Shown here one piece after another: positions 1-64,000 of a DNA stretch of 64,000 bases. Under the pieces are notes generated by a model, which was given only the letters and a program-made list of their open reading frames with translations, was not told the DNA's origin and ran no database searches. The stretch's first letter is position 1; the number at the start of each line of letters is the position of its first letter. Source of the DNA: Streptomyces celluloflavus. Lineage in GTDB: Bacteria > Actinomycetota > Actinomycetes > Streptomycetales > Streptomycetaceae. The stretch spans positions 124,001-188,000 of the forward strand of contig JOEL01000017.1 of assembly GCA_000720995.1 (NCBI GenBank), read 5' to 3'. The position numbers and the translations under genes are program-made.

Positions 1-599
1 TGCGGGCGGACGACGGCGGTTTCGAGGGCGGGCAGCGGCCGGCCCGCAGCGGCCGCGGCAAGATCTTGCTGATCGCGGTGCTCGCGCTGATCGCCATCGC
101 GGCGGGCGTGGCCTTCGCACTCCAAAACGGCGGCGACAAGCCTCCGGCCGTGCCGGACACCTCCAAGTCCCCTTCGCCATCGGCCTCGGTGGACGACGAG
201 ACCAGCGAGCCGCCGTCGGACGAGCCGACCACACCGGAGACCCAGAAGGGCACTACGGGCAGCGACTCGGGCGGCTACACCCGTAGCCCGAACAAGCACA
301 CCCCCAAGCCGCCACCGTCCTCGCCGCCCCCCTCGGAGCCGCCGCCGTCCCTGCCGCCCACCCACGGCAACAACGGCGGGACCTCCAACGGTGGCAACAC
401 CAACGGCGGTAACGGCACCGGCGGCAATGGTTCCCCGACCAACGGCGGCACCGAGAACGGCGGTACGGGCAGCGGCGGGACCGGCAGCGGCGGGACGGGC
501 ACCGGTGGGACCGGAACCGGTGGGACCGGCACCGGCGGAACCGGCTCCACGACCAACGGCACCGCGGACGGCGGCACGCAGAACGGCGCGACCGGCTGA
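1..599 (+). CDS. C-terminal part of a membrane-anchored protein, probably a Ser/Thr protein kinase (5' end outside window)
   Basis: The frame is open from base 3 and ends at TGA 597-599, so only the C-terminus is here. A short basic stretch is followed by one membrane helix (ILLIAVLALIAIAAGVAFAL, bases 63-122). Then comes a Ser/Pro/Thr-rich segment, a proline-rich segment and a long Gly/Asn/Thr repeat tail. A cytoplasmic part, one membrane span and a low-complexity extracellular tail is the usual C-terminal plan of actinobacterial PASTA-less Ser/Thr kinases. From memory, the S. coelicolor gene at this place upstream of the phosphotransferase is a kinase. No catalytic motif is visible in the window, so kinase identity is inference from architecture and neighbours. 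Confidence 0.6.
   Translation, partial: RADDGGFEGGQRPARSGRGKILLIAVLALIAIAAGVAFALQNGGDKPPAVPDTSKSPSPSASVDDETSEPPSDEPTTPETQKGTTGSDSGGYTRSPNKHTPKPPPSSPPPSEPPPSLPPTHGNNGGTSNGGNTNGGNGTGGNGSPTNGGTENGGTGSGGTGSGGTGTGGTGTGGTGTGGTGSTTNGTADGGTQNGATG
459..548 (+). repeat. Six tandem 15-bp units encoding GGTGS/GGTGT
   Basis: Six imperfect 15-bp units lie back to back and encode a five-residue repeat (GGTGS or GGTGT) in the extracellular tail of the upstream protein. Third-base differences between units show it is a coding repeat kept by selection or slippage. It is a likely site of length variation between strains. Confidence 0.85.
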
Positions 600-622
600 G
601 ACCGGCCGACGGACCGACCGAT

Positions 623-666
623 ACGGCGGGCCGGGCACCAGGAACCCCTGGCGCCCGGCCCGCCGT
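623..666. terminator. Strong hairpin between convergent genes
   Basis: A 14-bp perfect inverted repeat (arms 623-636 and 653-666), with further pairing CCAGG/CCTGG inside the loop, lies just past the stop at 599. The next gene converges from the other side (stop at 760). There is no T-run, as is common in Streptomyces; it could serve both strands. Confidence 0.7.
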
Positions 667-759
667 CTCCGTTCCGCCTCCGCACCTGCCGGTCCAGCCG
701 CTCCACAGGGGCGGCAAGCCCCACAGAAACGGCAAGTCGGCCCCCCCGTACCGCCCGCT

Positions 760-1803
760 TCAGCCGGTGAACGCGTCCCGGACCGCGGCGTATTCGCGGG
801 TCCACCAGACCGCCAGCGCGGCCGCCGCCGGGAACTGCGGGTCGGTGCGCAGATCGCCCAGGCGGTAGCGCCAGGTGAGCATCCAGAAGTCGTTGAGCCG
901 CTCCCACCACACCCGGTGCACCGCCGCCGCCAGCTCACCGGCCCCCGCGCCGCTGGCGCCGCGGTAGGCGTCCGCGTACGCCGCCACCTTCGCCAGGTCC
1001 AGCGTGCCGCAGGGGCGGACGAAGAAGATCGCGGCGGCGCGGACCGCCTCCTCGGCGCGTGGTTTGACGGCCAGCCGGTCCCAGTCGACGATCGCGGCCG
1101 GTTCGGTGCCGCGGTAGAGCACGTTCAGCGGGTGGAAGTCGCCGTGCACCCAGCCCGCGGCGGGTTCGGCCCCCGGGGCCGGGCGCCGGTGGGCCTGCCG
1201 CGCCAGCAGGGCCCGGCGCTCCAGCAGCCGGTGCTCGGCCAGTTCGTCGAAGCTGGTGCGCGGGCGGGCACCGCGGGCCAGCACCAGCAGCTCGTCGATC
1301 AGCTCGAAGGTGCGCGCCGGGTCCGCGCCGAGGTCCGCGTACGGCGGCGGGTGCGGGTGCGGTTCGGCCGTCATGACCTGCGCGAGGCCGGTGTGCACCA
1401 GTCCGAGCAGGGCGCCGAGCCGGCGGGACTGGCCGCGGGAGAGGGCGGCGCCGCCCAGGTGCCGGCCCTCGACCCAGGGGTGCAGGGCGTAGCAGCGGCC
1501 GTCCAGGACGGTGACCGTACGGCCGGCCGTGTCGGCGACCGGCGGGGCGACCGGCAGCCCGAGCGCGCCGAGCCGGCGGGTGGCGCGGTGCTGGTGGGCG
1601 ATGGCGGTCCGGTCGCCGTCGAGGTGGTGCTTGAGGAAGTAGCGGCCGCGGGTGGTGGCGAGGAAGTAGCCGTGGTTGAGCAGGCCCTCGGCCACCGGTT
1701 CGCACGACAGCGGCTCCCCGGCGCCGTCGTAGCGGCGCAGCAGGGAGCCGAGGGTGTGCCGGTCGGGCGTCGCCGCCGTCCGGCCTACAGATGAGCGCAG
1801 CAC
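760..1803 (-). CDS. Aminoglycoside phosphotransferase-family kinase
   Basis: 347 aa, GTG start at 1803. The APH/choline-kinase fold is shown by the catalytic loop HGDFHPLNVL (HxDxxxxN) near residue 217 and the metal-binding Asp in IVDWDR about 20 residues later. The N-terminal half has the nucleotide-binding strands (GYFLATTRGRYFLKHH). Members phosphorylate hydroxyls of small molecules (homoserine, choline, antibiotics). The substrate cannot be told from sequence. It converges with the kinase-like gene and stands alone. A TAACAT hexamer 7 nt upstream of the start could mean a leaderless mRNA, since no clear ribosome binding site is seen. Confidence 0.8.
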   Translation of the reverse strand: MLRSSVGRTAATPDRHTLGSLLRRYDGAGEPLSCEPVAEGLLNHGYFLATTRGRYFLKHHLDGDRTAIAHQHRATRRLGALGLPVAPPVADTAGRTVTVLDGRCYALHPWVEGRHLGGAALSRGQSRRLGALLGLVHTGLAQVMTAEPHPHPPPYADLGADPARTFELIDELLVLARGARPRTSFDELAEHRLLERRALLARQAHRRPAPGAEPAAGWVHGDFHPLNVLYRGTEPAAIVDWDRLAVKPRAEEAVRAAAIFFVRPCGTLDLAKVAAYADAYRGASGAGAGELAAAVHRVWWERLNDFWMLTWRYRLGDLRTDPQFPAAAALAVWWTREYAAVRDAFTG

Positions 1804-1827
1804 GCGCCAGATGTTAGATCAACTGTG

Positions 1828-2244
1828 TCATGCCTGGTGGGCATACCGGAGGACCGGCACATCCGAGAGGCGGTGCAGTGTCACGAATTCCGGCTCGATG
1901 CACAGGAAGACCGGCTCGAAGGGCTCTCCGTCGGCCAGCCGCGGGGTGCGGCCGAAGAGGGCGCGTTCGGCGGGGGTGGGCTCGATGATCTTCGCGGTGC
2001 CGGTGAACTGGACGGACCAGGTGTCGCGCTCGTCGCTGTTGACGTTGTCGGCCTCGTACGCGACGACGCTGCCGTCCAGGGCGTGGTGGTAGTTGTACCC
2101 GCGGTGCAGCCGCAGGACCAGCCGGCCGTCGATGACGAGATGCCGGGTGACGGTGGTGAAGGGCAGTGCGCGCATGCTGGCCGACACCCGCCCGTAGGGG
2201 GTGCGGCTCAGCAGCTCGATGGCGCGCGAGTCATCGGTGGGCAT
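1828..2244 (-). CDS. Pyridoxamine 5'-phosphate oxidase-family flavin-binding protein
   Basis: 138 aa from the ATG at 2244. The frame is open to 2322, but that extension is Arg/Cys-rich and unlike the family. The sequence follows the split-barrel plan: RAIELLSRTPYGRVS at the N-terminus, a central HHALDGSVVAYEAD strand pair, then WSVQFTGTAKII. Such small PPOX-fold proteins in actinobacteria bind FMN, F420 or haem and often act as reductases or stress proteins. GGAG lies three to six bases before the ATG, which is close, so GTG 2253 is an alternative start. It is encoded between the phosphotransferase and the NarL-type regulator, all on the minus strand. Confidence 0.75.
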   Translation of the reverse strand: MPTDDSRAIELLSRTPYGRVSASMRALPFTTVTRHLVIDGRLVLRLHRGYNYHHALDGSVVAYEADNVNSDERDTWSVQFTGTAKIIEPTPAERALFGRTPRLADGEPFEPVFLCIEPEFVTLHRLSDVPVLRYAHQA

Positions 2245-2397
2245 GTACTCCACAATGCCCTCGGGACGGCTTCGGAGGTAGAGGCAACAGCCCCGAGATG
2301 GGGGGACATTGGTCCCGATCACCTGGTCGGCGGGGCCGGTCGGCCCGCGGTTCCCGCAGGGCCGTCCGCGCCCGCGCAGTACCCGTTCCGTGCCTGT

Positions 2398-3075
2398 TCA
2401 GCGCCGTTCGGCCTGCATACGGGCGACGTATGCGGCGGCCTGGGAGCGGCGCTCCATGCCGAGCTTGGAGAGCAGGCTGGAGACGTAGTTCTTGATCGTC
2501 TTCTCGGCGAGGTGGAGCCGTTCGCCGATGGCCCGGTTGGTCATGCCCTCGCCGATCAGGTCGAGGATCTTGCGCTCCTGCTCGGTGAGGTTGGCCAGCC
2601 GGTCGTCGCCTTTGGCGTTGTTGCCGTCGCGCAGCCGTTCCAGGACGCGGGCGGTGGCCACCGGGTCGAGCAGCGACTTGCCGGCCGCCACATCGCGCAC
2701 CGCGGACAGCAGCTCATTGCCGCGGATGGCCTTCAGGACATATCCGGCCGCACCGGCCATGATCGCATCGAAAAGGGCCTCGTCGTCGGCGAACGAGGTG
2801 AGCATCAGGCATTTGATGTTCTCGTCCTGGGAGCGGATCTCGCGACAGACCTCGACGCCGCTGCCGTCCGGCAGCCGGACATCGAGAACCGCTACGTCGG
2901 GACGGGTCGCAGGGATCCTGACCAGGGCATCTGCGGCGGTGCCGGCCTCGCCGACCACCTCGATATCCTCTTCCACCGAGAGCATTTCGTGGACGCCCCG
3001 CCGGACGACTTCATGGTCATCGAGCAGGAATACCGTGATTTTTCCTTCTTCGCGCACGCCTCCAGTCTCACACAC
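2398..3075 (-). CDS. NarL/LuxR-family response regulator (DevR-like orphan)
   Basis: 225 aa. The receiver domain (about 14-130) has the acidic pair DD after strand 1, the phospho-acceptor Asp in VAVLDVRLPDG, Thr/Ser in MLTSF and Lys in YVLKA. The C-terminal LuxR-type helix-turn-helix is LTEQERKILDLIGEGMTNRA followed by EKTIKNYVSSLLSKL. No histidine kinase gene is next to it, so it is an orphan. The start is uncertain: GTG 3075 has GGGAAG upstream, while an internal GTG at 3057 has GGAGG only one base away. It lies divergent from the branched-chain dehydrogenase operon, sharing a 310-bp promoter region, which makes control of that operon possible but unproven. Confidence 0.88.
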   Translation of the reverse strand: MCETGGVREEGKITVFLLDDHEVVRRGVHEMLSVEEDIEVVGEAGTAADALVRIPATRPDVAVLDVRLPDGSGVEVCREIRSQDENIKCLMLTSFADDEALFDAIMAGAAGYVLKAIRGNELLSAVRDVAAGKSLLDPVATARVLERLRDGNNAKGDDRLANLTEQERKILDLIGEGMTNRAIGERLHLAEKTIKNYVSSLLSKLGMERRSQAAAYVARMQAERR

Positions 3076-3385
3076 GAAGTCTTCCCGTGCTCCAGTTCAC
3101 CGATATAACGTGCCGTTGTCCCGGCGGCCTGCAACGCTGTGACCTGGAGTTGTTCCCGAGCGTGCGCGATTTACTTGGAAATCCAAGCAAAATCGCAGGT
3201 CAGGGCTGTTTCCGCTTAGGCTTTGACAATGGGTAACGTGCGACGGGCAGGCCACTTCCGGGACGCTTTGTTCCACCCGGATCCGGCCGCGTTCGCACCC
3301 ACCCCGTGCGCCGTATCGGATACCGGGTGAGCCGCAAAACGGCCACCGGCGGACCCCGGGGGCCGGACAGACGGAGGAGCAGCAC
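3076..3385. other. Divergent promoter region, regulator / bkd operon
   Basis: 310 bp without a convincing gene. It must carry promoters for the response regulator (leftward) and for the dehydrogenase operon (rightward). A TTGACA hexamer lies at 3222-3227, but no good -10 follows at normal spacing. A separate inverted repeat at 3174-3187 is listed on its own. Confidence 0.6.
3174..3187. promoter_or_regulatory. Inverted repeat, candidate operator of the bkd operon
   Basis: CTTGGA-AA-TCCAAG is a perfect 6-bp inverted repeat with a 2-bp spacer, in a locally A/T-rich patch about 200 bp upstream of the E1 alpha start. Its form suits a dimeric regulator. bkd operons in other bacteria are controlled by Lrp/AsnC-type BkdR proteins, but none is encoded nearby, so the factor is unknown. 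Confidence 0.4.
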
Positions 3386-4588
3386 GTGACCGTGGAGAGC
3401 ACTGCCCAGCGGAAAACCACCCGCGGCGGCAGCAAGCGGACCACCGCCAAGAAGGCGTCGTCGGCCAAGGCCAAGACCCCCGACAACGCCGCTGACCAGG
3501 TGGAACAGGATCAGCTCGTACAACTGCTGACCCCCGAGGGGAAGCGGGTCGAGCACCCGGATTACGCCATCGACCTCACCCCCGAGGAGCTGCGCGGGCT
3601 CTACCGCGACATGGTGCTGACGCGGAAGTTCGACGCCGAGGCGACCACTCTCCAGCGCCAGGGCGAGCTGGGCCTGTGGGCCTCGCTGCTGGGCCAGGAG
3701 GCCGCCCAGATCGGCTCCGGCCGGGCGCTGCGCGATGACGACTACGTCTTCCCGACCTACCGCGAGCACGGCGTGGCCTGGTGCCGCGGTGTGGACCCGA
3801 CGAACCTGCTGGGCATGTTCCGCGGGGTCAACAACGGCGGCTGGGATCCCAACAGCAACAACTTCCACCTCTACACGATCGTCATCGGCTCGCAGGCGCT
3901 GCACGCGACCGGCTACGCGATGGGCGTGCAGAAGGACGGCGCGGACTCCGCGGTGATCGCGTACTTCGGGGACGGCGCCTCCAGCCAGGGCGATGTCGCC
4001 GAGGCGTTCACCTTCTCCGCGGTCTACAACTCCCCGGTCGTGTTCTTCTGCCAGAACAACCAGTGGGCGATCTCCGAGCCCACCGAGAAGCAGACCCGCG
4101 TCCCGCTCTACCAGCGCGCCCGCGGCTACGGCTTCCCGGGCGTACGGGTCGACGGCAACGACGTACTGGCCTGCCTGGCGGTGACCAAGGCGGCGCTGGA
4201 GCGGGCCCGCACCGGACAGGGCCCGATGCTCATCGAGGCGTTCACGTACCGGATGGGCGCGCACACCACCTCCGACGATCCGACGAAGTACCGGGCCGAC
4301 GAGGAGACGCGGGCCTGGGAGGCCAAGGACCCGATCCTGCGGCTGCGGACGTATCTGGTGGCCGAGGGCGTCGTCGACGACGCGTATCTCGCCGCGGTCG
4401 AGGCGGAGAGCGAGGCGCTGGGCAAGCGGGTGCGCGAGACCGTGCGGGCGATGCCCGACCCCGATTCCATGGCGATCTTCGAGAACATCTATGCCGACGG
4501 GCACGCGCTCGTCGATGAGGAGCGCGCGCAGTTCGCCGCGTACCAGGCGTCGTTCGCCGACGCCGATGCCGTCGCGGAGGAGAACTGA
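3386..4588 (+). CDS. bkdA: Branched-chain 2-oxoacid dehydrogenase E1 alpha subunit
   Basis: 400 aa. GTG start with AGGAG about 8 bases upstream. E1 alpha binds thiamine diphosphate and, with E1 beta, decarboxylates 2-oxo acids and passes the acyl group to E2. The ThDP motif is GDGASSQGD near residue 194, ending in the NNQWAIS segment. The phosphorylation-loop region YRMGAHTTSDDPTKYR is also present. The first 30 residues are rich in Lys/Thr/Ala and lie outside the conserved domain. It is the first gene of a bkdABC-like operon and is followed after 2 bases by E1 beta. Separate alpha and beta subunits, rather than a fused E1, argue for the branched-chain type over AceE pyruvate dehydrogenase. 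Confidence 0.93.
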   Translation: MTVESTAQRKTTRGGSKRTTAKKASSAKAKTPDNAADQVEQDQLVQLLTPEGKRVEHPDYAIDLTPEELRGLYRDMVLTRKFDAEATTLQRQGELGLWASLLGQEAAQIGSGRALRDDDYVFPTYREHGVAWCRGVDPTNLLGMFRGVNNGGWDPNSNNFHLYTIVIGSQALHATGYAMGVQKDGADSAVIAYFGDGASSQGDVAEAFTFSAVYNSPVVFFCQNNQWAISEPTEKQTRVPLYQRARGYGFPGVRVDGNDVLACLAVTKAALERARTGQGPMLIEAFTYRMGAHTTSDDPTKYRADEETRAWEAKDPILRLRTYLVAEGVVDDAYLAAVEAESEALGKRVRETVRAMPDPDSMAIFENIYADGHALVDEERAQFAAYQASFADADAVAEEN

Positions 4589-4590
4589 CG

Positions 4591-5574
4591 ATGACCGTCT
4601 TCGAGAAGATCACGCTGTCCAAGGCGATCAACGCCTCGCTGCGCGCCTCCATGGAGGCCGACCCCAAGGTCCTCGTGATGGGGGAGGACGTCGGCAAGCT
4701 CGGCGGCGTCTTCCGGGTCACCGACGGCCTCCAGAAGGACTTCGGCGAGGACCGGGTGATCGACACCCCGCTCGCCGAGTCCGGCATCGTCGGCACCGCG
4801 ATCGGCCTGGCGCTGCGCGGCTACCGGCCCGTCGTGGAGATCCAGTTCGACGGTTTCGTCTTCCCCGCCTACGACCAGATCGTCACCCAGCTCGCGAAGA
4901 TGCACGCGCGGGCCCTGGGCAAGGTCAAGGTGCCGGTCGTCATCCGCATCCCGTACGCGGGCGGCATCGGCGCGGTCGAGCACCACTCCGAGTCCCCCGA
5001 GGCGCTGTTCGCGCATGTCGCGGGCCTCAAGTGCGTCTCCCCCTCGAACTCCTCGGACGCCTACTGGATGCTCCAGCAGGCCATCGCGGGCGACGACCCG
5101 GTCATCTACTTCGAGCCCAAGCGCCGCTATCACGACAAGTCGCGCCTGGACACCGAGGCGATCCCGTACCCGCTGCACAAGGCCCGGGTCGCCCAGCCCG
5201 GTTCGGACCTGACGCTGGCCGCGTACGGGCCGATGGTGAAGGTCTGCCTGGACGTCGCCAAGGTCGCGGCCGAGGAGGGCAAGTCGGTCGAGGTCGTCGA
5301 TCTGCGCTCGCTCTCGCCGATCGACTTCGACACCGTCCAGGAGTCGGTGGTCAAGACCGGCCGGCTGGTCGTGGTCCACGAGGCCCCGGTCTTCCTCGGT
5401 ACGGGCGCGGAGCTCGCCGCCCGCATCACGGAGCGCTGCTTCTACCACCTGGAGGCCCCGGTCCTGCGCGTCGGCGGATTCCACGCCCCGTATCCGCCGT
5501 CCCGGCTGGAGGACGAGTACCTCCCGGGACTGGACCGGGTGCTGGACGCGGTCGACCGCGCGCTGGCGTACTGA
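4591..5574 (+). CDS. bkdB: Branched-chain 2-oxoacid dehydrogenase E1 beta subunit
   Basis: 327 aa. ATG start 2 bases after the E1 alpha stop, with GGAGGAG inside the end of the alpha gene, so translation is probably coupled. It is the transketolase pyrimidine-binding plus C-terminal domain of E1: VLVMGEDVGKLGGVFRVT, TPLAESGIVGTAIGLALRG, EIQFDGFVFPAYDQI, and the C-terminal VVDLRSLSPIDFDTV. It forms an alpha2beta2 heterotetramer with the upstream product. Length and motifs are normal for the family, so the defect in the operon lies only in the next gene. Confidence 0.94.
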   Translation: MTVFEKITLSKAINASLRASMEADPKVLVMGEDVGKLGGVFRVTDGLQKDFGEDRVIDTPLAESGIVGTAIGLALRGYRPVVEIQFDGFVFPAYDQIVTQLAKMHARALGKVKVPVVIRIPYAGGIGAVEHHSESPEALFAHVAGLKCVSPSNSSDAYWMLQQAIAGDDPVIYFEPKRRYHDKSRLDTEAIPYPLHKARVAQPGSDLTLAAYGPMVKVCLDVAKVAAEEGKSVEVVDLRSLSPIDFDTVQESVVKTGRLVVVHEAPVFLGTGAELAARITERCFYHLEAPVLRVGGFHAPYPPSRLEDEYLPGLDRVLDAVDRALAY

Positions 5575-5590
5575 GGGTTTGAGGAGAACC

Positions 5591-6892
5591 GTGACCATGA
5601 CTGCGAGTACTGCGAACGACCAGCGCTTCCGCGAGTTCAAGATGCCCGATGTGGGCGAGGGGCTCACCGAGGCCGAGATCCTCAAGTGGTACGTCCAACC
5701 GGGCGACACCGTCACCGACGGCCAGGTCGTCTGCGAGGTCGAGACCGCCAAGGCCGCCGTCGAACTGCCCATTCCCTACGACGGGGTGGTGCACGAGCTG
5801 AACTTCGGCGAGGGCGTCACCGTCGATGTCGGGACGGTCATCATCTCGGTGGACACCGACCCCGGCGCCGGGCCCGTGGCACCCGCCGCGGCCCCCGCCG
5901 CCGAGGCGCCCGCGGCCCCCGCCGCCCCCGAGGAGGACGAGGAGCCGCAGGGCCGCCAGGCCGTCCTCGTCGGCTACGGCGCCGCACCGTCCTCGACCAA
6001 GCGCCGCCCGCGCCGGCAGCAGCCGGGCGTACCAGCCCAGCCGGCCGCGCTCCAGGCGGAGCTGAACGGGCACGCGGCGCCGGCCGCGGCCCCCGCCCCC
6101 GCGGCCCCGGTGGCGGCCCCCGCGCCTGCCCCGGCTTCCGTGGCGTCCGCACCGGCCGCCGGCCGGCCGCTGGCCAAGCCGCCGGTGCGCAAGCTCGCCA
6201 AGGACCTCGGCATCGACCTGGCGACGGTGGCCCCGACCGGCCCCGAGGGGATCATCACCCGCGAGGACGTGTACGCGGCCGCCGCCCCGGCACCGGCCCC
6301 GGCCGTCGCCGTCCCGGCCGCCGTCGCCCCGGCGCCCGTACCGGCCGTCGTCTCCGCCGACCGGGAGCGCCGGGTGCCGGTCAAGGGCGTACGGAAGGCC
6401 ACCGCGCAGGCGATGGTGGCCAGCGCCTTCACCGCGCCGCACGTCACGGAGTTCATCACCGTCGACGTGACCCGCACGATGAAGCTCGTCCAGGAGCTGA
6501 AGCAGGACCCGGACATGGCCGGTCTGCGCGTCAACCCGCTCCTGCTGGTCGCCAAGGCGTTCCTGATCGCGATCAGGCGCCACCCGGACGTCAACGCGGC
6601 CTGGGACGAGGCGAACCAGGAGATCGTCTACAAGGACTACATCAACCTCGGGATCGCGGCGGCCACCCCGCGCGGCCTGATCGTCCCGAACATCAAGGAC
6701 GCGGGCACCAAGACGCTCCCCCAGCTCGCCACGGAACTGGCCGAGCTGGTCTCCACCGCCCGCGAGGGCAAGACCTCACCGGCGGCGATGTCCGGCGGCA
6801 CGGTCACCATCACCAACGTCGGCGTCTTCGGCGTCGACACCGGCACCCCCATCCTGGTGTGTAGGCGGGTGTTGCTACGTCATCCCTGGTAG
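5591..6892 (+). pseudogene. bkdC: Branched-chain 2-oxoacid dehydrogenase E2, truncated before the catalytic motif
   Basis: 433 codons from GTG 5591 (GAGGAG at 5580-5585; ATG 5597 is an alternative start). The N-terminal lipoyl domain carries the lipoylated Lys in VETAKAAVELP. Ala/Pro linkers and a subunit-binding domain (PPVRKLAKDLGIDLATVAPT) follow, then the start of the acyltransferase domain. Family homology stops at GTPIL (base 6856), and a foreign [11 protein letters not shown] tail runs to a TAG. The last 60-70 residues, including the HxxxDG active-site motif, are missing and not found elsewhere in the window. The product could still be lipoylated but should not transfer acyl groups. 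It is either a real disruption or an assembly junction. Confidence 0.85.
6757..6856 (+). repeat. 100-bp perfect direct repeat, copy 1 (end of the E2 reading frame)
   Basis: This 100-bp stretch of the E2 gene recurs without a mismatch at 7519-7618. Both copies end at the same base, after ATCCTG, and are followed by unrelated sequence. The element between the copies encodes a Uma2 nuclease. Confidence 0.95.
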
Positions 6893-7452
6893 GTCGGGAA
6901 GCCGGAGGTGTCGATCTTGTAGGTGTCCACGGTGATCACGTCACCGAAGGCGTACGCGGTGCTGGTGGCGTACCGGGGGCCTTCGGGGCCCGGCGTCACG
7001 TTCGACAGCACGGCGCCGGTCCCCTTCCGGGGGTCGACGATGAGGTACCAGGGAATCCCCATCCGGGGGTAGTCGCGCATTTTCCCTGCGTAGTCGTTCT
7101 CGGGGTTGGACTTGGAGACGACTTCGACAACGGCGAAGACGTCGCGCGGATCGACCGCGTCTCCCTCTTCGTCGAGGACGGCCTCGGGCAGCACGATCAC
7201 ATCGGGCCGGCGCATTATGCCGAGGGCTGGATCTTCCACCTCCGCGCCGCTCTGGGCGATGACACCGGGGGTGCTGCGGTCCAGCTGGGCGTTGAGCTGG
7301 CGGGCGATCCGGAAGGCGATGAGCTCGTGCCGTTTGGCGGGGCTCATCATCATGACGATCTCCTTGCCCGAGATTTCCACGGCCCAGATGTCGTCGGACT
7401 CGGGCAGCTGGTCGGCGATCTTTCGTAGGCGGGCATACGTGGTGTCGTTCAT
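6880..7452 (-). CDS. Uma2-family (DUF820) PD-(D/E)XK endonuclease-like protein
   Basis: 190 aa. ATG 7452 is chosen because AGGAG lies 3-8 bases upstream. The frame is open further but runs through the E2 repeat. The restriction-endonuclease-like core is visible: [10 protein letters not shown] (the PD), [11 protein letters not shown] (E-x-V), then [22 protein letters not shown]. Uma2 proteins are common in Streptomyces and cyanobacteria, often in many copies; their target is not established. The gene lies opposite to the bkd operon and fills almost all of the DNA between the two 100-bp repeats, with its stop 24 bases from the first repeat. It behaves as a one-gene insert. Confidence 0.85.
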
Positions 7453-7518
7453 GGCGACTCCTCGCGACAAGTGTGACGCCTCGATTCTATGTGAGGGCCT
7501 CCGGTCCCGAACCGCGAT

Positions 7519-7618
7519 CGCCCGCGAGGGCAAGACCTCACCGGCGGCGATGTCCGGCGGCACGGTCACCATCACCAACGTCGGCGTCTTCGGCGTCGAC
7601 ACCGGCACCCCCATCCTG
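7519..7618 (+). repeat. 100-bp perfect direct repeat, copy 2 (isolated E2 fragment)
   Basis: Exact copy of 6757-6856, displaced by 762 bp. It has no E2 sequence on either side: upstream is the Uma2 promoter region, and directly downstream (7619) begins the reversed stop codon of the RelE/ParE-like gene. Confidence 0.95.
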
Positions 7619-7873
7619 TCAGGCGGCTGTGCTGCCGACCATGAGGATCTTGATCGCGATGGTCCCGTCGTCGATCTCGTAGGTGGCCCGGTAGGCACCG
7701 ATGCGGAGCCGTCGCAGGCCGGTACCGCCGAGCTTGCTGCTGGCGGTCGGTTCAGGGTCGTCGGCGAGCGCGTTGATCGCCTTGACCAGCGGTTTTACCG
7801 CTTCGCCGTCGCGCGCCCTGAGCCGTTTGAGCCCCTCGGCGGCGGCCCGCTCCCAGATGATGGTGTAGTTCAA
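7619..7873 (-). CDS. RelE/ParE-superfamily toxin-like protein
   Basis: 84 aa from a TTG start whose bases overlap the TGA stop of the upstream gene, an arrangement that usually couples translation. The sequence has the RelE/ParE plan: [16 protein letters not shown], a central helix pair ([16 protein letters not shown]), then [20 protein letters not shown] and the end strand IAIKILMVG. RelE-type toxins cut mRNA at the ribosome and ParE-type poison gyrase; which applies here is not clear. Its stop codon abuts the second 100-bp E2 repeat. Confidence 0.78.
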
Positions 7874-8217
7874 GAGACCGCCGTCCCCATGACGATGGCG
7901 TCGATCTGGCCCTGAGTGGACTTGGGGCCGCCCGCGGCGCGTGCGTACAGGGACACGGCCACGTCGGCGAAGTCGATCGCCGTCTCGCGGTCCTGCGCGT
8001 CCGCTGCCGAGTCCGCCAGCGCCTGCGTCCACCAGTGATTGAGGAACGCTTCGAAGCTGCCGGAGTCGGCCAGTGTGCCCAGCTCCGCGTAGAACGCGGC
8101 ACGGTGGTCGAGGCGGAGTGCCGCGCCGATGGTTTTGACCGCGCGCGGGATGTCCCGGCCCGCGAACCCGGTGGCTTCCCGAGCCTCTGCCACTGCGCGC
8201 TGCCACTCGGCTGTCAT
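7870..8217 (-). CDS. Probable antitoxin partner of the RelE/ParE-like toxin (uncharacterised)
   Basis: 115 aa. ATG 8217 with AAAGGGG upstream. I do not recognise a family. The sequence is mostly helical and acidic to neutral, with no ribbon-helix-helix or obvious helix-turn-helix (segments such as [20 protein letters not shown] and [15 protein letters not shown]). The role as antitoxin is inferred from position only: it is directly upstream of and overlaps the toxin-like gene, in the usual antitoxin-first order. It is longer than typical RelB/ParD antitoxins (70-90 aa), so it may be a different kind of partner. Confidence 0.55.
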
Positions 8218-8314
8218 GGTCGTCCCCTTTCGCCGTCCTGCCACGGTAACGCTCCAGGCGCCCTCGGGTTCCGGGCACGGAGCCGATCCTGAGCCTCGGC
8301 CACGGGCCCGCGGG

Positions 8315-8755
8315 TTACGCATCCACGCTCCTCGGCGTATCCAGCTCCGCCCACACCGTCTTGCCGACGGTCCGGTCCGCGACACCCCAGCGCGTCGCGA
8401 GCGCGCCGATGATGTGCAGGCCCCGGCCGGACTCGGCGTGGTGGCCCGGGTCGCTCCGGGGCAGCGGCCGGCGTTCGCCCTTCGGGTCGCTGACCGCGAT
8501 CCGCAGGCAGCCACCGGCCGGGCCGCTGCGGAGGAACAGCTCCACGCGGAACAGCCGATCGCGCAGGCACCCGTGCCGCACCGCGTTGGTGATCAGCTCA
8601 CTGGCCAGCAGCGCGGTATCCCCGGCGGCCTCCGGATGCCCCCAGTCGGCGACGAGCCGCGCCACCCGGCGTCTGGCGCGGGTGACGTTCGCGGGGTGCG
8701 GGGTGTAGTTGACGACGTCGTAGCGGTCGTCAGGCTCTCCGGCCTCCACAGCCAT
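8315..8755 (-). CDS. ATP-binding regulatory protein (RsbW-like HATPase)
   Basis: 146 aa. ATG 8755 is preceded by a near-perfect AGGAGGTG. The GHKL ATPase fold has the N box LLASELITNAVRHG and the G box GRGLHIIGALATRWG. There is no kinase dimerisation domain. Such single-domain proteins are numerous in Streptomyces, where they sit beside XRE-DUF5753 and DUF397 genes (whiJ/abaA-like loci). They are thought to act as anti-sigma-type or partner-switching regulators. Here it is divergent from the XRE gene, 256 bp apart, matching that arrangement. Confidence 0.85.
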   Translation of the reverse strand: MAVEAGEPDDRYDVVNYTPHPANVTRARRRVARLVADWGHPEAAGDTALLASELITNAVRHGCLRDRLFRVELFLRSGPAGGCLRIAVSDPKGERRPLPRSDPGHHAESGRGLHIIGALATRWGVADRTVGKTVWAELDTPRSVDA

Positions 8756-9011
8756 GGACGCGCACCTCCTAGTGCGGTCGTGGTGCCCGTACGGTGCGCG
8801 CTCGGTGATGACGGTGGCGATGCCGCGTCCGCGCAGGGCGGGGCGGTGCACTTCCGCCAACTGGCGCCGCTGTGCGAGCGGTTGGGGACTGACCGTAGCG
8901 GGGTTGGAGGTTGGGCAGCAACTACATCGGGCAGAAAATTCTACTCACCGGGGTTGTGTGCGAATCTTGACTGGCCACAGACTGAGGCAACTCACTGGGA
9001 AGGAGCGTGAG

Positions 9012-9893
9012 ATGGCGGGTAACGGGCCCGACCGGGGGACATCGATCTCGACGGTGCTCGGGCGCAGGCTGGGCGGTGAGCTGCTGCGGATGCGTGAAGC
9101 ACGCGGCATGCGCCAGGCACATGCGGCGGAAGCGTTGACCGCCTCCGTGCCGAAAGTCGCGAAGATGGAACGCGGTCTGGTGCCGATGCGCGATCCGGAT
9201 GTCCGTGCGCTGTGCCACCTCTACGGCTTGGACGACGCGCAAGCTGTCGACGCCTTGCTGCGTTTGGCCAAGCTCGACCGCGAGCGCCGCAAGTCGAAAG
9301 GCTGGTGGGACCACTCAGCCGCGACGGCGCCGCTGGCTGAGTACATCGCGATGGAGAACGTCGCCAGTCGGATCCGGACCTGGCAGCTCGCGGTGGTGCC
9401 GGGCCTGTTCCAAACACCCGAGTACACGCGCGCGTTGGTTGCCGGTGTTGGCGGCGCGAAGACCCCTGACGCGGTTGATCAGATCGTCGAGGTGCGAAGG
9501 CGGAGGCAGGAGCGCCTTTCGGGGGAGAATCCGCTGGCCATGCATGCGGTGATCTCGGAAGGGGCGCTGCGTCAGGAGGTCGGAGGCTCGGCGACTATGC
9601 GTGCTCAGCTGAAGTGGCTTCTCGAACTCGCCGAGCTGCCTCAGGTGCGGTTGCAGGTGCTGCCCTTCCGCGTAGGCGCGCACCCATGTCTGACCGGCCC
9701 GTTCAACATCGTCTCGTTCGCCGAGGTCGAGGCCGTTGACGTCGTGTACATGGACACGGTCGGCGGAACTGTGTGGGTGGAGAATGCGGAGGGGAGCGCG
9801 CAGCACAGTTCGCGCTTCGACCGCATAGCCAAGGTCAGCCTGGGGGCCGCGGATTCCGCCACCCTCGTGGACAGCATTCGGAAGGGCCTGTGA
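9012..9893 (+). CDS. XRE-family regulator with DUF5753 domain (whiJ-like)
   Basis: 293 aa, ATG with AAGGAG at -11. The helix-turn-helix at about 20-75 is LRMREARGMRQAHAAEALTA followed by VAKMERG. From about residue 100 it follows the DUF5753 (Scr1-type) pattern: WWDHSAATAPLAEYIAMENV, VVPGLFQTPEYTRAL, and LLELAELPQVRLQVLPF. These proteins act with a small DUF397 partner encoded immediately downstream and are linked to control of development and antibiotic production. A GTG for DUF397 lies 1 base after the stop. The last 245 bases of this gene are present again downstream as a broken copy. Confidence 0.88.
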   Translation: MAGNGPDRGTSISTVLGRRLGGELLRMREARGMRQAHAAEALTASVPKVAKMERGLVPMRDPDVRALCHLYGLDDAQAVDALLRLAKLDRERRKSKGWWDHSAATAPLAEYIAMENVASRIRTWQLAVVPGLFQTPEYTRALVAGVGGAKTPDAVDQIVEVRRRRQERLSGENPLAMHAVISEGALRQEVGGSATMRAQLKWLLELAELPQVRLQVLPFRVGAHPCLTGPFNIVSFAEVEAVDVVYMDTVGGTVWVENAEGSAQHSSRFDRIAKVSLGAADSATLVDSIRKGL

Positions 9894-9894
9894 C

Positions 9895-10101
9895 GTGTTC
9901 GAGTTCCAGAAGTCCAGCTACAGCGGTGAGGGGATGGACTGTGTCGAGGTCGCCGTGAACATACCCGGCGTCATCGCCGTCCGGGACTCCAAAGACCCGG
10001 ACGGCCCGGTGCTGAGGTTCGGGCCCTTGCAATGGGCTGCGTTCCGGCGGGCACTGACGGTTGCAGGTGCGGCCCTTCCGCAGGCACGCACCCATGTCTG
10101 A
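9895..10101 (+). CDS. DUF397 protein with an aberrant C-terminus
   Basis: 68 aa, GTG start 1 base after the XRE gene. The DUF397 core is FQKSSYSGEGMDCVEVAV, then VRDSKDPDGPVL and WAAFRRAL. After that, the frame runs into duplicated XRE sequence (from base 10059), so the last 14 residues are not DUF397. It is therefore a chimeric end made by a tandem duplication. The functional core looks intact. DUF397 proteins are thought to pair with the adjacent XRE protein. Confidence 0.8.
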   Translation: MFEFQKSSYSGEGMDCVEVAVNIPGVIAVRDSKDPDGPVLRFGPLQWAAFRRALTVAGAALPQARTHV

Positions 10102-10301
10102 CCGTTCCGTTCAACATCGTCTCGTTCGCCGAGGTCGAGGCCGTTGACGTCGTGTACATGGACACGGTCGGCGAAACCGTGTGGGTGGAGAGTGTGGAGG
10201 AGAGCGCGCAGCACAGTACGCGTTTCGACCGCATAGCCAAGGTCAGCCTGGGGGCCGGCGATTCCGCCACCCTCGTGGACAGCATCGGCAAGGAGATGTG
10301 A
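10059..10301 (+). pseudogene. Duplicated 3' fragment of the XRE-DUF5753 gene
   Basis: About 245 bp closely matching the end of the upstream XRE gene (from base 9649), with scattered substitutions. It encodes the tail VPFNIVSFAEVEAVDVVYMD to the stop TGA 10299-10301. No helix-turn-helix is present, so it is a remnant of a tandem duplication with a period of about 410 bp. Confidence 0.85.
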
Positions 10302-10303
10302 CC

Positions 10304-10489
10304 GTGATCGATTTCGAGTTCCAGAAGTCCAGTTACAGTGCCCTCCACGGCGAATGCGTCGAGGTCGCCGTGAACATACCCGGCGTCATCGCCGTCCGGG
10401 ACTCCAAAGACCCGGATGGTCCGATACTCAGATTCGCCCCCGAACAATGGTCGGCGTTCCAACGGATGTTGCCGCTCAGTCGAGGATGA
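10304..10489 (+). CDS. DUF397 protein, second copy
   Basis: 61 aa. GTG 10304 with AAGGAG 8 bases upstream; GTG 10298, overlapping the XRE-remnant stop, is an alternative. The DUF397 pattern is complete: FEFQKSSYSALHGECVEVAV, VRDSKDPDGPIL, FAPEQWSAFQRML. Unlike the first copy it has a normal C-terminus. The two copies differ most at the serine-following loop (GEGMD versus ALHGE), which may separate their partners. The 3' end overlaps the end of the convergent small gene by 14 bases. Confidence 0.82.
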   Translation: MIDFEFQKSSYSALHGECVEVAVNIPGVIAVRDSKDPDGPILRFAPEQWSAFQRMLPLSRG

Positions 10490-10652
10490 GGTCCACGGCG
10501 CGGCTGAAGTGGGCCAGGGGGCCGGTCGGGGTGTACGGGTCGGGGTTCGTGGCGCCGCGGGTCAGTGCGGCGCCCGCCCAGACGGCGGCGACGATCAGCG
10601 CCACCACGACGGTGTTCCGGGCACGGCGTCCGGCGTTCGTCCTGGGCTGCAT
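10476..10652 (-). CDS. Small single-span membrane protein, unknown function
   Basis: 58 aa at most. ATG 10652 with GGGGAGAG upstream. A basic N-terminus (PRTNAGRRARN) is followed by one hydrophobic span (TVVVALIVAAVWAGAAL) and a short polar tail. No family is recognised. It lies at the right edge of the accessory insert and converges with the DUF397 gene. Confidence 0.5.
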   Translation of the reverse strand: MQPRTNAGRRARNTVVVALIVAAVWAGAALTRGATNPDPYTPTGPLAHFSRAVDLILD

Positions 10653-10773
10653 GGCTCTCTCCCCTTGAGTGGCGGAGCCTCCCCGGCTCCGTATCTCCAT
10701 TCAGCCATGGGGTTCGGGCCGATCCGTACGCGTCAGGTACGGACTCTCGGCGGCTTTCCGTCCGCCTTTGGTC

Positions 10774-10786
10774 GTACACGGTGTAC
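10774..10786. promoter_or_regulatory. Short perfect palindrome upstream of the GNAT-Nudix gene
   Basis: GTACAC-G-GTGTAC, 6-bp arms around one base, lies about 120 bp upstream of the acetyltransferase-Nudix start. It could be an operator. No promoter elements were matched to it. Confidence 0.25.
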
Positions 10787-10905
10787 CTCTTCAGACAGAG
10801 GAGGGCCGGTCGAGGGGGGCCGACAGACGGGGGCCGGTAGGCGGGGCTGCCGAGGGGGCGGAAAGCCGTTTGCCGATGTCGGTGGCGCTGTTTACGGTCG
10901 GTGAA

Positions 10906-11757
10906 ATGAGCACCGATACCATCATCCGGCGTTACCGGCCGGCCGACGCAGACGCCGTGACCGACCTGTGGGCCAGGGCCTCGAAGCAGGCGCACCCCTT
11001 CATAGTGGGGGAAGGGGAGGGCGAGCGGGCCCGCGTGCTGCGCGAGGTGTACCTCGTCCAGGCCGAGAACTGGGTCGCCGAGCGCGACGGCACCGTCATC
11101 GGGCTGCTCGGCCTGCTGCCGGGGGACGGGGACGAACCGGCGGAGATCGGCGGTCTCTTCGTGGCGCCGGAGGCCCAGGGCACCGGCGCCGGACGGGCCC
11201 TGCTGGAGCACGCCGCGGCGCTGCGCGGTGCGCTGACCCTGGAGGTCTTCGCCCGCAACGAGCGGTCCCGCCGTTTCTACACGCGGATGGGCTTCACGGA
11301 GTCCGGCCGGCGGCCGGACGAGGAGACGGGGCACGAACTGGTCGCCATGGAGCGCGTGGCGCCGCTGAAGTCGGTGTCCTGGCTGCATCTGCGCGACGGG
11401 CTGCTGCTGAGCGTGCGGACAGAGGGGAACGACACGTTCTACCTGCCGGGCGGGAAGTACGAGCCGGGTGAGACCGCGGCGGAGGCGCTGTCCCGGGAGC
11501 TCGCCGAGGAGGTGGGTGTGGTGGTGCCCGCGGATGAGCTGACCGTCGCCTTCGACATCCACGCTGTCGCGCACGGCAGGGACGGCCGGCGGCTGCACAT
11601 GACCTGTTTCACGGGCGGACCCGAGACCTTCGAGCCGGTGCCGGGCCGGGAGATCGCCGAGTTCGCGTGGCTGGGGCCGGACGATGCGGACCGGTGCGCC
11701 CCGGCGTTCCGCCAGGTCGTGGCGCGGCTGGTGGCCGACGGCCGGATGGCGGGCTGA
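10906..11757 (+). CDS. Fused GNAT acetyltransferase - Nudix hydrolase
   Basis: 283 aa from ATG 10906; an in-frame ATG at 10876 is possible. Residues 5-145 form a GNAT domain: IIRRYRPADADAVTDLW, the acyl-CoA loop LFVAPEAQGTGAGRALLEHA (Q/RxxGxG/A), and the end strand RRFYTRMGFTESGRR. Residues 155-280 form a Nudix domain with the box GGKYEPGETAAEALSRELAE continuing EVGV (GX5EX7REUXEEXGU complete). The junction (VAMERVAPLKSVSWLHLRDG) is short and in frame. GNAT moves acetyl groups to amines, and Nudix cleaves nucleoside diphosphates linked to X. A joint substrate is not known. Confidence 0.88.
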   Translation: MSTDTIIRRYRPADADAVTDLWARASKQAHPFIVGEGEGERARVLREVYLVQAENWVAERDGTVIGLLGLLPGDGDEPAEIGGLFVAPEAQGTGAGRALLEHAAALRGALTLEVFARNERSRRFYTRMGFTESGRRPDEETGHELVAMERVAPLKSVSWLHLRDGLLLSVRTEGNDTFYLPGGKYEPGETAAEALSRELAEEVGVVVPADELTVAFDIHAVAHGRDGRRLHMTCFTGGPETFEPVPGREIAEFAWLGPDDADRCAPAFRQVVARLVADGRMAG

Positions 11758-11905
11758 GCGAATGACCGGGGAGCTTGGCGGGCGGTCGGTCCGTCGGGCT
11801 CCCTAGTCGGGGTAAAAGGCGCCTTACCAGCACAAACGTCGCCGCCGGTGTCCGTATCGCGGACACGGCATTCGTATGTATATCTGTTGTATCTATCCTG
11901 TGTGC

Positions 11906-12658
11906 ATGGCATCCGCAGCTCCGTCCGCGCCCACCGTCCCTGCCCGGCGATCCGGCTCCACCGACACATCCGCCGACCAGTCCACGGACCGGATCGCCAA
12001 GCCGCCCGCCAGACCGGCGGTGAAGCAGCCGCCCGCCGCCGAGCGGGTCTACACGCACATCAAGGACGCCGTCCTGGAGCGTCGCTACGAGGGCGGGATG
12101 CTGCTCACCGAAGGGGAGCTGGCCGAGGCTGTGGGCGTCTCGCGGACACCGGTGCGCGAGGCGCTGCTGCGGCTGGAGGCCGAGGGGCTGATCAAGCTCT
12201 ACCCGAAGAAGGGCGCCCTGGTGCTGCCGGTCTCCGCGCAGGAGATCGCCGATGTCGTGGAGACCCGGCTGCTGGTCGAGAAGCACGCGGCGGCCAAGGC
12301 CGTACCCGCGCCACCGGCGCTGATCGGCGAGCTGGAAGAGCTGCTGGCGACGATGAAGGAGCAGGTCGCGGCCGGCGATCTGGCCGCCGTCTCGGCCACC
12401 GACCGCGCCTTCCACGCCGCCATCGTGCGCAGCGCGGGCAACCAGATCCTGGACCGGCTCTACGAGCAGCTGCGGGACCGGCAGCTGCGGATGGGCGTCG
12501 CGGTCATGCACGCGCACCCCGACCGGATCGCCAAGAACATCGCCGAACACGGCGAGATCCTGGAAGCCCTGCGGGCCGGCGACCCGGAGGCGGCCACCGA
12601 CGCCGTGCACCGGCACGTCAGCTGGGTCCGCGCGCTCGCGCAGGGGGACGCCCGATGA
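11906..12658 (+). CDS. GntR-family regulator (FCD type)
   Basis: 250 aa from ATG 11906. A disordered Ala/Ser/Pro N-terminus precedes a GntR winged helix: YTHIKDAVLERRYEGGMLLT, then VSRTPVREALLRLEAEGLI. The FCD ligand domain has VVETRLLVEKHAA, ATDRAFHAAIVRSAGN and the C-terminal HRHVSWVRAL. A TATCCT hexamer lies 6 bases before the ATG, with no ribosome binding site, which suggests a leaderless transcript. It overlaps the MFS gene by 4 bases (ATGA), so the two are one operon and the regulator probably controls the transporter. Confidence 0.88.
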   Translation: MASAAPSAPTVPARRSGSTDTSADQSTDRIAKPPARPAVKQPPAAERVYTHIKDAVLERRYEGGMLLTEGELAEAVGVSRTPVREALLRLEAEGLIKLYPKKGALVLPVSAQEIADVVETRLLVEKHAAAKAVPAPPALIGELEELLATMKEQVAAGDLAAVSATDRAFHAAIVRSAGNQILDRLYEQLRDRQLRMGVAVMHAHPDRIAKNIAEHGEILEALRAGDPEAATDAVHRHVSWVRALAQGDAR

Positions 12659-13983
12659 GCGGAAGTACCGGCGCCGGGGGCGGCGCGGCGCGACTGCTGC
12701 CCTCGGACCCGCCCGGCGGCGGCAGGGCGATGGCCGTCTGGGGCATCGGTGTCGCGGTCTACTTCGTCGCGATCACCTACCGTACGAGCCTGGGCGTGGC
12801 CGGCCTGGACGCCGCCGACCGCTTCCACATCAACGCCTCGGCGCTCTCCACCTTCTCCATACTCCAGCTGCTGGTCTACGCGGGCATGCAGATACCCGTC
12901 GGCCTGATGGTCGACCGGCTCGGCGCCAAGAAGGTGCTGACCGTCGGCGTCGTGCTCTACACCGTCGGCCAGTTCGGCTTCGCGCTCTCCGAGTCGTACG
13001 GCCTGGCGCTCGGTTCGCGCGCGCTGCTCGGCTGCGGTGACGCGATGACCTTCATCAGCGTGCTGCGGCTGGGCTCCCGGTGGTTTCCGGCCCGCCGCGG
13101 TCCGCTGATCGCCCAGATCGCCGCGCTCGTCGGGATGGCGGGCAATCTGATCTCCACGCTCGTCCTCGCCCGGCTGCTGCACAGCTTCGGCTGGACCCAG
13201 ACCTTCGCCGTCAGCGCGGTCGGCGGCATCGTCGTCCTGATCGTGCTGCTGCTCTTCCTCACGGACCACCCCAAGGGCCACGAACCGCCGCCCGCGCCCG
13301 CCGAACACACCGGCGCCACGTTCATCCGCCGCCAGATCACGGACGCCTGGCGCGAACCCGGCACCCGGCTGGGCATGTGGGTGCACTTCACCACCCAGTT
13401 CCCCGCGATGGTCTTCCTGCTGCTGTGGGGCCTGCCGTTCCTCGTCGAGGCACAGGGGCTCTCCCGCGCCACCGCCGGTGAACTGCTCACCCTGGTCGTA
13501 CTCGCCAACATGGCCGTCGGCCTGGTCTACGGCCAGATCATCGCCCGGCACCACGCGGCCCGTACACCGCTGGCGCTGGGCACCGTCGCCGTCACCGCCG
13601 TGCTGTGGGCCCTCACCCTGGCCTGGCCGGGCGACCACGCGCCCATGGCGCTGCTGATCGTGCTCTGCGTGGTCCTGGGCGCCTGCGGCCCCGCCTCGAT
13701 GATCGGCTTCGACTTCGCCCGGCCGGCCAACCCGCCGGAGCGCCAGGGCACCGCCTCCGGCATCGTCAACATGGGCGGCTTCACCGCCTCGATGACGACC
13801 CTGCTCGCGGTCGGCATCCTGCTGGACGCGACCGGCAACAACTACCGGATCGCCTTCGCCTCGGTCTTCGTCCTGGAGGCCCTCGGCGTCTCGCAGATCC
13901 TGCGGTTGCGGCGGCGCGCGGTGCGACGGGAGCGGGAACGGCTAGTCGTGAGCCGGGTGGAGGCCGTCCACGTCCCCGCCTGA
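12655..13983 (+). CDS. MFS transporter
   Basis: 442 aa, ATG overlapping the GntR stop. About 12 hydrophobic spans. The MFS signature between TM2 and TM3 is VGLMVDRLGAKKVLT, and the other half has a long Pro-rich central loop (DHPKGHEPPPAPAEH). It resembles the nitrate/sugar-phosphate-like MFS group, including RTSLGVAGLDAADRFHI near TM1. The substrate is unknown. The operon with an FCD-GntR regulator points to uptake of a small organic acid or similar. Its last 42 bases overlap the 3' end of the convergent NACHT gene. Confidence 0.87.
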   Translation: MSGSTGAGGGAARLLPSDPPGGGRAMAVWGIGVAVYFVAITYRTSLGVAGLDAADRFHINASALSTFSILQLLVYAGMQIPVGLMVDRLGAKKVLTVGVVLYTVGQFGFALSESYGLALGSRALLGCGDAMTFISVLRLGSRWFPARRGPLIAQIAALVGMAGNLISTLVLARLLHSFGWTQTFAVSAVGGIVVLIVLLLFLTDHPKGHEPPPAPAEHTGATFIRRQITDAWREPGTRLGMWVHFTTQFPAMVFLLLWGLPFLVEAQGLSRATAGELLTLVVLANMAVGLVYGQIIARHHAARTPLALGTVAVTAVLWALTLAWPGDHAPMALLIVLCVVLGACGPASMIGFDFARPANPPERQGTASGIVNMGGFTASMTTLLAVGILLDATGNNYRIAFASVFVLEALGVSQILRLRRRAVRRERERLVVSRVEAVHVPA

Positions 13984-16434
13984 GGCGTCCGGGCGGCGGT
14001 GCCCGTCCGGGGCACTGGGTGAGGGATGCCCGTCCGGAGCCGGGGTGTCCGGGTGGCGCGGGGCGGAGCTGTTCTCCGGGGTGTTCGCGTCGCCCGGTCC
14101 GTTCCCGCCCGGCGTTTCCCCGTCGGACGTTTCCCCGTCGGACGTGGCGGTGTCCGGCGCGGCCGCGTCCGACGGGCTCTCTTGCGACCGGCTCTCTTCC
14201 GGTGGGCTCTCCTCCGATGGACTCTCTTCCGGCGGGGCCGCATCGGTCCGGTCGCGCTCCGGTGAGGCGAGCCGCTCCCGCAGCCGGCCGTGCCGGAACT
14301 GGTAGACCGAACCGGCCTGCCGCAGTACGCCCCGCTGGTGCGCCTCCTCGCAGAACGTCATCAGCCGCCAGGGCAGCCGGCCGCGCAGGGCGAGCAGCCA
14401 GCGGGTCAGCTCGTACTGCGCCCAGGCCGAGCGGGCGAGAATCCACAGGACGACCGTCACCCCGGCGAGGACGAGCAGCGCGAGCACGGGGGGTGTGACA
14501 TCGATGAAGACGCGCAGCGCGGAATAGGCGAGCAGACAGCTGGCCAGGGTGATCAGCGTGGCGCTGACCGCCCGTCTGCGGGCGCCGGTGAGGACGGTAC
14601 GGGGGGACGCCGCCCTGTCCTGCCGCGGCGGTGCCGACAGCAGTCCGTAGCCGAAGACGACAACGGCGAGGGTGGCGGCGGTGATCAGCAGCGCGGGTGT
14701 CCGGGCGGCGACCGGGGCGGGGGAGAGCGGCCGGTACTCGGGCAGGTCCGACCGCTTGACCTCGACCATCTTGTACTCGTCGGCGGGGTTGTTGCTGTTC
14801 GGGTTGTCCACGACCAGCTGGTAGCAACGGCCTTCGACCACCACATGGCAGGTCGATGCGTTCAGGTTCACGAGATTGATCCCGAGGACCGCCAGGGAGA
14901 CCAGGCCGAGCAGCACCCCGACGGTCGCCAGCGCCGCCAGCAGATTGCGGCCCAGCTTCGTGAGATACCGGCGGGCCTGTCTCAGCCGCCCGCGCTCCTG
15001 CTCGATCGCCTGCCACACCGGCGTCATCAGGTACTCATCGGTGACCGGGACGACGAACAGGAAGCCGACGACGACGGCCGCGACCCCCAGCCCCACGTAC
15101 AGCCACGGCCCACGGATCTCCGGTACGGCACCGCGCGCGAAGAACAGGGCCGCCGCGTACCAGACCGTCCCCACAACGGTGCCGAAGAACCCGGGGTGCC
15201 GGCCGAGCATGCTCTCCGGCAGCCGCCACCACGCCAGGTCGTCGCCGTCGGCGCGGCGTGCCAGCTCCGTCAGCCACCGCCGCGCGGAATCCGCCGGCCA
15301 GTGGTGGGCCGGCCGGTCGTGGCCCTCCGGCTCCGCGGACGGTGCGGGTTCGTCCTTGAAGGCCGCGGGCACCACGCCGTCCAGCAGATGCCCCTCCACC
15401 TGCGCGGCGTCCGGGAAGGCGTCCGGGTCGAGCAGAGGGTCGAGCGGGGCGCCGGTGCGGGCGTACTGGGCCCGGAGCAGGGTGACCATCAGCGGGCTGC
15501 TCACCACGGCGTCCATCCCGGGGCGTTGGGCCAGCTCCGCCAGGGCCGGGCCCCACCGGTCGGGGTGCTCCCCGTTGTCGGCCTTGCGCAGGAAGCCGGT
15601 GACGGCGGAGAGCGACACCGGCTGGGCTTCCACCACCACGGCCCGCGTCACACCGGATCCCTGGGCGGCCACGTCCCGGAACTCGCGGGTGCGGCAGGTC
15701 AGGATGACCGGGTCCCCGCTGTCGAAGGCGCTGTCGATCTCCGGGAGAGCGGCCGCGCGGTGGTCCGCGCCGATTTCGTCCAGACCGTCCAGGACGGGCA
15801 ACACCCGCCCCGCGTCGACCAGTTGCCGCGCCGTCACCTCGCCGGTGAGGACGGAGCCGTAGTCCTCGCCGATCCGCCGTATCGTCCAGTCCCGGAGCCT
15901 CTCCTGCTTCGGAGACCAGGAAGCGAGCGGGAGCAGCACCGGGACCGCCGCGGGCTGCGGCTCGTTCGCCAGCGCCAGTACGAGCCGGATCGCCAGCGTC
16001 GTCTTGCCGGAGCCGGGCTCGCCCAGGAGCACCATCCGCCGGTGCTCCGACGCCCGGAAGGCGGCGACCAGCCGGTCGAGCGGGTCGGCGCCGGGATCTG
16101 TTTCACGTGAAACCGCGGCGGCAGGCTCTGTTTCACGTGAAACAGGTAACGCCGCGCCGGCCGTCCAGCCGACGGGCAGCGGATCCGGCAGATGCAGTCC
16201 GCGCTTGCGGGTCTCTTCGCGCCACTGGCCGTACACCACATCCGCCAGCGCGGTGGCCGCACGGTCGATCGGCGAGGGCTCCGCGACCAAGGAGTACGAG
16301 ATGTCGCCGACGATGGATCCGGTCTGGATGACGGGCCCCTGGTGACCGTTCGCGATGTGGTTCCCGACCGAACCGATCGTCGGGCCGTTGCCGTCCCGGG
16401 GTGTGCCGTCCTTCGCGTTCACGGACCCCTCCAT
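13942..16434 (-). CDS. NACHT-domain STAND ATPase with membrane spans
   Basis: 830 aa from ATG 16434 (TTG 16440 also possible). The N-terminus has a GNHIANGHQGPVIQTGSIVG motif, then a linker, then the NACHT ATPase: Walker A GEPGSGKTT at about 128-136 and Walker B VLPVLDGLDE at about 201-210. After that come ARRWLTELAR, four to six hydrophobic spans (about 425-690) and a helical tail FCEEAHQRGVLRQAGSVYQF. It ends in a 120-residue acidic Pro/Ser/Glu repeat region. NACHT proteins are signalling ATPases, and many bacterial ones act in phage defence. The membrane location and acidic tail are unusual. Codons 98-102 and 108-112 (VSRET twice) are the coding image of two parS sites. Confidence 0.85.
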   Translation of the reverse strand: MEGSVNAKDGTPRDGNGPTIGSVGNHIANGHQGPVIQTGSIVGDISYSLVAEPSPIDRAATALADVVYGQWREETRKRGLHLPDPLPVGWTAGAALPVSRETEPAAAVSRETDPGADPLDRLVAAFRASEHRRMVLLGEPGSGKTTLAIRLVLALANEPQPAAVPVLLPLASWSPKQERLRDWTIRRIGEDYGSVLTGEVTARQLVDAGRVLPVLDGLDEIGADHRAAALPEIDSAFDSGDPVILTCRTREFRDVAAQGSGVTRAVVVEAQPVSLSAVTGFLRKADNGEHPDRWGPALAELAQRPGMDAVVSSPLMVTLLRAQYARTGAPLDPLLDPDAFPDAAQVEGHLLDGVVPAAFKDEPAPSAEPEGHDRPAHHWPADSARRWLTELARRADGDDLAWWRLPESMLGRHPGFFGTVVGTVWYAAALFFARGAVPEIRGPWLYVGLGVAAVVVGFLFVVPVTDEYLMTPVWQAIEQERGRLRQARRYLTKLGRNLLAALATVGVLLGLVSLAVLGINLVNLNASTCHVVVEGRCYQLVVDNPNSNNPADEYKMVEVKRSDLPEYRPLSPAPVAARTPALLITAATLAVVVFGYGLLSAPPRQDRAASPRTVLTGARRRAVSATLITLASCLLAYSALRVFIDVTPPVLALLVLAGVTVVLWILARSAWAQYELTRWLLALRGRLPWRLMTFCEEAHQRGVLRQAGSVYQFRHGRLRERLASPERDRTDAAPPEESPSEESPPEESRSQESPSDAAAPDTATSDGETSDGETPGGNGPGDANTPENSSAPRHPDTPAPDGHPSPSAPDGHRRPDASGGDVDGLHPAHD
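16100..16113. promoter_or_regulatory. parS site 1 (ParB binding)
   Basis: GTTTCACGTGAAAC is a perfect 14-bp palindrome identical to the Streptomyces parS consensus. It lies inside the NACHT gene. ParB loads here and spreads, helping to organise the origin region during sporulation. Confidence 0.93.
16130..16143. promoter_or_regulatory. parS site 2 (ParB binding)
   Basis: A second exact GTTTCACGTGAAAC, 30 bp (about three helical turns) from the first and in the same reading frame of the NACHT gene. Clusters of parS near oriC are typical of Streptomyces. Confidence 0.93.
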
Positions 16435-16539
16435 GACCAACGTTGACCGAGTGCCTCTCGTCAGACGCCGGGCCCGCCCTGCCGGTTCCCGCCGGTGAGC
16501 CCGTTCCCGGACCGGCGCGACCGCCGCTGGGGGTCTCCG

Positions 16540-17364
16540 CTACGGCGTGACCGCGAGCTGGTCCAGGATCGCCGCGGCCAGCTCGTGGTCACCATCGACC
16601 TTGACGCGTTCGGCGACTGCGGCCGGGCGGACCCGGCCGCAGGCCAGCTGGACGAAGGTGTCCCAGTCCAGCGCGAGCGTCACGGTCGGGCCGAGCGAGA
16701 CACTGCCGTCGACCGTGGCCCTGCCCTCCGCGTTGACCCGGACCGTGCGCAGGAACTCCAGCGGCCCGCTGACATCGAAGACCACGGCCGAGTCGGCGGG
16801 CGCCTGCGCCCGCTTGGCGACGACGACGGGCAGCGCCTTCACCAGCAGATCGCGCGTCAGATACGCGCCGGGGGAGTCGAGGTTGCCGGGCTTGCCGAGC
16901 ACCCGGCGCAGGTCCTGCTCATGCACCCAGACATCGAACGCCCGCTGCTGCAAGACGAACTCCAGCGTGCGGTCCTCACCCAGCGGGCTGCGCATCTCGG
17001 CATCCGGCTTACGGGTCTCGTTGCGCAGCTGCCGGGAGCGGCGGATGACGGTGTATTCGAGCTCGCTGACCATCTCCAGTGCGGTGTGGTGCCGGCGGAC
17101 ATCCACCTGCACCTCCATGCGGCGCGCGAACTCGCTGCGGACGTGGTAGAGGTCGCGCGGCAGCGTGTGGATCGGCCGCGGGTCGCCCAGCATCTCGCAC
17201 TCCACGCCGATGATGTGCGAGACGACATCGCGCACGGACCACCCAGGGAGGTCCGTCGCCACGCTCCACTCGCTTTCGACGAGCGGCTTCACCAGCTCGA
17301 CTATGGCCTCTATGGAATGCGTCCAGGCGTCGATGGAAGACTGGAGGCTGGGATGGACGGTCAC
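16540..17364 (-). CDS. Maleylpyruvate isomerase-family, mycothiol-dependent DinB-fold protein
   Basis: 274 aa, GTG 17364 with GAGGGG upstream. The N-terminal MDMPI/DinB fold is seen in LVKPLVESEWSVATDLPGWS followed by VRDVVSHIIGVE, with His in the metal-binding pattern, and in AFDVWVHEQDLRRVLG. A C-terminal SCP2-like domain follows: VVFDVSGPLEFLRTVRVNAE, then LALDWDTFVQLACGRV. The family uses mycothiol, the actinobacterial thiol, in isomerisation or S-transfer reactions. The substrate is unknown. It stands alone on the minus strand. Confidence 0.85.
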   Translation of the reverse strand: MTVHPSLQSSIDAWTHSIEAIVELVKPLVESEWSVATDLPGWSVRDVVSHIIGVECEMLGDPRPIHTLPRDLYHVRSEFARRMEVQVDVRRHHTALEMVSELEYTVIRRSRQLRNETRKPDAEMRSPLGEDRTLEFVLQQRAFDVWVHEQDLRRVLGKPGNLDSPGAYLTRDLLVKALPVVVAKRAQAPADSAVVFDVSGPLEFLRTVRVNAEGRATVDGSVSLGPTVTLALDWDTFVQLACGRVRPAAVAERVKVDGDHELAAAILDQLAVTP

Positions 17365-17692
17365 GTGACCCCTCGGACTGTTCGTACGCGGGCTGCTGTC
17401 TGTGCAGTCAAGTTACGCTGCGCACGGGCACCCCGGCAGTGCTTTCGGGGGACCATCGTAGGCAGATGTTCGACTGCGGACGGCTTCGGAAGCGCGGTCG
17501 GTGATATCGTGCGCGACCCTTTACCCCGGTTACCCCGGATTGCCGCGACCTTGACGGAGTCGGGCGGCTCCCGCCGCCCTCGGCCGCCCTGCCCGCTCCG
17601 CCCGCCCGCGCCGCCCGCCGCGCTCCGACCCGCCCGCCCGGCCTCCCGCGGCCGGCCAGCTCAGCCCGCCCGGCCCCGTCCCGTCCCGCCGT
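17365..17692. other. Intergenic region with C-rich low-complexity stretch
   Basis: 328 bp with no supported gene. The right half (about 17575-17690) is a strongly strand-biased C-rich tract of CCGCCC/GCCCG words. The left half should hold the promoter of the mycothiol-dependent gene. An AGTCAA (TTGACT on the minus strand) at 17406-17411 is a possible -35. Confidence 0.5.
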
Positions 17693-18187
17693 TCAGCCGT
17701 CCCCGCGCTCCCGCTCCGCCAGCCGGATCACACACACCGCGATGGCGATCAGCAGCGGCGGATCCGCGTCCTCCCGTACGACATCGACCGCATAGGTGTC
17801 GCGCAGGGTCAGCCAGCGCCGCGAGATGTCGGCGAGCAGCTCACCGTCGTACTCGACCGCGAACTCGCGGTCCAGGATCTTGCCGCTGACGTCCAGTTCC
17901 GTACCGTCCACCATCTCGACGCGGTAGTGGTGGCGCAGCAGCGAGAGCCGCTTGCGCCGGACCGTGGCCAGCGGCCGGTCGTCCCGCTCGATGGTCATCG
18001 CATCGCGCAGGCTGAGCATCTTCTTCCGGATGACGATCAGCACCCGCCGCTGAAGGTCCTTCAGCTCGAAGGTCTCGCGCAGCCGCAGCGCCTTCCCGTC
18101 CACCAGGAAAACGTGGCGGCCGTGTTCGTCCTCGATCCAGTAGTCGTCACCGATGCCGAAGATCCGGTCGCGTACGAGATATTTCAT
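17693..18187 (-). CDS. LURP-one-related (DUF567/scramblase-like) protein
   Basis: 164 aa, ATG 18187. The Tubby/LURP-one barrel pattern runs through the whole length: MKYLVRDRIFGIGDDYWIED, VDGKALRLRETFELKD, VLIVIRKKMLSLRDAM, then the repeat TVRRKRLSLLRHHYRVEM and VSGKILDREFAVEY. Function in bacteria is not established; relatives bind membranes or phosphoinositides in eukaryotes. It is divergent from the NHL/thioredoxin gene (64 bp apart). Confidence 0.85.
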   Translation of the reverse strand: MKYLVRDRIFGIGDDYWIEDEHGRHVFLVDGKALRLRETFELKDLQRRVLIVIRKKMLSLRDAMTIERDDRPLATVRRKRLSLLRHHYRVEMVDGTELDVSGKILDREFAVEYDGELLADISRRWLTLRDTYAVDVVREDADPPLLIAIAVCVIRLAERERGDG

Positions 18188-18251
18188 GGGTCACGTGTTC
18201 CCCGCCGCCCCGGTGGAATGCGCGGGCACCGGGGTGACGTTGAATATCCAC

Positions 18252-20078
18252 ATGGCTTCACGTGCGCGCGTCAGGGCCCCCGAGCTGGTCGGCAAGGGCG
18301 GTTGGCTGAACACCGGCGGTAACGATCTGACCCTCTCCGACCTGCGGGGACGCATCGTTGTCCTCGATTTCTGGACCTTCTGCTGTGTGAACTGCCTGCA
18401 CGTCCTGGACGAGCTGCGGGAGCTGGAGGAGCGGCACCGCGACACCGTCGTGATCATCGGGGTGCACTCGCCCAAGTTCGTGCACGAGGCCGACCACCAG
18501 GCGGTCGTGGACGCCGTCGAGCGCTACGGCGTCGAGCACCCGGTGCTGGACGACCCGGAGCTGGTGACCTGGAAGCAGTACGCGGTGCGGGCCTGGCCGA
18601 CGCTCGTGGTGATCGATCCCGAGGGCTATGTCGTCGCCCAGCACGCCGGTGAGGGGCACGCGCACGCCATCGGCACGCTCGTCGAGGAGCTGGTGGCCGA
18701 GCACACCGCGAAGGGGACGCTGCGGCGCGGCGACGGCCCGTACGTACCGCCGGAGCCGGTCGCCACGGATCTGCGCTTCCCCGGGAAGGCGGTGCGGCTG
18801 CCGGCCGGCACGTTCCTGGTCTCGGACACCACCCGGCACCAGCTCGTGGAGCTGGCGGCGGACGGTGAGCGGGTGCTGCGCCGGATCGGGACCGGCGAGC
18901 GCGGGCTGGACGCGGACTCCTTCAACGAACCGCAGGGCCTGGCGCTGCTGCCCGGGGGCAAGGTCGCCGTCGCGGACACCGTCAACCACGCGATCCGGGT
19001 CTTCGACCCCGTCAGCGGCACGCTGGAGACGGTGGCCGGTACCGGCAAGCAGTGGTGGCAGGGCTCGCCCACCTCGGGACCGGCCCGTGCGGTGGCGCTC
19101 TCCTCGCCGTGGGATATCGCCTGGTGGCAGGACCGGCTGTGGATCGCGATGGCCGGGGTGCACCAGCTGTGGACGTACGACCCGGCGTCCGGCACGGTCG
19201 CGGTCGCGGCCGGTACGACCAACGAGGGGCTGGTCGACGGCTCGGCCGCCGAGGCGTGGTTCGCCCAGCCGTCCGGGCTCGCGGCGGCCGGCGACCGGCT
19301 CTGGGTCGCCGACTCCGAGACCAGCGCGGTGCGGTGGGTGGAACGGGACACGGACGCGGCGGGCGGTAGCGGCGACGGTGGCTATGTCGTCCGTACGGCC
19401 GTCGGCACCGGGCTGTTCGACTTCGGGCACCGGGACGGCGCCGCCGGTCAGGCACTGTTGCAGCACCCGCTCGGGGTGACCGCGCTGCCCGACGGCTCGG
19501 TGGCGATCGCCGACACGTACAACCACGCGCTGCGCCGCTTCGACCCGGCGACCGGCGAGGTGACGACGCTGGCCACCGATCTGCGGGAGCCCTCGGCCGC
19601 GGTGCTCGTCGACGACGACATCGTGGTGGTGGAGTCGGCACGGCACCGGCTGACCCGGCTGCGGCTGCCCGAGGAGGCCGTCCGCGTCGAGTCGGTGGCG
19701 CACCGCACACAGCGCGCGGCCACCGAGGTCGCCCCCGGTGCGCTGCGGCTGGACGTGGTCTTCCAGGCCCCCGCCGGGCAGAAGCTCGACACCCGGTACG
19801 GCCCCTCGACGCGGCTGCTGATCAGCGCGACGCCGCCGGAGCTGCTGGCCGACGGCGCGGGCGCGGGCACCGACCTCGCACGGGATCTGGTGCTCGCGGA
19901 CGGGGTGACCGAGGGCGTCCTGCACGTCTCCGCGATGGCCGCGTCCTGCGACGACGACCCGGCCGTCGAGTACCCCGCCTGCCATGTGCACCAGCAGGAC
20001 TGGGGCGTCCCGGTCCGGGTCGTCGAGGGCGGTGTGGCGCGGCTGGGGCTCGTCCTGGCGGGGCTGGACGCCGAGTAG
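18252..20078 (+). CDS. Thioredoxin-like / NHL-repeat beta-propeller protein (NHLRC2-type)
   Basis: 608 aa from ATG 18252; upstream frame is open, but the sequence there is the shared promoter. Residues 10-150 are a TlpA/thioredoxin-like domain with the redox motif in DFWTFCCVNCLHVLDEL (CCxxC). The following 350 residues make NHL/propeller blades: FNEPQGLALLPGGKVAVADT, HPLGVTALPDGSVAIADTYN and similar. The C-terminal 100 residues form a further beta domain. This order matches human NHLRC2 and its bacterial relatives, whose molecular role is not settled. It is cytoplasmic by sequence, with no signal peptide. Confidence 0.88.
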   Translation: MASRARVRAPELVGKGGWLNTGGNDLTLSDLRGRIVVLDFWTFCCVNCLHVLDELRELEERHRDTVVIIGVHSPKFVHEADHQAVVDAVERYGVEHPVLDDPELVTWKQYAVRAWPTLVVIDPEGYVVAQHAGEGHAHAIGTLVEELVAEHTAKGTLRRGDGPYVPPEPVATDLRFPGKAVRLPAGTFLVSDTTRHQLVELAADGERVLRRIGTGERGLDADSFNEPQGLALLPGGKVAVADTVNHAIRVFDPVSGTLETVAGTGKQWWQGSPTSGPARAVALSSPWDIAWWQDRLWIAMAGVHQLWTYDPASGTVAVAAGTTNEGLVDGSAAEAWFAQPSGLAAAGDRLWVADSETSAVRWVERDTDAAGGSGDGGYVVRTAVGTGLFDFGHRDGAAGQALLQHPLGVTALPDGSVAIADTYNHALRRFDPATGEVTTLATDLREPSAAVLVDDDIVVVESARHRLTRLRLPEEAVRVESVAHRTQRAATEVAPGALRLDVVFQAPAGQKLDTRYGPSTRLLISATPPELLADGAGAGTDLARDLVLADGVTEGVLHVSAMAASCDDDPAVEYPACHVHQQDWGVPVRVVEGGVARLGLVLAGLDAE

Positions 20079-20137
20079 ACCAGCGGGGCCCCGTCGCCGG
20101 GCCGGGCCCCGTCGCCGGTAGGGCTCCGTACCGGACG

Positions 20138-20812
20138 TCAGCCCGCCGAGCCGGACTTCAGCTCGGCCTTGGTGAGGCTGACCTGCCAGTCGGTGACCTT
20201 GGCCGCCGGGCCGACGGAGACCGGGCCGCCCGGGAAGTCGACCCGCGCCGGGCCCCGGTGCGCCCCGTGCAGGCCGTTGCCGAGGAACTCGACGGTAGCG
20301 AAGGTCTGCTTGGTGCCCCGGGTGGCGGCGGTGGTGGTGGGGATGCTCGCCCAGGCGTGGCCGCGCGGGCGGAGCGCGACCGAGTGCCCCACCATCGACG
20401 GCCCGCCCTCCAGGAAGCCGAGCGGCTCCTTGGCGGCGCCGAAACGCAGCGCCGGTGCGTCGTAGAGCTTGCAGGGGGAGCCGGAGCGGTTGGTGAACTC
20501 CACCACCACGTGCGACGGCGACGCCTTCTGGAAGAACCGCAGGCTGTCGGCGGTGGGAATGCACGTACCGGCCGCCCTGGACGCGGCGCCCGCCCCCACA
20601 CCCGCGCCGCCGCCGATGATCCTGCGCTTCTTGCTCTTTGACGACGAGGACGACGAGGACGACGAACCGGCCGAGGACGACGTCTGCTTCTGCGACTTCG
20701 ACCTCGACTTCTTGGCGTTGCCGGAGCAGCCCGTCAGCGCGAGCGTGCCGGAGAGCCCGATCGCCAGCGCGGCGTAGGCGGCGGAGCGGCGGCGGGTGCG
20801 GTATGCGGTCAT
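20138..20812 (-). CDS. DUF4232 lipoprotein with serine-rich linker
   Basis: 224 aa, ATG 20812 with GGGGGA upstream. The lipoprotein signal has a basic start (YRTRRRSAAY), a hydrophobic core and the lipobox LTGC. A low-complexity Lys/Ser linker and a Gly/Ala stretch follow. The extracellular DUF4232 domain has CIPTADSLRFFQKASPSHVV, VEFTNRSGSPCKLYDAPALR and the end strand VTDWQVSLTKAEL. Function is unknown. It is one of three DUF4232 lipoproteins in the window; the next one is 370 bp upstream on the same strand. Confidence 0.85.
   Translation of the reverse strand: MTAYRTRRRSAAYAALAIGLSGTLALTGCSGNAKKSRSKSQKQTSSSAGSSSSSSSSSKSKKRRIIGGGAGVGAGAASRAAGTCIPTADSLRFFQKASPSHVVVEFTNRSGSPCKLYDAPALRFGAAKEPLGFLEGGPSMVGHSVALRPRGHAWASIPTTTAATRGTKQTFATVEFLGNGLHGAHRGPARVDFPGGPVSVGPAAKVTDWQVSLTKAELKSGSAG
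20626..20720 (-). repeat. Low-complexity Ser/Lys-coding tract
   Basis: GAC/GAG-rich trinucleotide tract on the plus strand (GACGAGGACGACGAGGACGA and onwards). On the minus strand it encodes the serine run of the DUF4232 linker. Such tracts are prone to length change. Confidence 0.7.
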
Positions 20813-21179
20813 CGATGGTTCCCCCGTGGAGTTGTGGCGATCAGCGGCGATCGGTGCGGTGCGGATCGGTGGCGGCGCGTACATCGGCGAACCGTGGGCG
20901 GGATTCCGCGTCGGTGCCTCCGAACGTGCCGCTGTACGTGCCTCCGTAGGCCCGTAGGTGTCATGGCACCGCCACGATATCGATGGCCGTCCGTGGCGCC
21001 GGAGCCGGTTCGGTGCGCACCGCGGGCCGGGGCGCGGCGGACGCGCCGGGCGTCCCGCGCGCACCAGCCCTCCCGTACGCACCGGCATCCCCCCACGCAC
21101 GGCGAAGGGCGCCCGCCGGGGGAAAGCGGGCGCCCTGGTTCATGGGGTGCGGGGTGGGGACGGATCGCCGTGCGGTGGT

Positions 21180-22040
21180 CTACCAGGCGATGGCGGCGGC
21201 CGGGTCGGCCTGCCAGTAGGTCACCCACGCGCTGTCGTCGATGTACGCCGAGCCGCCCGGCAGCGCCACGTTCGCCGAGCCGCCGATGCTGCCCTTCCCG
21301 TCGCGGCCGGGGAGGCTGACCGAGAGCGAGGTCATCTTGTTGCCGTTGCGGCCCGCGCCGTCGGCGGAGGACGTCATCACGGCGGCGTAGCCGGACTCGC
21401 CGGGGGCGAGGGTGACCACGGCCTGCGGCCTGGTGGCCGGGAGGTTGGGCACCGGCGACTGGGCTTCGTCGAACCGCAGGTAGGGGGCCTCGTAGAGGTC
21501 GCAGACGGCACCGGAGGTGTTGGTGGCTGTCAGCAGCAGGTGGTTGACCGGCCGGGCGAGCGGCTGCACCGTGAAGTGGATCTTCGCGGCGTCGCAGGCG
21601 GTGTGCCGGGTGCCGGAACCCGCGTCGACGGTGCCGGGGTGCCGGATGACACCGCCCGTCCTGGCGGCGTTGCCGCCGTGGCCCACCGACGTCTTCTCCG
21701 CCGCGACGGCGGCGTGCGCGCCCTGCTCCGCGGCGCTCCGGCCGGTGCCGCCGTCGTTCCGAGCTCCCTGCGAGCCGCCCTGGAACGTGTCGCCGCCCTG
21801 GGACGTGTCACCGACGGAGGCCGTGGTGTCGTCCTGCGGCGCCGGGTTGAACGGCTTGGCGGCGGCGGTCTTGAGCGCGTCCTCCTGGCTGCCGCAAGCG
21901 GTGAGGGAGAGCGCGGCGACGGCGGTCAGTCCGGCGGCGGCGATCCGCAGCGTACGGCGGCGGGCGGTACGGGCGGTGGCCCGGTCTCTGGCGGTGCTGT
22001 CGGCGCTGGCGTTACGGGCGGTGGTGTCGGTGCTCGGCAT
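21180..22040 (-). CDS. DUF4232 lipoprotein
   Basis: 286 aa, ATG 22040 with GGGGGAG upstream. A 30-residue polar, Arg-rich leader (TARTARRRTLRI) precedes a hydrophobic core and the lipobox LTAC. A long Gly/Ser/Asp linker follows, then the DUF4232 domain: CDAAKIHFTVQPLARPVNHL, LLTATNTSGAVCDLYEAPYL, and the C-terminal SVSLPGRDGKGSIGGSANVA. The signal region closely resembles that of the DUF4232 gene at 62612 (RTARRRTLR-AAA-LTA), so these two are recent relatives. Both also share an upstream direct repeat. It lies downstream of the AfsR-like regulator gene on the same strand. Confidence 0.85.
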   Translation of the reverse strand: MPSTDTTARNASADSTARDRATARTARRRTLRIAAAGLTAVAALSLTACGSQEDALKTAAAKPFNPAPQDDTTASVGDTSQGGDTFQGGSQGARNDGGTGRSAAEQGAHAAVAAEKTSVGHGGNAARTGGVIRHPGTVDAGSGTRHTACDAAKIHFTVQPLARPVNHLLLTATNTSGAVCDLYEAPYLRFDEAQSPVPNLPATRPQAVVTLAPGESGYAAVMTSSADGAGRNGNKMTSLSVSLPGRDGKGSIGGSANVALPGGSAYIDDSAWVTYWQADPAAAIAW

Positions 22041-22402
22041 ATCCGGTCTCCCCCGGTAGGTGGCGTCCTGCGGTCCGCCCGGTGGTCGTCCGGGCAGCTG
22101 TCCTGCGGTCTGCCTCGCGGTGGCCCGCGAGGTGTGCTGCTGCCAGTACCGCGGGGTCTGCTGCTACCTGTCCCGCGGAGTGTTCCGCTGTGTCCTGCTG
22201 AGTGTCGTACTGCGTCTCGTGCTGCGTCTCGTGCTGTGTGTCCCGCGTTCTGTCCACAAGACTGCCGCCCGCCGCTGCCGTATCACTAACGCCCGCCTAA
22301 CGCCCACTTTGCGGCCGGGCGCGTGGCCGGTCCCGCACCGCCCACCGGCCCCGGCTCACCGACCCCGGCCGACCGGCCCCGGCCCACCGCCCGGCCACCG
22401 CT
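22041..22402. other. Upstream region of the DUF4232 gene
   Basis: 362 bp without a gene. It contains a run of short repeats based on TGCGTCTCGTGC and TGTCCCGCG (about 22130-22260). It also holds a clean 11-bp-period direct repeat at 22286-22307, listed separately. It probably holds the DUF4232 promoter and an untranslated leader. Confidence 0.6.
22286..22307 (-). promoter_or_regulatory. 11-bp-period direct repeat, candidate regulator site
   Basis: On the minus strand two GGGCGTTAG words lie exactly 11 bp apart. One-helical-turn direct repeats are the binding mode of SARP and OmpR/PhoB-type regulators. The same arrangement (GGTGTTAG twice, 11 bp apart, same orientation to the gene) occurs upstream of the DUF4232 gene at 62612. 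Confidence 0.5.
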
Positions 22403-24415
22403 CTACCGCCCCGCCTCACCGCCTCCGTCCCGTCGGCCACCGGGCTGACCCGGCCGGCCAGGCTCGCCCTGCCCGTCCCGTGCGAACAGCTGGGTGAGCG
22501 TGCTGATCGTGTAGACGTCGGTGGCTTCCTCGTCGACCAGATGCATTTCGGCGAGCCGGTCGAGGGCGTCCTGGGTGCGCTCCGGGTCGTCGTACCCGGC
22601 GAGCGCCGCCGCCACGGACGCGTTGAGGTGCCCGTCCGCGCTGGTGGCCAGCGCGGAGAGCAGCCGCGCGTCGTCCGCCGACAGCCGGGCCACGGACATC
22701 CGCAGCGCCGCCGCGATCCCGGTGTCCTCCGCCGACAGCAGCGCGAGCCGCCGCCGTTCGTCGCGCAGCGCCGCGGCCAGCCGGGCCAGCCGCCAGCGCG
22801 GCCGGGCGGTCAGCTGGGCGGCGGCGGCCCGCAGCGCCAGCGGCAGCCCGTCGCAGAGCGCGACGAGTTCCTGCGCGGCGGCCGGGTCCTCGGCGACCCG
22901 GTCGGCGCCCAGCATCGCGCCGAGCAGCGCCGCCCCCTCCTCGTAGCCGAGGACCTGGAGGCCGACCGGCAGGGCGCAGTCGGTGGCCACCAGGCCGTCC
23001 AGCCGGCTGCGGCTGGTGACGACCGTGGCGCAGTGCAGGCCGCCGGGCAGCAGCGGCCGGACCTGCGCGGAACTGCGGGCGTTGTCCAGGACGACCAGCA
23101 GCCGGCGGTCGGCGACCAGCGACCGGAACAGCGCCGAGGCGGCCTGCGCCGAGGTGGGTACCCGCTCCGGCGGGGTGCCGAGCGCGAGCAGGAAGTCCCG
23201 CAGGATCTCGGCGGGCGCCGCCTCGTCGCCCTCGCCGAAACCGCGCAGATCGGCGAAGAGCTGGCCGTCCGGGAAGGCCGCGGCGTACAGATGCGCCCAC
23301 TGCACGGCGACGGCGGTCTTGCCGACCCCGGCCGGTCCCGCGACCACCGCGAGCGGGCTCTCGCCGGTCGACTGGGTCGTCAGCGCCGCGGTCAGCGCGG
23401 CGAGTTGGCGTTCCCGGCCGAGGAAGCGGGCGGGCGGTCTGGGCAGCAGCCGGGGCGCCTGGGCGGCGGGACCGGATCCGCCCCGCGCACCGGTGGCCCC
23501 GGCCGTCCCGTCAGCCCCGCGTGAGGCGTGCGGACCGCCCTGTGCGGGTACCCGGCCGTCGCCGGCCGCCGCGGAGCGGTCCGCGCCGCCCGCCGTGTCG
23601 GTACCCGCCCCACGCGTTCCGCCGCCGGCCGCGGCACCCGCGCCCCGCCCGGACGTGGCGGACTGCCCGCCGGCCGCCTCCGCCCGCAGGATCTCCTCGT
23701 ACGCACCGCTCAGCCGCTCGCCCGGATCGACGCCCAGTTCCTCGTTGAGCAGCCGGCGGGTGCGGTGGAACCACTCCAGTGCGTCGGACTGCCGCCCGGT
23801 CCGGAACAGCGCCCGCATCAGCGCGGCGATCAGCCCTTCGCGCAGCGGGTGGCTGACCGCGGCGGAGTACAGGATGGTCGCGGACTGCTCGTGCTCGCCG
23901 AGCGCGCCGTGCGCCCGCGCCAGCGCCTCGACGGCCGTCAGCCGGCGCTCCTCCAGCGCGTGCGCGGCGGCGGCGAACGCCGGGCTGGTGACCGTGCCGG
24001 TCAGCGCGGGCCCGCGCCACAGCCCCAGCGCCTCGCGCAGCAGCGGTACCGCGTCGGCCGGCGCCGCCTCGGGCCGGGCCCGCGCGACCAGTTCACCGAA
24101 GCGGTGGGCGTCGATCAGCTCCTCGGGCAGCCGCAGCAGATAGGCCGAGCCGTGGGTGGTCAGCTCGATGCCGTGCGCGCTCGCGCCGCCTTCGGCGAGC
24201 GTCGCGCGCAGCCGCGAGACATGGCCCTGTACGACGGTACGGGCGTGTTCGGGTGGTTCGTCCTCCCATAGGAAGTCGATCAACTGATCCAGCGGGACGG
24301 TGGTGTTGGGCTGCAGCAGCAGCAGCGCCAGCACACTGCGCCGTTTGACGGGCCCGAGCGACAGCTCCCCGGATCCGGTCGTTACGGCGATCGGGCCCAG
24401 CATCGAGAATTCCAA
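22403..24415 (-). CDS. AfsR/SARP-family regulator with BTAD and NB-ARC ATPase domains
   Basis: 670 aa, TTG 24415 with GGAGTG upstream and no gap to the preceding gene. It has a winged helix of OmpR/SARP type (1-95: SLGPVKRRSVLALLLLQPNT, FLWEDEPPEHARTVVQGHVS) and the bacterial transcriptional activation domain (about 100-245, ending in FRTGRQSDALEWFHRTRRLL). A Gly/Ala linker leads to an NB-ARC ATPase with Walker A AGPAGVGKTA, RRLLVVLDN (Walker B), the VVTSRSR motif and GLPLAL. Unlike S. coelicolor AfsR it lacks a long C-terminal TPR array. Such proteins activate secondary-metabolite or stress genes through 11-bp direct repeats. Confidence 0.9.
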   Translation of the reverse strand: MEFSMLGPIAVTTGSGELSLGPVKRRSVLALLLLQPNTTVPLDQLIDFLWEDEPPEHARTVVQGHVSRLRATLAEGGASAHGIELTTHGSAYLLRLPEELIDAHRFGELVARARPEAAPADAVPLLREALGLWRGPALTGTVTSPAFAAAAHALEERRLTAVEALARAHGALGEHEQSATILYSAAVSHPLREGLIAALMRALFRTGRQSDALEWFHRTRRLLNEELGVDPGERLSGAYEEILRAEAAGGQSATSGRGAGAAAGGGTRGAGTDTAGGADRSAAAGDGRVPAQGGPHASRGADGTAGATGARGGSGPAAQAPRLLPRPPARFLGRERQLAALTAALTTQSTGESPLAVVAGPAGVGKTAVAVQWAHLYAAAFPDGQLFADLRGFGEGDEAAPAEILRDFLLALGTPPERVPTSAQAASALFRSLVADRRLLVVLDNARSSAQVRPLLPGGLHCATVVTSRSRLDGLVATDCALPVGLQVLGYEEGAALLGAMLGADRVAEDPAAAQELVALCDGLPLALRAAAAQLTARPRWRLARLAAALRDERRRLALLSAEDTGIAAALRMSVARLSADDARLLSALATSADGHLNASVAAALAGYDDPERTQDALDRLAEMHLVDEEATDVYTISTLTQLFARDGQGEPGRPGQPGGRRDGGGEAGR

Positions 24416-24416
24416 C

Positions 24417-25712
24417 TCAGCACTCCAGGAAGGCCGTCAGGGCGTTCGCCAGCAGATACGGGTCCTCGGCACCGCACAGCTCGCGCGCCGAGTGCATGGA
24501 CAGGATCGCGACACCGATGTCAATCGTGACGATCCCGTGCCGGGCGGCGGTGATCGGGCCGATCGTCGTCCCGCACGGCATCGAGTTGTGGGAGACGAAC
24601 GACTGCCAGGGGACGCCGGCCCGCTCGCAGGCCGCCGCGAACACGGCCCGCCCGCTGCCGTCGGTGGCGTACCGCTGGTTGACGTTCACCTTGAGGATCG
24701 GGCCGCCGTTGGGCATCGGGTGGTGCCCCGGCTCGTGCCGCTCGCCGTAGTTGGGGTGGACGGCGTGGCCGGTGTCCGACGACAGGCAGATGGTGCCCGC
24801 GAAGGCCCGCGCCCGGTCCTCGTACGAGCCGCCGCGCGCGAAGACAGAACGTTCCAGCACCGTGCCGAGCAGCGGACCGTCCGCGCCGGTGTCCGACTGG
24901 CTGCCGTTCTCCTCGTGGTCGAAGGCGGCCAGCACCGGAATGGACGTCAGGGCGCTCCCGGCGGCGGCCGCCGCGGTGAGCGCGGCGGTGCCGGCGTGTA
25001 CGGAGATCAGGTTGTCCATCCGGGGGCCGGCGACCAGTTCGCGGTCGCGGCCCAGATAGGCGGGCGCCTCGACGCTGTGCACCATCAGGTCCCAGCCCTG
25101 GATGTCCCCGGCCGCGACGCCGGTCTCCGCCGCCACGAACGCGATCAGATCGCCCTCCGCGACCTCGCCCAGCCCCCAGATCGGCGTCATGTGCTGCTGC
25201 TTGTCGAGCTTCAGCCCGTCGGTGTTCACGGCCCGGTCGAGATGGATCGCCAACTGCGGTACGCGCAGCAGCGGCCGGTCGATGTTCACCAGCCGGTTGC
25301 TGCCGTCCCGCAGCGTCACCCGCCCGCTGAGGCCCAGATCGCGGTCGAGCCAGGTGTTGAGCAGCGTGCCGCCGTATACCTCGACGGCGATCTGCCGCCA
25401 GCCCCGCGCACCGGTGTCCGGAATCGGCTTGACGCGCAGATTCGGCGAGTCGGTGTGCGCCCCCACGATCCGGTACGGGGTGGTGGCGGTGGCGCCCTCG
25501 GGGACGTACCACGCGATGATGGCGCCGCCCCGCAGTACGTACTTCCCGCCGCTCTCGCCGTCCCACGCGTCGGTCTCCGCCACCTGCCGGAAGCCGGCCT
25601 TCTCCAGCCGCTGCGCCGCGTTCGCCACCGCGTGGTAGGGGGACGGGCTGGCGGCGAGAAAGGACATCAGGTCGTCGGTGTGGCCGCGATCGAAGCGGGC
25701 GGAGTTGCTCAT
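24417..25712 (-). CDS. M18-family aminopeptidase (aspartyl aminopeptidase-like)
   Basis: 431 aa from ATG 25712, no clear ribosome binding site; an ATG 10 codons upstream (25742) is possible. Metal and catalytic positions of clan MH are visible: VGAHTDSPNLRVKP (His, Asp), FDHEENGSQSDTGA (Glu-Glu), CLSSDTGHAVHPNY (Asp) and the final SMHSARE (His). It removes N-terminal residues, usually acidic, from peptides in the cytoplasm as a large oligomer. Its stop lies directly before the TTG of the AfsR-like gene, so both are probably co-transcribed. Confidence 0.92.
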   Translation of the reverse strand: MSNSARFDRGHTDDLMSFLAASPSPYHAVANAAQRLEKAGFRQVAETDAWDGESGGKYVLRGGAIIAWYVPEGATATTPYRIVGAHTDSPNLRVKPIPDTGARGWRQIAVEVYGGTLLNTWLDRDLGLSGRVTLRDGSNRLVNIDRPLLRVPQLAIHLDRAVNTDGLKLDKQQHMTPIWGLGEVAEGDLIAFVAAETGVAAGDIQGWDLMVHSVEAPAYLGRDRELVAGPRMDNLISVHAGTAALTAAAAAGSALTSIPVLAAFDHEENGSQSDTGADGPLLGTVLERSVFARGGSYEDRARAFAGTICLSSDTGHAVHPNYGERHEPGHHPMPNGGPILKVNVNQRYATDGSGRAVFAAACERAGVPWQSFVSHNSMPCGTTIGPITAARHGIVTIDIGVAILSMHSARELCGAEDPYLLANALTAFLEC

Positions 25713-26164
25713 GGATTCAGCATAAGGAGGGACAGCCCGCATTCCCCGCGCCCGTAGGGCGTGACGCCGCTCCCTTCCGGCCACGATGGCTGCATGAACC
25801 ACCCAATTTGCTGCCGAAGGGCAGGATTCCGGTTCCGTGGAGGGCGGGAGACGGTGCCTCACCTGGCACTGCGGCATCATCCCGGCACCGGTGCCCCACC
25901 GGGTCCGGACACCGCGGTGCCCGCCTCCCGGGGGGAGAGGGAGGCGGGCACCCGCAGTCTGAACGGTGATTCTGAGAGAGAGCTAAGAACGTCCGCGGCC
26001 GACGGGAAGACCCTGGGGCGGGAAGGGCCCGGGGCCCCGTCGGCCCCGGGACCGCCCCGGGCTCCCCGGAGCGGTCCTGACGCGTCCCGGGAACGCGGCT
26101 GTGTTTCCGTCGATTCCGTCTTTTCCGTCGGTTTCGCCGCACTCGCCGCTTTCGCCGTCTTCGC
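25713..26164. other. Intergenic region with terminator
   Basis: 452 bp between two minus-strand genes. Besides the hairpin at 25916-25952 it has GC-rich self-complementary words (25990-26090) and T/C-rich sequence up to the acyl-CoA dehydrogenase stop. Small open frames here have no codon-bias support, and I see no gene. Confidence 0.6.
25916..25952 (-). terminator. Perfect 14-bp hairpin downstream of acyl-CoA dehydrogenase
   Basis: Arms 25916-25929 and 25939-25952 pair perfectly around a 9-base loop. It lies 210 bp after the minus-strand dehydrogenase gene and before the aminopeptidase promoter. No U-run, usual for this genus. Confidence 0.75.
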
Positions 26165-27991
26165 TCAGAACGCGGCCTCGTCGAGCTCCATCAGGGACTG
26201 GTCGACGGACTCGGCCAGCCCGCGCTGGACGGAGACGTCCGGCAGGACGTTGTGGGCGAAGAACTTCGCCGCCGCGATCTTGCCCTGGTAGAAGCTCTTG
26301 TCCTTGGCCGAGGCCGCGGGCAGCTTCTCCTGGGCGACGGCCGCGCCCTTGAGGAGGAGGTAGCCGATGACGACGTCACCGGAGGCGAGCAGCAGGCGGG
26401 TGGTGTTGAGGCCGACCTTGTAGATGGACTTGACGTCCTTCTCGGTGGCCGCGAGGTCGGTCAGCATGGCGCCGACGATCGCCTCCAGAGCGGCGGCGGC
26501 CGTGGCCAGCTCGCCGCGGGCCTGCTCCAGCTCCGCGCCGCCGGCGGCCTCGGCGAGGAACTTCTTGATCTCCTCGGAGAGGGCGGTGAGCGCCTGGCCC
26601 TGGTCGCGGACGATCTTCCGGAAGAAGAAGTCCTGGCCCTGGATCGCGGTGGTGCCCTCGTAGAGGGTGTCGATCTTGGAGTCCCGGATGTACTGCTCGA
26701 TCGGGTACTCCTGGAGGTACCCGGAGCCGCCGAAGGTCTGGAGCGACTGCGCCAGCTGCTCGTACGACTTCTCCGAGCCGTAGCCCTTGACGATCGGCAG
26801 CAGCAGGTCGTTGAGCCGGGTCGCGGCGCTCGCGTCCTCGCCGGCCGCCTCCTGCGCGATGATCGTGTCCTGGACCGACGCGGTGTAGAGCACCAGGGCG
26901 CGCATGCCCTCGGCGTACGCCTTCTGCGTCATCAGGGAGCGGCGTACGTCGGGGTGGTGGGTGATGCTGACGCGCGGCGCGGTCTTGTCGGTGAAGGCCG
27001 CCAGGTCCGGGCCCTGCACCCGCTCCTTGGCGTACTCCAGGGCGTTGAGGTAGCCGGTCGACAGGGTGGCGATGGCCTTCGTGCCGACCATCATCCGGGC
27101 GAACTCGATGATCTTGAACATCTGGCGGATGCCGTCGTGCTTCTCGCCCAGCAGCCAGCCCTTGGCCGGGTGGTTCGCGCCGAACGTCATCTCGCAGGTG
27201 TTGGACGCCTTCAGGCCCATCTTGTGCTCGACGTTGGTGGCGTAGGCGCCGTTGCGCTCGCCCAGCTCGCCGGTCTCCCAGTCGAAGTCGTACTTCGGCA
27301 CGACGAAGAGGGAGAGGCCCTTGGTGCCCGGACCGGCACCCTCGGGGCGGGCGAGGACGAAGTGCACGATGTTCTCGGACATGTCGTGCTCACCGGAGGT
27401 GATGAAGCGCTTGACGCCCTCGATGTGCCAGGAGCCGTCCTCCTGCCGCACGGCCTTGGTGCGGCCGGCGCCGACGTCCGAGCCGGCGTCCGGCTCGGTC
27501 AGGACCATGGTGGAGCCCCACTGCCGGTCCACCATCAGCTGCGCGATGCGGCGCTGCTCCTCGGTGCCCTCGTCGTGGAGGACGCCGGCGAAGGCGGGGC
27601 CGGAGGCGTACATCCAGATCGCCGGGTTGGCGCCCAGGATCGTCTCGGCGAAGCCCCACAGCAGCGAGCGCGGCGCGGTGGTGCCGCCCAGCTCCTCCGG
27701 GATGCCCAGCCGCCACCACTCGGCGTCCATGTACGCCTGGTAGCTCTTCTTGAAGGAGTCCGGAACCGGCGCGGTGTGGGTGTCCGGGTCGAAGACCGGC
27801 GGGTTGCGGTCGGTGTCGGCGAAGGAGTCGGCCAGCTCGTTCTCGGAGAGCCGGGCGATCTCGGAGAGCACGCTCTTGGCGGTGTCGACATCCATCTCCG
27901 CGAACGGTCCGGTGCCGTACACGCTGTCGCGGCCGAGGACCTCGAAGAGATTGAACTCGATGTCGCGGAGATTCGACTTGTAGTGCCCCAT
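26165..27991 (-). CDS. Acyl-CoA dehydrogenase (FadE-type, long form)
   Basis: 608 aa, ATG 27991. FAD-dependent oxidation of acyl-CoA to enoyl-CoA in beta-oxidation. Family signatures: the N-terminal DUF3975/AcdN-like start [40 protein letters not shown] (substrate/FAD loop), the AHKMG-type segment [17 protein letters not shown], and [20 protein letters not shown] then [20 protein letters not shown], where the Glu of YEGTT is the catalytic base. The C-terminal 120-residue extension is typical of the 600-residue actinobacterial and proteobacterial FadE group. It is monocistronic with its own terminator. Confidence 0.92.
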
Positions 27992-28064
27992 GGGTACGGC
28001 TCCGTAAAGGCTCGGGAGGCTGGGACCTCAAAACGCAATACCAGCAAGTAGCTATCGATAATGC

Positions 28065-28076
28065 TACCCACGGGTA
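28065..28076. promoter_or_regulatory. Inverted repeat upstream of the acyl-CoA dehydrogenase
   Basis: TACCC-AC-GGGTA lies 74 bp upstream of the dehydrogenase start in an A/T-rich patch that looks like its promoter. TetR-type fatty-acid regulators of actinobacteria bind sites of this shape. No cognate regulator gene is adjacent. Confidence 0.4.
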
Positions 28077-28234
28077 ATAAGGCGCAACCCCCAATCGTCC
28101 ATCTGTGACGAGCGTCCCTCGCGGGCGGGGTACCCGAGGCCGTACGGACCGGCGTCCGGCGTTCGCGGGCAGACGGGTGCGCCGGCTTTGCGGACGGGCG
28201 GGTGGCGCCCCCGCCGACTCAGTACGCTGGGCGC

Positions 28235-28708
28235 ATGTACGGCTACGACCAGAACGCGGGCGTTGGGCAGCAGTACGGTGCGCCGCAGCCCCCGCCGCAG
28301 CAACCGGCCCCCGGGGGCTACGGCGAGCAGCCGCTGTATCCCGAGCCGTCCCCGCCCTCCCTCGCCGACGCGGTGCGCGCCTTCACGACCGGCTCGATGT
28401 CGGCCGAGGACTTCCAGGGCATCTTCTCGACGTCCAAGGTCTACTGCCCGCGCGGTGAGAACCCCGGCTTCCTGGCGCTGCACAACACCCAGCAGCCGGT
28501 GATCCCGATGTTCACCTCGCTCAAGGAGCTGCGGCGGTACGCGGGCAAGGAGTCCAAGTACTTCGTGATCACCGGCGCCGAGGTGCTCGACCTGCTGCCG
28601 ACCGGCTACGGCTTCGTCCTCGACATGGAGGGCGACCACCGGATGGTCTTCGACGCGAAGGCCGTGGAGCAGATGGTCGACTTCGCGATGCGCCGGATGT
28701 ACGGCTGA
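28235..28708 (+). CDS. SseB-family protein
   Basis: 157 aa from ATG 28235. An N-terminal Gly/Pro/Gln-rich segment (about 1-40) precedes an SseB N-terminal domain: LADAVRAFTTGSMSAEDFQG, PVIPMFTSLKELRRYAGKES, KYFVITGAEVLDLLPTGYGF, VLDMEGDHRMVFDAKAVEQM. The family has no settled enzymatic function; it is named after E. coli SseB. A TACGCT hexamer 8 bases upstream and no ribosome binding site leave a leaderless start possible. It is followed by a strong hairpin. Confidence 0.82.
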   Translation: MYGYDQNAGVGQQYGAPQPPPQQPAPGGYGEQPLYPEPSPPSLADAVRAFTTGSMSAEDFQGIFSTSKVYCPRGENPGFLALHNTQQPVIPMFTSLKELRRYAGKESKYFVITGAEVLDLLPTGYGFVLDMEGDHRMVFDAKAVEQMVDFAMRRMYG

Positions 28709-28719
28709 CGGACGCCCCC

Positions 28720-28745
28720 GGCGGGCCGGTGCGGACCGGCCCGCC
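28720..28745 (+). terminator. Hairpin after the SseB-family gene
   Basis: 11-bp perfect stem (28720-28730 with 28735-28745) and a GCGG tetraloop, 12 bases after the stop codon. Followed by a C/T-rich run. Confidence 0.8.
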
Positions 28746-28834
28746 TCTCTCCTGACCTGGTGCGACGCACCCCGGACCGGCCCGACGCCGCCCTTTTTGA
28801 TGCCGTGGCGGCGGGCCCGGGAATTCCGCACGCC

Positions 28835-28868
28835 TTGCTAGTTGTTCACCCTTCAACTAAATTGAAGG
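28835..28868 (+). promoter_or_regulatory. Pirin-gene promoter overlapped by an inverted repeat
   Basis: TTGCTA (28835-28840), 17-bp spacer, TAAATT (28858-28863): a good vegetative promoter for the pirin gene. The inverted repeat CCTTCAA-CTAAA-TTGAAGG (28850-28868) covers the -10 and the start region, and further GTTC/GAAC bases flank it. This is the layout of a repressor site; TTCAA...TTGAA is typical of MarR-type regulators. Confidence 0.7.
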
Positions 28869-28889
28869 CGAACGACCGAGGAGGCCGTC

Positions 28890-29861
28890 ATGCCAGCTGT
28901 GACCGTAGAGAACCCGCTGACCCTGCCGCGCGTCGCGGCACCCGAAGCGGCCCGTCCCCGTCCCGTGCTTGCCGTCGCCACCGCCCCGAGCGGTTTCGAG
29001 GGCGAGGGATTCCCCGTACGCCGGGCGTTCGCCGGCATCGACTACAAGCACCTCGACCCGTTCATCATGATGGATCAGATGGGCGAGGTGGAGTACGCGC
29101 CGGGCGAGCCCAAGGGCACGCCCTGGCACCCGCACCGCGGCTTCGAGACCGTCACCTACATCATCGACGGGATCTTCGACCACCAGGACTCCAACGGTGG
29201 TGGCGGCACCATCACCAACGGCGACACCCAGTGGATGACGGCCGGGGCGGGCCTGCTGCACATCGAGGCGCCGCCGGAGAGTCTGGTCATGTCGGGCGGT
29301 CTCTTCCACGGGCTGCAGCTGTGGGTGAACCTGCCGGCCAGGGACAAGATGATGGCGCCGAGGTACCAGGACATCCGCGGCGGCCAGGTCCAGCTGCTCA
29401 CCTCCCCCGACGGCGGCGCGCTGCTGCGGGTCATCGCCGGTGAGCTGGACGGTCACGCCGGTCCCGGCATCACGCACACGCCGATCACGATGGTCCACGC
29501 GACGCTGGCGCCGGGCGCGGAGATCACGCTGCCCTGGCGTGAGGACTTCAACGGCCTCGCGTACGTCCTCGCCGGCCGCGGCACGGTCGGCGCCGAGCGC
29601 CGGCCGGTCCGCATGGGGCAGACCGCCGTCTTCGGCGCCGGTTCCTCGCTGACCGTCCGCGCGGACGAGCAGCAGGACTCCCACACGCCGGACCTGGAGG
29701 TCGTCCTGCTGGGCGGGCAGCCGATCCGTGAACCGATGGCCCACTACGGCCCGTTCGTCATGAACACCCGCGCGGAACTTCAGCAGGCGTTCGACGACTT
29801 CCAGAAGGGGCGGCTCGGGACGATCCCCGCGGTGCACGGGATGTCCGAGGGCGGGCTGTAG
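28890..29861 (+). CDS. Pirin-family protein (carries phiC31 attB)
   Basis: 323 aa, ATG with GAGGAGG 5 bases upstream. The bicupin pirin fold has metal-ligand His residues in TPWHPHRGFETVTYIIDGIF and in MTAGAGLLHIE, then FHGLQLWVNLPARDK. The second cupin is more degenerate (VLAGRGTVGAERRPV). Pirins act as redox-sensitive regulators or quercetinase-like enzymes. In Streptomyces the orthologue is best known as the gene that contains the phiC31 integration site, which is present here unoccupied. It is alone in its transcript, between two hairpins. Confidence 0.93.
   Translation: MPAVTVENPLTLPRVAAPEAARPRPVLAVATAPSGFEGEGFPVRRAFAGIDYKHLDPFIMMDQMGEVEYAPGEPKGTPWHPHRGFETVTYIIDGIFDHQDSNGGGGTITNGDTQWMTAGAGLLHIEAPPESLVMSGGLFHGLQLWVNLPARDKMMAPRYQDIRGGQVQLLTSPDGGALLRVIAGELDGHAGPGITHTPITMVHATLAPGAEITLPWREDFNGLAYVLAGRGTVGAERRPVRMGQTAVFGAGSSLTVRADEQQDSHTPDLEVVLLGGQPIREPMAHYGPFVMNTRAELQQAFDDFQKGRLGTIPAVHGMSEGGL
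29090..29135 (-). other. attB: phiC31-type attB integration site
   Basis: By recall of the S. coelicolor attB, this 46-bp stretch on the minus strand matches it at all but two positions. The crossover dinucleotide TT (AA at 29112-29113 on the plus strand) and its flanks CCC-TT-GGGC are intact. It lies in codons of the pirin gene. No prophage or plasmid sequence interrupts it, so the site is unoccupied. Confidence 0.88.
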
Positions 29862-29880
29862 GGCTCGGCAGGACCGTATG

Positions 29881-29918
29881 CGGACGAGTCCGGTCCGGGC
29901 ACGGGCGGGACTCGTCCG
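29881..29918 (+). terminator. Hairpin after the pirin gene
   Basis: Arms CGGACGAGTCC (29881-29891) and its complement (29908-29918) pair perfectly over 11 bp, 20 bases after the pirin stop. Confidence 0.75.
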
Positions 29919-30119
29919 TGCCGGCGGGCGGGGCCGCTTGCGGTGATACCGCTTGGGTTCACAGGGCCGGGGCGGCGCGGTGCGCGCCCTCCCGGCCCGA
30001 GCCGATGCCCGTAGCGCGCACCCCGCGCGGGGCGGCCCCGCCCGCCGGGTCCGCCCCATCTCGTCCCCCCGCCCCGTCGATGCGGGTCGTCGGGTGGCGG
30101 CGCGTGGTGGACTGTTCGG

Positions 30120-31259
30120 GTGCGAAATGACTCGGGTCAAGGACGTCCGCTGCTTCCGACCGCCGCGCGGCGTGCCGCGGCCTGGTGTGGGGTGGTGTTG
30201 CTGTTCGCGGCCGTGGTGGCCGTGGGGGTGCTGTTGTGTGTGCAGCTGAGTGCGGCGGTCACGCCCGTACTGCTGGCGTTGCTGGGCAGTGCGCTGCTCG
30301 GGCCGATGTACCGGCGGCTGGTGGCGATGAAGCTCAACCGGTCGCTGGCGGCGGGGCTGACCTCGGCCGTGCTGCTGATCGCGGTCGGCGGGGCCTGCTA
30401 TGTGCTGGTCAGCGTGCTGGTCGACACCGGTGACGAGATCCTCGGCTCGCTCAAGGACGCCGCCCGTGACCTCTCCCAGCACTTCAGCACCGTCGGCACC
30501 TCACTGAACGACCTCGCCACCAATGCCAAGCAGCTGATCGCGAAGTTCGGTGGCACCGCGGCCTCCGGGCTGCTGGCCGGGGTCGGCGTCGTCGCGCAGA
30601 TCATCACCGCCGGGGTGCTCGCCCTGCTGCTGACGTTCTTCTTCCTGCGCGACTCGGACAAGGCCGTGCGCGCGCTGCACGACTGGGCGCCCGGGGACTC
30701 GGCGCCCCAGCTGGAGCGGATGGCCCGCCGCGGCTTCCAGGCCATCGAGGGCTTCATGCGCGGCACCACCCTCATCGCGCTCATCGACGCCACCTGCATC
30801 ACCATCGGCATGCTGATCCTGGGCGCGCCCGGCGCGGTCGGCCTGGGCGCGCTGGTCTTCGTCGGCGCCTACATCCCCTACCTCGGCGCGTTCATCTCCG
30901 GCACGGTGGCGATCCTGGTGGTCTTCGCGGACCAGGGCATCGGGAAGGCGCTGTGGGCGCTCGGCATCGTGCTGGCCGTGCAGGTGCTGGAGGGCCACAT
31001 CCTCCAGCCGATGATCCAGAGCCGCACGGTCCAGATGCACCCGGCGACGGTGATGCTGGCGATCACCGCGGGCGCGAGCATCGCCGGCATCATCGGCATG
31101 CTGCTCTCCGTCCCGCTGACCGCGGCGATCTCCGGTGTGCTGCACGAACTACGGCTGCACTACGCCGCTGACTCGGACGCGGATGCCGATGCGGGGACGG
31201 ACTCCTCGCAGTCCGGGCCCGGGGACGCCGGGCCCGCGGCTTCGCCCGCGTCCTCGTAG
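30120..31259 (+). CDS. AI-2E / PerM-family membrane transporter
   Basis: 379 aa, GTG 30120; the start is uncertain, with no clear ribosome binding site. Seven to eight hydrophobic spans arranged as in PF01594. Family-typical segments: LLGPMYRRLV, LLLTFFFLRDSDKAVRALHD, and the conserved C-terminal GAYIPYLGAFISGTVAILVV then QVLEGHILQPMIQSRTVQMH with HP and PL. The family exports signalling molecules or acts as ion antiporters; the substrate here is unknown. The acidic Ser/Asp/Ala tail (last 33 codons) overlaps the end of the convergent SpoIIE-type gene by 100 bp. Confidence 0.85.
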   Translation: MRNDSGQGRPLLPTAARRAAAWCGVVLLFAAVVAVGVLLCVQLSAAVTPVLLALLGSALLGPMYRRLVAMKLNRSLAAGLTSAVLLIAVGGACYVLVSVLVDTGDEILGSLKDAARDLSQHFSTVGTSLNDLATNAKQLIAKFGGTAASGLLAGVGVVAQIITAGVLALLLTFFFLRDSDKAVRALHDWAPGDSAPQLERMARRGFQAIEGFMRGTTLIALIDATCITIGMLILGAPGAVGLGALVFVGAYIPYLGAFISGTVAILVVFADQGIGKALWALGIVLAVQVLEGHILQPMIQSRTVQMHPATVMLAITAGASIAGIIGMLLSVPLTAAISGVLHELRLHYAADSDADADAGTDSSQSGPGDAGPAASPASS

Positions 31260-33394
31260 AGCTCGAACCAGGTCGATTTGCCGTCGCCGCGCGGGTCCAC
31301 GCCCCAGGCGCCGGCCAGGAGGTCCATCAGGACCAGGCCGCGCCCCGAGGAGGCCAGTTCGCCGGGGCTGCGGCGGTGCGGGAGTTCGTCGCTGCCGTCG
31401 GCGACGTCGACGCGGATCCGCCGGCCGCCCGCCGCACCGGAGATCTCGGCGATCAGCAGCGCGTCCCCGTCCGTGTGCATCAGGACGTTGGTGACCATCT
31501 CGGAGACCATCAGTACCGCCGAGTCCACCTGGTCGGGGTCGGCCCAGTCGTGCAGCAGGTCCCGTATCTGGCGGCGCGCCTCGGCTATCCGCTCCGGTTC
31601 GGCCTGCGCGATGTTCAGCACCGTGCGCCGTACGGGCCGCGGCGCCAGCCGGCCGCCGGTGCCCACTCCGCAGCTGCCGCCCGCGCGGCTCAGCAGCAGG
31701 ACGGCGATGTCGTCCTCGCGGCGGTCGGCCAGCGGCCCGGTGGTGTGGTGCGAGAACGGACCGTGCACGGCCTGGACCAGGGCGTCGGCGAGTCTGTCCA
31801 GGCTCTCGCCGTCGTACCCGCCGTCGTGCGCCTCGACGATGCCGCGCAGCCGCGCCCAGCCGGTCTCCAGGTCGTGGCCGCCGGTCTCGATCAGCCCGTC
31901 GGTGCAGACCAGCATCGTCTCGCCGGGCTCCAGGACCAGCCGGGTGGTGGGGTAGTCGGAGTCCGGGTCGATGCCCAGCGGCAGCCCGCCCGCGGTCGGC
32001 CGGACCAGCATCGTGCCGTCCGTCGCCCGGATCGCCGGGTCCGGGTGGCCGGCCCGCGCGATGTCCAGCAGCCCGGTCGCCGGGTCCACCTCGATGTACA
32101 GGCAGGTCGCGAAGCGCTGGTCCGCGCGCTGGCCGCGGGTCGCGGTGTCGTTGATCCCGGCCAGGAAGCGGGAGGCGCGGGAGAGCACCGCGTCGGGGTG
32201 GTGGCCCTCGGCGGCGTAGGCGCGCAGCGCGATCCGCAGCTGCCCCATCAGGCCCGCGGCCCGTACGTCGTGCCCCTGGACGTCGCCGATGACCAGCGCG
32301 ATCCGGCCGGACGGCAGCGGGATCATGTCGTACCAGTCGCCGCCGACCTCCAGACCGCCGCCGGTCGGGACGTAGCGGGCGGCGACCGACATCCCCGGGA
32401 TGTCCGGCTGCACCGTCGGCAGCATGCTGCGCTGCAGGGCGACGGCCAGTTCCTGCTGCGACTCCTGCACGCCCGCGCGGGCCAGCGCCTGGGCCAGCAT
32501 CCGGGCGACGGTGGTCAGCACCGAGCGTTCGTCGGGGGTGAAGGTGACCGGCTGGACGAAGCCGGCCATCCACGCGCCGATCGTCCGGCCCGCGTTGACC
32601 AGCGGCAGAAACGCCCAGGACGTCCGGCGGAAACCGCTGACCAGGGGCCAGCTCTCGGGGAAGCGGCGGCGGTAGGCGTCGGGGGTGGGGAGGTAGATGG
32701 CCCGGCCGGTGCGGACGACCTCGACGGCCGGGTACTCGGTGGTCATCGGCATGTCGAGGAAGGGCCGCTCATCGCCCGGCCGGTGGCCGTGGTGGCCGAT
32801 GACGGTGATCCGGTCGCCCTCGATGCCGAATACGGCCAGCCCGTCCGGCATGAAGCCGGGCATGGACAGCCCGGCCGCGACCCGCAGCACCTCGGCGGTG
32901 GACCGCGCCTCGGCCAGCGCCCGGCCCGCGTCCAGCAGGAACGCCTCGCGCGAGCGGCGCCAGTCGCCGGTGATGGGGGTGTGCGCGGCGGAGGTCCCCG
33001 GCTGCGGTTCGGGCACCTCCTGGAGGGTGCCGACCAGCTCGTAGCCGCCGTCGCCGGCCGGTTGGGGGCGGGAGCGCGAGCGGACGATGCGCAGCACCCT
33101 GCCGCGCTCGTCGACGATCCGCAGCCGGGCCTCGGCGAGCGTCTCCTCGGCGACCGCGAGGTTGATGACGCCGTTGATCTCGGTGTAGTCGACGGGGTGG
33201 AAGCGGGAGCGCACGGCGGCCTCGCTGAGTACCGTCGGCCGCGCGGGCAGGCCGAGCAGCCGGGCCGCTTCGGCGTCGAGGGTCACCCGTCCCGATGCGT
33301 TGTCCCAGCGCCACAGGCCGGTCGCGATGGCAGCCAGAAGATCCTTGGTGCGCATCTGACTCACTTTATGTGGATCTGCAGGCACCCGGCTCAT
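31160..33394 (-). CDS. SpoIIE-type PP2C phosphatase with PAS, GAF and HATPase domains
   Basis: 744 aa from ATG 33394; ATG 33355 (MRTKDLLAAIATGLWRWD) is equally plausible, and the open frame further upstream is Pro/Arg-rich. Order: PAS (about 15-120), GAF (160-310), PP2C/SpoIIE phosphatase (330-560: ARYVPTGGGLEVGGDWYDMI, ALVIGDVQGHDVRAAGLMGQ, TLVCTDGLIE-like, REDDIAVLLLSR), then an RsbW-like ATPase (600-720: SEMVTNVLMHTD, SSGRGLVLMDLLAGAWG). Such proteins dephosphorylate anti-anti-sigma factors and may also bind sigma factors through the ATPase part. No partner gene is adjacent. The 3' end overlaps the AI-2E gene. Confidence 0.9.
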   Translation of the reverse strand: MSRVPADPHKVSQMRTKDLLAAIATGLWRWDNASGRVTLDAEAARLLGLPARPTVLSEAAVRSRFHPVDYTEINGVINLAVAEETLAEARLRIVDERGRVLRIVRSRSRPQPAGDGGYELVGTLQEVPEPQPGTSAAHTPITGDWRRSREAFLLDAGRALAEARSTAEVLRVAAGLSMPGFMPDGLAVFGIEGDRITVIGHHGHRPGDERPFLDMPMTTEYPAVEVVRTGRAIYLPTPDAYRRRFPESWPLVSGFRRTSWAFLPLVNAGRTIGAWMAGFVQPVTFTPDERSVLTTVARMLAQALARAGVQESQQELAVALQRSMLPTVQPDIPGMSVAARYVPTGGGLEVGGDWYDMIPLPSGRIALVIGDVQGHDVRAAGLMGQLRIALRAYAAEGHHPDAVLSRASRFLAGINDTATRGQRADQRFATCLYIEVDPATGLLDIARAGHPDPAIRATDGTMLVRPTAGGLPLGIDPDSDYPTTRLVLEPGETMLVCTDGLIETGGHDLETGWARLRGIVEAHDGGYDGESLDRLADALVQAVHGPFSHHTTGPLADRREDDIAVLLLSRAGGSCGVGTGGRLAPRPVRRTVLNIAQAEPERIAEARRQIRDLLHDWADPDQVDSAVLMVSEMVTNVLMHTDGDALLIAEISGAAGGRRIRVDVADGSDELPHRRSPGELASSGRGLVLMDLLAGAWGVDPRGDGKSTWFELYEDAGEAAGPASPGPDCEESVPASASASESAA

Positions 33395-33696
33395 ACGGGT
33401 CTGACGAGGGCCGGTGGACGAGGCGGCGGCGACCGTCCGGCCGGCCGCCGCGGGGGTCCCGGCCCCCGTCCGCACCCCGGGGCCGATCCCGGCCGGTCCT
33501 GATGCGTATATGTCAATGAGCTGCCGGGAGCCGGGACGGTAACCTGGAGCGGTTATGTCAATCCTGGGGTGGCCCTCCGAGTGAGCTTGCGGGGGCCGAT
33601 CGGGTGGTCGGACGGGTGGTCGGGCGGTGGTCACGCCCCCGCTCCTCGCAGCTGCCGACAACTCCCCATCCCGACTCGCGACGACTTGGATGAGCG
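33395..33696. other. Divergent promoter region, phosphatase / aspS
   Basis: 302 bp between divergent genes. TATGTCAAT occurs twice in the same orientation (33509-33517 and 33554-33562, 45 bp apart), in locally A/T-rich sequence. These could be promoter or activator elements. No leader-peptide or T-box-like structure was recognised upstream of aspS. Confidence 0.5.
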
Positions 33697-35460
33697 ATGC
33701 ACCGGTACCGGTCCCATAACTGCGGCGAGCTCCGAGCCGCGGACGTCGACACGGACGTCCGCCTCAGCGGCTGGCTGCACAATCGTCGTGACCTGGGCGG
33801 CATCCTCTTCATCGATCTGCGTGACCACTACGGTCTCGTGCAGCTCGTCGCCCGGCCCGGCACCCCCGCCAACGAGGCGCTCGGCTCGCTGACCAAGGAG
33901 TCCGTCGTCCGGATCGACGGCAAGGTCAGCGCGCGCGGCGCGGACAACGTCAACCCCGACCTGCCGACCGGTGAGATCGAGATCGAGGTCACCACGGTCG
34001 AGGTGCTGGGCGCCGCCGAGCAGATCCCCTTCACGATCAACGCGGAGGACGGGGTCAACGAGGAGCGGCGCCTGGAGTACCGCTTCCTGGACCTGCGCCG
34101 CGAGCGCATGCACCGCAACATCATGCTGCGCACCGCCGTCATCTCCGCCATCCGCCACAAGATGGTGGCCCTCGGCTTCAACGAGATGGCGACCCCGATC
34201 CTGTCGGCGACCTCCCCCGAGGGCGCCCGCGACTTCCTGGTCCCCTCCCGTCTGCACGCCGGCAAGTTCTACGCGCTGCCGCAGGCCCCGCAGCAGTTCA
34301 AGCAGCTGCTGATGATCGCCGGGTTCGACCGGTACTTCCAGATCGCGCCCTGCTTCCGCGACGAGGACGCCCGCGCGGACCGTTCGCCGGGCGAGTTCTA
34401 CCAGCTCGACGTCGAGATGAGCTTCGTCGAGCAGGAGGACGTCTTCCAGCCGGTCGAGCAGCTGATGACCGAGCTCTTCACCGAGTTCGGCAACGGCCGC
34501 ACGGTCACCTCGCCGTTCCCCCGCATCCCGTTCCGCGAGTCGATGCTCAAGTACGGCTCGGACAAGCCGGACCTGCGCGCCGAGCTGGAGCTGGTGGACG
34601 TCTCCGGCGTCTTCGCGGACTCCGGCTTCAAGGCGTTCGCCGGGAAGCACGTCCGCGCCCTGGCCGTGCCGGACACCGCCGGCCAGTCGCGGAAGTTCTT
34701 CGACCAGCTGGGCGACTTCGCCGTGCAGCAGGGCGCGAAGGGCCTGGCCTGGGTGCGCGTCGGCGAGGAACTGGCGCTGAGCGGCCCGATCGCCAAGTTC
34801 CTCACCGAGGACGACGTCAAGGCGCTGGTCGCGGCCCTGGACCTCAAGCCCGGCCACGCCGTGTTCTTCGGCGCCGGTGAGTTCGACGAGGTCTCCAAGA
34901 TCATGGGCGCGGTCCGGGTCGAGGCCGCCAAGCGGGCCGGACGCTTCGTCGAGGACGAGTTCCGCTTCTGCTGGATCGTCGACTTCCCGATGTTCGAGAA
35001 GGACGAGGACACCGGCAAGATCGAGTTCTCGCACAACCCGTTCTCCATGCCGCAGGGCGGTCTGGAGGCGCTGGAGACCAAGGACCCGCTGGACATCCTG
35101 GCCTGGCAGTACGACATCGTCTGCAACGGCACCGAGCTGTCCTCCGGCGCGATCCGCAACCACGAGCCCGAGGTCATGTACAAGGCGTTCGGGATCGCCG
35201 GTTACGACAAGGACACCGTCGAGGCCGAGTTCGGCGGTATGCTCCGCGCCTTCAAGTTCGGCGCCCCGCCGCACGGCGGTATCGCCCCCGGCATCGACCG
35301 CATCGTCATGCTGCTGGCCGACGAGCCCAACATCCGCGAGACCATCGCCTTCCCGCTCAACGGCAACGCCCAGGACCTGCTGATGGGCGCCCCGAGCGAG
35401 GTCGAGGAGGCGCGGCTGAAGGAGCTGCACCTGACGATCCGCAAGCCGCAGGTGAAGTAG
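33697..35460 (+). CDS. aspS: Aspartyl-tRNA synthetase
   Basis: 587 aa, bacterial type. N-terminal OB anticodon-binding domain ([20 protein letters not shown]), the class II core with motif 1 region [20 protein letters not shown], motif 2 [10 protein letters not shown] and motif 3 [15 protein letters not shown], and an inserted GAD domain between them (about 290-420). It charges tRNA-Asp with aspartate in the cytoplasm and is essential. Full length with normal codon use; from memory it marks the same place as aspS in S. coelicolor, downstream of the attB/pirin region. Followed by a strong terminator. Confidence 0.98.
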
Positions 35461-35496
35461 CGGACGCAGCGCGAAGCGGCGGTCCGACCGCCGCCC

Positions 35497-35532
35497 GACG
35501 GGCCCGGAACCGGTGACGGTTCCGGGCCCGTC
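35497..35532 (+). terminator. aspS terminator hairpin
   Basis: 15-bp perfect stem (35497-35511 with 35518-35532) around a 6-base loop, 37 bases after the aspS stop. Confidence 0.88.
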
Positions 35533-35761
35533 CGGCTTGTACGGCCGCCCCCTTCCGGCCGGGCAACCCGATCGCCGCCGCACCGCGTTCCCTGGTTGTG
35601 GACACACGAGGACCAGCAGCCGCCGCCCCGGGGACAGCTCGGCCCCGCCCCGCACCTTGGGGGAGGTGAGGGGCGGGGCGGGAACGAGCGGGGCCTCCGC
35701 CATCGGGAGGGGGACGATGGCGGAGGCCCGGTCGCGTCGGCGGTGGGTTCAGGCGTCGGGT

Positions 35762-36259
35762 TCAGGCGGTGGGAGCCCCGGCGACGCGGCGCTCGCCGCC
35801 GTTGTTCTCCTGCCAGAACCGGTAGACGTCGACGGCGTCCGCGCGCTCCTCGTAGCGCATGGGGAGGCGGCGGTCCTGCCAGGGCTTGGCGAACTCGTCG
35901 TAGAAGGTGGCCAGTTCGAAGTACTTGCGGTCGTCGACGTAGTGGGGCTCGTAGGCGTCGCGGGTGGTGAGGAAGACGACCTCGTCCGGGGAGCAGTAGT
36001 ACAGCGAGCCCAGGCACATCGGGCAGGGGTGGGCGAGCACGTAGATGGTGGTGCCGGTCAGGTGCTCGGTGCCCAGCTTCGTGCAGGCGTCGCGGATGGC
36101 GAGGATCTCCGCGTGGGCGGTGGGGTCGCCGGTCTGGGCGACCCGGTTCGGGCTCTCGGCGAGGATCTTGCCGTCCTTGGCGATGACGGTCGCGAACGGA
36201 CGGCCGCCCTCGGCGACGTTCTGGCGGGCGAGGTCGATGGTGCGCTGGACGAAGTCCAT
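35762..36259 (-). CDS. Nucleoside/guanine deaminase (CDA fold)
   Basis: 165 aa from ATG 36259 with GGAGG 5 bases upstream. The zinc-binding and catalytic motifs of the cytidine deaminase fold are intact: [13 protein letters not shown] (HAE) and [13 protein letters not shown] (PCxxC). The N-terminal [20 protein letters not shown] is typical of guanine deaminase GuaD/TadA-like enzymes. It belongs to the minus-strand cyanate cluster, downstream of the cyanase. A deaminase is not part of the classical cyn operon. The frame upstream stays open through the damaged cyanase end, giving an apparent but false fusion. Confidence 0.88.
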
Positions 36260-36400
<141 letters not shown>

Positions 36401-36763
36401 GATGATGCCGTCCCCGAACTCCTCGTGGATCAGCGCCTTCAGCGTGGTGCCGTAGACCTGGAGCATCTCGTAGAAGCGGTACATCGTCGGATCCGTCGGG
36501 ATCCGGTTCGGCATCGAGCCGCGGACCGGGATCGTCTGGAGCAGCATCGCCGCGTCATCGTCCAGCCCCAGCAGCTCGGCGACCGCCTTCGCGGACTCCT
36601 CCGGCAGCGGGTGCTGGCCGAGCACGGCAGCGGTGGTGAAGGCCACCGACAGACCGGATGCCTCGGCGATCTGCTGCCAGGACAGGTCCTTGCGGATCTT
36701 CGCCTCGACGGCGGCGTCGGCCAGGGCCTGGCGGGCGGTGGGGTCGAACTGGGCGTGCACCAT
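36401..36763 (-). pseudogene. cynS: Cyanase, C-terminus lost in homopolymer region
   Basis: 121 recognisable residues from ATG 36763. Cyanase converts cyanate and bicarbonate to carbamate, releasing CO2 and ammonia, as a decamer. The N-terminal helical domain ([20 protein letters not shown]) and the catalytic-domain start [20 protein letters not shown] are present, with the active-site Arg and Glu (R96, E99 in E. coli numbering). Homology stops at EEFGDGII, just before the active-site Ser (S122), where poly-G/C begins. Normal length is about 156. As given it cannot work, but the defect is probably technical. Confidence 0.85.
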
Positions 36764-36810
36764 GATCGGTACGTCCTTCCTTCTCGGGTGAGTTGAGCGG
36801 GTGTGGGGTG

Positions 36811-37398
36811 TCAGGCCGCGAGCGCGGGGCCGGCGGCGGTCAGATCCTCGACGGTGCCGGTGGCGATGTCGAAGACCCAGCCGTGCAGGGTGACCTTCCG
36901 CTCCGCCAGGGCGCGGGCGACCGAGGGGTGGGTGGCCAGGTTCGCCAGCTGCGCGCGCACGTTCTGCCGCACCAGGGCGGGGACGTCCCCGGCGGCGGTG
37001 GTACGGGCCCGGGAGGCGTCCGCGTGCCGCAGCCAGGTGGCGACCGCCGGGGCGCCGCTGAGGTCGTGGCCCTCCGCCAGGGCGGTCATCGCACCGCAGG
37101 CGGAGTGGCCGCAGACGACGATGTCCCGGACGCCCAGCGCGGCGACGGCGTACTCGATGCTCGCCGCCACCCCGTCGGCTCCGGGGGTGTGGGCGGGCAC
37201 CAGGTTGCCGGCGGTGCGGATGACGAACAGGTCACCAGGCTCGGTGCCGGTGATCAGCTCCGGGACGACGCGGGCGTCGGAGCAGCCGATGAACAGGGTG
37301 TGCGGGGTGTGGTGGGTGGCCAGGTGGGCGAAGAGCTCCGCCTTGGCCGGGAAGACGTCCCGTTGAAAACGGGCGACGCCTTCGGTGAGGTCCTGCAT
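36811..37398 (-). CDS. cynT: Beta-class carbonic anhydrase (cyanate operon)
   Basis: 195 aa from ATG 37398 with GGGAG upstream. Zinc-binding pattern of beta carbonic anhydrases: [12 protein letters not shown] (Cys, Asp-Arg pair), then [10 protein letters not shown] (His and Cys). It hydrates CO2, which supplies bicarbonate to cyanase and stops its loss. It is first in the minus-strand order carbonic anhydrase - cyanase - deaminase and divergent from the LysR gene, as in E. coli cynR-cynTS. Confidence 0.93.
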
Positions 37399-37521
37399 GA
37401 TCACTCCCTTCGGTGGTGATCGGCCCCTGCGGGCTGGTGAGATCCACCATGCATGACCTGTGCCTATAGCGTCCAAGAGTTGTTAACCATCGAAGCCAGT
37501 GGTCGCATCTATAGTTGCCTC
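37399..37521. promoter_or_regulatory. cynR/cynT divergent control region; leaderless -10 for the LysR gene at 37510-37515
   Basis: TATAGT ends 6 bases before the LysR ATG, so transcription probably starts at the A of the ATG (leaderless mRNA). A facing CCTATAG (TATAGG on the minus strand) at 37463-37469 may be the -10 of the carbonic anhydrase operon. The 40 bp between are the expected place for LysR binding. Confidence 0.55.
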
Positions 37522-38499
37522 ATGGCCGCTCTCGAACTGCGTCATCTGCGCTACCTGCTCGCCGTCGCCGAACATGGCAACTTCACCCGCGCCGCCGAAG
37601 ACCTGCACATCTCCCAGCCCACGCTCTCCCAGCAGATCAGGCAGCTCGAACGCACCCTCGGCGTGCAGTTGCTGGACCGCACCGGCCGCACGGTACGGCT
37701 CACCGACGCGGGCGCCGTCTACACCGACCACGCCCGGCGCGCGCTGCGCGATCTGGCCGCCGCCGAACGCGCCGTCCACGACGTCCAGGACCTCTCCCGC
37801 GGCCACCTGCGCCTGGGCGTCACCCCCACCTTCACCGCCTACCTCGTCGGCCCGCTCACCGCCGAGCTCCACACCCGCCACCCCGGCATCAGCCTGACCC
37901 TGGCCGAGACGACTCAGGACCGCATCGAAGCGGCCCTGCTGGCCGACGACCTCGACGTCGGCATCGCCTTCGCCGGCCCCCACCCGTCCGGCATCACCGC
38001 CACCGCGCTGTTCACCGAAACCCTCAGCCTCGTCACCGCCGCCCGGCACACCCCGGCCACGCCACCGCCCCTACCGGTCCATGCCCTGGCGGACCGGCAA
38101 CTGGCGCTGCTCAGCGGCGACTTCGCCACCCGCGGCCATATCGACGCCTACTTCGCCGACCACCGCATCGCCCCCCGCATCACGGTCGAGGCCAACTCCC
38201 TGCAGGCCCTCACCGAAATCGTCCGGCGCACTCCGCTGGCCACCGTCCTGCCCGACGCCATCACCCACGACCACCCCCACCTCACCCCCATCCCCCTCGA
38301 CCCACCCCTGCCCACCCGCACCGTCACCCTCCTGCACCGGCACGGCGCCTACCACAGCGCCGCCACCCGCGCCTTCACCCGGCTCACCCACGACCTCGTC
38401 CGCACCCGCGGCTACACCCCGCCGCCGGCCCAACTCCCCTCCGGAGACGGGTCGGCCGAATCGATTCCGGGGCGGCGATCCGGCGGTGATGATTACTAA
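37522..38499 (+). CDS. cynR: LysR-family regulator of the cyanate cluster
   Basis: 325 aa, ATG 37522. N-terminal LysR winged helix: LRHLRYLLAVAEHGNFTRAA, then LHISQPTLSQQIRQLERTLG. The effector domain starts at LRLGVTPTFTAYLVGPLTAE and resembles CynR/CbbR-type proteins. Divergence from the carbonic anhydrase-cyanase genes supports a CynR role (cyanate-responsive activator). Its TAA stop overlaps the TAG stop of the convergent nitroreductase gene by 2 bases. The C-terminal 30 residues are Pro/Gly-rich and not part of the fold. Confidence 0.87.
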   Translation: MAALELRHLRYLLAVAEHGNFTRAAEDLHISQPTLSQQIRQLERTLGVQLLDRTGRTVRLTDAGAVYTDHARRALRDLAAAERAVHDVQDLSRGHLRLGVTPTFTAYLVGPLTAELHTRHPGISLTLAETTQDRIEAALLADDLDVGIAFAGPHPSGITATALFTETLSLVTAARHTPATPPPLPVHALADRQLALLSGDFATRGHIDAYFADHRIAPRITVEANSLQALTEIVRRTPLATVLPDAITHDHPHLTPIPLDPPLPTRTVTLLHRHGAYHSAATRAFTRLTHDLVRTRGYTPPPAQLPSGDGSAESIPGRRSGGDDY

Positions 38500-39218
38500 C
38501 CGTGGAAGCGGGTGGTCTCGTGCAGTGCCGCGCGGGGGACGGTGATGCCGTTCACGGGGGCGGCGGCGTCCGCGTAGCCGAAGGAGATGCCGAACAGGAG
38601 CTTCCGGTCCTCGATGCCGAGTGACTCGCGGACGGTGCCGGCGTAGAAGCTCAACAGCCCCTGCGGGCAGCTGGCGATGCCGTACGCGCTCAGGGCCAGC
38701 AGCAGGGTCTGTCCGTACATGCCGACGTCGGCCGCCATCCGTTCCTCGGCGGTGGGCGGCAGGAACAGCAGCGCGACATGCGGGGCACCGTAGAACCTGA
38801 GGCTCTCGGCGTTGAAGGCGTCGCGCCGCTCGTGGTCGTCGCGGCCGATGCCCAGCGCGCCGTACATCGCCGCGCCCGCCGCGCGGCGCCGCGCCTCGTG
38901 GGCACCGCGGTACATGTCCTCCCGGTACGGGAAGTCCAGCGACATGCGCTTGTCCGCGTGTGCGGCGAGCAGGTCCGCGCTCAGCCGGTCCCGGGCCGCC
39001 CCGCTGACCACCTCGACGTGCCAGGGCTGGGTGTTGGAGTTGGACGGCGCCGCTCCCGCCAGGGCGAACACGGCCCGCAAGGTCTCCTCCGGTACGGGAC
39101 GCCGATGGAACGCCCGGACGGCGCGCCGGCCGCGGATCAGTTTCTCGGCGTAGTCGGACAGGTGGGCGGGGCCGTCCGGCAGGTGGTCGGTGCCGTCCGG
39201 TAGGCAGGTGGTGGCCAT
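38496..39218 (-). CDS. Nitroreductase-family FMN oxidoreductase
   Basis: 240 aa from ATG 39218 with GAGGAG 5 bases upstream. Nitroreductase pattern: IRGRRAVRAFHRRPVPEETL (FMN-phosphate contacts), AGAAPSNSNTQPWHVEVVSG, then YGQTLLLALSAYGIASCPQG and LFGISFGYAD. These enzymes reduce nitro, quinone or flavin substrates with NAD(P)H. A TetR gene follows upstream on the same strand (75 bp apart), so repression by it is likely. Confidence 0.9.
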   Translation of the reverse strand: MATTCLPDGTDHLPDGPAHLSDYAEKLIRGRRAVRAFHRRPVPEETLRAVFALAGAAPSNSNTQPWHVEVVSGAARDRLSADLLAAHADKRMSLDFPYREDMYRGAHEARRRAAGAAMYGALGIGRDDHERRDAFNAESLRFYGAPHVALLFLPPTAEERMAADVGMYGQTLLLALSAYGIASCPQGLLSFYAGTVRESLGIEDRKLLFGISFGYADAAAPVNGITVPRAALHETTRFHG

Positions 39219-39293
39219 GACACTCCTCAACTCATGGGGACGATGGAGGCGATGGGTGCGGGTACGGATGCGGATGGCTTCCCGGTGGGCGGG

Positions 39294-39878
39294 CTACCGC
39301 TCCAGGTAGGACTCGACGATCCGGTCCGCGGCCTCTTTCAACGCGCTCGCGGACCTCTCGGCCGAGTAGATCTGTGTGGTGATGCCGGCGCCCTCCACCA
39401 GCATTTGCAGCATGTAGCCCAGGGATCGGGGGTCGCGGACCGGCAGTTGCGAGACCAGTTCCGTCAGCAGTTCCAGGTACTCGGCCTTCAGCGCGTCGAC
39501 GGCCACCCGTACCGGATGTTCGCGATCGGGAAACTCGACGGTCGCGTTCGCCAGCGCGCAGCCGCGGTAGCCGGGCTCGCTGATCTGGTCCGCGATCTCG
39601 GTGATCACATGGCGCAGCTGGGCCCGCGGGTCGTCCGGGCACGCCGCGCGCGCTGCCTCCAGCCAGACGCGAGAGGGAACGGCTTTCGCCTTCACGTAGG
39701 CGAGCGCGAGGCCGTCCTTCGACTCGAAGTTGCGGTAGATGCTCGGCTTCCCGACACCGGAACGCTCCGCGATCTCCGCCACACCGGCCGACCGGATGCC
39801 CTCGCGGTAGAAGAGATCGCACGCGGTCTCCCATACGCGCTGACCGGCCGGCGAGCGGCGGGCGTCCTGTGCTGCCAT
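39294..39878 (-). CDS. TetR-family repressor
   Basis: 194 aa from ATG 39878 with GGAGGAG at -12. The N-terminal helix-turn-helix is AGVAEIAERSGVGKPSIYRN, and the ligand part is of the TetR_C_33/AcrR type: GCALANATVEFPDREHPVRV and QIYSAERSASALKEAADRIV. A pair of identical palindromes at 40015-40054, about 140 bp upstream of its start, are good candidates for its own operator. It probably controls itself and the downstream nitroreductase gene. Confidence 0.9.
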   Translation of the reverse strand: MAAQDARRSPAGQRVWETACDLFYREGIRSAGVAEIAERSGVGKPSIYRNFESKDGLALAYVKAKAVPSRVWLEAARAACPDDPRAQLRHVITEIADQISEPGYRGCALANATVEFPDREHPVRVAVDALKAEYLELLTELVSQLPVRDPRSLGYMLQMLVEGAGITTQIYSAERSASALKEAADRIVESYLER

Positions 39879-40220
39879 CAGATCTCCTCCGGAGGTGGGC
39901 CGGTGAACTGCTGTCGGACGCGCGGGCGCATGGGTGCATGGGTGCACGGACGCCGACGTTTTGCGCTGCCCGTCTCGGGGCGCGCGCATCGCACGTCGCA
40001 CGTCCCACGTCGTGGCGTACCGATCGGTACGCAAGGGACCGTACCGATCGGTACGACCGGCGTCAAACCTGCCGGGTCGGTCAGGCCGGTCAGGCTGGCC
40101 AGGCCGGGTCTGACGGGAGGCGAGCTGCCCGTCACGAAAGCCCCACACCCGTACAACCTGCCCGCCCTTTTGGGTGTCTAGGAGTGAGCTGTCGGCAGAT
40201 GTGTATATGAAGTAGAGAGT
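39879..40220. other. Intergenic region between TetR gene and DUF4328 gene
   Basis: 342 bp with no supported gene. It holds the twin palindromes at 40015-40054, short direct repeats of GCACGTCGCACGTCCCACGT type just before them, and A/T-rich sequence (about 40180-40215) that may be the DUF4328 promoter. Confidence 0.6.
40015..40054. promoter_or_regulatory. Two identical palindromes, likely TetR operators
   Basis: GTACCGATCGGTAC occurs at 40017-40030 and 40041-40054; the first extends to an 18-bp palindrome (40015-40032). Centres are 24 bp apart. Tandem palindromes next to a TetR gene are the usual form of autoregulatory operators. Confidence 0.75.
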
Positions 40221-41042
40221 GTGTCGGTGCTGTGTACGGGCTGCCGGACGGTGATGACGGTGCATCCATCGGGCCGGTGTGAAGGCTGCGAGCGCGCGTC
40301 GGGTCTGCCGCGTGACATCGCGGTTCCGGTGGCCGCACCGGCGGCGCGGCCGCACCCCGCCGTGCGGACCGCCTCCCCGTGGGGACCGGCGGCCGCGGTG
40401 CTGGCGCTGCTCGGCATTTCCGCCGCGGCGGCCGTGTTCTCGTTCGTCGTCCACTTCCAGCTCTACGGCCTGCTCGACCTGATCTCCGGTGACGGGCCCG
40501 ATGACGTCGCCCTGGACGCGGCCGAACGCGCCGACAATCTCCAATCCCTCGCCGAATGGTGCCAGTTGGCGACCCTGTTGCCGACTGCGATCGCCTTTGT
40601 GGTCTGGTTGCGGCGGGTCCGGTTGAACGCCGAGGTCTTCGTCCCCGACGGACACCGAAGGGCGCGGGGCTGGGTGATCGGCGGCTGGCTGGTACCGGGG
40701 ATCAACTTCTGGTTCCCCAAGCAGATAGCAGACGACATCTGGCGCGCGAGCCGCCCGTACGCGCCGGACGGCACCCCGCAACGGGCCTCACTCGCCCCGG
40801 TCACCCTCTGGTGGGCGGCATGGCTGGCGGACTTCGCCGTCGGGTGCGTCTACAGCGGTCTGATCGTCAAGGCCGAAGAACCGGACGAGTTCCGCACGGT
40901 CATCGACGCGTTGATCGTCGACGATGCCCTGACCGTCGTCGTCGCCGGGCTCGCCGCGCTCTTCGTCGCCCTCCTCTCCCGGATGCAGACGGCGAAGCTC
41001 CGTCAGGGGCCGCTGCCGACGCTGGTGGTCAGCCTGGAGTGA
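40221..41042 (+). CDS. DUF4328 membrane protein with zinc-ribbon-like N-terminus
   Basis: 273 aa, GTG 40221. The N-terminus has two CxxC pairs (LCTGCRTV and RCEGCERA), likely a zinc ribbon. Four or more hydrophobic spans in DUF4328 order follow: AVLALLGISAAAAVFSFVVH, LATLLPTAIAFVVWLRRVRL, GWVIGGWLVPGINFWFPKQI (the most conserved piece), and LTVVVAGLAALFVALLSRMQ. Function unknown; many copies occur in Streptomyces. Confidence 0.82.
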   Translation: MSVLCTGCRTVMTVHPSGRCEGCERASGLPRDIAVPVAAPAARPHPAVRTASPWGPAAAVLALLGISAAAAVFSFVVHFQLYGLLDLISGDGPDDVALDAAERADNLQSLAEWCQLATLLPTAIAFVVWLRRVRLNAEVFVPDGHRRARGWVIGGWLVPGINFWFPKQIADDIWRASRPYAPDGTPQRASLAPVTLWWAAWLADFAVGCVYSGLIVKAEEPDEFRTVIDALIVDDALTVVVAGLAALFVALLSRMQTAKLRQGPLPTLVVSLE

Positions 41043-41241
41043 ACGTGCCGGGGGCGCGCCTGCTCGGCCTCGGCCCGGGGCGGAAGCCCGGCAGATAGCC
41101 GGCCTGGTGGCCCGCCGGCCCGGCAGTTCGGCTCGGCCTGGACCGGCCGATGAGCGGCGCTGCCCGACGCGCCCTGCTGGGAACCCGAGCAGCAGGACCA
41201 TGGGGACGCTGGTGTCGGTGTGGTGCGCGAAGTGGCGTGGG

Positions 41242-42555
41242 TCAGCTCGCGCGCGCCAGTTCCAGCAGCTCCGGAACGCCCTCGGCCGAGGCATGCCCGG
41301 TGAAGGCGGGGACGAGGTCACGCACCAGGGCGACACAGCGAGGGGCGCCGATGCGGTTCGCCATGGTCAGTGCCTCGGATGCGGCCGCGGCGGCCTGGTC
41401 GATGTCGCCGGAGCGCAGAAAGGCGCCGGCTTCGTATGTGCGGAAGACCGCCCGCGTCTTCGTCCGGGCATGCGGCAGCAGGCCGGTGCCTTCCTGGATG
41501 AGCTGGTGCGCCTTCCGGGGATCGCCGAGATCCAGCTGGCAGCGACCGCTGTCGACCGCCAGGTCCGACGGAGACATCCAGGCGCACCACGCCGGAGACG
41601 GGTCGCCGGCGGCAGCGCCGAGTTCCCGCTCGGCGGCGGCGAGGGAGCGGTTGCAGACGGCTGATTCGCCGAGCGCCGCGTGGGCCCGCGCCTTGCGCAG
41701 ATGCAGCAGCGACCGCGCCGTGGGGTGCGTGACGCGGGTGAGGGCGTGCTCCAGGATCTCCACCGCCGTCCGCGGGTCGCGGAGCCAGGTGGCCTGGTAG
41801 GCGAGATCCGACAGCACTCCGGCGCCGAGGTCGCGGTCACCGCTGGCGTGGGCGCTGTGCAGGGCCCCGTGCCAGAAGCGCGCGGCGGAGGCGTGCCGGC
41901 CGTGGTCGAAGCGGTACCAGCCGACCGTCTGTGACAGGCTCGCGGCGAGGGCGTGCAGCCTCTTGCCCATCCCTGAGGTGTAGCGGCCGTCGGCGATCAG
42001 ATCGGTCACAGTGGTGAGGTGGGCGTCCAGGAGCCGGGCGGCGTGCTGGCGCTGCTCCGTGGCCAGGGCCGTGAGCCTGACGCTGTGGTCCTCCAGCATG
42101 TCCACGAGGTTCGCGTCCACGCGGCTGCCGCCCCGCGCGTCGGCCATGGCGGACGGTTCGGATACGGCCCACTGGAGGGCGATACCGGTGAGCGAGGCCC
42201 CGGTGTAGCCGAGGAAGGCTCGGCGGTCGATGGACAATTTGAGAGCCTCTCGCAGTGCGGGGACGGTGCTCCCGGGGCCGAGGGACAGCGTGCTGTCGTA
42301 TCCGGGAACCCAGTGCGGCCAGCCGAGGGCGCGCACGAGGGCGGGGTCGGTGTCGAAGACTTCGGCGAGGAGGTCCTGAGAGTCGTCGTCGGGGTTGGCG
42401 CGGCCGTTCTCCCACTTCGAGATGCGTTGTTTGACGGCTCCCGAGCGCAGCCCCCGACGCTCCGCCGTCTTCCGGATCTTCCGGGCCAGATCGGTCTGCG
42501 ACCATCCGCGCATGCTCCGGGCGTAGGCGAGGGGATGGCGGATTTGGTTCTCCAC
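41242..42555 (-). CDS. XRE regulator with C-terminal TPR-like domain
   Basis: 437 aa, GTG 42555. The helix-turn-helix spans about 8-75: LAYARSMRGWSQTDLARKIR, then KQRISKWENGRANPD. A middle region marked by RRAFLGYTGASLTGIALQWA leads into helical TPR-like repeats (LSDLAYQATWLRDPRTAVEI, LLHLRKARAHAALGESAVCN, and YEAGAFLRSGDIDQAAAAAS). This plan is common in Streptomyces regulators related to NsdA. It is divergent from the methyltransferase-CYTH pair with 151 bp between, and is the obvious candidate for its control. Confidence 0.87.
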   Translation of the reverse strand: MENQIRHPLAYARSMRGWSQTDLARKIRKTAERRGLRSGAVKQRISKWENGRANPDDDSQDLLAEVFDTDPALVRALGWPHWVPGYDSTLSLGPGSTVPALREALKLSIDRRAFLGYTGASLTGIALQWAVSEPSAMADARGGSRVDANLVDMLEDHSVRLTALATEQRQHAARLLDAHLTTVTDLIADGRYTSGMGKRLHALAASLSQTVGWYRFDHGRHASAARFWHGALHSAHASGDRDLGAGVLSDLAYQATWLRDPRTAVEILEHALTRVTHPTARSLLHLRKARAHAALGESAVCNRSLAAAERELGAAAGDPSPAWCAWMSPSDLAVDSGRCQLDLGDPRKAHQLIQEGTGLLPHARTKTRAVFRTYEAGAFLRSGDIDQAAAAASEALTMANRIGAPRCVALVRDLVPAFTGHASAEGVPELLELARAS

Positions 42556-42706
42556 GGGTGTATCCCATCATCGAGCCGGGTGGGAAGAGTACCGCCGCGA
42601 CGGCCGGGATTACCTCGGGGCTACAGCCAACTCCTGTGCGAATACGTGCGGTTGAGCTCTACTCGGTGAAGCTGGAGCGCAGGGGGCGCCGGCGGAGGAG
42701 AGGGCG

Positions 42707-44101
42707 ATGACCGGAACTGAGTTCGCCGGTGAGCACAAGGCCGCTGCCGGGTACCTCGATGCGGCAGCCAATGGGCACGGCGAAGAGAAAGCGTTGCTCG
42801 TCCATTGGGCATTGCAGCGGGTACGAGCTCAGTGCCCCCGAGTGGTGGAGATCGGTCCCGGCGGGGGATCGGCCGTCAGCTTTCTCGCCTCTCGGCTGGC
42901 CTCGGAACAGGAGCGCCAAAAGAACATCAGCCTCACCCTCATCGAAGCTCCGGGAGTGGCGTCCGCCTCACTGAAACAGGCGATGGCGGAGTTCAGCAAG
43001 GTGGGCAGTTGCGAATTCGTCAGCGGATTCGCTCAGGACATCGGGACCATCGTCAGCGAACCCGCCGATGTGATCAGTGCGTCCGCGCTGCTGCACGAGG
43101 TGTACTCGTACAGTGGCGGGTACGGTGGGCTGCAATCATTGATCAGGGCGCTCCCCGGAGTTCTGAAACCCGAGGGGCTTTTCGCCTACCGCGATGTCTA
43201 CGCGGTAGAGGGCTCTTCCCTCCACGAACGCGCCGTGCAGACCTACGACTCAAAACCGTGGATCCAGTTTCTTCGCATGTTCCTCCCGTCGTATCTCCGA
43301 GAGGGAACGCATCCGTATCACGGCGCGGCTGACGAGGTTCTGGTCCGGCAGGATTCACGGATCGTGCCGATGGAGAGTCTCGACGAGGAGACGTACGCAT
43401 TCGTCTCCGCTCCGGTGGGTATCTTCCGCGAAGTGCAGCGGCACTACCTCACCTTCCGGGACCATATATGGAGGTCGGGCGTGCTGGGATTCAGGCCCGT
43501 TCTCGACGGTCAGCTGTCCTCGGACTGGATCGACGCCAAGTCCGGGCACAAGCGCGTGCACTACAGCATCACGGAGGCGGACTGGCTGCCTGCGTCGCAG
43601 AAGAAGACGCTGCTCATGCTGAGCGAGCGATACGCGGACCACTACACGGTGGACGGTGACATCTTTGACGAATTCACCGATATAGCGCTGTCGATGTTCC
43701 TCGGTCTGGCGGCGGAGGGCGCATCGGAATGTGCCGATGTACGGGATCACTGGATGGTTCGGGAAGGGCGGGAAACGTACGCCTACCTGACGGCAGATGA
43801 ACTGCTCACTGCATTTGCCGTCAGCTCGGTCGAGGCGCCTCAGGGCGGGCGGAGCGTGCTGATGCCCATCCGGGTATCCGATGTTCTCCAGCGGGACAGG
43901 AGCTACTACAACCGGTACCTCAGGAAGAAGCTTCCGAATCGTCTCAAAGACGCCAAGCAACTGGTGCTGTTCTCGAACATATCCCTCACGGATTCATACT
44001 CTCTGGAGTCGGCGATGAATTCTCTCCAGCGGTGGTGCAGCAAGGCCGGCCTTGCCCGCGTGTACTCGGCATTGAACGGAGGAGGATGGTATGGCGAATG
44101 A
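42707..44101 (+). CDS. Class I SAM-dependent methyltransferase-like protein, unusual long C-terminus
   Basis: 464 aa, ATG with GGAGGAG 7 bases upstream. SAM motif I is VVEIGPGGGSAVSFLASRLA (about 46-65), followed by LTLIEAPGVASASLKQAM, then VISASALLHEVYSYSGGYGG and LPGVLKPEGLFAYRDVYAVE, as in Rossmann methyltransferases. Residues 200-464 match no family I recognise (WIQFLRMFLPSYLREGTHPY, YADHYTVDGDIFDEFTDIAL, RDRSYYNRYLRKKLPNRLKD). Base use is visibly lower in GC than the flanking genes, suggesting transfer. Its end overlaps the CYTH gene by 11 bases, so both products are probably made together. Confidence 0.75.
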   Translation: MTGTEFAGEHKAAAGYLDAAANGHGEEKALLVHWALQRVRAQCPRVVEIGPGGGSAVSFLASRLASEQERQKNISLTLIEAPGVASASLKQAMAEFSKVGSCEFVSGFAQDIGTIVSEPADVISASALLHEVYSYSGGYGGLQSLIRALPGVLKPEGLFAYRDVYAVEGSSLHERAVQTYDSKPWIQFLRMFLPSYLREGTHPYHGAADEVLVRQDSRIVPMESLDEETYAFVSAPVGIFREVQRHYLTFRDHIWRSGVLGFRPVLDGQLSSDWIDAKSGHKRVHYSITEADWLPASQKKTLLMLSERYADHYTVDGDIFDEFTDIALSMFLGLAAEGASECADVRDHWMVREGRETYAYLTADELLTAFAVSSVEAPQGGRSVLMPIRVSDVLQRDRSYYNRYLRKKLPNRLKDAKQLVLFSNISLTDSYSLESAMNSLQRWCSKAGLARVYSALNGGGWYGE

Positions 44102-44672
44102 CGTCACGGAGATCGAGCGGAAGCGGGTCTTGCCGGACGACGGCAGTGCGGCGAAGTCGCTGCTCACGTCGCTCGGATATGTGGGAGCGGGGCCGACGAC
44201 CGAGGTCGACGTCTACTATACCCGGCCCGATGTGGACTATCTGGCGACCGTGGAATGCCTGCGGGTCCGTCGTCGGTACGGCTTCGCGGAGATCACCTAC
44301 AAGCCCGCGTCCGACGCGCGGACGCACAGCGCTGCTGATGTGGTCGCCAAACGGGAGACGAACGTCGTGCTCAGCGGCCCGGGGCAGGCGTGCGATGCGG
44401 AGCGCCTGCTGGCGGCTATCGGTATGCGACGTCTGGTCAGGGTCGAAAAGGTACGTGCGCTGTTCCGCCATCCGGAGCTGCCGGGGGTCGCGGTCAGCAT
44501 TGACACGGTTCCCGGGGTGGGCACCTTCATCGAGACCGAGGTGAACCGGACGGATCCCGACGGCGCCGTCGCGCTCATCGAGCGGATCGAACGGCAGCTC
44601 GGGGTCGCGGACTGCCCGCCCGTCTCCCTCCCCTACCGGGATCTCGTGCGCCAGGCCATGGCCACGGGGTAG
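44091..44672 (+). CDS. CYTH-domain triphosphate-tunnel protein (class IV adenylate cyclase / ThTPase fold)
   Basis: 193 aa, ATG inside the end of the methyltransferase gene, with GGAGGA 5-10 bases upstream. CYTH signatures are complete: EIERKR at residues 7-12 (ExExK), a basic pair in CLRVRRRYG, Lys in AEITYKP, VVAKRETNV, RVEKVRALFR and the acidic end SIDTVPGVGTFIETEV (D...G.F.E.E). The fold binds triphosphates or polyphosphate with metal ions and acts as a cyclase, triphosphatase or a binding module. Coupling to a methyltransferase is unusual and no known pathway fits. Lower GC, as in its partner. Confidence 0.85.
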   Translation: MANDVTEIERKRVLPDDGSAAKSLLTSLGYVGAGPTTEVDVYYTRPDVDYLATVECLRVRRRYGFAEITYKPASDARTHSAADVVAKRETNVVLSGPGQACDAERLLAAIGMRRLVRVEKVRALFRHPELPGVAVSIDTVPGVGTFIETEVNRTDPDGAVALIERIERQLGVADCPPVSLPYRDLVRQAMATG

Positions 44673-44786
44673 GCAGCGTGGACGTGCCCCCGTGGACGTA
44701 CCCCGCATGGCCGTACCCCGCGCTCCGAGGGTGCTCAGGTGCGAAAGGGAGCGCAAGGTGGAAGGCACCCCAGGAGAGCAGGTGGG

Positions 44787-44834
44787 CGGGAGAACGGGCA
44801 AGCGGGAGAACCGGCAAGCAGGAGAGCGGGCGGA
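44787..44834 (+). repeat. Three 16-bp tandem repeats upstream of a dehydrogenase gene
   Basis: CGGGAGAACGGGCAAG, then the same with one change, then a more diverged third unit, all in register. They lie 30-80 bp before the zinc-dehydrogenase start and so within its promoter or leader. Purpose unknown. Confidence 0.75.
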
Positions 44835-44865
44835 CAGGCGAGCACCTCGCGGAGAGGAGAGTCGG

Positions 44866-46152
44866 ATGACACCTGACCGGCAAGGGGCGAAGGCGTACCG
44901 GACCGTTGGGGGCGACGGTTTCGAAAGGGCGCGGCACCGGCCCCTGGGGGTGGTGCGGCACGCCGCGCGCGTCGCCCGTACGGGAGGTGCCGCGGCGCGT
45001 ATCGGGCTCGAACGGGGCGGCGGTGCGCGGGTGCGGCGGCTGGCGGGGGCGGCCGAGGACCGGGTCCGTCAGCGGCTGCGGCCGACGCGGGCCCGGATGC
45101 GTGCGCTCGTCGCCCGCCCCGGCGGCCAACTGGTCTGGCAGGACGTGCCCGTACCCCCGCCGCCGGGCCCGGACGGGGCGCTGGTGCACCCCATCGCCGT
45201 GGCCACCTGCGATGTGGACCGCCCGCTCGCCCTGGGGACCGTGCCCTTCCCGCTGCCGCTGCACTTCGGGCACGAATGCGTCGCCGAGGTCCTTGAGGTC
45301 GGCGAGGCGGTGACGTCCGTCCGGCCCGGTCAGCGCGTCGTCGTCCCCTTCCAGATCAGCTGCGGCGCCTGCCCGTCGTGCCGCGCCGGCCGCACCGCCA
45401 ACTGCACGGGGACGCCGCCCCTTTCGATGTACGGTTTCGGGCTGGCGGCCGGTCACTGGGGCGGCGCCTACAGCGACCAGCTCGCCGTTCCGTACGCGGA
45501 CGCCATGCTCGTGCCCCTGCCCGACGCGCTCGACCCGGCCGCCGCCGCGTCCGTGGCCGACACGGTCTGCGACGGCTACCGGCATGTCGCCCCGCACCTG
45601 CCCGCGCTGCTGGCGCGCGACCCCGATACGCGGGTGACCGTCCTCGGCGCGCTCGGCCCGGACTCCGCCTTCGGCGCGAGCTGCCCGCTGTACGCCGCGC
45701 TCACCGCCAAGGCCCTCGGCGCGCGGCACATCGTCTTCGCCGACAGCCGCCCGGCCGTCCGCGCCCAGGCCGACGCCCTGGGGTTGGAGGGCGTCCGCCC
45801 CAACACGCTGCGCGTCAGGCCGAGTTCACCCTTGGTCGTGGATGTCAGCGTCGATGCGCGCGGACTGGCCCTGTGCCTGTCCCGGACCGCCCCCGACGGT
45901 GTGTGCAGCAGCGGCGGCAGCTTCGCCGGTACGGCCAGGATCCCCCAGCTCCAGATGTACGGCCACAACGCCACCCTGCACGTCGGCCGTACCCACGCCC
46001 GCGCCCTGATCCCCGGCGTCCTCGCCCTGATGGCCGACGGGCGGCTGCGCCCCCAGGACGTCATCACCGAACTGTCCGCCCTGGACGACGCGCCCCGCAC
46101 CCTGGGCCGGCACATCCGGGGGGATGCGACGAAGACCGTACTGACGGTTTGA
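44866..46152 (+). CDS. Zinc-dependent alcohol dehydrogenase-like protein
   Basis: 428 aa from ATG 44866 (GGAGAGGAGAG upstream); an internal ATG near 45098 (MRALVARPGG) begins the conserved fold, so the first 75 residues, Arg-rich, may be untranslated. MDR family: GHECVAEVLEVGEAV (catalytic Glu region), the structural-zinc loop CGACPSCRAGRTANC, then GHWGGAYSDQLAVPYADAML and a Rossmann domain that lacks a clear GxGxxG (TVLGALGPDSAFGAS). The degenerate cofactor loop is odd. It could belong to the methyltransferase-CYTH cluster, 193 bp away on the same strand, but its base composition is that of normal genes. Confidence 0.78.
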   Translation: MTPDRQGAKAYRTVGGDGFERARHRPLGVVRHAARVARTGGAAARIGLERGGGARVRRLAGAAEDRVRQRLRPTRARMRALVARPGGQLVWQDVPVPPPPGPDGALVHPIAVATCDVDRPLALGTVPFPLPLHFGHECVAEVLEVGEAVTSVRPGQRVVVPFQISCGACPSCRAGRTANCTGTPPLSMYGFGLAAGHWGGAYSDQLAVPYADAMLVPLPDALDPAAAASVADTVCDGYRHVAPHLPALLARDPDTRVTVLGALGPDSAFGASCPLYAALTAKALGARHIVFADSRPAVRAQADALGLEGVRPNTLRVRPSSPLVVDVSVDARGLALCLSRTAPDGVCSSGGSFAGTARIPQLQMYGHNATLHVGRTHARALIPGVLALMADGRLRPQDVITELSALDDAPRTLGRHIRGDATKTVLTV

Positions 46153-46290
46153 GGGGCGGGCGGGCGAGCGAGCTGGTCGGCGTAGGGGCCGGTGGGCGCC
46201 CTGACCGCCGGGCGGGCGGCAGCCCCCGGACCCGACCGGACCCGCCCGGCCCCCCTCGGACCAGCTCGGAAACCGGACCCGAGGCACACG

Positions 46291-46938
46291 TCAGGACCGG
46301 TTCAGATAAGCGAGAACAGCCAGCACGCGCCGGTTGCCGCTGTCGTCGTCGGTGATGCCGAGTTTGCCGAAGAGGGAGGTCGTGTACTTGCTGATGGCGC
46401 TCTCGCTGAGGAAGAGCCGCCGGCCGATGGCCTGGTTGGAGAGTCCTTCGGCCATCAGGCCGAGCACGGAGTGTTCGCGTTCGGTGAGCTGTTCCAGCCG
46501 TCGGTCCGAGGACCCGCCGGCCAGCAGCTTGGCGATGACGGCCGGGTCCATGGCGGTACCGCCGCCGGCGACGCGTTCCAGCGCGTCGATGAACTGATCG
46601 GCGTCGAAGACGCTCTCTTTGAGGAGATAGCCGATGCCCCCGGCGCCGTCGGCCAGGAGTTCGCGGGCATAGAGCTGTTCGACGTGCTGGGAGAGGATCA
46701 GGACCGGCAGTCCGGGCAGTTCGCGGCGGGCGGCGAGAGCGGCCCGCAGGCCCTCGTCCGACTGGGTCGGCGGCATCCGGACGTCGATGAGGGAGACATC
46801 CGGCCGCCACGTCAGCAGCGCGTCGAGCGTCTCGGGGCCGGTGGCCGTCGTCGCCACCACCTGGTGTCCGTACGCCTCGATGAGGCGGACCATCCCGTCG
46901 CGCAGGAGGTAGAGGTCTTCGGCTACAACGATTCGCAT
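46291..46938 (-). CDS. NarL-family response regulator of a two-component pair
   Basis: 215 aa, ATG 46938. Receiver: VVAEDLYLLRDGMVRLIEAY, the phospho-acceptor Asp in SLIDVRMPP, and Lys in YLLKESVFD. The receiver is followed by a LuxR helix-turn-helix: LTEREHSVLGLMAEGLSNQA, then SESAISKYTTSLFGKL. The start lies 16 bases inside the end of the histidine kinase gene, so they are co-translated. Confidence 0.93.
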   Translation of the reverse strand: MRIVVAEDLYLLRDGMVRLIEAYGHQVVATTATGPETLDALLTWRPDVSLIDVRMPPTQSDEGLRAALAARRELPGLPVLILSQHVEQLYARELLADGAGGIGYLLKESVFDADQFIDALERVAGGGTAMDPAVIAKLLAGGSSDRRLEQLTEREHSVLGLMAEGLSNQAIGRRLFLSESAISKYTTSLFGKLGITDDDSGNRRVLAVLAYLNRS

Positions 46939-48206
46939 GGCACCGCCATCTTCACACGGGTCGGACCGCCCGCCGGGCTGGTGATCTCCAGGGTGCCGTC
47001 GAAGGCCGCGAGGCGGCGGCGCAGCCCCGCGAGTCCACCGCCGGCCCGCACCTCGGCGCCGCCCCGGCCGTCGTCCTCGACCTCGACGACGAGGCAGGTG
47101 CCGGTACCGGCGCCCGTACCGGTGCCGTCCCGGGTGAGGGAGATCCGCACCCGGGTCGCGTGGGCGTGTTTGACCGCGTTGGTGACCAGTTCGGCGATGC
47201 CGAAGTACACGGCGGATTCGATCGGCGGGTCCAGGCGCAGCGGGACGTCGGCGCCGACGGTCACGTCGAGCGGGCTGTCCAGGGCGAGCGCGCGGACGGC
47301 GTCGACGATCCCGCGTTCGCTCAGCACCGGTGGGTTGATTCCCCGGACCAGTTCGCGGAGTTCGGTCAGGGACGTGGCGGCGCCGGTCCGCGCCTCCCGC
47401 ATCAGTGCTTTGGCCTGCTCGGGGTCGGTTGCCAGCAGCTTCTCCGCGGTCGCCAGGGAGAGCCCGAGCGAGACCAGGCGGGCCTGCGCCCCGTCGTGCA
47501 GGTCCCGTTCGATCCGGCGGATCTCGGCGGCCTGTGCGACCGTCGTGTCCGCGCGCCGGGCGGTCAGCTCGTCCACCCGGTCCGCCAGCGCCATCGCGGG
47601 CGACGGGCGCAGGAAGCGGACGGCCACCGGCACGACGGGCCGCCAGGCGTACGGGGCCCCGGCGGCGGCCACGACCAGGCCGAGCGCCCCGGCGACGCGG
47701 GCGACGGGCCCCGGCTGTCCGAGCCCGAGGACCGCCGCGGCCACTCCGGCGGGCGGGAGGGCCGCGACCAGGCCCGCCGTGAACGGCACGATCGCCGTGA
47801 ACCGCAGGTCGCGCCAGTTGGCGGGGTCCTGCCACCGGATCCGCCACCGCTGGTCCATGAGGGCGTCGCGGCTGGTGCGTTCGTAGCCGAAGCCGTTCCA
47901 CCAGTACCCGGTGGACATCCGCGTCACCGGTCCGGCCTGCCGGTATCCGGCGGGGATGGCGGTGGCGGTCCACCGCGCGACGAGATGGCGGACCAGTTGG
48001 CAGACCGGGCGGGACAGGGCGAGCGTGCCCACGCTCACCAGCACGAACGGTGCCAGCCACGACCACGGGTTGGCCGCCCCCCACCAGATCCCCAGCGCCA
48101 CGGCGGCGGCCCACACGGCCGGGATCAGCATGCTGACCACCATCACCGCACAAGCGCGCACGAACCCCACGCAGGCACTCGCCCCCCACGACACGACCTG
48201 TCGCAT
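46923..48206 (-). CDS. Sensor histidine kinase (HisKA_3, DesK/NarX type)
   Basis: 427 aa from ATG 48206 with GGAAGG upstream. Five or six N-terminal membrane helices in two groups (about 10-60 and 125-190) have a conserved loop between (TGYWWNGFGYERTSRDALMD then QRWRIRWQDP). The phospho-acceptor is in EIRRIERDLHDGAQARLVSL (H of the HDGAQ box). An ATPase domain follows: FGIAELVTNAVKHAHATRVR (N box), VEVEDDGRGGAEVRAGGGLA and LAGLRRRLAAFDG. It senses a membrane signal and phosphorylates the regulator encoded next. Confidence 0.93.
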   Translation of the reverse strand: MRQVVSWGASACVGFVRACAVMVVSMLIPAVWAAAVALGIWWGAANPWSWLAPFVLVSVGTLALSRPVCQLVRHLVARWTATAIPAGYRQAGPVTRMSTGYWWNGFGYERTSRDALMDQRWRIRWQDPANWRDLRFTAIVPFTAGLVAALPPAGVAAAVLGLGQPGPVARVAGALGLVVAAAGAPYAWRPVVPVAVRFLRPSPAMALADRVDELTARRADTTVAQAAEIRRIERDLHDGAQARLVSLGLSLATAEKLLATDPEQAKALMREARTGAATSLTELRELVRGINPPVLSERGIVDAVRALALDSPLDVTVGADVPLRLDPPIESAVYFGIAELVTNAVKHAHATRVRISLTRDGTGTGAGTGTCLVVEVEDDGRGGAEVRAGGGLAGLRRRLAAFDGTLEITSPAGGPTRVKMAVPCESL

Positions 48207-48449
48207 GACCCTTCCTTCCCCTTCGTCCTGCCGACCCTGGCCCCGTGCTGTCAGCGATGCGCTGATCAGGCCGGTCCGGCTCGGCGCTTTTCCCACTGTG
48301 CACCGTGTGGATCCCGATGCCCCGGGGACCGGCTCCGGAGTGGGTCTGGCCCCACCCGGCCGTACGTCCAGGCGCATACCGCGCCACCTCCGCGCTCCCT
48401 AGCGTCGACACCGCACCGATCGACCACACGAGGGAAGAGAGACAGCGAC

Positions 48450-48896
48450 ATGGAAACCGCCGACCACACCACGCCCGAGGCCGGGCCCGCCCACCTCAAC
48501 CACCCGCGCAGCCAACGGGCCTTCGGCCGGACGAAGGCACTCGTCGCGGTCTACGGCGCGCTCGCCGCCGCGGTCCTCGGCACGGTCGTCATCCGCGCGC
48601 TCACCGGGCAGCCGGTGACGTCGTTCATGTGGGGCCGGTCGGCCGGGGTGCTCGCGAGCGCCGCGGTGACCTACTGGCTGACCGTCCTGGCCGCACGGGG
48701 AGCGCGCTGGGCCTATCTCCGGGTGCGGATCATCTCGGTCGTCATGCCGGTCGCGATCATCGCCGTCGACCTGATCCCCGGTGTCTGCCCGCCGTGGTTC
48801 GCCCTGATGCAGGCCACCTGCGCCCTCGCCATCGCCGCGACCGCGTTCGTCGTCAACGGCTCCGGGCTGCGCGCGGCCTTCCCGAAGTCGCGCTGA
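48450..48896 (+). CDS. Small polytopic membrane protein divergent from the two-component system
   Basis: 148 aa, ATG with GGGAAGAG about 10 bases upstream. After a polar 30-residue start it has four hydrophobic spans: LVAVYGALAAAVLGTVVIRA, SAGVLASAAVTYWLTVLAAR, IISVVMPVAIIAVDLIPGVC, and ALMQATCALAIAATAFVVNG. No family is recognised with confidence. The 243-bp divergent arrangement with the sensor kinase suggests it is the main target of, or an accessory to, that system. Confidence 0.75.
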   Translation: METADHTTPEAGPAHLNHPRSQRAFGRTKALVAVYGALAAAVLGTVVIRALTGQPVTSFMWGRSAGVLASAAVTYWLTVLAARGARWAYLRVRIISVVMPVAIIAVDLIPGVCPPWFALMQATCALAIAATAFVVNGSGLRAAFPKSR

Positions 48897-48995
48897 CCCT
48901 CGGTTTCGTCCGGGGCGCCCGCACCGCCCGTACCGGCCGTCGGCTGAGCAGTTTTGGATAAGTTCTCGCACGGCTCGCCGCGTAGCGTGAAGCAC

Positions 48996-49406
48996 ATGTT
49001 CAACGCCATCACGCAATCGCAGATATACGTTCTCGACCAGGACGAGGCCCTCGATTTCTACGTCGGCAAGCTGGGCCTTGAGGTCGGCGCCGATGTCCCC
49101 CTGGGCTTCATGCGCTGGCTGACCGTCTGTGTCCCCGGCCACCCGGAGCGCCAGATCCTGCTGGAGAAGCCGGGCGCTCCGGCGATGTCCGAGGAGACGG
49201 CGCAGCAGGTCCGCGAGCTGGTGACCAAGGGCGCGATGGGCGGCTGGCTCATCTTCACCACGGATGACTGCCGCAAGACGTACGAGACGCTGCTGGGCCG
49301 GGGCGTCGAGTTCACCGAGGAGCCCACCGACCGCCCGTACGGCACCGACTGCGGTCTGCGCGACCCCTTCGGCAACCGCATCCGCTTCACCCAGCCGAGG
49401 GCCTGA
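48996..49406 (+). CDS. VOC-family (glyoxalase/bleomycin-resistance fold) protein
   Basis: 136 aa, ATG 48996. One vicinal-oxygen-chelate module pair: SQIYVLDQDEALDFYVGKLG, RWLTVCVPGHPERQILLEKP, GWLIFTTDDCRKTYETLLGR and GTDCGLRDPFGNRIRFTQPR. Members include isomerases, dioxygenases and drug-binding proteins; actual activity is unknown. It is a single gene with its own promoter region. Confidence 0.88.
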   Translation: MFNAITQSQIYVLDQDEALDFYVGKLGLEVGADVPLGFMRWLTVCVPGHPERQILLEKPGAPAMSEETAQQVRELVTKGAMGGWLIFTTDDCRKTYETLLGRGVEFTEEPTDRPYGTDCGLRDPFGNRIRFTQPRA

Positions 49407-49448
49407 GTACCATCCCGGATCACGAGCACCAGGGGCGCCGACGGCGAG

Positions 49449-49823
49449 TTACGGACCGGAGGACGGTGACGCGGGCGGTGCCGTCCCGCCCCGCGCTCTC
49501 GCTCCGGCGCTCCGGGCCGCGGACGCGATGTCCTGGAGGGCCGCCAAGTGCCGGGCCAGCGCGTCGTGTCCGGTGGGCGTGAGGGAGAGCCAGGTGCGGA
49601 AGCGCCTGCCGACGGCGCCCTTGCGGATGCCGAGGTATCCGGCGGCCTCCAGCCCCGCGGCGGCCTTGCTGAGGACCGAGTCGGATACCTGGCAGTAGTC
49701 GCGCACCGTCCCGAACTCGGCCTCGTCGCAGGCGGAGAGAAAGGCCGCGACGGTCAGCCGGGTGGGGTGGCGGAACGCCGCGTCAAGGGCCGGACCGTCC
49801 GTTGGCGGTACGTCCGGAGTCAT
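49449..49823 (-). CDS. MarR/PadR-like winged-helix regulator
   Basis: 124 aa, ATG 49823. Short winged helix: LDAAFRHPTRLTVAAFLSAC, then VRDYCQVSDSVLSKAAAGLE, AAGYLGIRKGAVGRRFRTWL with SLTPTG. This is the pattern of the transcriptional-regulator family that accompanies a small membrane protein in many actinobacteria. It overlaps the upstream membrane-protein gene by 4 bases (ATGA). A large palindrome upstream of that operon is its likely operator. Confidence 0.82.
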   Translation of the reverse strand: MTPDVPPTDGPALDAAFRHPTRLTVAAFLSACDEAEFGTVRDYCQVSDSVLSKAAAGLEAAGYLGIRKGAVGRRFRTWLSLTPTGHDALARHLAALQDIASAARSAGARARGGTAPPASPSSGP

Positions 49824-50326
49824 ACGTACTCCCGCAGCTTCCGCTCGACCGTGCGGTTCTGCTGCACGGCATGGACCCAGACGCCGAGCCCCAGCGCCGT
49901 GCCCGTCACCGCGACGGTGGCCGGGACCCCGAGCCCGAGCAGCCGGCACACCCCCGCCACCAGGAGGAACGCCGCGAGAACGGCGAGGGCGACCGCCCGC
50001 TTCCGCGCTCCGGACCGCCCCACCAGCACACCGGTACTCCGCTTACGGAGCCGGGCGAGCCCGAGGCCGAGCAGGATGACCGGGAGACCTGCCCACGTCC
50101 ACAGGCCGGCGGTGCCTTCGGCGTGGGCCAGGCCCATACCGACGCTGTAGGCCGTCAGGAGGGCGGCGGCCGACGGTCCGTACCAGGCGGGTACGAGTTG
50201 CGCCTGGAGCGCGGCCCGGCTCCGGGCCGCCTCGGCATCCCGCAGGGCGCTCGCGGCGGCGTCCGGGTCATCCGGCGACGCGGCCGGACTCGACGGTGCG
50301 GCGGGGGTGCTGTCCTGCGCTGACAT
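49820..50326 (-). CDS. Membrane protein co-transcribed with the MarR-like regulator
   Basis: 168 aa, ATG 50326. A 40-residue Ala/Ser/Pro/Asp-rich start is followed by four hydrophobic spans: WYGPSAAALLTAYSVGMGLA, GLWTWAGLPVILLGLGLARL, AVALAVLAAFLLVAGVCRLL and VPATVAVTGTALGLGVWVHA. No recognised family. It is the first gene of a two-gene operon with the regulator, a common resistance or stress-sensing layout. Confidence 0.75.
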   Translation of the reverse strand: MSAQDSTPAAPSSPAASPDDPDAAASALRDAEAARSRAALQAQLVPAWYGPSAAALLTAYSVGMGLAHAEGTAGLWTWAGLPVILLGLGLARLRKRSTGVLVGRSGARKRAVALAVLAAFLLVAGVCRLLGLGVPATVAVTGTALGLGVWVHAVQQNRTVERKLREYV

Positions 50327-50965
50327 CGGGTGTTCCTGGCCCCTCGGTAGGGAAACGACCGGCTGCCGGCTGTCGGGCACCGGCTGATGATTGCCATCAT
50401 TTCAAGGTCTTTCCTTTTTGGAAAGTCAATGATGTTTCGGCGTCCGGTCTCGTGGGCCGACCGCTGTGCCGGGTGCGGTGCCAGGGTGCGGGTCACCGCG
50501 CGGCCGGAGGTGGCCGACCGGCGTCGGCGTCGGCGGCGGGACTACGTGCGGGGCCTGCTCGCTCCCGTCAGCCGTAAAAACGGCCGGCAGCCGGCCGAGT
50601 TCGCCGAGCACCGCGCCCCCGATGGCTTCCACGGGGGCACGGTGGGACGAGCCGGTGGACGGTCGGCGGGGGCCTCGGCGAAGGTACGGCGCCCGGTCCG
50701 CCCGGTGCTGGGCTGTCGGAGAGCGTCCTACCGTGCGCGCGTGCCCGGACTGCCGTGCCGCTTCCACCGGTCAAGGCGGCCGTTGGGGCGGCTGCGGGGC
50801 GCGGTCCGCTCGATCGCCCCGTGAGGAGTGTTCGAGCGGACCGCGGCCGGCTGCGGTGCGCTGTCCTGCCAGGCCGCGACCAGCCGGCCATGCAGAGCGC
50901 CTGCGGGCCGAAGACGTGAGCGTTACCGAAGGCGGTCGGCGCGGAGCGCCGGCCGCTCCTGAGGG
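50327..50965. other. Intergenic region, operon promoter plus unassigned DNA
   Basis: 639 bp. The first 110 bp hold the promoter and palindrome of the MarR-like operon. The rest is GC-rich with open frames on both strands but no codon-position bias I trust. A plus-strand frame from ATG 50430 to 50824, beginning MMFRRPVSWADRCAGCGARV, is possible but Arg-rich and unconvincing. Confidence 0.5.
50395..50434. promoter_or_regulatory. 40-bp nested palindrome, candidate MarR-like operator
   Basis: Outer arms CATCATT/AATGATG and inner arms CTTTCC/GGAAAG surround a T5 centre. It is strikingly A/T-rich for this genome and lies 70-110 bp upstream of the membrane-protein/regulator operon, overlapping where its promoter should be. 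Confidence 0.7.
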
Positions 50966-51979
50966 TCAGATCCGCGTGGAGAGCGGTACGGATATCTGCT
51001 TCATCCAGGTGCCTGCCGCGAAGTCACGTGCCTTGATGACGACGCGGTCGCGGTGCACTTCAACCTGGAGACCCTGGTTGAAGTTACCGGGAACCGTGAT
51101 CTCGCCGCCCTGTCCGTTGTCGGCGAAACCGGTCTGCACGGCGCCGGTGTTGACCACCGAGAAGCCGTCGAGGTTGGCGGTGCCGGGCACGATGCGCCGC
51201 ACGTACCAGTCGGAGAGGGTCAGGTCCCAGTGGGTGTGGCCGCTGAAGAGGAACACATCGCGGTAGCGACCGAGGAGGCCGAGGAGGCGATCGGGCTGGA
51301 GGTAGTCGCTCATGTAGAGCTTGTTCCGGGTTCCGGAGACGGTGTTGGGCAGCGGGTGGTGGGACATCACCATGACCGGCTTGCGGCGCCGCGCCCAGTA
51401 CCGCAGGCGGGTTTCGAGCCACTGGAACTGCGCCTCGCTGATCCACACCTCGTCCCACAAGGAGTGGTCGTGGTACTTCATATAGCGCTCGGTACCGAGG
51501 GTCAGAACCGGGATGCCGCCGAATGTCGTCTCCGCATAGATCCTGGACCGCCCGGCGAATCGGTAGAAGCTGCGGAAGAGGGATTCCTCGGTGGCGCCGT
51601 TGGGCCAGGTGCTCTGGGCGAGCGTGTCCGGGTCCGCCCACTTGGGGACGTAGAACTCATGGTTGCCGATGGCCCAGGCCACCTCGCGCGGCTTCGGCCC
51701 CCGGTTCAGCACCTTTTGCACATCGGCGTACTCGAAGTCGTAGCCGCGCGGCGTGATGTCCCCGACGACGGCCATGCCCGAAGAGCGCGGGTTGGTGGCC
51801 TTGATGTCCTTGAGCGCCTGGGCGAAGTCGCCGAGATCGCCCTGAATGTCACTGATGACATTGAACGTGGCCACAAGATCGCGAGCGCCGTGGGCGGCTG
51901 CTGCCTCGGCGGTCCCCTGGGCGAGACCTCCGAGCACCAGTGCTCCGGCGCCTGCGCCGAGCAGGGATCTGCGTTCCAT
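50966..51979 (-). CDS. Secreted metallophosphoesterase (Tat-type signal)
   Basis: 337 aa from ATG 51979 with AAAGG upstream. The twin-arginine-like leader MERRSLLGAGAGALVLGGLA is followed by an Ala-rich cleavage region. Calcineurin-like motifs: NVISDIQGD (DxH/D variant), VVGDITPRGYD (GD), AIGNHEFYVP (GNHE), VMSHHPLPNT (H) and FSGHTHWDLTL (GHTH). It is probably exported folded with metal ions and hydrolyses a phosphoester. The first motif reads D-I-Q rather than D-x-H, a modest deviation seen in some subfamilies. Confidence 0.88.
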   Translation of the reverse strand: MERRSLLGAGAGALVLGGLAQGTAEAAAAHGARDLVATFNVISDIQGDLGDFAQALKDIKATNPRSSGMAVVGDITPRGYDFEYADVQKVLNRGPKPREVAWAIGNHEFYVPKWADPDTLAQSTWPNGATEESLFRSFYRFAGRSRIYAETTFGGIPVLTLGTERYMKYHDHSLWDEVWISEAQFQWLETRLRYWARRRKPVMVMSHHPLPNTVSGTRNKLYMSDYLQPDRLLGLLGRYRDVFLFSGHTHWDLTLSDWYVRRIVPGTANLDGFSVVNTGAVQTGFADNGQGGEITVPGNFNQGLQVEVHRDRVVIKARDFAAGTWMKQISVPLSTRI

Positions 51980-52354
51980 GGTCTTACCTTTCGGCTGTCG
52001 CGCGGGATCAAGGGACATCAGCTCCGCGCTATGGACTAGACCCGTTATCAATAAGCGATCAAGTGGGCGGCCAGGTGAACGGGCACTGTCACGTTGTCGA
52101 GACCGGGGAGCCGGACCGGTGCGGCTGCCTCGCCCCGGCGATCGAGTCGGCCCTGTTCTCCCGAAGGTACGGCGAAGTGACAAGTAGCTCTCTGTAGCGG
52201 AGGACATCCTGAGCGAGGAGAAGTGGCACAAGAGGCTCACCGACGCCGACCGGCGGGCCCCGTCCCCGCTGTTCTGGACCCACGTCCCGCACCGCCCGGC
52301 AAGATGACGCCGCGCTGCCGGAGCTTCGAGCCGGACGAGCCCATATCTCGCTGC
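51980..52354. other. Intergenic region with transposase debris
   Basis: 375 bp. The left part is the phosphoesterase promoter region. A plus-strand fragment at 52200-52307 resembles the end of a Tn3-type transposase and is listed separately. Nothing else was recognised. Confidence 0.5.
52200..52307 (+). pseudogene. Possible Tn3-family transposase C-terminal remnant
   Basis: 35 codons reading EDILSEEKWHKRLTDADRRA then PSPLFWTHVPHRPAR to a TGA. The DRRxLSPLFWTHV pattern is, by recall, found at the C-terminus of actinobacterial Tn3-type transposases, where NPYG would follow; here it breaks off. Short, so low confidence. Confidence 0.33.
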
Positions 52355-54577
52355 TCATCGAAGATTCTTGGAGCGGAGCCAGGTGCGGATGGCTTCAATG
52401 TGTTGAGCCTTGTTCTCAAGCGGCAGCCAGTGTCCTGCGGGCACCCGCGCCACGGTGAGATCTGCGCAGGCCGCGCGCATCGGGTCGCCTTGGCCGTTTC
52501 CCGAGATGTTGCAGATCGCGTCCCACTCGCCGTTGACGAACAGCACCGGCTGCGTCAGGCGCCCGCCGTCGGGTGCTTTGCGCGCGTAAGCGATGTTGGC
52601 TTCGTCGTTTGTGTACCACGCAGAGGGAGGACGAAAGCCGTGAGTTGCGAACGCCTGCACCAGGGTGTCGAAGTCCGCCGGTGGCCAGAGAGCCGGATCG
52701 GCCGGCGTCGGCGGTGCGTGGTGCACGGCGCCGAAGCGTCCGCCGTCGCGTGTGACCGTGGCCGTCGGTGAGATGGCGCCGATCGCGGCGGGGCTGCCCG
52801 GTTGATATACCGATGCCAGCGTTGCCACCGGAGCCGCGTCAAGGTCGGCGACCGCCGCTTCGAAGTGTGTCGTGTAGTAGCGGTAGTAGTCCCACTGTCC
52901 GTCCGGATACCGGTCGGCCGGGTAGAGCTGACGGTCGACCAGGGGTATGAGTGTGGCCAGGCTGTTGGCGGTGGGGTAGTAGGCCCACGAGGTCAACACC
53001 ACGCCGCGGCACCGCTCCGGCTCGTGAGCGGCCACTGCTCCCGCCACGACGCTGCCCCAGTCGTGGCCGATCCAGACCGCGGTTCTGCCGCCGAGATGGT
53101 CGTGGAGCTCCGTCAGGTCCATCACGACCTCCTCGACGGTGTAGGCGTCGGTATCCGCCGGGGCGGAGGATTCGCCGTACCCGCGCAGATCGGGCGCGAT
53201 GCAGTGCCACCCGTCGGCAGCGAACGCCTCCATCTGGGCCCGCCACAACAACCCGATGCCCGGCCACCCGTGGAGGAAGAACATCAGCGGTCCATCGGCT
53301 GGTCCGCACTCCAGGTAGTGCGTGGTGTGGCGAGGCGTGCCGAAAATGCGCGAGACCAACGGCGGTGCGATATCGCGCCGGACATCGTCCTCGCCATCCC
53401 GTCGACGCGCGTGGGCGATTCCGGCAACGAGAGCGAACAGGACCAGTGCGATGTCCAGGGCTCCATACACGACGGCTGTTGGTTTGAGTCCGAATCGCTC
53501 GACAGCGAGCCCGGCGGCGAGCGCAGGCACACTGAAGGCGAGATAGCTGACGATGTACATCGTCGCGAACACCTGGCCCCGTCGGGCGGTCGGTGCCGCC
53601 TCACCGAGGGCATGGACGGCGAACCGGAACGTCGCCCCGAACCCGAATCCCGCAATCAGCGAGCCGACGACGTAGAGCGGCAGTACACCCGTCGACATGG
53701 CTGCGATGGTGACCAGGACGCCAATGGCGAGGGGCCCGAGGCCGAACCATGCGCGGTGCCGTGGCGGAGCGAAGGCCGACGCGACAGTGCCCGCCGTCCC
53801 CGCGACGAAGAAGACGCCGAGGATGACGCCCACGACGAAGTGGCTGTGCACGTCGAGGACCGTGGTGAGGATCGACGATCCGAGCGAGAGGTACAAGCCG
53901 CCAAGGGCCCACGTCGCACTGATCGACGGCACCAGTGCGACGAAGACCGGCCGCGTGGCCCGCGGGAGTTGAGCGCTGGGCAGCAGTGACCGCCACATCC
54001 TTTCCCGGGGTGGCGAGTCGGATCGAGCTTTCTCGGGAACCAGCCAGACGAGTGCCGCCAGCACCAGGTACACGGCGGTGAGGATCCAGAAGACGAGTTG
54101 GCGGGGCAGTGGCGCGAACTCCACCAAGGCGCCGGCGAGGACAGCCCCGATCGCTATCCCCAAGGAAGGGACCGCGCTGCTGATGGTCGAGCCGAGCCGG
54201 GGGTTCGGCGCGGACTCCATGATCAGGGCCGTAGTGGCGCCGGCGGCTGTCCCCACGGCAAGCCCCTGCACAATGCGCGCGGCCATCAGGCCGCCGACGC
54301 CGGTGGCGACGGTGAAGAGCAGCATGCCCAGAGCGAGCAGCACCAGGGCACCGCAGGCGACAGGCCGACGGCCCACCCGGTCGGAGATCGATCCGACGGT
54401 CAACAGGGCGGCGAGCAAGGCGAGGACGTAGACGGCGAAAACGACCGTCAAGGTGAACGTGGAGAGGTCCCACAGGCGCTGATAGACCGGGTAGAGGGGA
54501 GACGGCGCCGAAGCGGCAGTGAGCGTGGCTGCGCCCACGGCCCCGGCCAGGAAGAACGAAACTGAACGGTTGAGCAC
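52355..54577 (-). CDS. In-frame fusion of an MFS transporter and an epoxide-hydrolase-type alpha/beta hydrolase
   Basis: 740 aa from GTG 54577 with a perfect GGAGG 4 bases upstream. Residues 1-390: twelve-span MFS with GSISDRVGRRPVACGALVLL after TM2. Residues about 405-740: alpha/beta hydrolase with the oxyanion motif FFLHGWPG, the nucleophile Asp in IGHDWGSVVAGA, cap Tyr-rich segment (WDYYRYYTTHF), VLFVNGEWD (acid) and AGHWLPLE (catalytic His). The linker is short (ARRRDGEDDVRRDIAPPLVS) and no stop or start separates the parts. This couples export to hydrolysis of an epoxide or similar at the inner membrane face. The divergent TetR gene and two operators indicate induction by substrate. Confidence 0.87.
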   Translation of the reverse strand: MLNRSVSFFLAGAVGAATLTAASAPSPLYPVYQRLWDLSTFTLTVVFAVYVLALLAALLTVGSISDRVGRRPVACGALVLLALGMLLFTVATGVGGLMAARIVQGLAVGTAAGATTALIMESAPNPRLGSTISSAVPSLGIAIGAVLAGALVEFAPLPRQLVFWILTAVYLVLAALVWLVPEKARSDSPPRERMWRSLLPSAQLPRATRPVFVALVPSISATWALGGLYLSLGSSILTTVLDVHSHFVVGVILGVFFVAGTAGTVASAFAPPRHRAWFGLGPLAIGVLVTIAAMSTGVLPLYVVGSLIAGFGFGATFRFAVHALGEAAPTARRGQVFATMYIVSYLAFSVPALAAGLAVERFGLKPTAVVYGALDIALVLFALVAGIAHARRRDGEDDVRRDIAPPLVSRIFGTPRHTTHYLECGPADGPLMFFLHGWPGIGLLWRAQMEAFAADGWHCIAPDLRGYGESSAPADTDAYTVEEVVMDLTELHDHLGGRTAVWIGHDWGSVVAGAVAAHEPERCRGVVLTSWAYYPTANSLATLIPLVDRQLYPADRYPDGQWDYYRYYTTHFEAAVADLDAAPVATLASVYQPGSPAAIGAISPTATVTRDGGRFGAVHHAPPTPADPALWPPADFDTLVQAFATHGFRPPSAWYTNDEANIAYARKAPDGGRLTQPVLFVNGEWDAICNISGNGQGDPMRAACADLTVARVPAGHWLPLENKAQHIEAIRTWLRSKNLR

Positions 54578-54594
54578 GCGACCTCCAGCGAAAT

Positions 54595-54652
54595 GCAATG
54601 ATCTTTGCTTTAGCCCGGGGCGGCTCATCGTAGTAGAAGCAAAGATCTTTGC
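54595..54652. promoter_or_regulatory. Paired operators between the fusion gene and TetR
   Basis: A perfect palindrome GCAAAGATCTTTGC at 54639-54652 and a one-mismatch copy GCAATGATCTTTGC at 54595-54608 fill the 88-bp divergent promoter region; centres are 44 bp apart. One covers each promoter, as expected for a TetR repressor that controls both directions. Confidence 0.82.
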
Positions 54653-54665
54653 GTATGCTGGTGAC

Positions 54666-55229
54666 GTGTCTCACCAAACAGCCGCCAGCCGCCCCGGAGG
54701 GCGGAGCAGTCGAGTACTGACCGCGATCTACACCTCGGTCGGTGAACTCGTGGGCGAGGGCGCCGAGAAGATCACGTTTCCCGTGATCGCCGAACGGGCC
54801 GGGGTCAACCCGACGACGCTCTACCGACGCTGGGACAGCGTCCACGCTCTCCTTGAGGAAGTCGCTGTCGCCGCCCTGACCCGGGACGGTGAGTCAGCGC
54901 CCGACACCGGATCCCTCCAGCAGGATCTGACCGAGTGGGCGCAGGTCATCGCCCGCGACATCACACGCCCCCACCGAGCCCGATACCTGCGCGCGATGGT
55001 GTCGGCCCGCACCGAGACCGTCGCGAGTTGCCCGGTCACGGAGAAGCGGCGCGAGCAGGCATCGGAGGTGGTGAGCCGGGCCCGCGAACGCGGTGAGAAG
55101 ACACCGAGCGTCCCGCAGATCCTCGACCATGTCATCGCACCTCTGTACCACCACGTCGTATTCGCCTTGCCCATCGATCGCGAGTACGAGCGACGTCTGG
55201 TCCGCGATGTGCTGGCCATGGCTGAGTGA
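54666..55229 (+). CDS. TetR-family repressor of the MFS-hydrolase fusion
   Basis: 187 aa, GTG 54666. Helix-turn-helix: ITFPVIAERAGVNPTTLYRR with WDSVHALLEE. The ligand domain is of the TetR_C_11-like type (DLTEWAQVIARDITRPHRAR, ILDHVIAPLYHHVVFALPID). It is divergent from the fusion gene with two near-identical palindromes between, which is strong positional evidence for local control. Confidence 0.9.
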   Translation: MSHQTAASRPGGRSSRVLTAIYTSVGELVGEGAEKITFPVIAERAGVNPTTLYRRWDSVHALLEEVAVAALTRDGESAPDTGSLQQDLTEWAQVIARDITRPHRARYLRAMVSARTETVASCPVTEKRREQASEVVSRARERGEKTPSVPQILDHVIAPLYHHVVFALPIDREYERRLVRDVLAMAE

Positions 55230-55330
55230 CAGGCTGTCCCGCACATGCTGGACGCGCTGCCGGACCTGCACGGTGGCGTGAGCCGGAGAGCGGCGGAACT
55301 TCGCGTCGCGGCCGGCCCGCAGATCGAGAC

Positions 55331-55474
55331 CCGCCCACCCGTCCGGGGCCGCCACCGTATGCCGTCCATCAGCTGCCGCCGCGTCCATACCGGCGGACGG
55401 CCCGACCTGATGCCCCGCGGCAACAGCGGCTCAAGTCGGGCCCACCGGCCGTTCGTCGGATCCCCACGTCCCAC
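55331..55474 (-). pseudogene. IS5-family transposase N-terminal remnant
   Basis: 48 codons: MGRGDPTNGRWARLEPLLPR, GIRSGRPPVWTRRQLMDGIR, WRPRTGGR. This is the standard N-terminus of Streptomyces IS5-type (DUF4096) transposases; the rest is lost through frameshift and decay. No terminal inverted repeats found. Confidence 0.75.
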
Positions 55475-55528
55475 AGGACATGATCACCAACGATCGAGAT
55501 CAACTCTCGCCAACAGACCCTGGTCGGC

Positions 55529-56323
55529 CTACGCGGTGGTGGCGATGCCGCCGTCGACGGGGATCACGGTGCCTGTCAGGTATGCGCCTGCCCGGCTGGC
55601 GAGGAACACGGCGACGCCCGCCATGTCGTCGTCGCGGCCGATCCGGCGTAGTGGGGCCGACGCGGCGATCGCCTCGCCGAACTCATCGAGGGTTGCCGCC
55701 ATCATCGCCGACGGGAACGGTCCCGGCGCCACGGCGTTCACGGTGACGTGCTGCGGTCCCAGTTCCTTGGCGAGCACTCTGGTGAGTTGATGCAGTGCGG
55801 CCTTGCTGCTGGAGTACGAGTAGTTGGGCCGCTGGGGGATGTGGATGGCGGCGATGCTGCCGATGTTGATGATCCGCGCGGGATCGTCGGCGGTGCCCGC
55901 CCTGCGAAGTGCCGGCAGCAGCGCCTGGACCAGCCAGAACGGCGACTTCAGGTTGAGGTCGACGACCGTGTCCCAGGCCGCGTCCGGGAACGTCGCCAGC
56001 GGCTCGTCCCAGATGGCGCCCGCGTTGTTGACGAGGATGTCGAGACGCTCCGAGTCGGCGGTGACGAGGTCGGACAGTCGCCGGCACTCGTCGTGGCGGG
56101 ACAGGTCGGCGGGAATGGCCCGCACCTCACCGAATGTGGACAGCTGTTCCTGTGCCTGAGCGCACGCTTCTGCGTTGCGTGAGCTGATGACCACGCGGGC
56201 GCCCGCCTGGAGAAGGCCACGCGCGATCATCATTCCGATGCCTCGGGTGCCACCGGTGACGAGCGCGCGCTTTCCCCGCAGCTCGAAAAGTTCTGCATGC
56301 GTGGTGAATTGGTTGTCTACCAC
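55529..56323 (-). CDS. Short-chain dehydrogenase/reductase (SDR)
   Basis: 264 aa from GTG 56323 (GGAAAG about 10 bases upstream). Classical SDR: cofactor loop ALVTGGTRGIGMMIARGLLQ (TGxxxGIG), NNAGAIWDEPL (NNAG), the catalytic Ser in IINIGSIAAI, and YSYSSSKAALHQL (YxxxK). The C-terminus DDDMAGVAVFLASRAGAYLT and VIPVDGG is typical of gluconate 5-dehydrogenase/FabG-like enzymes. The substrate is unknown. It is flanked on both sides by fragments of IS5-type transposase genes, so it probably arrived or moved with an insertion sequence. Confidence 0.9.
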   Translation of the reverse strand: MVDNQFTTHAELFELRGKRALVTGGTRGIGMMIARGLLQAGARVVISSRNAEACAQAQEQLSTFGEVRAIPADLSRHDECRRLSDLVTADSERLDILVNNAGAIWDEPLATFPDAAWDTVVDLNLKSPFWLVQALLPALRRAGTADDPARIINIGSIAAIHIPQRPNYSYSSSKAALHQLTRVLAKELGPQHVTVNAVAPGPFPSAMMAATLDEFGEAIAASAPLRRIGRDDDMAGVAVFLASRAGAYLTGTVIPVDGGIATTA

Positions 56324-56405
56324 TTGCCGTCTTTCCAGTTGGTCGTGCGGGATGATGCGTCGATGCGTCGACGCGTTGGGTGTTCGGTTCAGCTGTCTCA
56401 ACGCT

Positions 56406-56552
56406 ATGGCTTTGGAGCGCACTCCAAGCAAGCGGATCCCGGTCCCGACGGACCGCGTCCGCAACCGCCTCAAGCGCGGATCGCGAGGCGGACGGCCGCC
56501 CAAGTCCGACAAGGACGACTACAAGCAGCGGCACTCGCGTTCCGGGACGTGA
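56406..56552 (+). pseudogene. IS5-family transposase C-terminal-region remnant
   Basis: 49 codons, including RIPVPTDRVRNRLKRGSRGG and RPPKSDKDDYKQRHSRSGT. The RGSRGGRPPxFDxxxYKxRH segment is conserved before the last catalytic Glu of IS5/IS1182-like transposases. Here it breaks off at RH, before that Glu. Confidence 0.7.
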
Positions 56553-56710
56553 CGGGAACGCCGACGGAAGCGCACGCGCACCAACAGGGCCGTCCGACGC
56601 GGAGGTGCGTCGGGCCCGACGAGCGGCGAGGCCCGCGCCAGGCGTTCGCGGACGGGATCGGCGAAGGCCGGCGCGGCGAGCTGGTGGCCTCGATGTCCCG
56701 GCGGCCGCGC

Positions 56711-57316
56711 TCAGGCGCGGCGGACCCGCCAGAGCCAGGCGGCCGTGCCGGCGATCGGGACGAGTACCGCCAGGTTGGCCAGGGTGGACACGACGGTCGG
56801 GGCGGCGCTCGACGTGTTGCCGTTGGCCAGGTTCCAGGTGGTGAAGAGGACGGTCGGCAGGACGACGGTGAGCAGCACGCCGGTGGTCTTCTGGACGGCG
56901 GTCCAGTGCACCGAGGTGCAGAGGAGTACCGCGCCGGTGATGCGGAACAGGACGCCGAACAGCGGCCCGGGGAGGTAGGGGAAGACCATGATGAAGGGCA
57001 CCGAGAGGGTGAGCATCAGGAGCGGGACCAGGGGGTGCACCTTGCCGCGCCGGGCGGGCGCGCCCGCATCGCCCCGGGCCGGGACCCCGGCGGCCCCGCT
57101 TCCCGCCTCGGCCAGCGCCGTCGCCGCGATCGTGCGGGGGTCCCCCAGCTCCGCCAGGACCTCGCCGATCGCGGCATCGGGGCGTTCGGCGCGCGTCACC
57201 TCGACGTGTTCGGCGAGGTCGGCGAGGAGTTCCTGGCGGCGGTCGGCGGGGAGTGCGGAGGTCTCGCGCTCGACGGCGGAGAGGTAGTCGCGTACGAGGT
57301 CGGCAGAGGTCTTCAT
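56711..57316 (-). CDS. HAAS-domain membrane protein, partner of PadR regulator
   Basis: 201 aa, ATG 57316 overlapping the PadR stop (ATGA). The N-terminal HAAS helical module is DYLSAVERETSALPADRRQE, LLADLAEHVEVTRAERPDAA, IGEVLAELGDPRTIAATALA. An Ala/Gly linker and four to five hydrophobic spans (PLVPLLMLTLSVPFIMVFPY onward) follow. HAAS proteins are regularly paired with PadR repressors in actinobacteria and Firmicutes and seem to link membrane state to gene control; the mechanism is unknown. Confidence 0.87.
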   Translation of the reverse strand: MKTSADLVRDYLSAVERETSALPADRRQELLADLAEHVEVTRAERPDAAIGEVLAELGDPRTIAATALAEAGSGAAGVPARGDAGAPARRGKVHPLVPLLMLTLSVPFIMVFPYLPGPLFGVLFRITGAVLLCTSVHWTAVQKTTGVLLTVVLPTVLFTTWNLANGNTSSAAPTVVSTLANLAVLVPIAGTAAWLWRVRRA

Positions 57317-57687
57317 GCGAGGTCTCCGGTGGAGGGGTGCGGGGTGTTCAGGAAGGCGTCGACGGCGTTGCGGAAGCCGGGCCAGACGCGGGTGAACTCG
57401 TCGAGTGCGGCCCGGCCGCTGTCGGTGAGCGCGTAGTAGCGACGGGGCGGTCCGGAGGCGGACTCCTGCCAGGTGGTGGTGACCAGGTCGTCGCGGCGGA
57501 GCCGGGAGAGCAGCGGGTAGACCGTGCCCTGGCTGGTGGCCAGGGCGCCGGATTCCTCCAGGGCGTGGAGGAGTTCCACGCCGTAGCGGGGGCGGTCCCG
57601 CATCAGGGCGAGTACGCAGTACTCCAGGACACCCTTGCGCAGCTGGGCGGCTGCCCTCGCCTGCTTGGTCGAATCACCTGGTTCCAT
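57313..57687 (-). CDS. PadR-family regulator
   Basis: 124 aa from ATG 57687, no strong ribosome binding site. Winged helix: QLRKGVLEYCVLALMRDRPR, YGVELLHALEESGALATSQG, TVYPLLSRLRRDDLVTTTWQ, and the wing GPPRRYYALTDSGRAAL. First gene of a PadR-HAAS operon and probably its repressor. Confidence 0.92.
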   Translation of the reverse strand: MEPGDSTKQARAAAQLRKGVLEYCVLALMRDRPRYGVELLHALEESGALATSQGTVYPLLSRLRRDDLVTTTWQESASGPPRRYYALTDSGRAALDEFTRVWPGFRNAVDAFLNTPHPSTGDLA

Positions 57688-57761
57688 GCGATGCAAGATA
57701 CCTGGTGGGGCAAGTGGAGGGGAATGGGGGGTGCGGATGCCCTCGGCCCGTCAGCCTGGCG

Positions 57762-57974
57762 GTGTCGGCGCTTACGAAGACCCGGCCCTGCCTCCCGGAG
57801 GACCTGCTGCGGCACGGTCCGCGCCGCTTCCACACCGGCTCCGCCGAACGCGGCACCGGCCACGGCCTCGGCCTGACCATCGCCCTCGGCCAAGCCGGCC
57901 TGCTCGGCGCCGAACTGCACCTGGCCAACGCCCCCGACGGCGGAGCCGTGGCAACGGTGCGCCTGCCGCACTGA
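57762..57974 (+). pseudogene. C-terminal remnant of a sensor histidine kinase
   Basis: About 70 codons ending in RFHTGSAERGTGHGLGLTIA, LGQAGLLGAELHLANAPDGG, AVATVRLPH. The GTGHGLGL G2 box and the end strands are those of an HK ATPase domain. No dimerisation domain, N box or upstream gene is present, so it is a fragment. Confidence 0.75.
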
Positions 57975-58113
57975 CGCCCCGCGGCCGGCGTCCTGCTGCG
58001 GAACGGCTGCAAACCGGTGCGGTCGCTGATACACGGCTGCGCACGCCCCGACGCGTTCGCGGGCCACTCTTCGAAGTGCACCCAGTTGGTTCCGCACTCA
58101 GAGGAGAAAGCCG

Positions 58114-58371
58114 ATGAACACCCCTGACAACGCCCTCACCGTCCAGCCCAGCCGGGCCCGGAGCGGCCTGGTCACGGGGATGCTGGGCGCCGGTGCGCTC
58201 ACCGCCCTCGCCGCCGGGCTGCTGATCGTCGGCGCGTTCACGGCGAACGCGAATGCGGGTGAGAGCTGGCAGCCCGCCGGCGTGCTCGGCGCGATCGCGC
58301 TGTTCCTGGGCGGGACACTCCTGGCTGTCGGCGCGCTGGGCTGCACGATCCTGCGGGCCCGAAACCGGTGA
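58114..58371 (+). CDS. Small two-span membrane protein
   Basis: 85 aa, ATG with GAGGAGAAAG upstream, a strong site. Two hydrophobic segments (GALTALAAGLLIVGAFTANA and GVLGAIALFLGGTLLAVGAL) are separated by a short polar loop. No family recognised. The gene follows the kinase remnant and may be a leftover of the same lost signalling locus. Confidence 0.65.
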   Translation: MNTPDNALTVQPSRARSGLVTGMLGAGALTALAAGLLIVGAFTANANAGESWQPAGVLGAIALFLGGTLLAVGALGCTILRARNR

Positions 58372-58555
58372 CCGCCCGGACCGCCGCCACGACTCGGGCA
58401 CCCATCCGACAACAAGGACGGCGTCGAGGGCACCCCGTCCTTCGCCATGGACGGCAAAACCTGACCGGCGTCAACGGCAAGAGCCCTCTCATGACGCTGC
58501 GATCGACAAGGCACCAAGCGTGCGCGCTGACGGACTGTGAAGGGATATCTCCTGC

Positions 58556-60028
58556 ATGCGGAGCAATCGAATATTTTTGACCGTGGTGCTGGGAGTGGCG
58601 GCGGCCTCGGTTCCCCTGCTGGCTCCGTCGGCGGCTTCGGCCGCGCCGGCCGACGCGGCGCTGTCGGCGTACTTCGATCAGAGACTTGACTGGCAGTCCT
58701 GTGATGACGGCGGGCCCGCGGAGTGCGCCGACGTCGAAGTGCCTCTCGACTACGGTCGTCCCGGCGGGAAAAGCATCAGCATCGCGGTATCGCGGATCAA
58801 GGCGAGTGAACCGTCCGAGCGGCATGGCGTGCTGTTCATGAACCCCGGCGGCCCGGGCGGTGAGGGACTCACCCTGCCGGCGATGATGCTGGAGAAAAAC
58901 GTCATTCCGGATTCCGTCAGCCGTCGTTTCGACCTGATCGGCTTCGATCCGCGAGGCGTGGGCCGGAGCGCTCCCGTCGACTGCGGCCTGACAGACCAGG
59001 AGCTTTCCCTCAGCGGCCCTGCCTATCGGCCCGAGACGTTTGAGGAGGATGTGTCACGGGCTCGGACCGTCGTGGAGAAATGCCAGGGCAAGAACAGCGG
59101 TGTCCTGGCGCACATCACCACCCGGAACACGGCCCGCGACATGGATGTCATCCGCGGAGCGCTTGGCGAGAAGAAGATCTCCTACCTCGGTATTTCCTAC
59201 GGGACCTATCTCGGAGCCGTATTCACCCAGATGTTCCCGGAACGGGCCGACCGGTTCGTCCTGGACAGCGCGATGAACCCCGGACGCGTCTGGCGGGGAG
59301 TCTTCCAGGACAGGGCGCAGGACACGGAGAGGGCCTTCACCCGGTGGACGCAATGGACCGCGCAGCGGCACGCCACGTATGGGCTGGGAGACACCCCCGA
59401 CAAGGTCCGCGAATCGTTCTGGGCCCTGTTCAACAGGCCCGCCCCGAATCCGGTCCATGATTTCGTCTCCGGCTTCCCCACCGTGTTCTACGACGTCGAC
59501 AAGGCCGCCAAGACGATCGCCGGACTCAACACGGCCGACCCCACCAATGCTCCCGCCTCCGGGACCCCCGGGAAACCTGCTGCCGGGCCGTCCGCAGCGT
59601 CCGGCGCGACCGGCAACTTCTACTCCGCCTACTGGAGTGTGACGTGCGCCGACAGCGACTCCTGGCCCCGGGACCCCGAGCAGTACAGCCGTGATGCGGC
59701 CCTGGACAAGCAGAAAAATCCGCTCTTCGCGGGCTCCGCGTCCAACATCAACGCCTGCGCGTTCTGGCCGAAGGCCACCGAGCCCACGACCACCGTGGAC
59801 AACACAACCGGTGCGCTGATCGTGAACAACGAATGGGACTCGCAGACCCCGCTGGTCGGGGCCACCGGCCTCCACAAGGCCATGAAGGGCTCCAGGATGG
59901 TCACGGTCCATGACGGTGTGGGACACGGTGTCTACGGAACCAACCCCTGCGCGGACCACGCCGTCAACACCTACCTCACCACGGGCCGACTCCCGGAGAA
60001 GAACCTCAGCTGCCGCAGCACCGGCTGA
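58556..60028 (+). CDS. Secreted tripeptidyl aminopeptidase-like alpha/beta hydrolase (SlpD/SlpE/Tap type)
   Basis: 490 aa, ATG with GAAGGG upstream. Sec signal peptide IFLTVVLGVAAASVPLLAPS ending in ASAAPA. Alpha/beta hydrolase of the TAP-like group: VLFMNPGGPGGEGLTLPAMM (oxyanion), FDLIGFDPRGVGRSAPVDCG, nucleophile Ser in YLGISYGTYLGAVF, acid Asp in VNNEWDSQTP and His in DGVGHGVYGTNPC, plus the TAP C-terminal domain. Cleaves N-terminal tripeptides from extracellular proteins in Streptomyces relatives. GC is slightly lower than in core genes. Confidence 0.92.
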   Translation: MRSNRIFLTVVLGVAAASVPLLAPSAASAAPADAALSAYFDQRLDWQSCDDGGPAECADVEVPLDYGRPGGKSISIAVSRIKASEPSERHGVLFMNPGGPGGEGLTLPAMMLEKNVIPDSVSRRFDLIGFDPRGVGRSAPVDCGLTDQELSLSGPAYRPETFEEDVSRARTVVEKCQGKNSGVLAHITTRNTARDMDVIRGALGEKKISYLGISYGTYLGAVFTQMFPERADRFVLDSAMNPGRVWRGVFQDRAQDTERAFTRWTQWTAQRHATYGLGDTPDKVRESFWALFNRPAPNPVHDFVSGFPTVFYDVDKAAKTIAGLNTADPTNAPASGTPGKPAAGPSAASGATGNFYSAYWSVTCADSDSWPRDPEQYSRDAALDKQKNPLFAGSASNINACAFWPKATEPTTTVDNTTGALIVNNEWDSQTPLVGATGLHKAMKGSRMVTVHDGVGHGVYGTNPCADHAVNTYLTTGRLPEKNLSCRSTG

Positions 60029-60063
60029 CCAGCATCATTACTCAACGTAACCATCCGGGGAAG

Positions 60064-60200
60064 CTATCTCCTCCAACGGCCGAACAGCGCCTTCGGGCCC
60101 TCCCCGGTCGTCCAGGCCCGCGCGTCCACCCACACCCGCAGTTCCGCCTCCGCCTCGGCGAACTCCGTGTACTCCAGGATCCGCCGCAGCTCACGGACGT
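60064..60200 (-). pseudogene. Possible Tn3-type transposase (DUF4158 region) remnant
   Basis: About 45 codons on the minus strand: ELRRILEYTEFAEAEAELRV, WVDARAWTTGEGPKALFGRW, then RR-stop. By recall the WTTGxGPKALF segment belongs to the N-terminal DUF4158 region of actinobacterial Tn3-type transposases; the following GWLRER part is missing. Low confidence because it is short. Confidence 0.35.
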
Positions 60201-60273
60201 GATCGAGCCGGAGCGTTCTCGCCGGAACGCCCCCGCCGGAATGACGGTTCGGCCGGGGCCCGGCGGTTCGGCA

Positions 60274-61110
60274 TCACCGTGCGCACAACCGGTCCAATGC
60301 CGACCGGCTCTCCTCGTCCGCGGCGCGGTAGATCACCAATCGCTGGTCCGGATCCTGAAGTGGCACCAGCACTTCGAAATGCACGGTGATCGCACCGACG
60401 TCAGGACGCCGCATCACCTTGCGCCCGCGGCCGTTGACCTTGACGTCTCGTTCGGCCCACAAGCGCGCGAACTCCTCGTCACCAGTGGTGAATTCGGTGA
60501 TGAGGTCGGTCAGCACCCGATCCTCCGGATGTGCGGCCCACGCGGCGCGCAGATGGGCGATTCCCTCCCGCACGACGCGTTCGCGGTCGACGTAGAACTC
60601 GCGTATTTCCGGGTGCATCAGGCACAGCCACATCGAGTTGCGCTGCGGCGGCGGCAGGGTGTCGAAATCCAGCAGCAGCCTGGCCATTTCGACATTCCAG
60701 GCCAGGATGTCGTAGCGGTGGTTCATCAGCATGGCCGGCAGTGGCGAGAGGTCGGTGACCAGCCGGGTCAGCGGCGGCACCGCCGTGGTGGCGGGCCCGT
60801 CGGCGTTGCGGGGGCGGCGCTGCCGGGCCAGGTCGAAGAGGTAGGTGCGTTCGTCGGGGGTCAGGCGCAGCGCCTGGGACAGCGCCTCCACCACGTCCGC
60901 GGAGGGGCGCAGCCCGCGGCCCTGTTCCAGCCGCACGATGTAGTCGACGCTGACCCCGGCCAGTTCGGCGACCTCTTCGCGGCGCAGTCCCGGGGTGCGC
61001 CGGGACTGACGGCGCGATGGCAGACCGAGAGCGTGCGGGTCCAGGCGTTCACGCCGGTTCCGCAGGAACGCGGCCAGTTCCTGTGTGGTGTCCACGGTGG
61101 GGGTCGTCAT
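60274..61110 (-). CDS. XRE regulator with MmyB-like ligand domain
   Basis: 278 aa, ATG 61110 with TTGGAG 5 bases upstream. Helix-turn-helix: RRTPGLRREEVAELAGVSVD, YIVRLEQGRGLRPSADVVEA, LSQALRLTPDERTYLFDLAR. From residue 105 the MmyB/LBD pattern: LPAMLMNHRYDILAWNVEMA, then MWLCLMHPEIREFYVDRERV and the end LVIYRAADEESRSALDRL. Proteins of this type often sit divergent from an oxidoreductase they control, as here (aldo-keto reductase, 117 bp apart). Confidence 0.92.
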   Translation of the reverse strand: MTTPTVDTTQELAAFLRNRRERLDPHALGLPSRRQSRRTPGLRREEVAELAGVSVDYIVRLEQGRGLRPSADVVEALSQALRLTPDERTYLFDLARQRRPRNADGPATTAVPPLTRLVTDLSPLPAMLMNHRYDILAWNVEMARLLLDFDTLPPPQRNSMWLCLMHPEIREFYVDRERVVREGIAHLRAAWAAHPEDRVLTDLITEFTTGDEEFARLWAERDVKVNGRGRKVMRRPDVGAITVHFEVLVPLQDPDQRLVIYRAADEESRSALDRLCAR

Positions 61111-61227
61111 GTTCGCTCCAACAGCCAGGGTGGGACTGGCCTTCCCAGGAACTTCCCTCCCTTACTCCCGGCTCGCGGCGGTCACAGACTCGTACCCGAC
61201 AACGGATCACAGGCACAGGAGGCCACC

Positions 61228-62292
61228 ATGTCGCTCACCCTCGACAGCTACCGGCTGCTGGGCCGCTCCGGGCTGCGGGTCTCACCGCTGGCGCTGGGCG
61301 CGGCGACCTTCGGCACCGAGTGGGGCTGGGGCGCCGAGCGGGACGAGGCGCGCAAGCTGTTCGACCATTACGTCGAGCGCGGCGGCAATTTCATCGACAC
61401 CGCCAACACCTACACCAACGGCAGTTCCGAGCGCCTGCTGGGCGAATTCACCCGCGACAACCGCGAAAGCCTGGTGCTGGCGACGAAATACACGACGCTG
61501 CGCCGGCCGAACGATCCGAATTCCGGGGGCCCGCACCGCAAGAACCTCTTCGCGTCGGTGGAATCCAGCCTGCGGCAGATGAATACGGGCTACATCGATC
61601 TGCTCTATCTGCACGTATGGGATTTCACGACGCCGGTCGAGGAGATCCTGCGCGGTATGGACGATCTGGTCCGGCAGGGCAAGGTCTTGTACGTGGCGAT
61701 CTCCAACGCCCCGGCCTGGCAGGTGTCGCGCATGCAGGCGATCGCGGACCTGCGCGGCTGGTCACCGCTGGTGGCGCTACAGATCGAATACAACCTGATC
61801 GAGCGCGGCGGGGAACGCGACCTGATTCCCATGGCACGTGAGATGGGGCTGGGGGTGATCCCGTATTCACCGCTGGCCGGCGGGGTGCTCACCGGCAAGT
61901 ACAGCCGCGACGACCTGACCCCGGCGGATGCCGCATCCGGCGACGGCACCCGCAAGAGCTTCAACTTCGCCCGGGGCACGCTCACCGAACGCAACCTCGC
62001 CATCGCGGACGTCGTGCAGGAGGTCGCCACGGAGCTGGGCCGCACACCCGCCCAGGTCGGGCTGGCCTGGACCCTGCTGAACCCGGGCGTGACGGCACCG
62101 GTCATCGGCGCCCGCACCCCCGCGCAACTGGCGGACAATCTGGGCGCCTTGGAGGTCGGCTTCACCGCCGCCCAACTGTCCCGCCTGGACGCGGCCAGTG
62201 CGGTCGGACTGGGCTACCCGCACGACATGCTCGCCAGCGACATGGGCCGCGCGTTCGCCCAGGGCGACCTGAAGGTCGAAGCCCGCCGCTGA
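61228..62292 (+). CDS. Aldo/keto reductase
   Basis: 354 aa, ATG with AGGAGG 7 bases upstream. TIM-barrel AKR with the catalytic tetrad in GGNFIDTANTYTNGSSERLL (Asp, Tyr) and LATKYTTLR (Lys) and with YIDLLYLHVWD (His). The NADPH-binding end is seen in GVIPYSPLAGGVLTGKYSRD and VIGARTPAQLADNLGALEV. Reduces aldehydes or ketones with NADPH. It is divergent from the XRE/MmyB regulator that likely controls it and is followed by a hairpin. Confidence 0.94.
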   Translation: MSLTLDSYRLLGRSGLRVSPLALGAATFGTEWGWGAERDEARKLFDHYVERGGNFIDTANTYTNGSSERLLGEFTRDNRESLVLATKYTTLRRPNDPNSGGPHRKNLFASVESSLRQMNTGYIDLLYLHVWDFTTPVEEILRGMDDLVRQGKVLYVAISNAPAWQVSRMQAIADLRGWSPLVALQIEYNLIERGGERDLIPMAREMGLGVIPYSPLAGGVLTGKYSRDDLTPADAASGDGTRKSFNFARGTLTERNLAIADVVQEVATELGRTPAQVGLAWTLLNPGVTAPVIGARTPAQLADNLGALEVGFTAAQLSRLDAASAVGLGYPHDMLASDMGRAFAQGDLKVEARR

Positions 62293-62306
62293 TACCCGTC
62301 CGAGCG

Positions 62307-62334
62307 CCGGGGGCGGCACCACCGTCGCCCCCGG
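62307..62334 (+). terminator. Hairpin after the aldo/keto reductase gene
   Basis: CCGGGGGCG (62307-62315) pairs with CGCCCCCGG (62326-62334), 15 bases after the stop codon. Confidence 0.75.
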
Positions 62335-62503
62335 GGCGATCACCGGCACACCTCTGCCGTGGACGGTGGACGGTGGACAGCGGATAACGGATAGCGGACA
62401 GCGGATATGGCCCGTGATCCGTCCGGGGAATCCGTATCCCCACCGCAGCGAAGAATCGGGCATCAGCGAATCGGGCAGCGACTCGCAAACGTCCCTCTTG
62501 CCC

Positions 62504-62522
62504 GGTGTTAGCAGGGTGTTAG
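62504..62522 (+). promoter_or_regulatory. 11-bp-period direct repeat upstream of the third DUF4232 gene
   Basis: GGTGTTAG at 62504-62511 and again at 62515-62522, exactly one helical turn apart and about 90 bp before the start codon. The same type of repeat in the same orientation lies upstream of the DUF4232 gene at 22040. Confidence 0.55.
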
Positions 62523-62611
62523 GGGAGCGGCAGCCCCTCGATAGTGGCCCCGGGCAGAGTGGTTGTCGTACCGAGGAGAGAACGACACCGACTGCCCCTG
62601 GGGGACCCGAA

Positions 62612-63406
62612 ATGCGCTCCAACACCACCGTCCGCACCGCCCGTCGCCGCACCCTCCGCGTCGCCGCCGCGGCCCTGACCGCAGCCGCCGCCCTCACCCT
62701 GACCGCCTGCTCCGGTGCGGACGTCGCCGGTACGAAGGCCGCGGGTCAGACGGACACGGGCGTGGCCGCCGAGTCCGGTGGCGCGGGTGCCTCCGCCGGG
62801 GCGCAGGGTCCCGACGGGGCGCAGGGCTCCGAGGCTCAGACGGACTCCGGCGCCAAGGCCGACGCCAAGACCGACGCCAAGGTCGACGCCAAGGCGGCCA
62901 CTTCGGGCAGGCAGTCGAGCACCGCGGGCAAGCAGTCGGGTACCACGCACGCCAACAGCGGTGGCCGGGCGGCCTCGGGCGTCGAGCGCTGCCACACCTC
63001 CGGGCTGAAGGCAGCGTTCGCCATGGGCGAGGACGCGACCCCGGACCCGAACGCGAGCGGCGCGACGACCACCAGCATCGTGCTGACCAACAAGGGCAGC
63101 CGCACCTGCGTGATCGGCGGCTTCCCGGGCGTGGACCTCAAGCCCGACAACGGCGGTACGAGCTGGTCGCTGCGCCGCTCCTCGGCCAAGCACGGCTCGA
63201 TCACCCTGAGGCCCGGGGACAGCACCGACTTCACGATCAACCTCGGCCTGACCGAGAACAACGCGGAGGGCTCCTGGAAGCCCGCCTCCGTGACCGTCAC
63301 CCCGCCGAACGAGACCACCTCGCTGTCCCTGGCCTGGCCCTGGGGCCCGCTCATCGACCAGCAGGCCGCCACCCACACGGCCACCTTCGTCAACCCCATC
63401 GGCTGA
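62612..63406 (+). CDS. DUF4232 lipoprotein
   Basis: 264 aa, ATG 62612 with GGGGGA about 8 bases upstream. Lipoprotein signal RTARRRTLRVAAAALTAAAA with lipobox LTAC, then a long Ala/Gly/Asp/Lys linker that includes a repeated DAK motif (AKADAKTDAKVDAKAA). The DUF4232 domain follows: CHTSGLKAAFAMGEDATPDP, TSIVLTNKGSRTCVIGGFPG and LTENNAEGSWKPASVTVTPP. The signal region is nearly the same as in the DUF4232 gene at 21180-22040. It is a monocistronic gene with a clean terminator. Confidence 0.87.
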   Translation: MRSNTTVRTARRRTLRVAAAALTAAAALTLTACSGADVAGTKAAGQTDTGVAAESGGAGASAGAQGPDGAQGSEAQTDSGAKADAKTDAKVDAKAATSGRQSSTAGKQSGTTHANSGGRAASGVERCHTSGLKAAFAMGEDATPDPNASGATTTSIVLTNKGSRTCVIGGFPGVDLKPDNGGTSWSLRRSSAKHGSITLRPGDSTDFTINLGLTENNAEGSWKPASVTVTPPNETTSLSLAWPWGPLIDQQAATHTATFVNPIG

Positions 63407-63449
63407 CCACTCCGGCGCGGGCTCGTCCCGCCGACGCCGATCCGAGAAC

Positions 63450-63490
63450 GTCCGCTGCCCCGGTCTCGCACACCGGAGCAGCGGACTTTT
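63450..63490 (+). terminator. Canonical intrinsic terminator with T-run
   Basis: GTCCGCTGC pairs with GCAGCGGAC, with a second inner stem CCGGT/ACCGG after a one-base mismatch, and TTTT follows directly (63487-63490). A textbook rho-independent terminator, rare in this GC-rich sequence, 44 bases after the DUF4232 stop. Confidence 0.92.
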
Positions 63491-63843
63491 CGTTGTACGG
63501 ATCCGCGCCCGAGGCGTCGGGTCGCCCCCAGGGGTTGCCGGGCTCCGCCCGTTCCGGCGTATGTGGTCCGGCTTTGCGCACGAAGGTGTGGTTTAGGCGG
63601 TGTGGCCGACTTGCCCGGTAGGCGGCGGGGAAAGACACCAATGGGCCGACCGCGATTGACGTCGGTGGGCCGCCACGATCTACGGCGGTCGCAACTGCCC
63701 CTGGGAATCAGGGAAGACAGCGCCAACGGCCCGGTGAGAACGGGTGCGTCGCACGGCCACGGCCGACGGGGCAACTGCCCGTACCCGCATCAACGCCCGT
63801 TCGGGCACGTCCGGTGCCCGGCCAGCCTCAAGGAGAGATCGTC
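63491..63843. other. Promoter region of the last gene
   Basis: 353 bp with no supported gene. It ends in AAGGAG at 63829-63834, the ribosome binding site of the next gene. A few short GC-rich repeats of CCCGT are seen; no operator recognised. Confidence 0.6.
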
Positions 63844-64000
63844 ATGACTGCATCACAACGAGTACGCCGGATCGGCCTGCGCACACTGGCGGCCGGCGCC
63901 GTCGCGGCGTTCCTCGCCACGGCCGCCCCGGCGACCGCCACCGCCGCCTCGTCACACGGCGGTGCCGCGACGCGGGACGGGGAAGTGATCGTCTGCCACA
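63844..64000 (+). CDS. Start of a secreted protein (3' end outside window)
   Basis: 52 codons from ATG 63844, preceded by AAGGAG 9 bases away. A Sec signal peptide is clear: basic start SQRVRRIGLRT, hydrophobic LAAGAVAAFLATAAPATATA and an Ala-x-Ala cleavage region near ATAAS. The mature start SHGGAATRDGEVIVCH gives no family clue. Probably a small exported protein. Confidence 0.75.
   Translation, partial: MTASQRVRRIGLRTLAAGAVAAFLATAAPATATAASSHGGAATRDGEVIVCH

What the first reader, a model, noticed from the sequence alone, without database searches (positions are those of the whole stretch)
42707..44672. Methyltransferase-CYTH gene pair with divergent TPR-XRE regulator: candidate undescribed system
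A 464-aa protein with a SAM-binding N-terminus and an unrecognised 265-residue C-terminus overlaps by 11 bases with a CYTH protein whose triphosphate-tunnel residues all look intact. The GC content is visibly lower than in its neighbours, so the pair looks acquired. CYTH enzymes act on triphosphates (ATP to cAMP, ThTP, polyphosphate). Joining one to a methyltransferase suggests a modified nucleotide or triphosphate product made or removed together, as a signal, defence molecule or metabolite. I know no described pathway with this pair.
Basis: partly seen in the sequence, partly recalled or inferred. Interest (0 to 1): 0.78.

Follow-up and report, generated by a model that had tools for sequence, protein, structure and literature searches.

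The report
Mobile methyltransferase–triphosphatase gene pair with regulator
A pair of enzymes, one that looks able to add methyl groups and one that looks able to cut triphosphates, recurs as a two-gene unit in many soil actinobacteria and some of their viruses, often beside its own switch, and I found no description of what it makes or destroys.

Summary
A 464-aa class I methyltransferase (MT, 42707-44101) overlaps by 11 nt a 193-aa CYTH protein (44091-44672), beside a divergent NsdA-family XRE/TPR regulator (41242-42555). The MT gene is the lowest-GC stretch of its length in the window (1 of 1253 sampled). The pair is not private to this genome: of 65 loci tallied, 48 carry both genes whole, in nine named actinobacterial genera and three viral contigs. 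Apart from the pair, only the regulator recurs in a fixed place: NsdA-like, divergent, within 3 kb upstream in 29 of 62 loci.

Two corrections. The 'unrecognised C-terminus' is mostly a roughly 200-residue insert inside the MT fold, whose last strands return to complete the sheet. The CYTH protein keeps the triphosphatase residues in 55 of 60 copies, the rest being four truncations and one flagged copy, and lacks the marks of class IV adenylyl cyclase.

Copies sit on prophage-like contigs, near a conjugative relaxase and at a linear-plasmid end; 13 of 65 loci are decayed. Best reading: a regulated mobile cassette whose enzymes act on one triphosphorylated, probably nucleotide, metabolite. Substrate and purpose (antimetabolite, signal, defence) are unproven.

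The parts
41242..42555 (-). NsdA-family XRE/TPR transcriptional regulator (437 aa), divergent from the pair
   Evidence: NF053720 333 bits vs cut-off 75; HTH_3 PF01381 30.1 vs 23; an NsdA-like regulator lies upstream and divergent within 3 kb in 29 of 62 loci
42605..42625 (+). Operator-like direct repeat, CGGGATTAC-CT-CGGGGCTACA here, in the divergent promoter region
   Evidence: Best copies differ from the pattern by 0 (L017) or 1 base (L016, L021, and L091, where a 65% identical NsdA homologue faces a different operon) and by 4 in the window; 5-base-off matches also occur elsewhere in L010, L037 and L052, so the window copy rests on its aligned position
42651..42665 (+). Second conserved box, GTTGAGCTCTACTCG here
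   Evidence: 0 mismatches to GTTGGGCTGTACTCG in L016, L017, L021; 2 in the window and in L091
42707..44101 (+). Class I SAM-dependent methyltransferase, 464 aa
43253..43882 (+). Insert of about 210 residues (183-392) within the methyltransferase fold, before the final strands; 67 of 210 positions conserved in at least 95% of 49 homologues
   Evidence: Secondary structure and alignment ranges; conservation
43883..44098 (+). C-terminal part (393-464) holding the last strands of the Rossmann sheet and two helices
   Evidence: Model strands 393-397 and 416-426 lie inside the ranges of the MT alignments, most of which end near 424-428
44091..44672 (+). CYTH / triphosphate tunnel metalloenzyme, 193 aa, SaTTM type by motif
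   Evidence: PF01928 59.7 bits; profile hits PH1819 7.7e-16 and SaTTM 4.6e-15; key residues in 44 of 44 aligned rows and in 55 of 60 loci

Best explanation
A horizontally mobile two-enzyme metabolic cassette, often under its own divergent regulator. The MT transfers a methyl group from SAM to a small molecule held under a large conserved lid inserted in its fold. The CYTH protein is a metal-dependent triphosphatase that removes the gamma-phosphate from a triphosphate. Because the two genes overlap or nearly touch and are tied to each other in distribution, I infer that they act in turn on one triphosphorylated metabolite, most likely a nucleotide. The MT would methylate it and the triphosphatase would drive the product forward or make it safe. 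The NsdA-like regulator would hold the operon down through the direct repeat in the shared promoter region. Shown here: the pair, its distribution, the predicted MT fold with its insert, the triphosphatase motif set, the linked regulator and the repeat. Inferred: both activities, co-transcription, shared substrate, nucleotide nature, repression. Unknown: the product's purpose.
For: Pair: 48 of 65 tallied loci have both genes whole; candidate CYTH starts mostly lie within about 15 nt of the MT stop. Co-restriction: in 396 genomes across the phylum, strong CYTH hits (E below 1e-70) occur only in the two genomes with the MT or its remains (a third genome, G605, has only a weak 27% MT match, E 2.4e-4), and the MT insert is in the same two. 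In the window's genus four of 343 genomes have a CYTH hit below 1e-80 and all four have the MT or its remnant. MT and CYTH distances correlate, r = 0.76 over 41 loci, permuted maximum 0.28 of 2000. Triphosphatase: motif rules of PMC8233210 met in 44 of 44 rows and 55 of 60 loci. Lid: at least as conserved as the MT core (67 of 210 against 53 of 182 positions), with many conserved Arg, His, Asp and Trp. Regulator: 29 of 62 loci upstream divergent, 0 upstream same strand, 1 downstream. Precedent for a triphosphate tunnel protein in nucleoside metabolite synthesis: Orf2 of the nucleocidin cluster, needed for fluorination (PMC10946740, section 8 read).
Against: No activity or substrate has been tested. 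The conserved basic and aromatic residues fit a phosphorylated substrate but do not prove one. The correlation of distances is partly shared ancestry within genera. The fold matches are tied and span O-, N-, S- and C-methyltransferases, so the fold gives no substrate. Three loci carry a whole MT without its CYTH partner (L006 at a plasmid end, L036, L053) and two carry one with a CYTH that has lost its N-terminus including ExExK (L021, L022). A decayed CYTH without any MT nearby occurs in G153 (L118). No NsdA-like gene was found within 3 kb in 32 of 62 loci, though several have other regulators or run into contig ends.
Confidence: 0.45

Rival explanations
1. Anti-phage defence or superinfection-immunity module: carried as cargo by prophages and plasmids, it makes a methylated nucleotide that blocks phage replication, or alters the nucleotide pool on infection.
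For: In viral contig L079 the pair lies about 1.8 kb before a gene of unknown PHROG family, then terminase, portal and major head genes; in L036 an MT alone lies about 2.8 kb from terminase, with portal beyond. Copies on viral contigs, downstream of a TrwC relaxase in L037, and at a linear-plasmid end. Patchy: 3 of 392 genomes of the genus have the MT full length, own genome included. Decay: 13 of 65 loci have at least one gene broken.
Against: Neither gene matches a PADLOC model convincingly; the best MT match is mad2, E 0.0017 over the MT core. No match in 50,697 phage records. Defence-type hits among 86 upstream proteins are mostly single cases (first 25 of 32 families seen), and I had no matched background. 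Some breaks may be draft-genome errors.
Confidence: 0.22
2. Biosynthesis of a small diffusible signal: the MT and triphosphatase make a compound sensed by the divergent TPR regulator, as in hormone-receptor gene pairs of actinobacteria (analogy recalled).
For: The divergent position of the regulator is strongly favoured (29 upstream divergent, 0 upstream same strand). A homologous regulator with the same direct repeat faces a small-molecule-type operon with an epimerase/dehydratase, aminotransferase and ATP-grasp enzyme in L091.
Against: Regulators vary: NsdA-like, HTH-deformylase fusions, GntR. No ligand evidence. A divergent regulator need not sense the product.
Confidence: 0.2
3. RNA 5'-end chemistry: the CYTH protein acts as an RNA triphosphatase (as Cet1) and the MT methylates the resulting end or a cap.
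For: The triphosphate tunnel fold was first seen in the RNA triphosphatase Cet1 (PMC8233210, passage); an MT with a triphosphatase is the capping arrangement minus the guanylyltransferase (recalled).
Against: No further enzyme is conserved in the neighbourhood clusters that I looked at (the 45 largest shown); no targeted search for a guanylyltransferase was made. The closest solved relatives are archaeal CYTH proteins, not Cet1-type.
Confidence: 0.08
4. Toxin and antidote: the MT makes a poisonous product and the CYTH protein destroys it.
For: Mobile, paired, regulated and at times decayed.
Against: Broken MT with whole CYTH: 7 loci. Whole MT with CYTH broken or absent: 5 loci. The MT gene is 2.4 times longer, so this is about what unbiased decay would give. 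Whole MT without any orthologous CYTH exists (L006, L036, L053).
Confidence: 0.08
5. Class IV adenylyl cyclase signalling, with the MT as a helper (the cAMP branch of the first reader's idea).
For: NCBIfam cyaB model matches at E 1.5e-13, but 51 bits against a cut-off of 57.95.
Against: HF near the N-terminus in 0 of 44; first Arg of xRxR kept in 44 of 44; second Glu of ExE kept in 44 of 44. By the published rules each of these speaks against a class IV cyclase.
Confidence: 0.03

Closest known systems
SaTTM (Saci_0718), archaeal triphosphate tunnel metalloenzyme
   Same: Second-best profile match in the PDB, 4.6e-15 (PH1819 is first, 7.7e-16); same ExExK, small-xRxR, ExE and DxY motifs
   Different: The parts of the SaTTM paper that I saw mention no methyltransferase partner; this subfamily has its own invariant Cys56 and YRD triad 182-184
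SABATH methyltransferases (for example tea N9-methyltransferase CkTcS; the SABATH label is recalled)
   Different: The SABATH model (Methyltransf_7, name recalled) is not among the Pfam families matched by 49 members; the fold scores are tied with other MT families
Orf2 of the nucleocidin gene cluster
   Same: A protein of predicted triphosphate tunnel fold in an actinobacterial nucleoside pathway, essential for fluorination (PMC10946740, section 8). The cluster also has a predicted MT, NucL, in its sulfamylation set (passage)
   Different: Orf2's co-dependent neighbour is a histidine-phosphatase-type gene (orf3); nothing that I saw pairs Orf2 with an MT; sequences not compared here
NsdA regulators of Streptomyces
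   Same: Member of the NsdA family model, 333 bits
   Different: Not NsdA itself: 82.9 bits against the equivalog cut-off of 830

Membership tests
CYTH / triphosphate tunnel metalloenzymes | Pfam CYTH domain above cut-off and N-terminal ExExK | tested here: met
   59.7 bits vs 23.2; E7, E9, K11 in 44 of 44 rows
SaTTM-type triphosphatase | No HF motif; small residue then RxR; ExE on strand 8; basic tunnel residues; DxY | tested here: met
   HF in 0 of 44; C56, R58, R60, K71, K120, R122, E148, E150, D40, Y42 in 44 of 44 and 55 of 60 loci; rules from PMC8233210
SaTTM-type triphosphatase | Hydrolyses triphosphate with a divalent metal | not testable with these tools
   Needs purified protein
Class IV adenylyl cyclase (CyaB) | HFxxxxExExK, small residue instead of first Arg, Ala instead of second Glu | tested here: not met
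   All three fail in 44 of 44; cyaB equivalog 51 bits vs 57.95
Thiamine triphosphatase | W or Y in the W/YxRxR motif | tested here: not met
   Cys56 in 44 of 44
Class I SAM-dependent methyltransferase | Rossmann-type MT fold with glycine-rich SAM motif | tested here: met
Class I SAM-dependent methyltransferase | Curated Pfam cut-off for an MT family | tested here: not met
   Window protein: Methyltransf_28 19.3 vs 23.3, Methyltransf_12 17.1 vs 30, Methyltransf_11 13.1 vs 21.2; for the other 48 members only best E-values were printed
SABATH methyltransferases | Sequence match to the SABATH family model | tested here: not met
   Not among the 11 Pfam families matched at E up to 1 by 49 members
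SABATH methyltransferases | Fold with helical cap of the same topology | tested here: inconclusive
   Top row CkTcS but tied with others; the insert could not be folded or searched alone
NsdA family regulators | NF053720 model above cut-off | tested here: met
   333 vs 75 bits
Known anti-phage defence systems | Component matches a PADLOC model | tested here: not met
   CYTH no match; MT only mad2 at E 0.0017 over the MT core; regulator RmrA at E 0.0014 over the HTH

The most novel reading that the evidence does not exclude
The pair is a self-contained, mobile pathway for a new methylated nucleotide: the MT methylates a nucleoside triphosphate under its lid, and the dedicated tunnel enzyme trims it. 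The product serves either as an antimetabolite against phages and rivals or as a signal read by the divergent TPR regulator. That would be a kind of nucleotide system not described before, as far as my searches reach.
Probability: 0.2. Interest if true: 0.85.

Novelty: new variant of a known kind. Interest (0 to 1): 0.6.

Why it matters
The biological role of many CYTH enzymes is open. Here is a subfamily tied to one partner enzyme, often to one regulator type, and to mobile DNA, which narrows its substrate to something the partner may also handle. Two small proteins are enough to test it directly by mass spectrometry. If the product is a methylated nucleotide it would add a new antimetabolite, signal or defence molecule in antibiotic-producing bacteria. 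It also warns against the automatic label 'class IV adenylate cyclase' for such genes.

Tried and rejected
cAMP by class IV cyclase: rejected by three motifs. Thiamine triphosphatase: rejected by Cys56. A separate C-terminal domain: rejected by the model. An in-frame MT-CYTH fusion in L021 first looked like fusion evidence; on reading it the CYTH part lacks its first 28 residues including ExExK, so I treat it as a likely deletion, not as support. A second CYTH gene near the MT in L053 first looked like a replacement partner; a like XRE-CYTH pair stands without an MT in another genome (L119), so it may be chance neighbourhood. Toxin-antidote asymmetry: 7 against 5 loci, no support. Promoter and terminator scans: nothing beyond chance. 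MT profile against solved structures: no credible match. PHROGs: no match for either protein. A first genome scan with the single MT sequence found nothing; the four-sequence alignment did. Paper searches for the pair: listings seen, none described it by title or start of abstract. A search for a puromycin parallel gave none; searches on SABATH and NsdA gave listings that I did not follow. A decayed CYTH in G153 has no MT nearby (L118), and G345 has an MT fragment with no CYTH found (L012). Four of the 62 loci (Cryobacterium, L072, L074-L076) match the MT core only, at about 30%, and L073 is a fragment.

Rows dropped before counts: one search left out the duplicates L018 (= L011) and L071 (= L013), L073, and the fragments or weak hits L012, L013, L014, L072, L074-L076 and L080. 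One search used 62 loci, one search used 65 (L012, L013 and L014 added). The MT alignment A5 holds 49 rows: of the 53 one-piece MTs it leaves out L006, L010, L045 and L054 and uses L018 for L011. The CYTH alignment A4 holds 44 rows and leaves out 16 copies (L010, L013, L021, L022, L038, L045, L048, L050, L052, L054, L059-L061, L064, L067, L070; L011 is in it as L018); one search then checked all 60 loci with a CYTH match.

Full report
What is there. The window holds a 464-aa ORF at 42707-44101 and a 193-aa ORF at 44091-44672 that overlap by 11 nt, both on the + strand. A divergent 437-aa regulator lies at 41242-42555. The MT gene has 61.1% GC against 70.8% for the window and is the lowest of 1253 sampled stretches of its length; the CYTH gene has 68.0% and the regulator 71.9%. 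In 42 of 47 other loci the MT gene is also lower in GC than its flanks, by 4 points on average over the 47.

How widespread it is. The MT is single copy in its own genome. With the single MT sequence, 5 of 392 genomes of the genus matched, three of them full length including the window's own, and 3 of 396 across the phylum, one of these only weakly. That the genus is Streptomyces is inferred: G302's contig has the length of the S. monashensis contig of L018 and carries the same gene. A scan of 84,980 species genomes with a four-sequence MT alignment gave 62 loci, five of them weak or fragments; IMG/VR gave four, one a fragment, and a later scan one more contig. After removing duplicates and fragments, 53 loci carry the MT in one piece and 49 of these have CYTH within 400 bp on the same strand, mostly overlapping or a few bases away. 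In a tally of 65 loci, 48 have both genes whole, 3 have a whole MT and no CYTH match, 2 a whole MT with a truncated CYTH, 7 a broken MT with a whole CYTH, 2 both broken, 2 a broken MT and no CYTH, and 1 is cut by a contig end. The named genera with whole pairs are Streptomyces, Kitasatospora, Nocardia, Nocardiopsis, Actinoalloteichus, Streptoalloteichus, Actinoplanes, Actinophytocola and Actinopolyspora (titles). Some breaks may be sequencing errors in draft genomes.

Tied to each other. Across 396 genomes of the phylum, strong hits of the CYTH profile (E below 1e-70) occur only in the two genomes that hold the MT or its remains, and the MT insert is found in the same two. Within the genus, four genomes of 343 have a CYTH hit below 1e-80 and all four have the MT or its remnant; a fifth (G153) holds a decayed CYTH with no MT nearby. 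The other CYTH hits in the genus are weak (E 5.9e-11 to 1.4e-4); the one that I read belongs to another CYTH subfamily (L119). MT and CYTH distances correlate at r = 0.76 over 41 loci, against a maximum of 0.28 in 2000 permutations; shared ancestry within genera explains part of this. Gene clustering of the neighbourhoods found the regulators in 13 loci and a short-chain dehydrogenase group in 15; the latter is a common gene family, lies at scattered positions where I saw it, and is not adjacent to the pair as a rule. No other cluster reached more than 7 loci.

The regulator. It belongs to the NsdA family (NF053720, 333 bits) but is not NsdA itself. A profile built from a cluster of 14 related genes or gene pieces, gathered wherever they lay in the neighbourhoods, placed an NsdA-like gene within 3 kb upstream and divergent in 29 of 62 loci, upstream on the same strand in none and downstream in one. 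The seeds come from the same loci, which helps detection but not the orientation. In five further loci an upstream protein carries a peptide-deformylase domain; in three of them (L046, L060, L061) it is fused to an HTH domain. In the window and three relatives (L016, L017, L021) the divergent intergenic region keeps a tandem CGGGACTAC-type repeat and a second box. The window's repeat is 4 bases off the pattern, and 5-base-off matches occur elsewhere in L010, L037 and L052, so it rests on its aligned place. The same repeat, 1 base off, occurs in L091, where a 65% identical NsdA homologue faces an operon with epimerase/dehydratase, ATP-grasp, DegT aminotransferase and phosphatase genes. So the regulator with its repeat may be a movable unit set in front of small metabolic operons. 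Repression is inferred from the family name.

The CYTH protein. Its nearest solved relatives are the archaeal proteins PH1819 and SaTTM. The SaTTM paper (PMC8233210; abstract and passages seen, sections 7 and 10 read) gives three motifs that separate cyclases, thiamine triphosphatases and triphosphatases. All 44 homologues aligned here have the triphosphatase set and none has a cyclase or thiamine mark. Over all 60 loci with a CYTH match, 55 keep all 13 key residues without a stop; L013, L021, L022 and L061 are truncated and lack ExExK, and L038 keeps the residues but has a stop in the aligned stretch. So the expected reaction is release of the gamma-phosphate, not cAMP.

Where it travels. In viral contig L079 the pair lies about 1.8 kb before a gene of unknown PHROG family, followed by terminase, portal and major head genes, with a DNA methylase gene in between. 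In L036 an MT without CYTH lies about 2.8 kb from a terminase gene, with portal beyond. Another viral contig carries a DnaB-like helicase (L077). A TrwC relaxase is encoded upstream in L037, and an MT sits at the end of a linear plasmid of Streptomyces albidoflavus. No cultured phage record matched either protein. Scattered presence, mobile carriers and decay suit an accessory function that pays only at times: defence, competition or signalling. I identified no mobile-element gene beside the window's own copy, but I did not search its neighbours for such genes beyond six proteins.

Mechanism. Overlap, co-restriction and the two chemistries point to two steps on one molecule. A triphosphatase of this type acts on a triphosphate; the most common triphosphates in cells are nucleotides (general knowledge). 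A protein of predicted triphosphate tunnel fold is essential for one step in making a nucleoside antibiotic, nucleocidin (PMC10946740, passages and section 8 read). I therefore favour methylation and dephosphorylation of a nucleotide, with the purpose open. The rivals are listed with what would refute each.

Novelty. Six paper searches for the pair or for CYTH with methyltransferases in these bacteria listed no paper that describes it by title or start of abstract; I did not open the listed papers. A seventh search listed 30 of 53 papers on triphosphate tunnel enzymes, of which I opened two. No PADLOC or PHROGs model describes either protein convincingly, and no Pfam or NCBIfam model describes the MT or the pair. 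The library holds open-licence papers only. Each part belongs to a known superfamily; the fixed combination with its regulator does not match any system that I know.

Noticed in passing
L046:6344-7816, L061:6348-7850, L060:5188-6618 (deformylase pieces in L052:4809-5513 and L057:6357-6776): Divergent upstream proteins in which an HTH domain is fused to a peptide-deformylase domain, in Actinophytocola and Nocardiopsis; Pseudonocardia and another Nocardiopsis have deformylase pieces there.
   Followed up: partly
L091:528-8233 (G035): A homologous NsdA regulator with the same direct repeat faces an operon with epimerase/dehydratase, ATP-grasp, DegT aminotransferase, phosphatase and HAD genes; a glycosyltransferase gene lies nearby on the other strand.
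   Followed up: partly
L053:10861-12201 and L119:3838-5259: A separate XRE-CYTH gene pair in Streptomyces, with a different CYTH subfamily (EAELK motif), standing without any methyltransferase match in L119.
   Followed up: partly
L032, L066, L071 just upstream of the MT: In some Nocardia loci a predicted 27-aa hydrophobic peptide and a conserved 100-aa protein without a Pfam match precede the MT.
   Followed up: no
L032:14635-16324; Nocardia jinanensis L026, L028, L073: Second, degraded copies or several copies of the pair in one genome, as expected of repeated acquisition and loss.
   Followed up: partly
window:46291-48143: Response regulator and sensor kinase next to the locus are 78-89% identical to a pair in two relatives whose neighbouring genes on the side of the MT differ.
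   Followed up: partly
window:7619-8217: Two small overlapping genes that look like a RelE-type toxin and its antitoxin (judged by eye, not tested).
   Followed up: no
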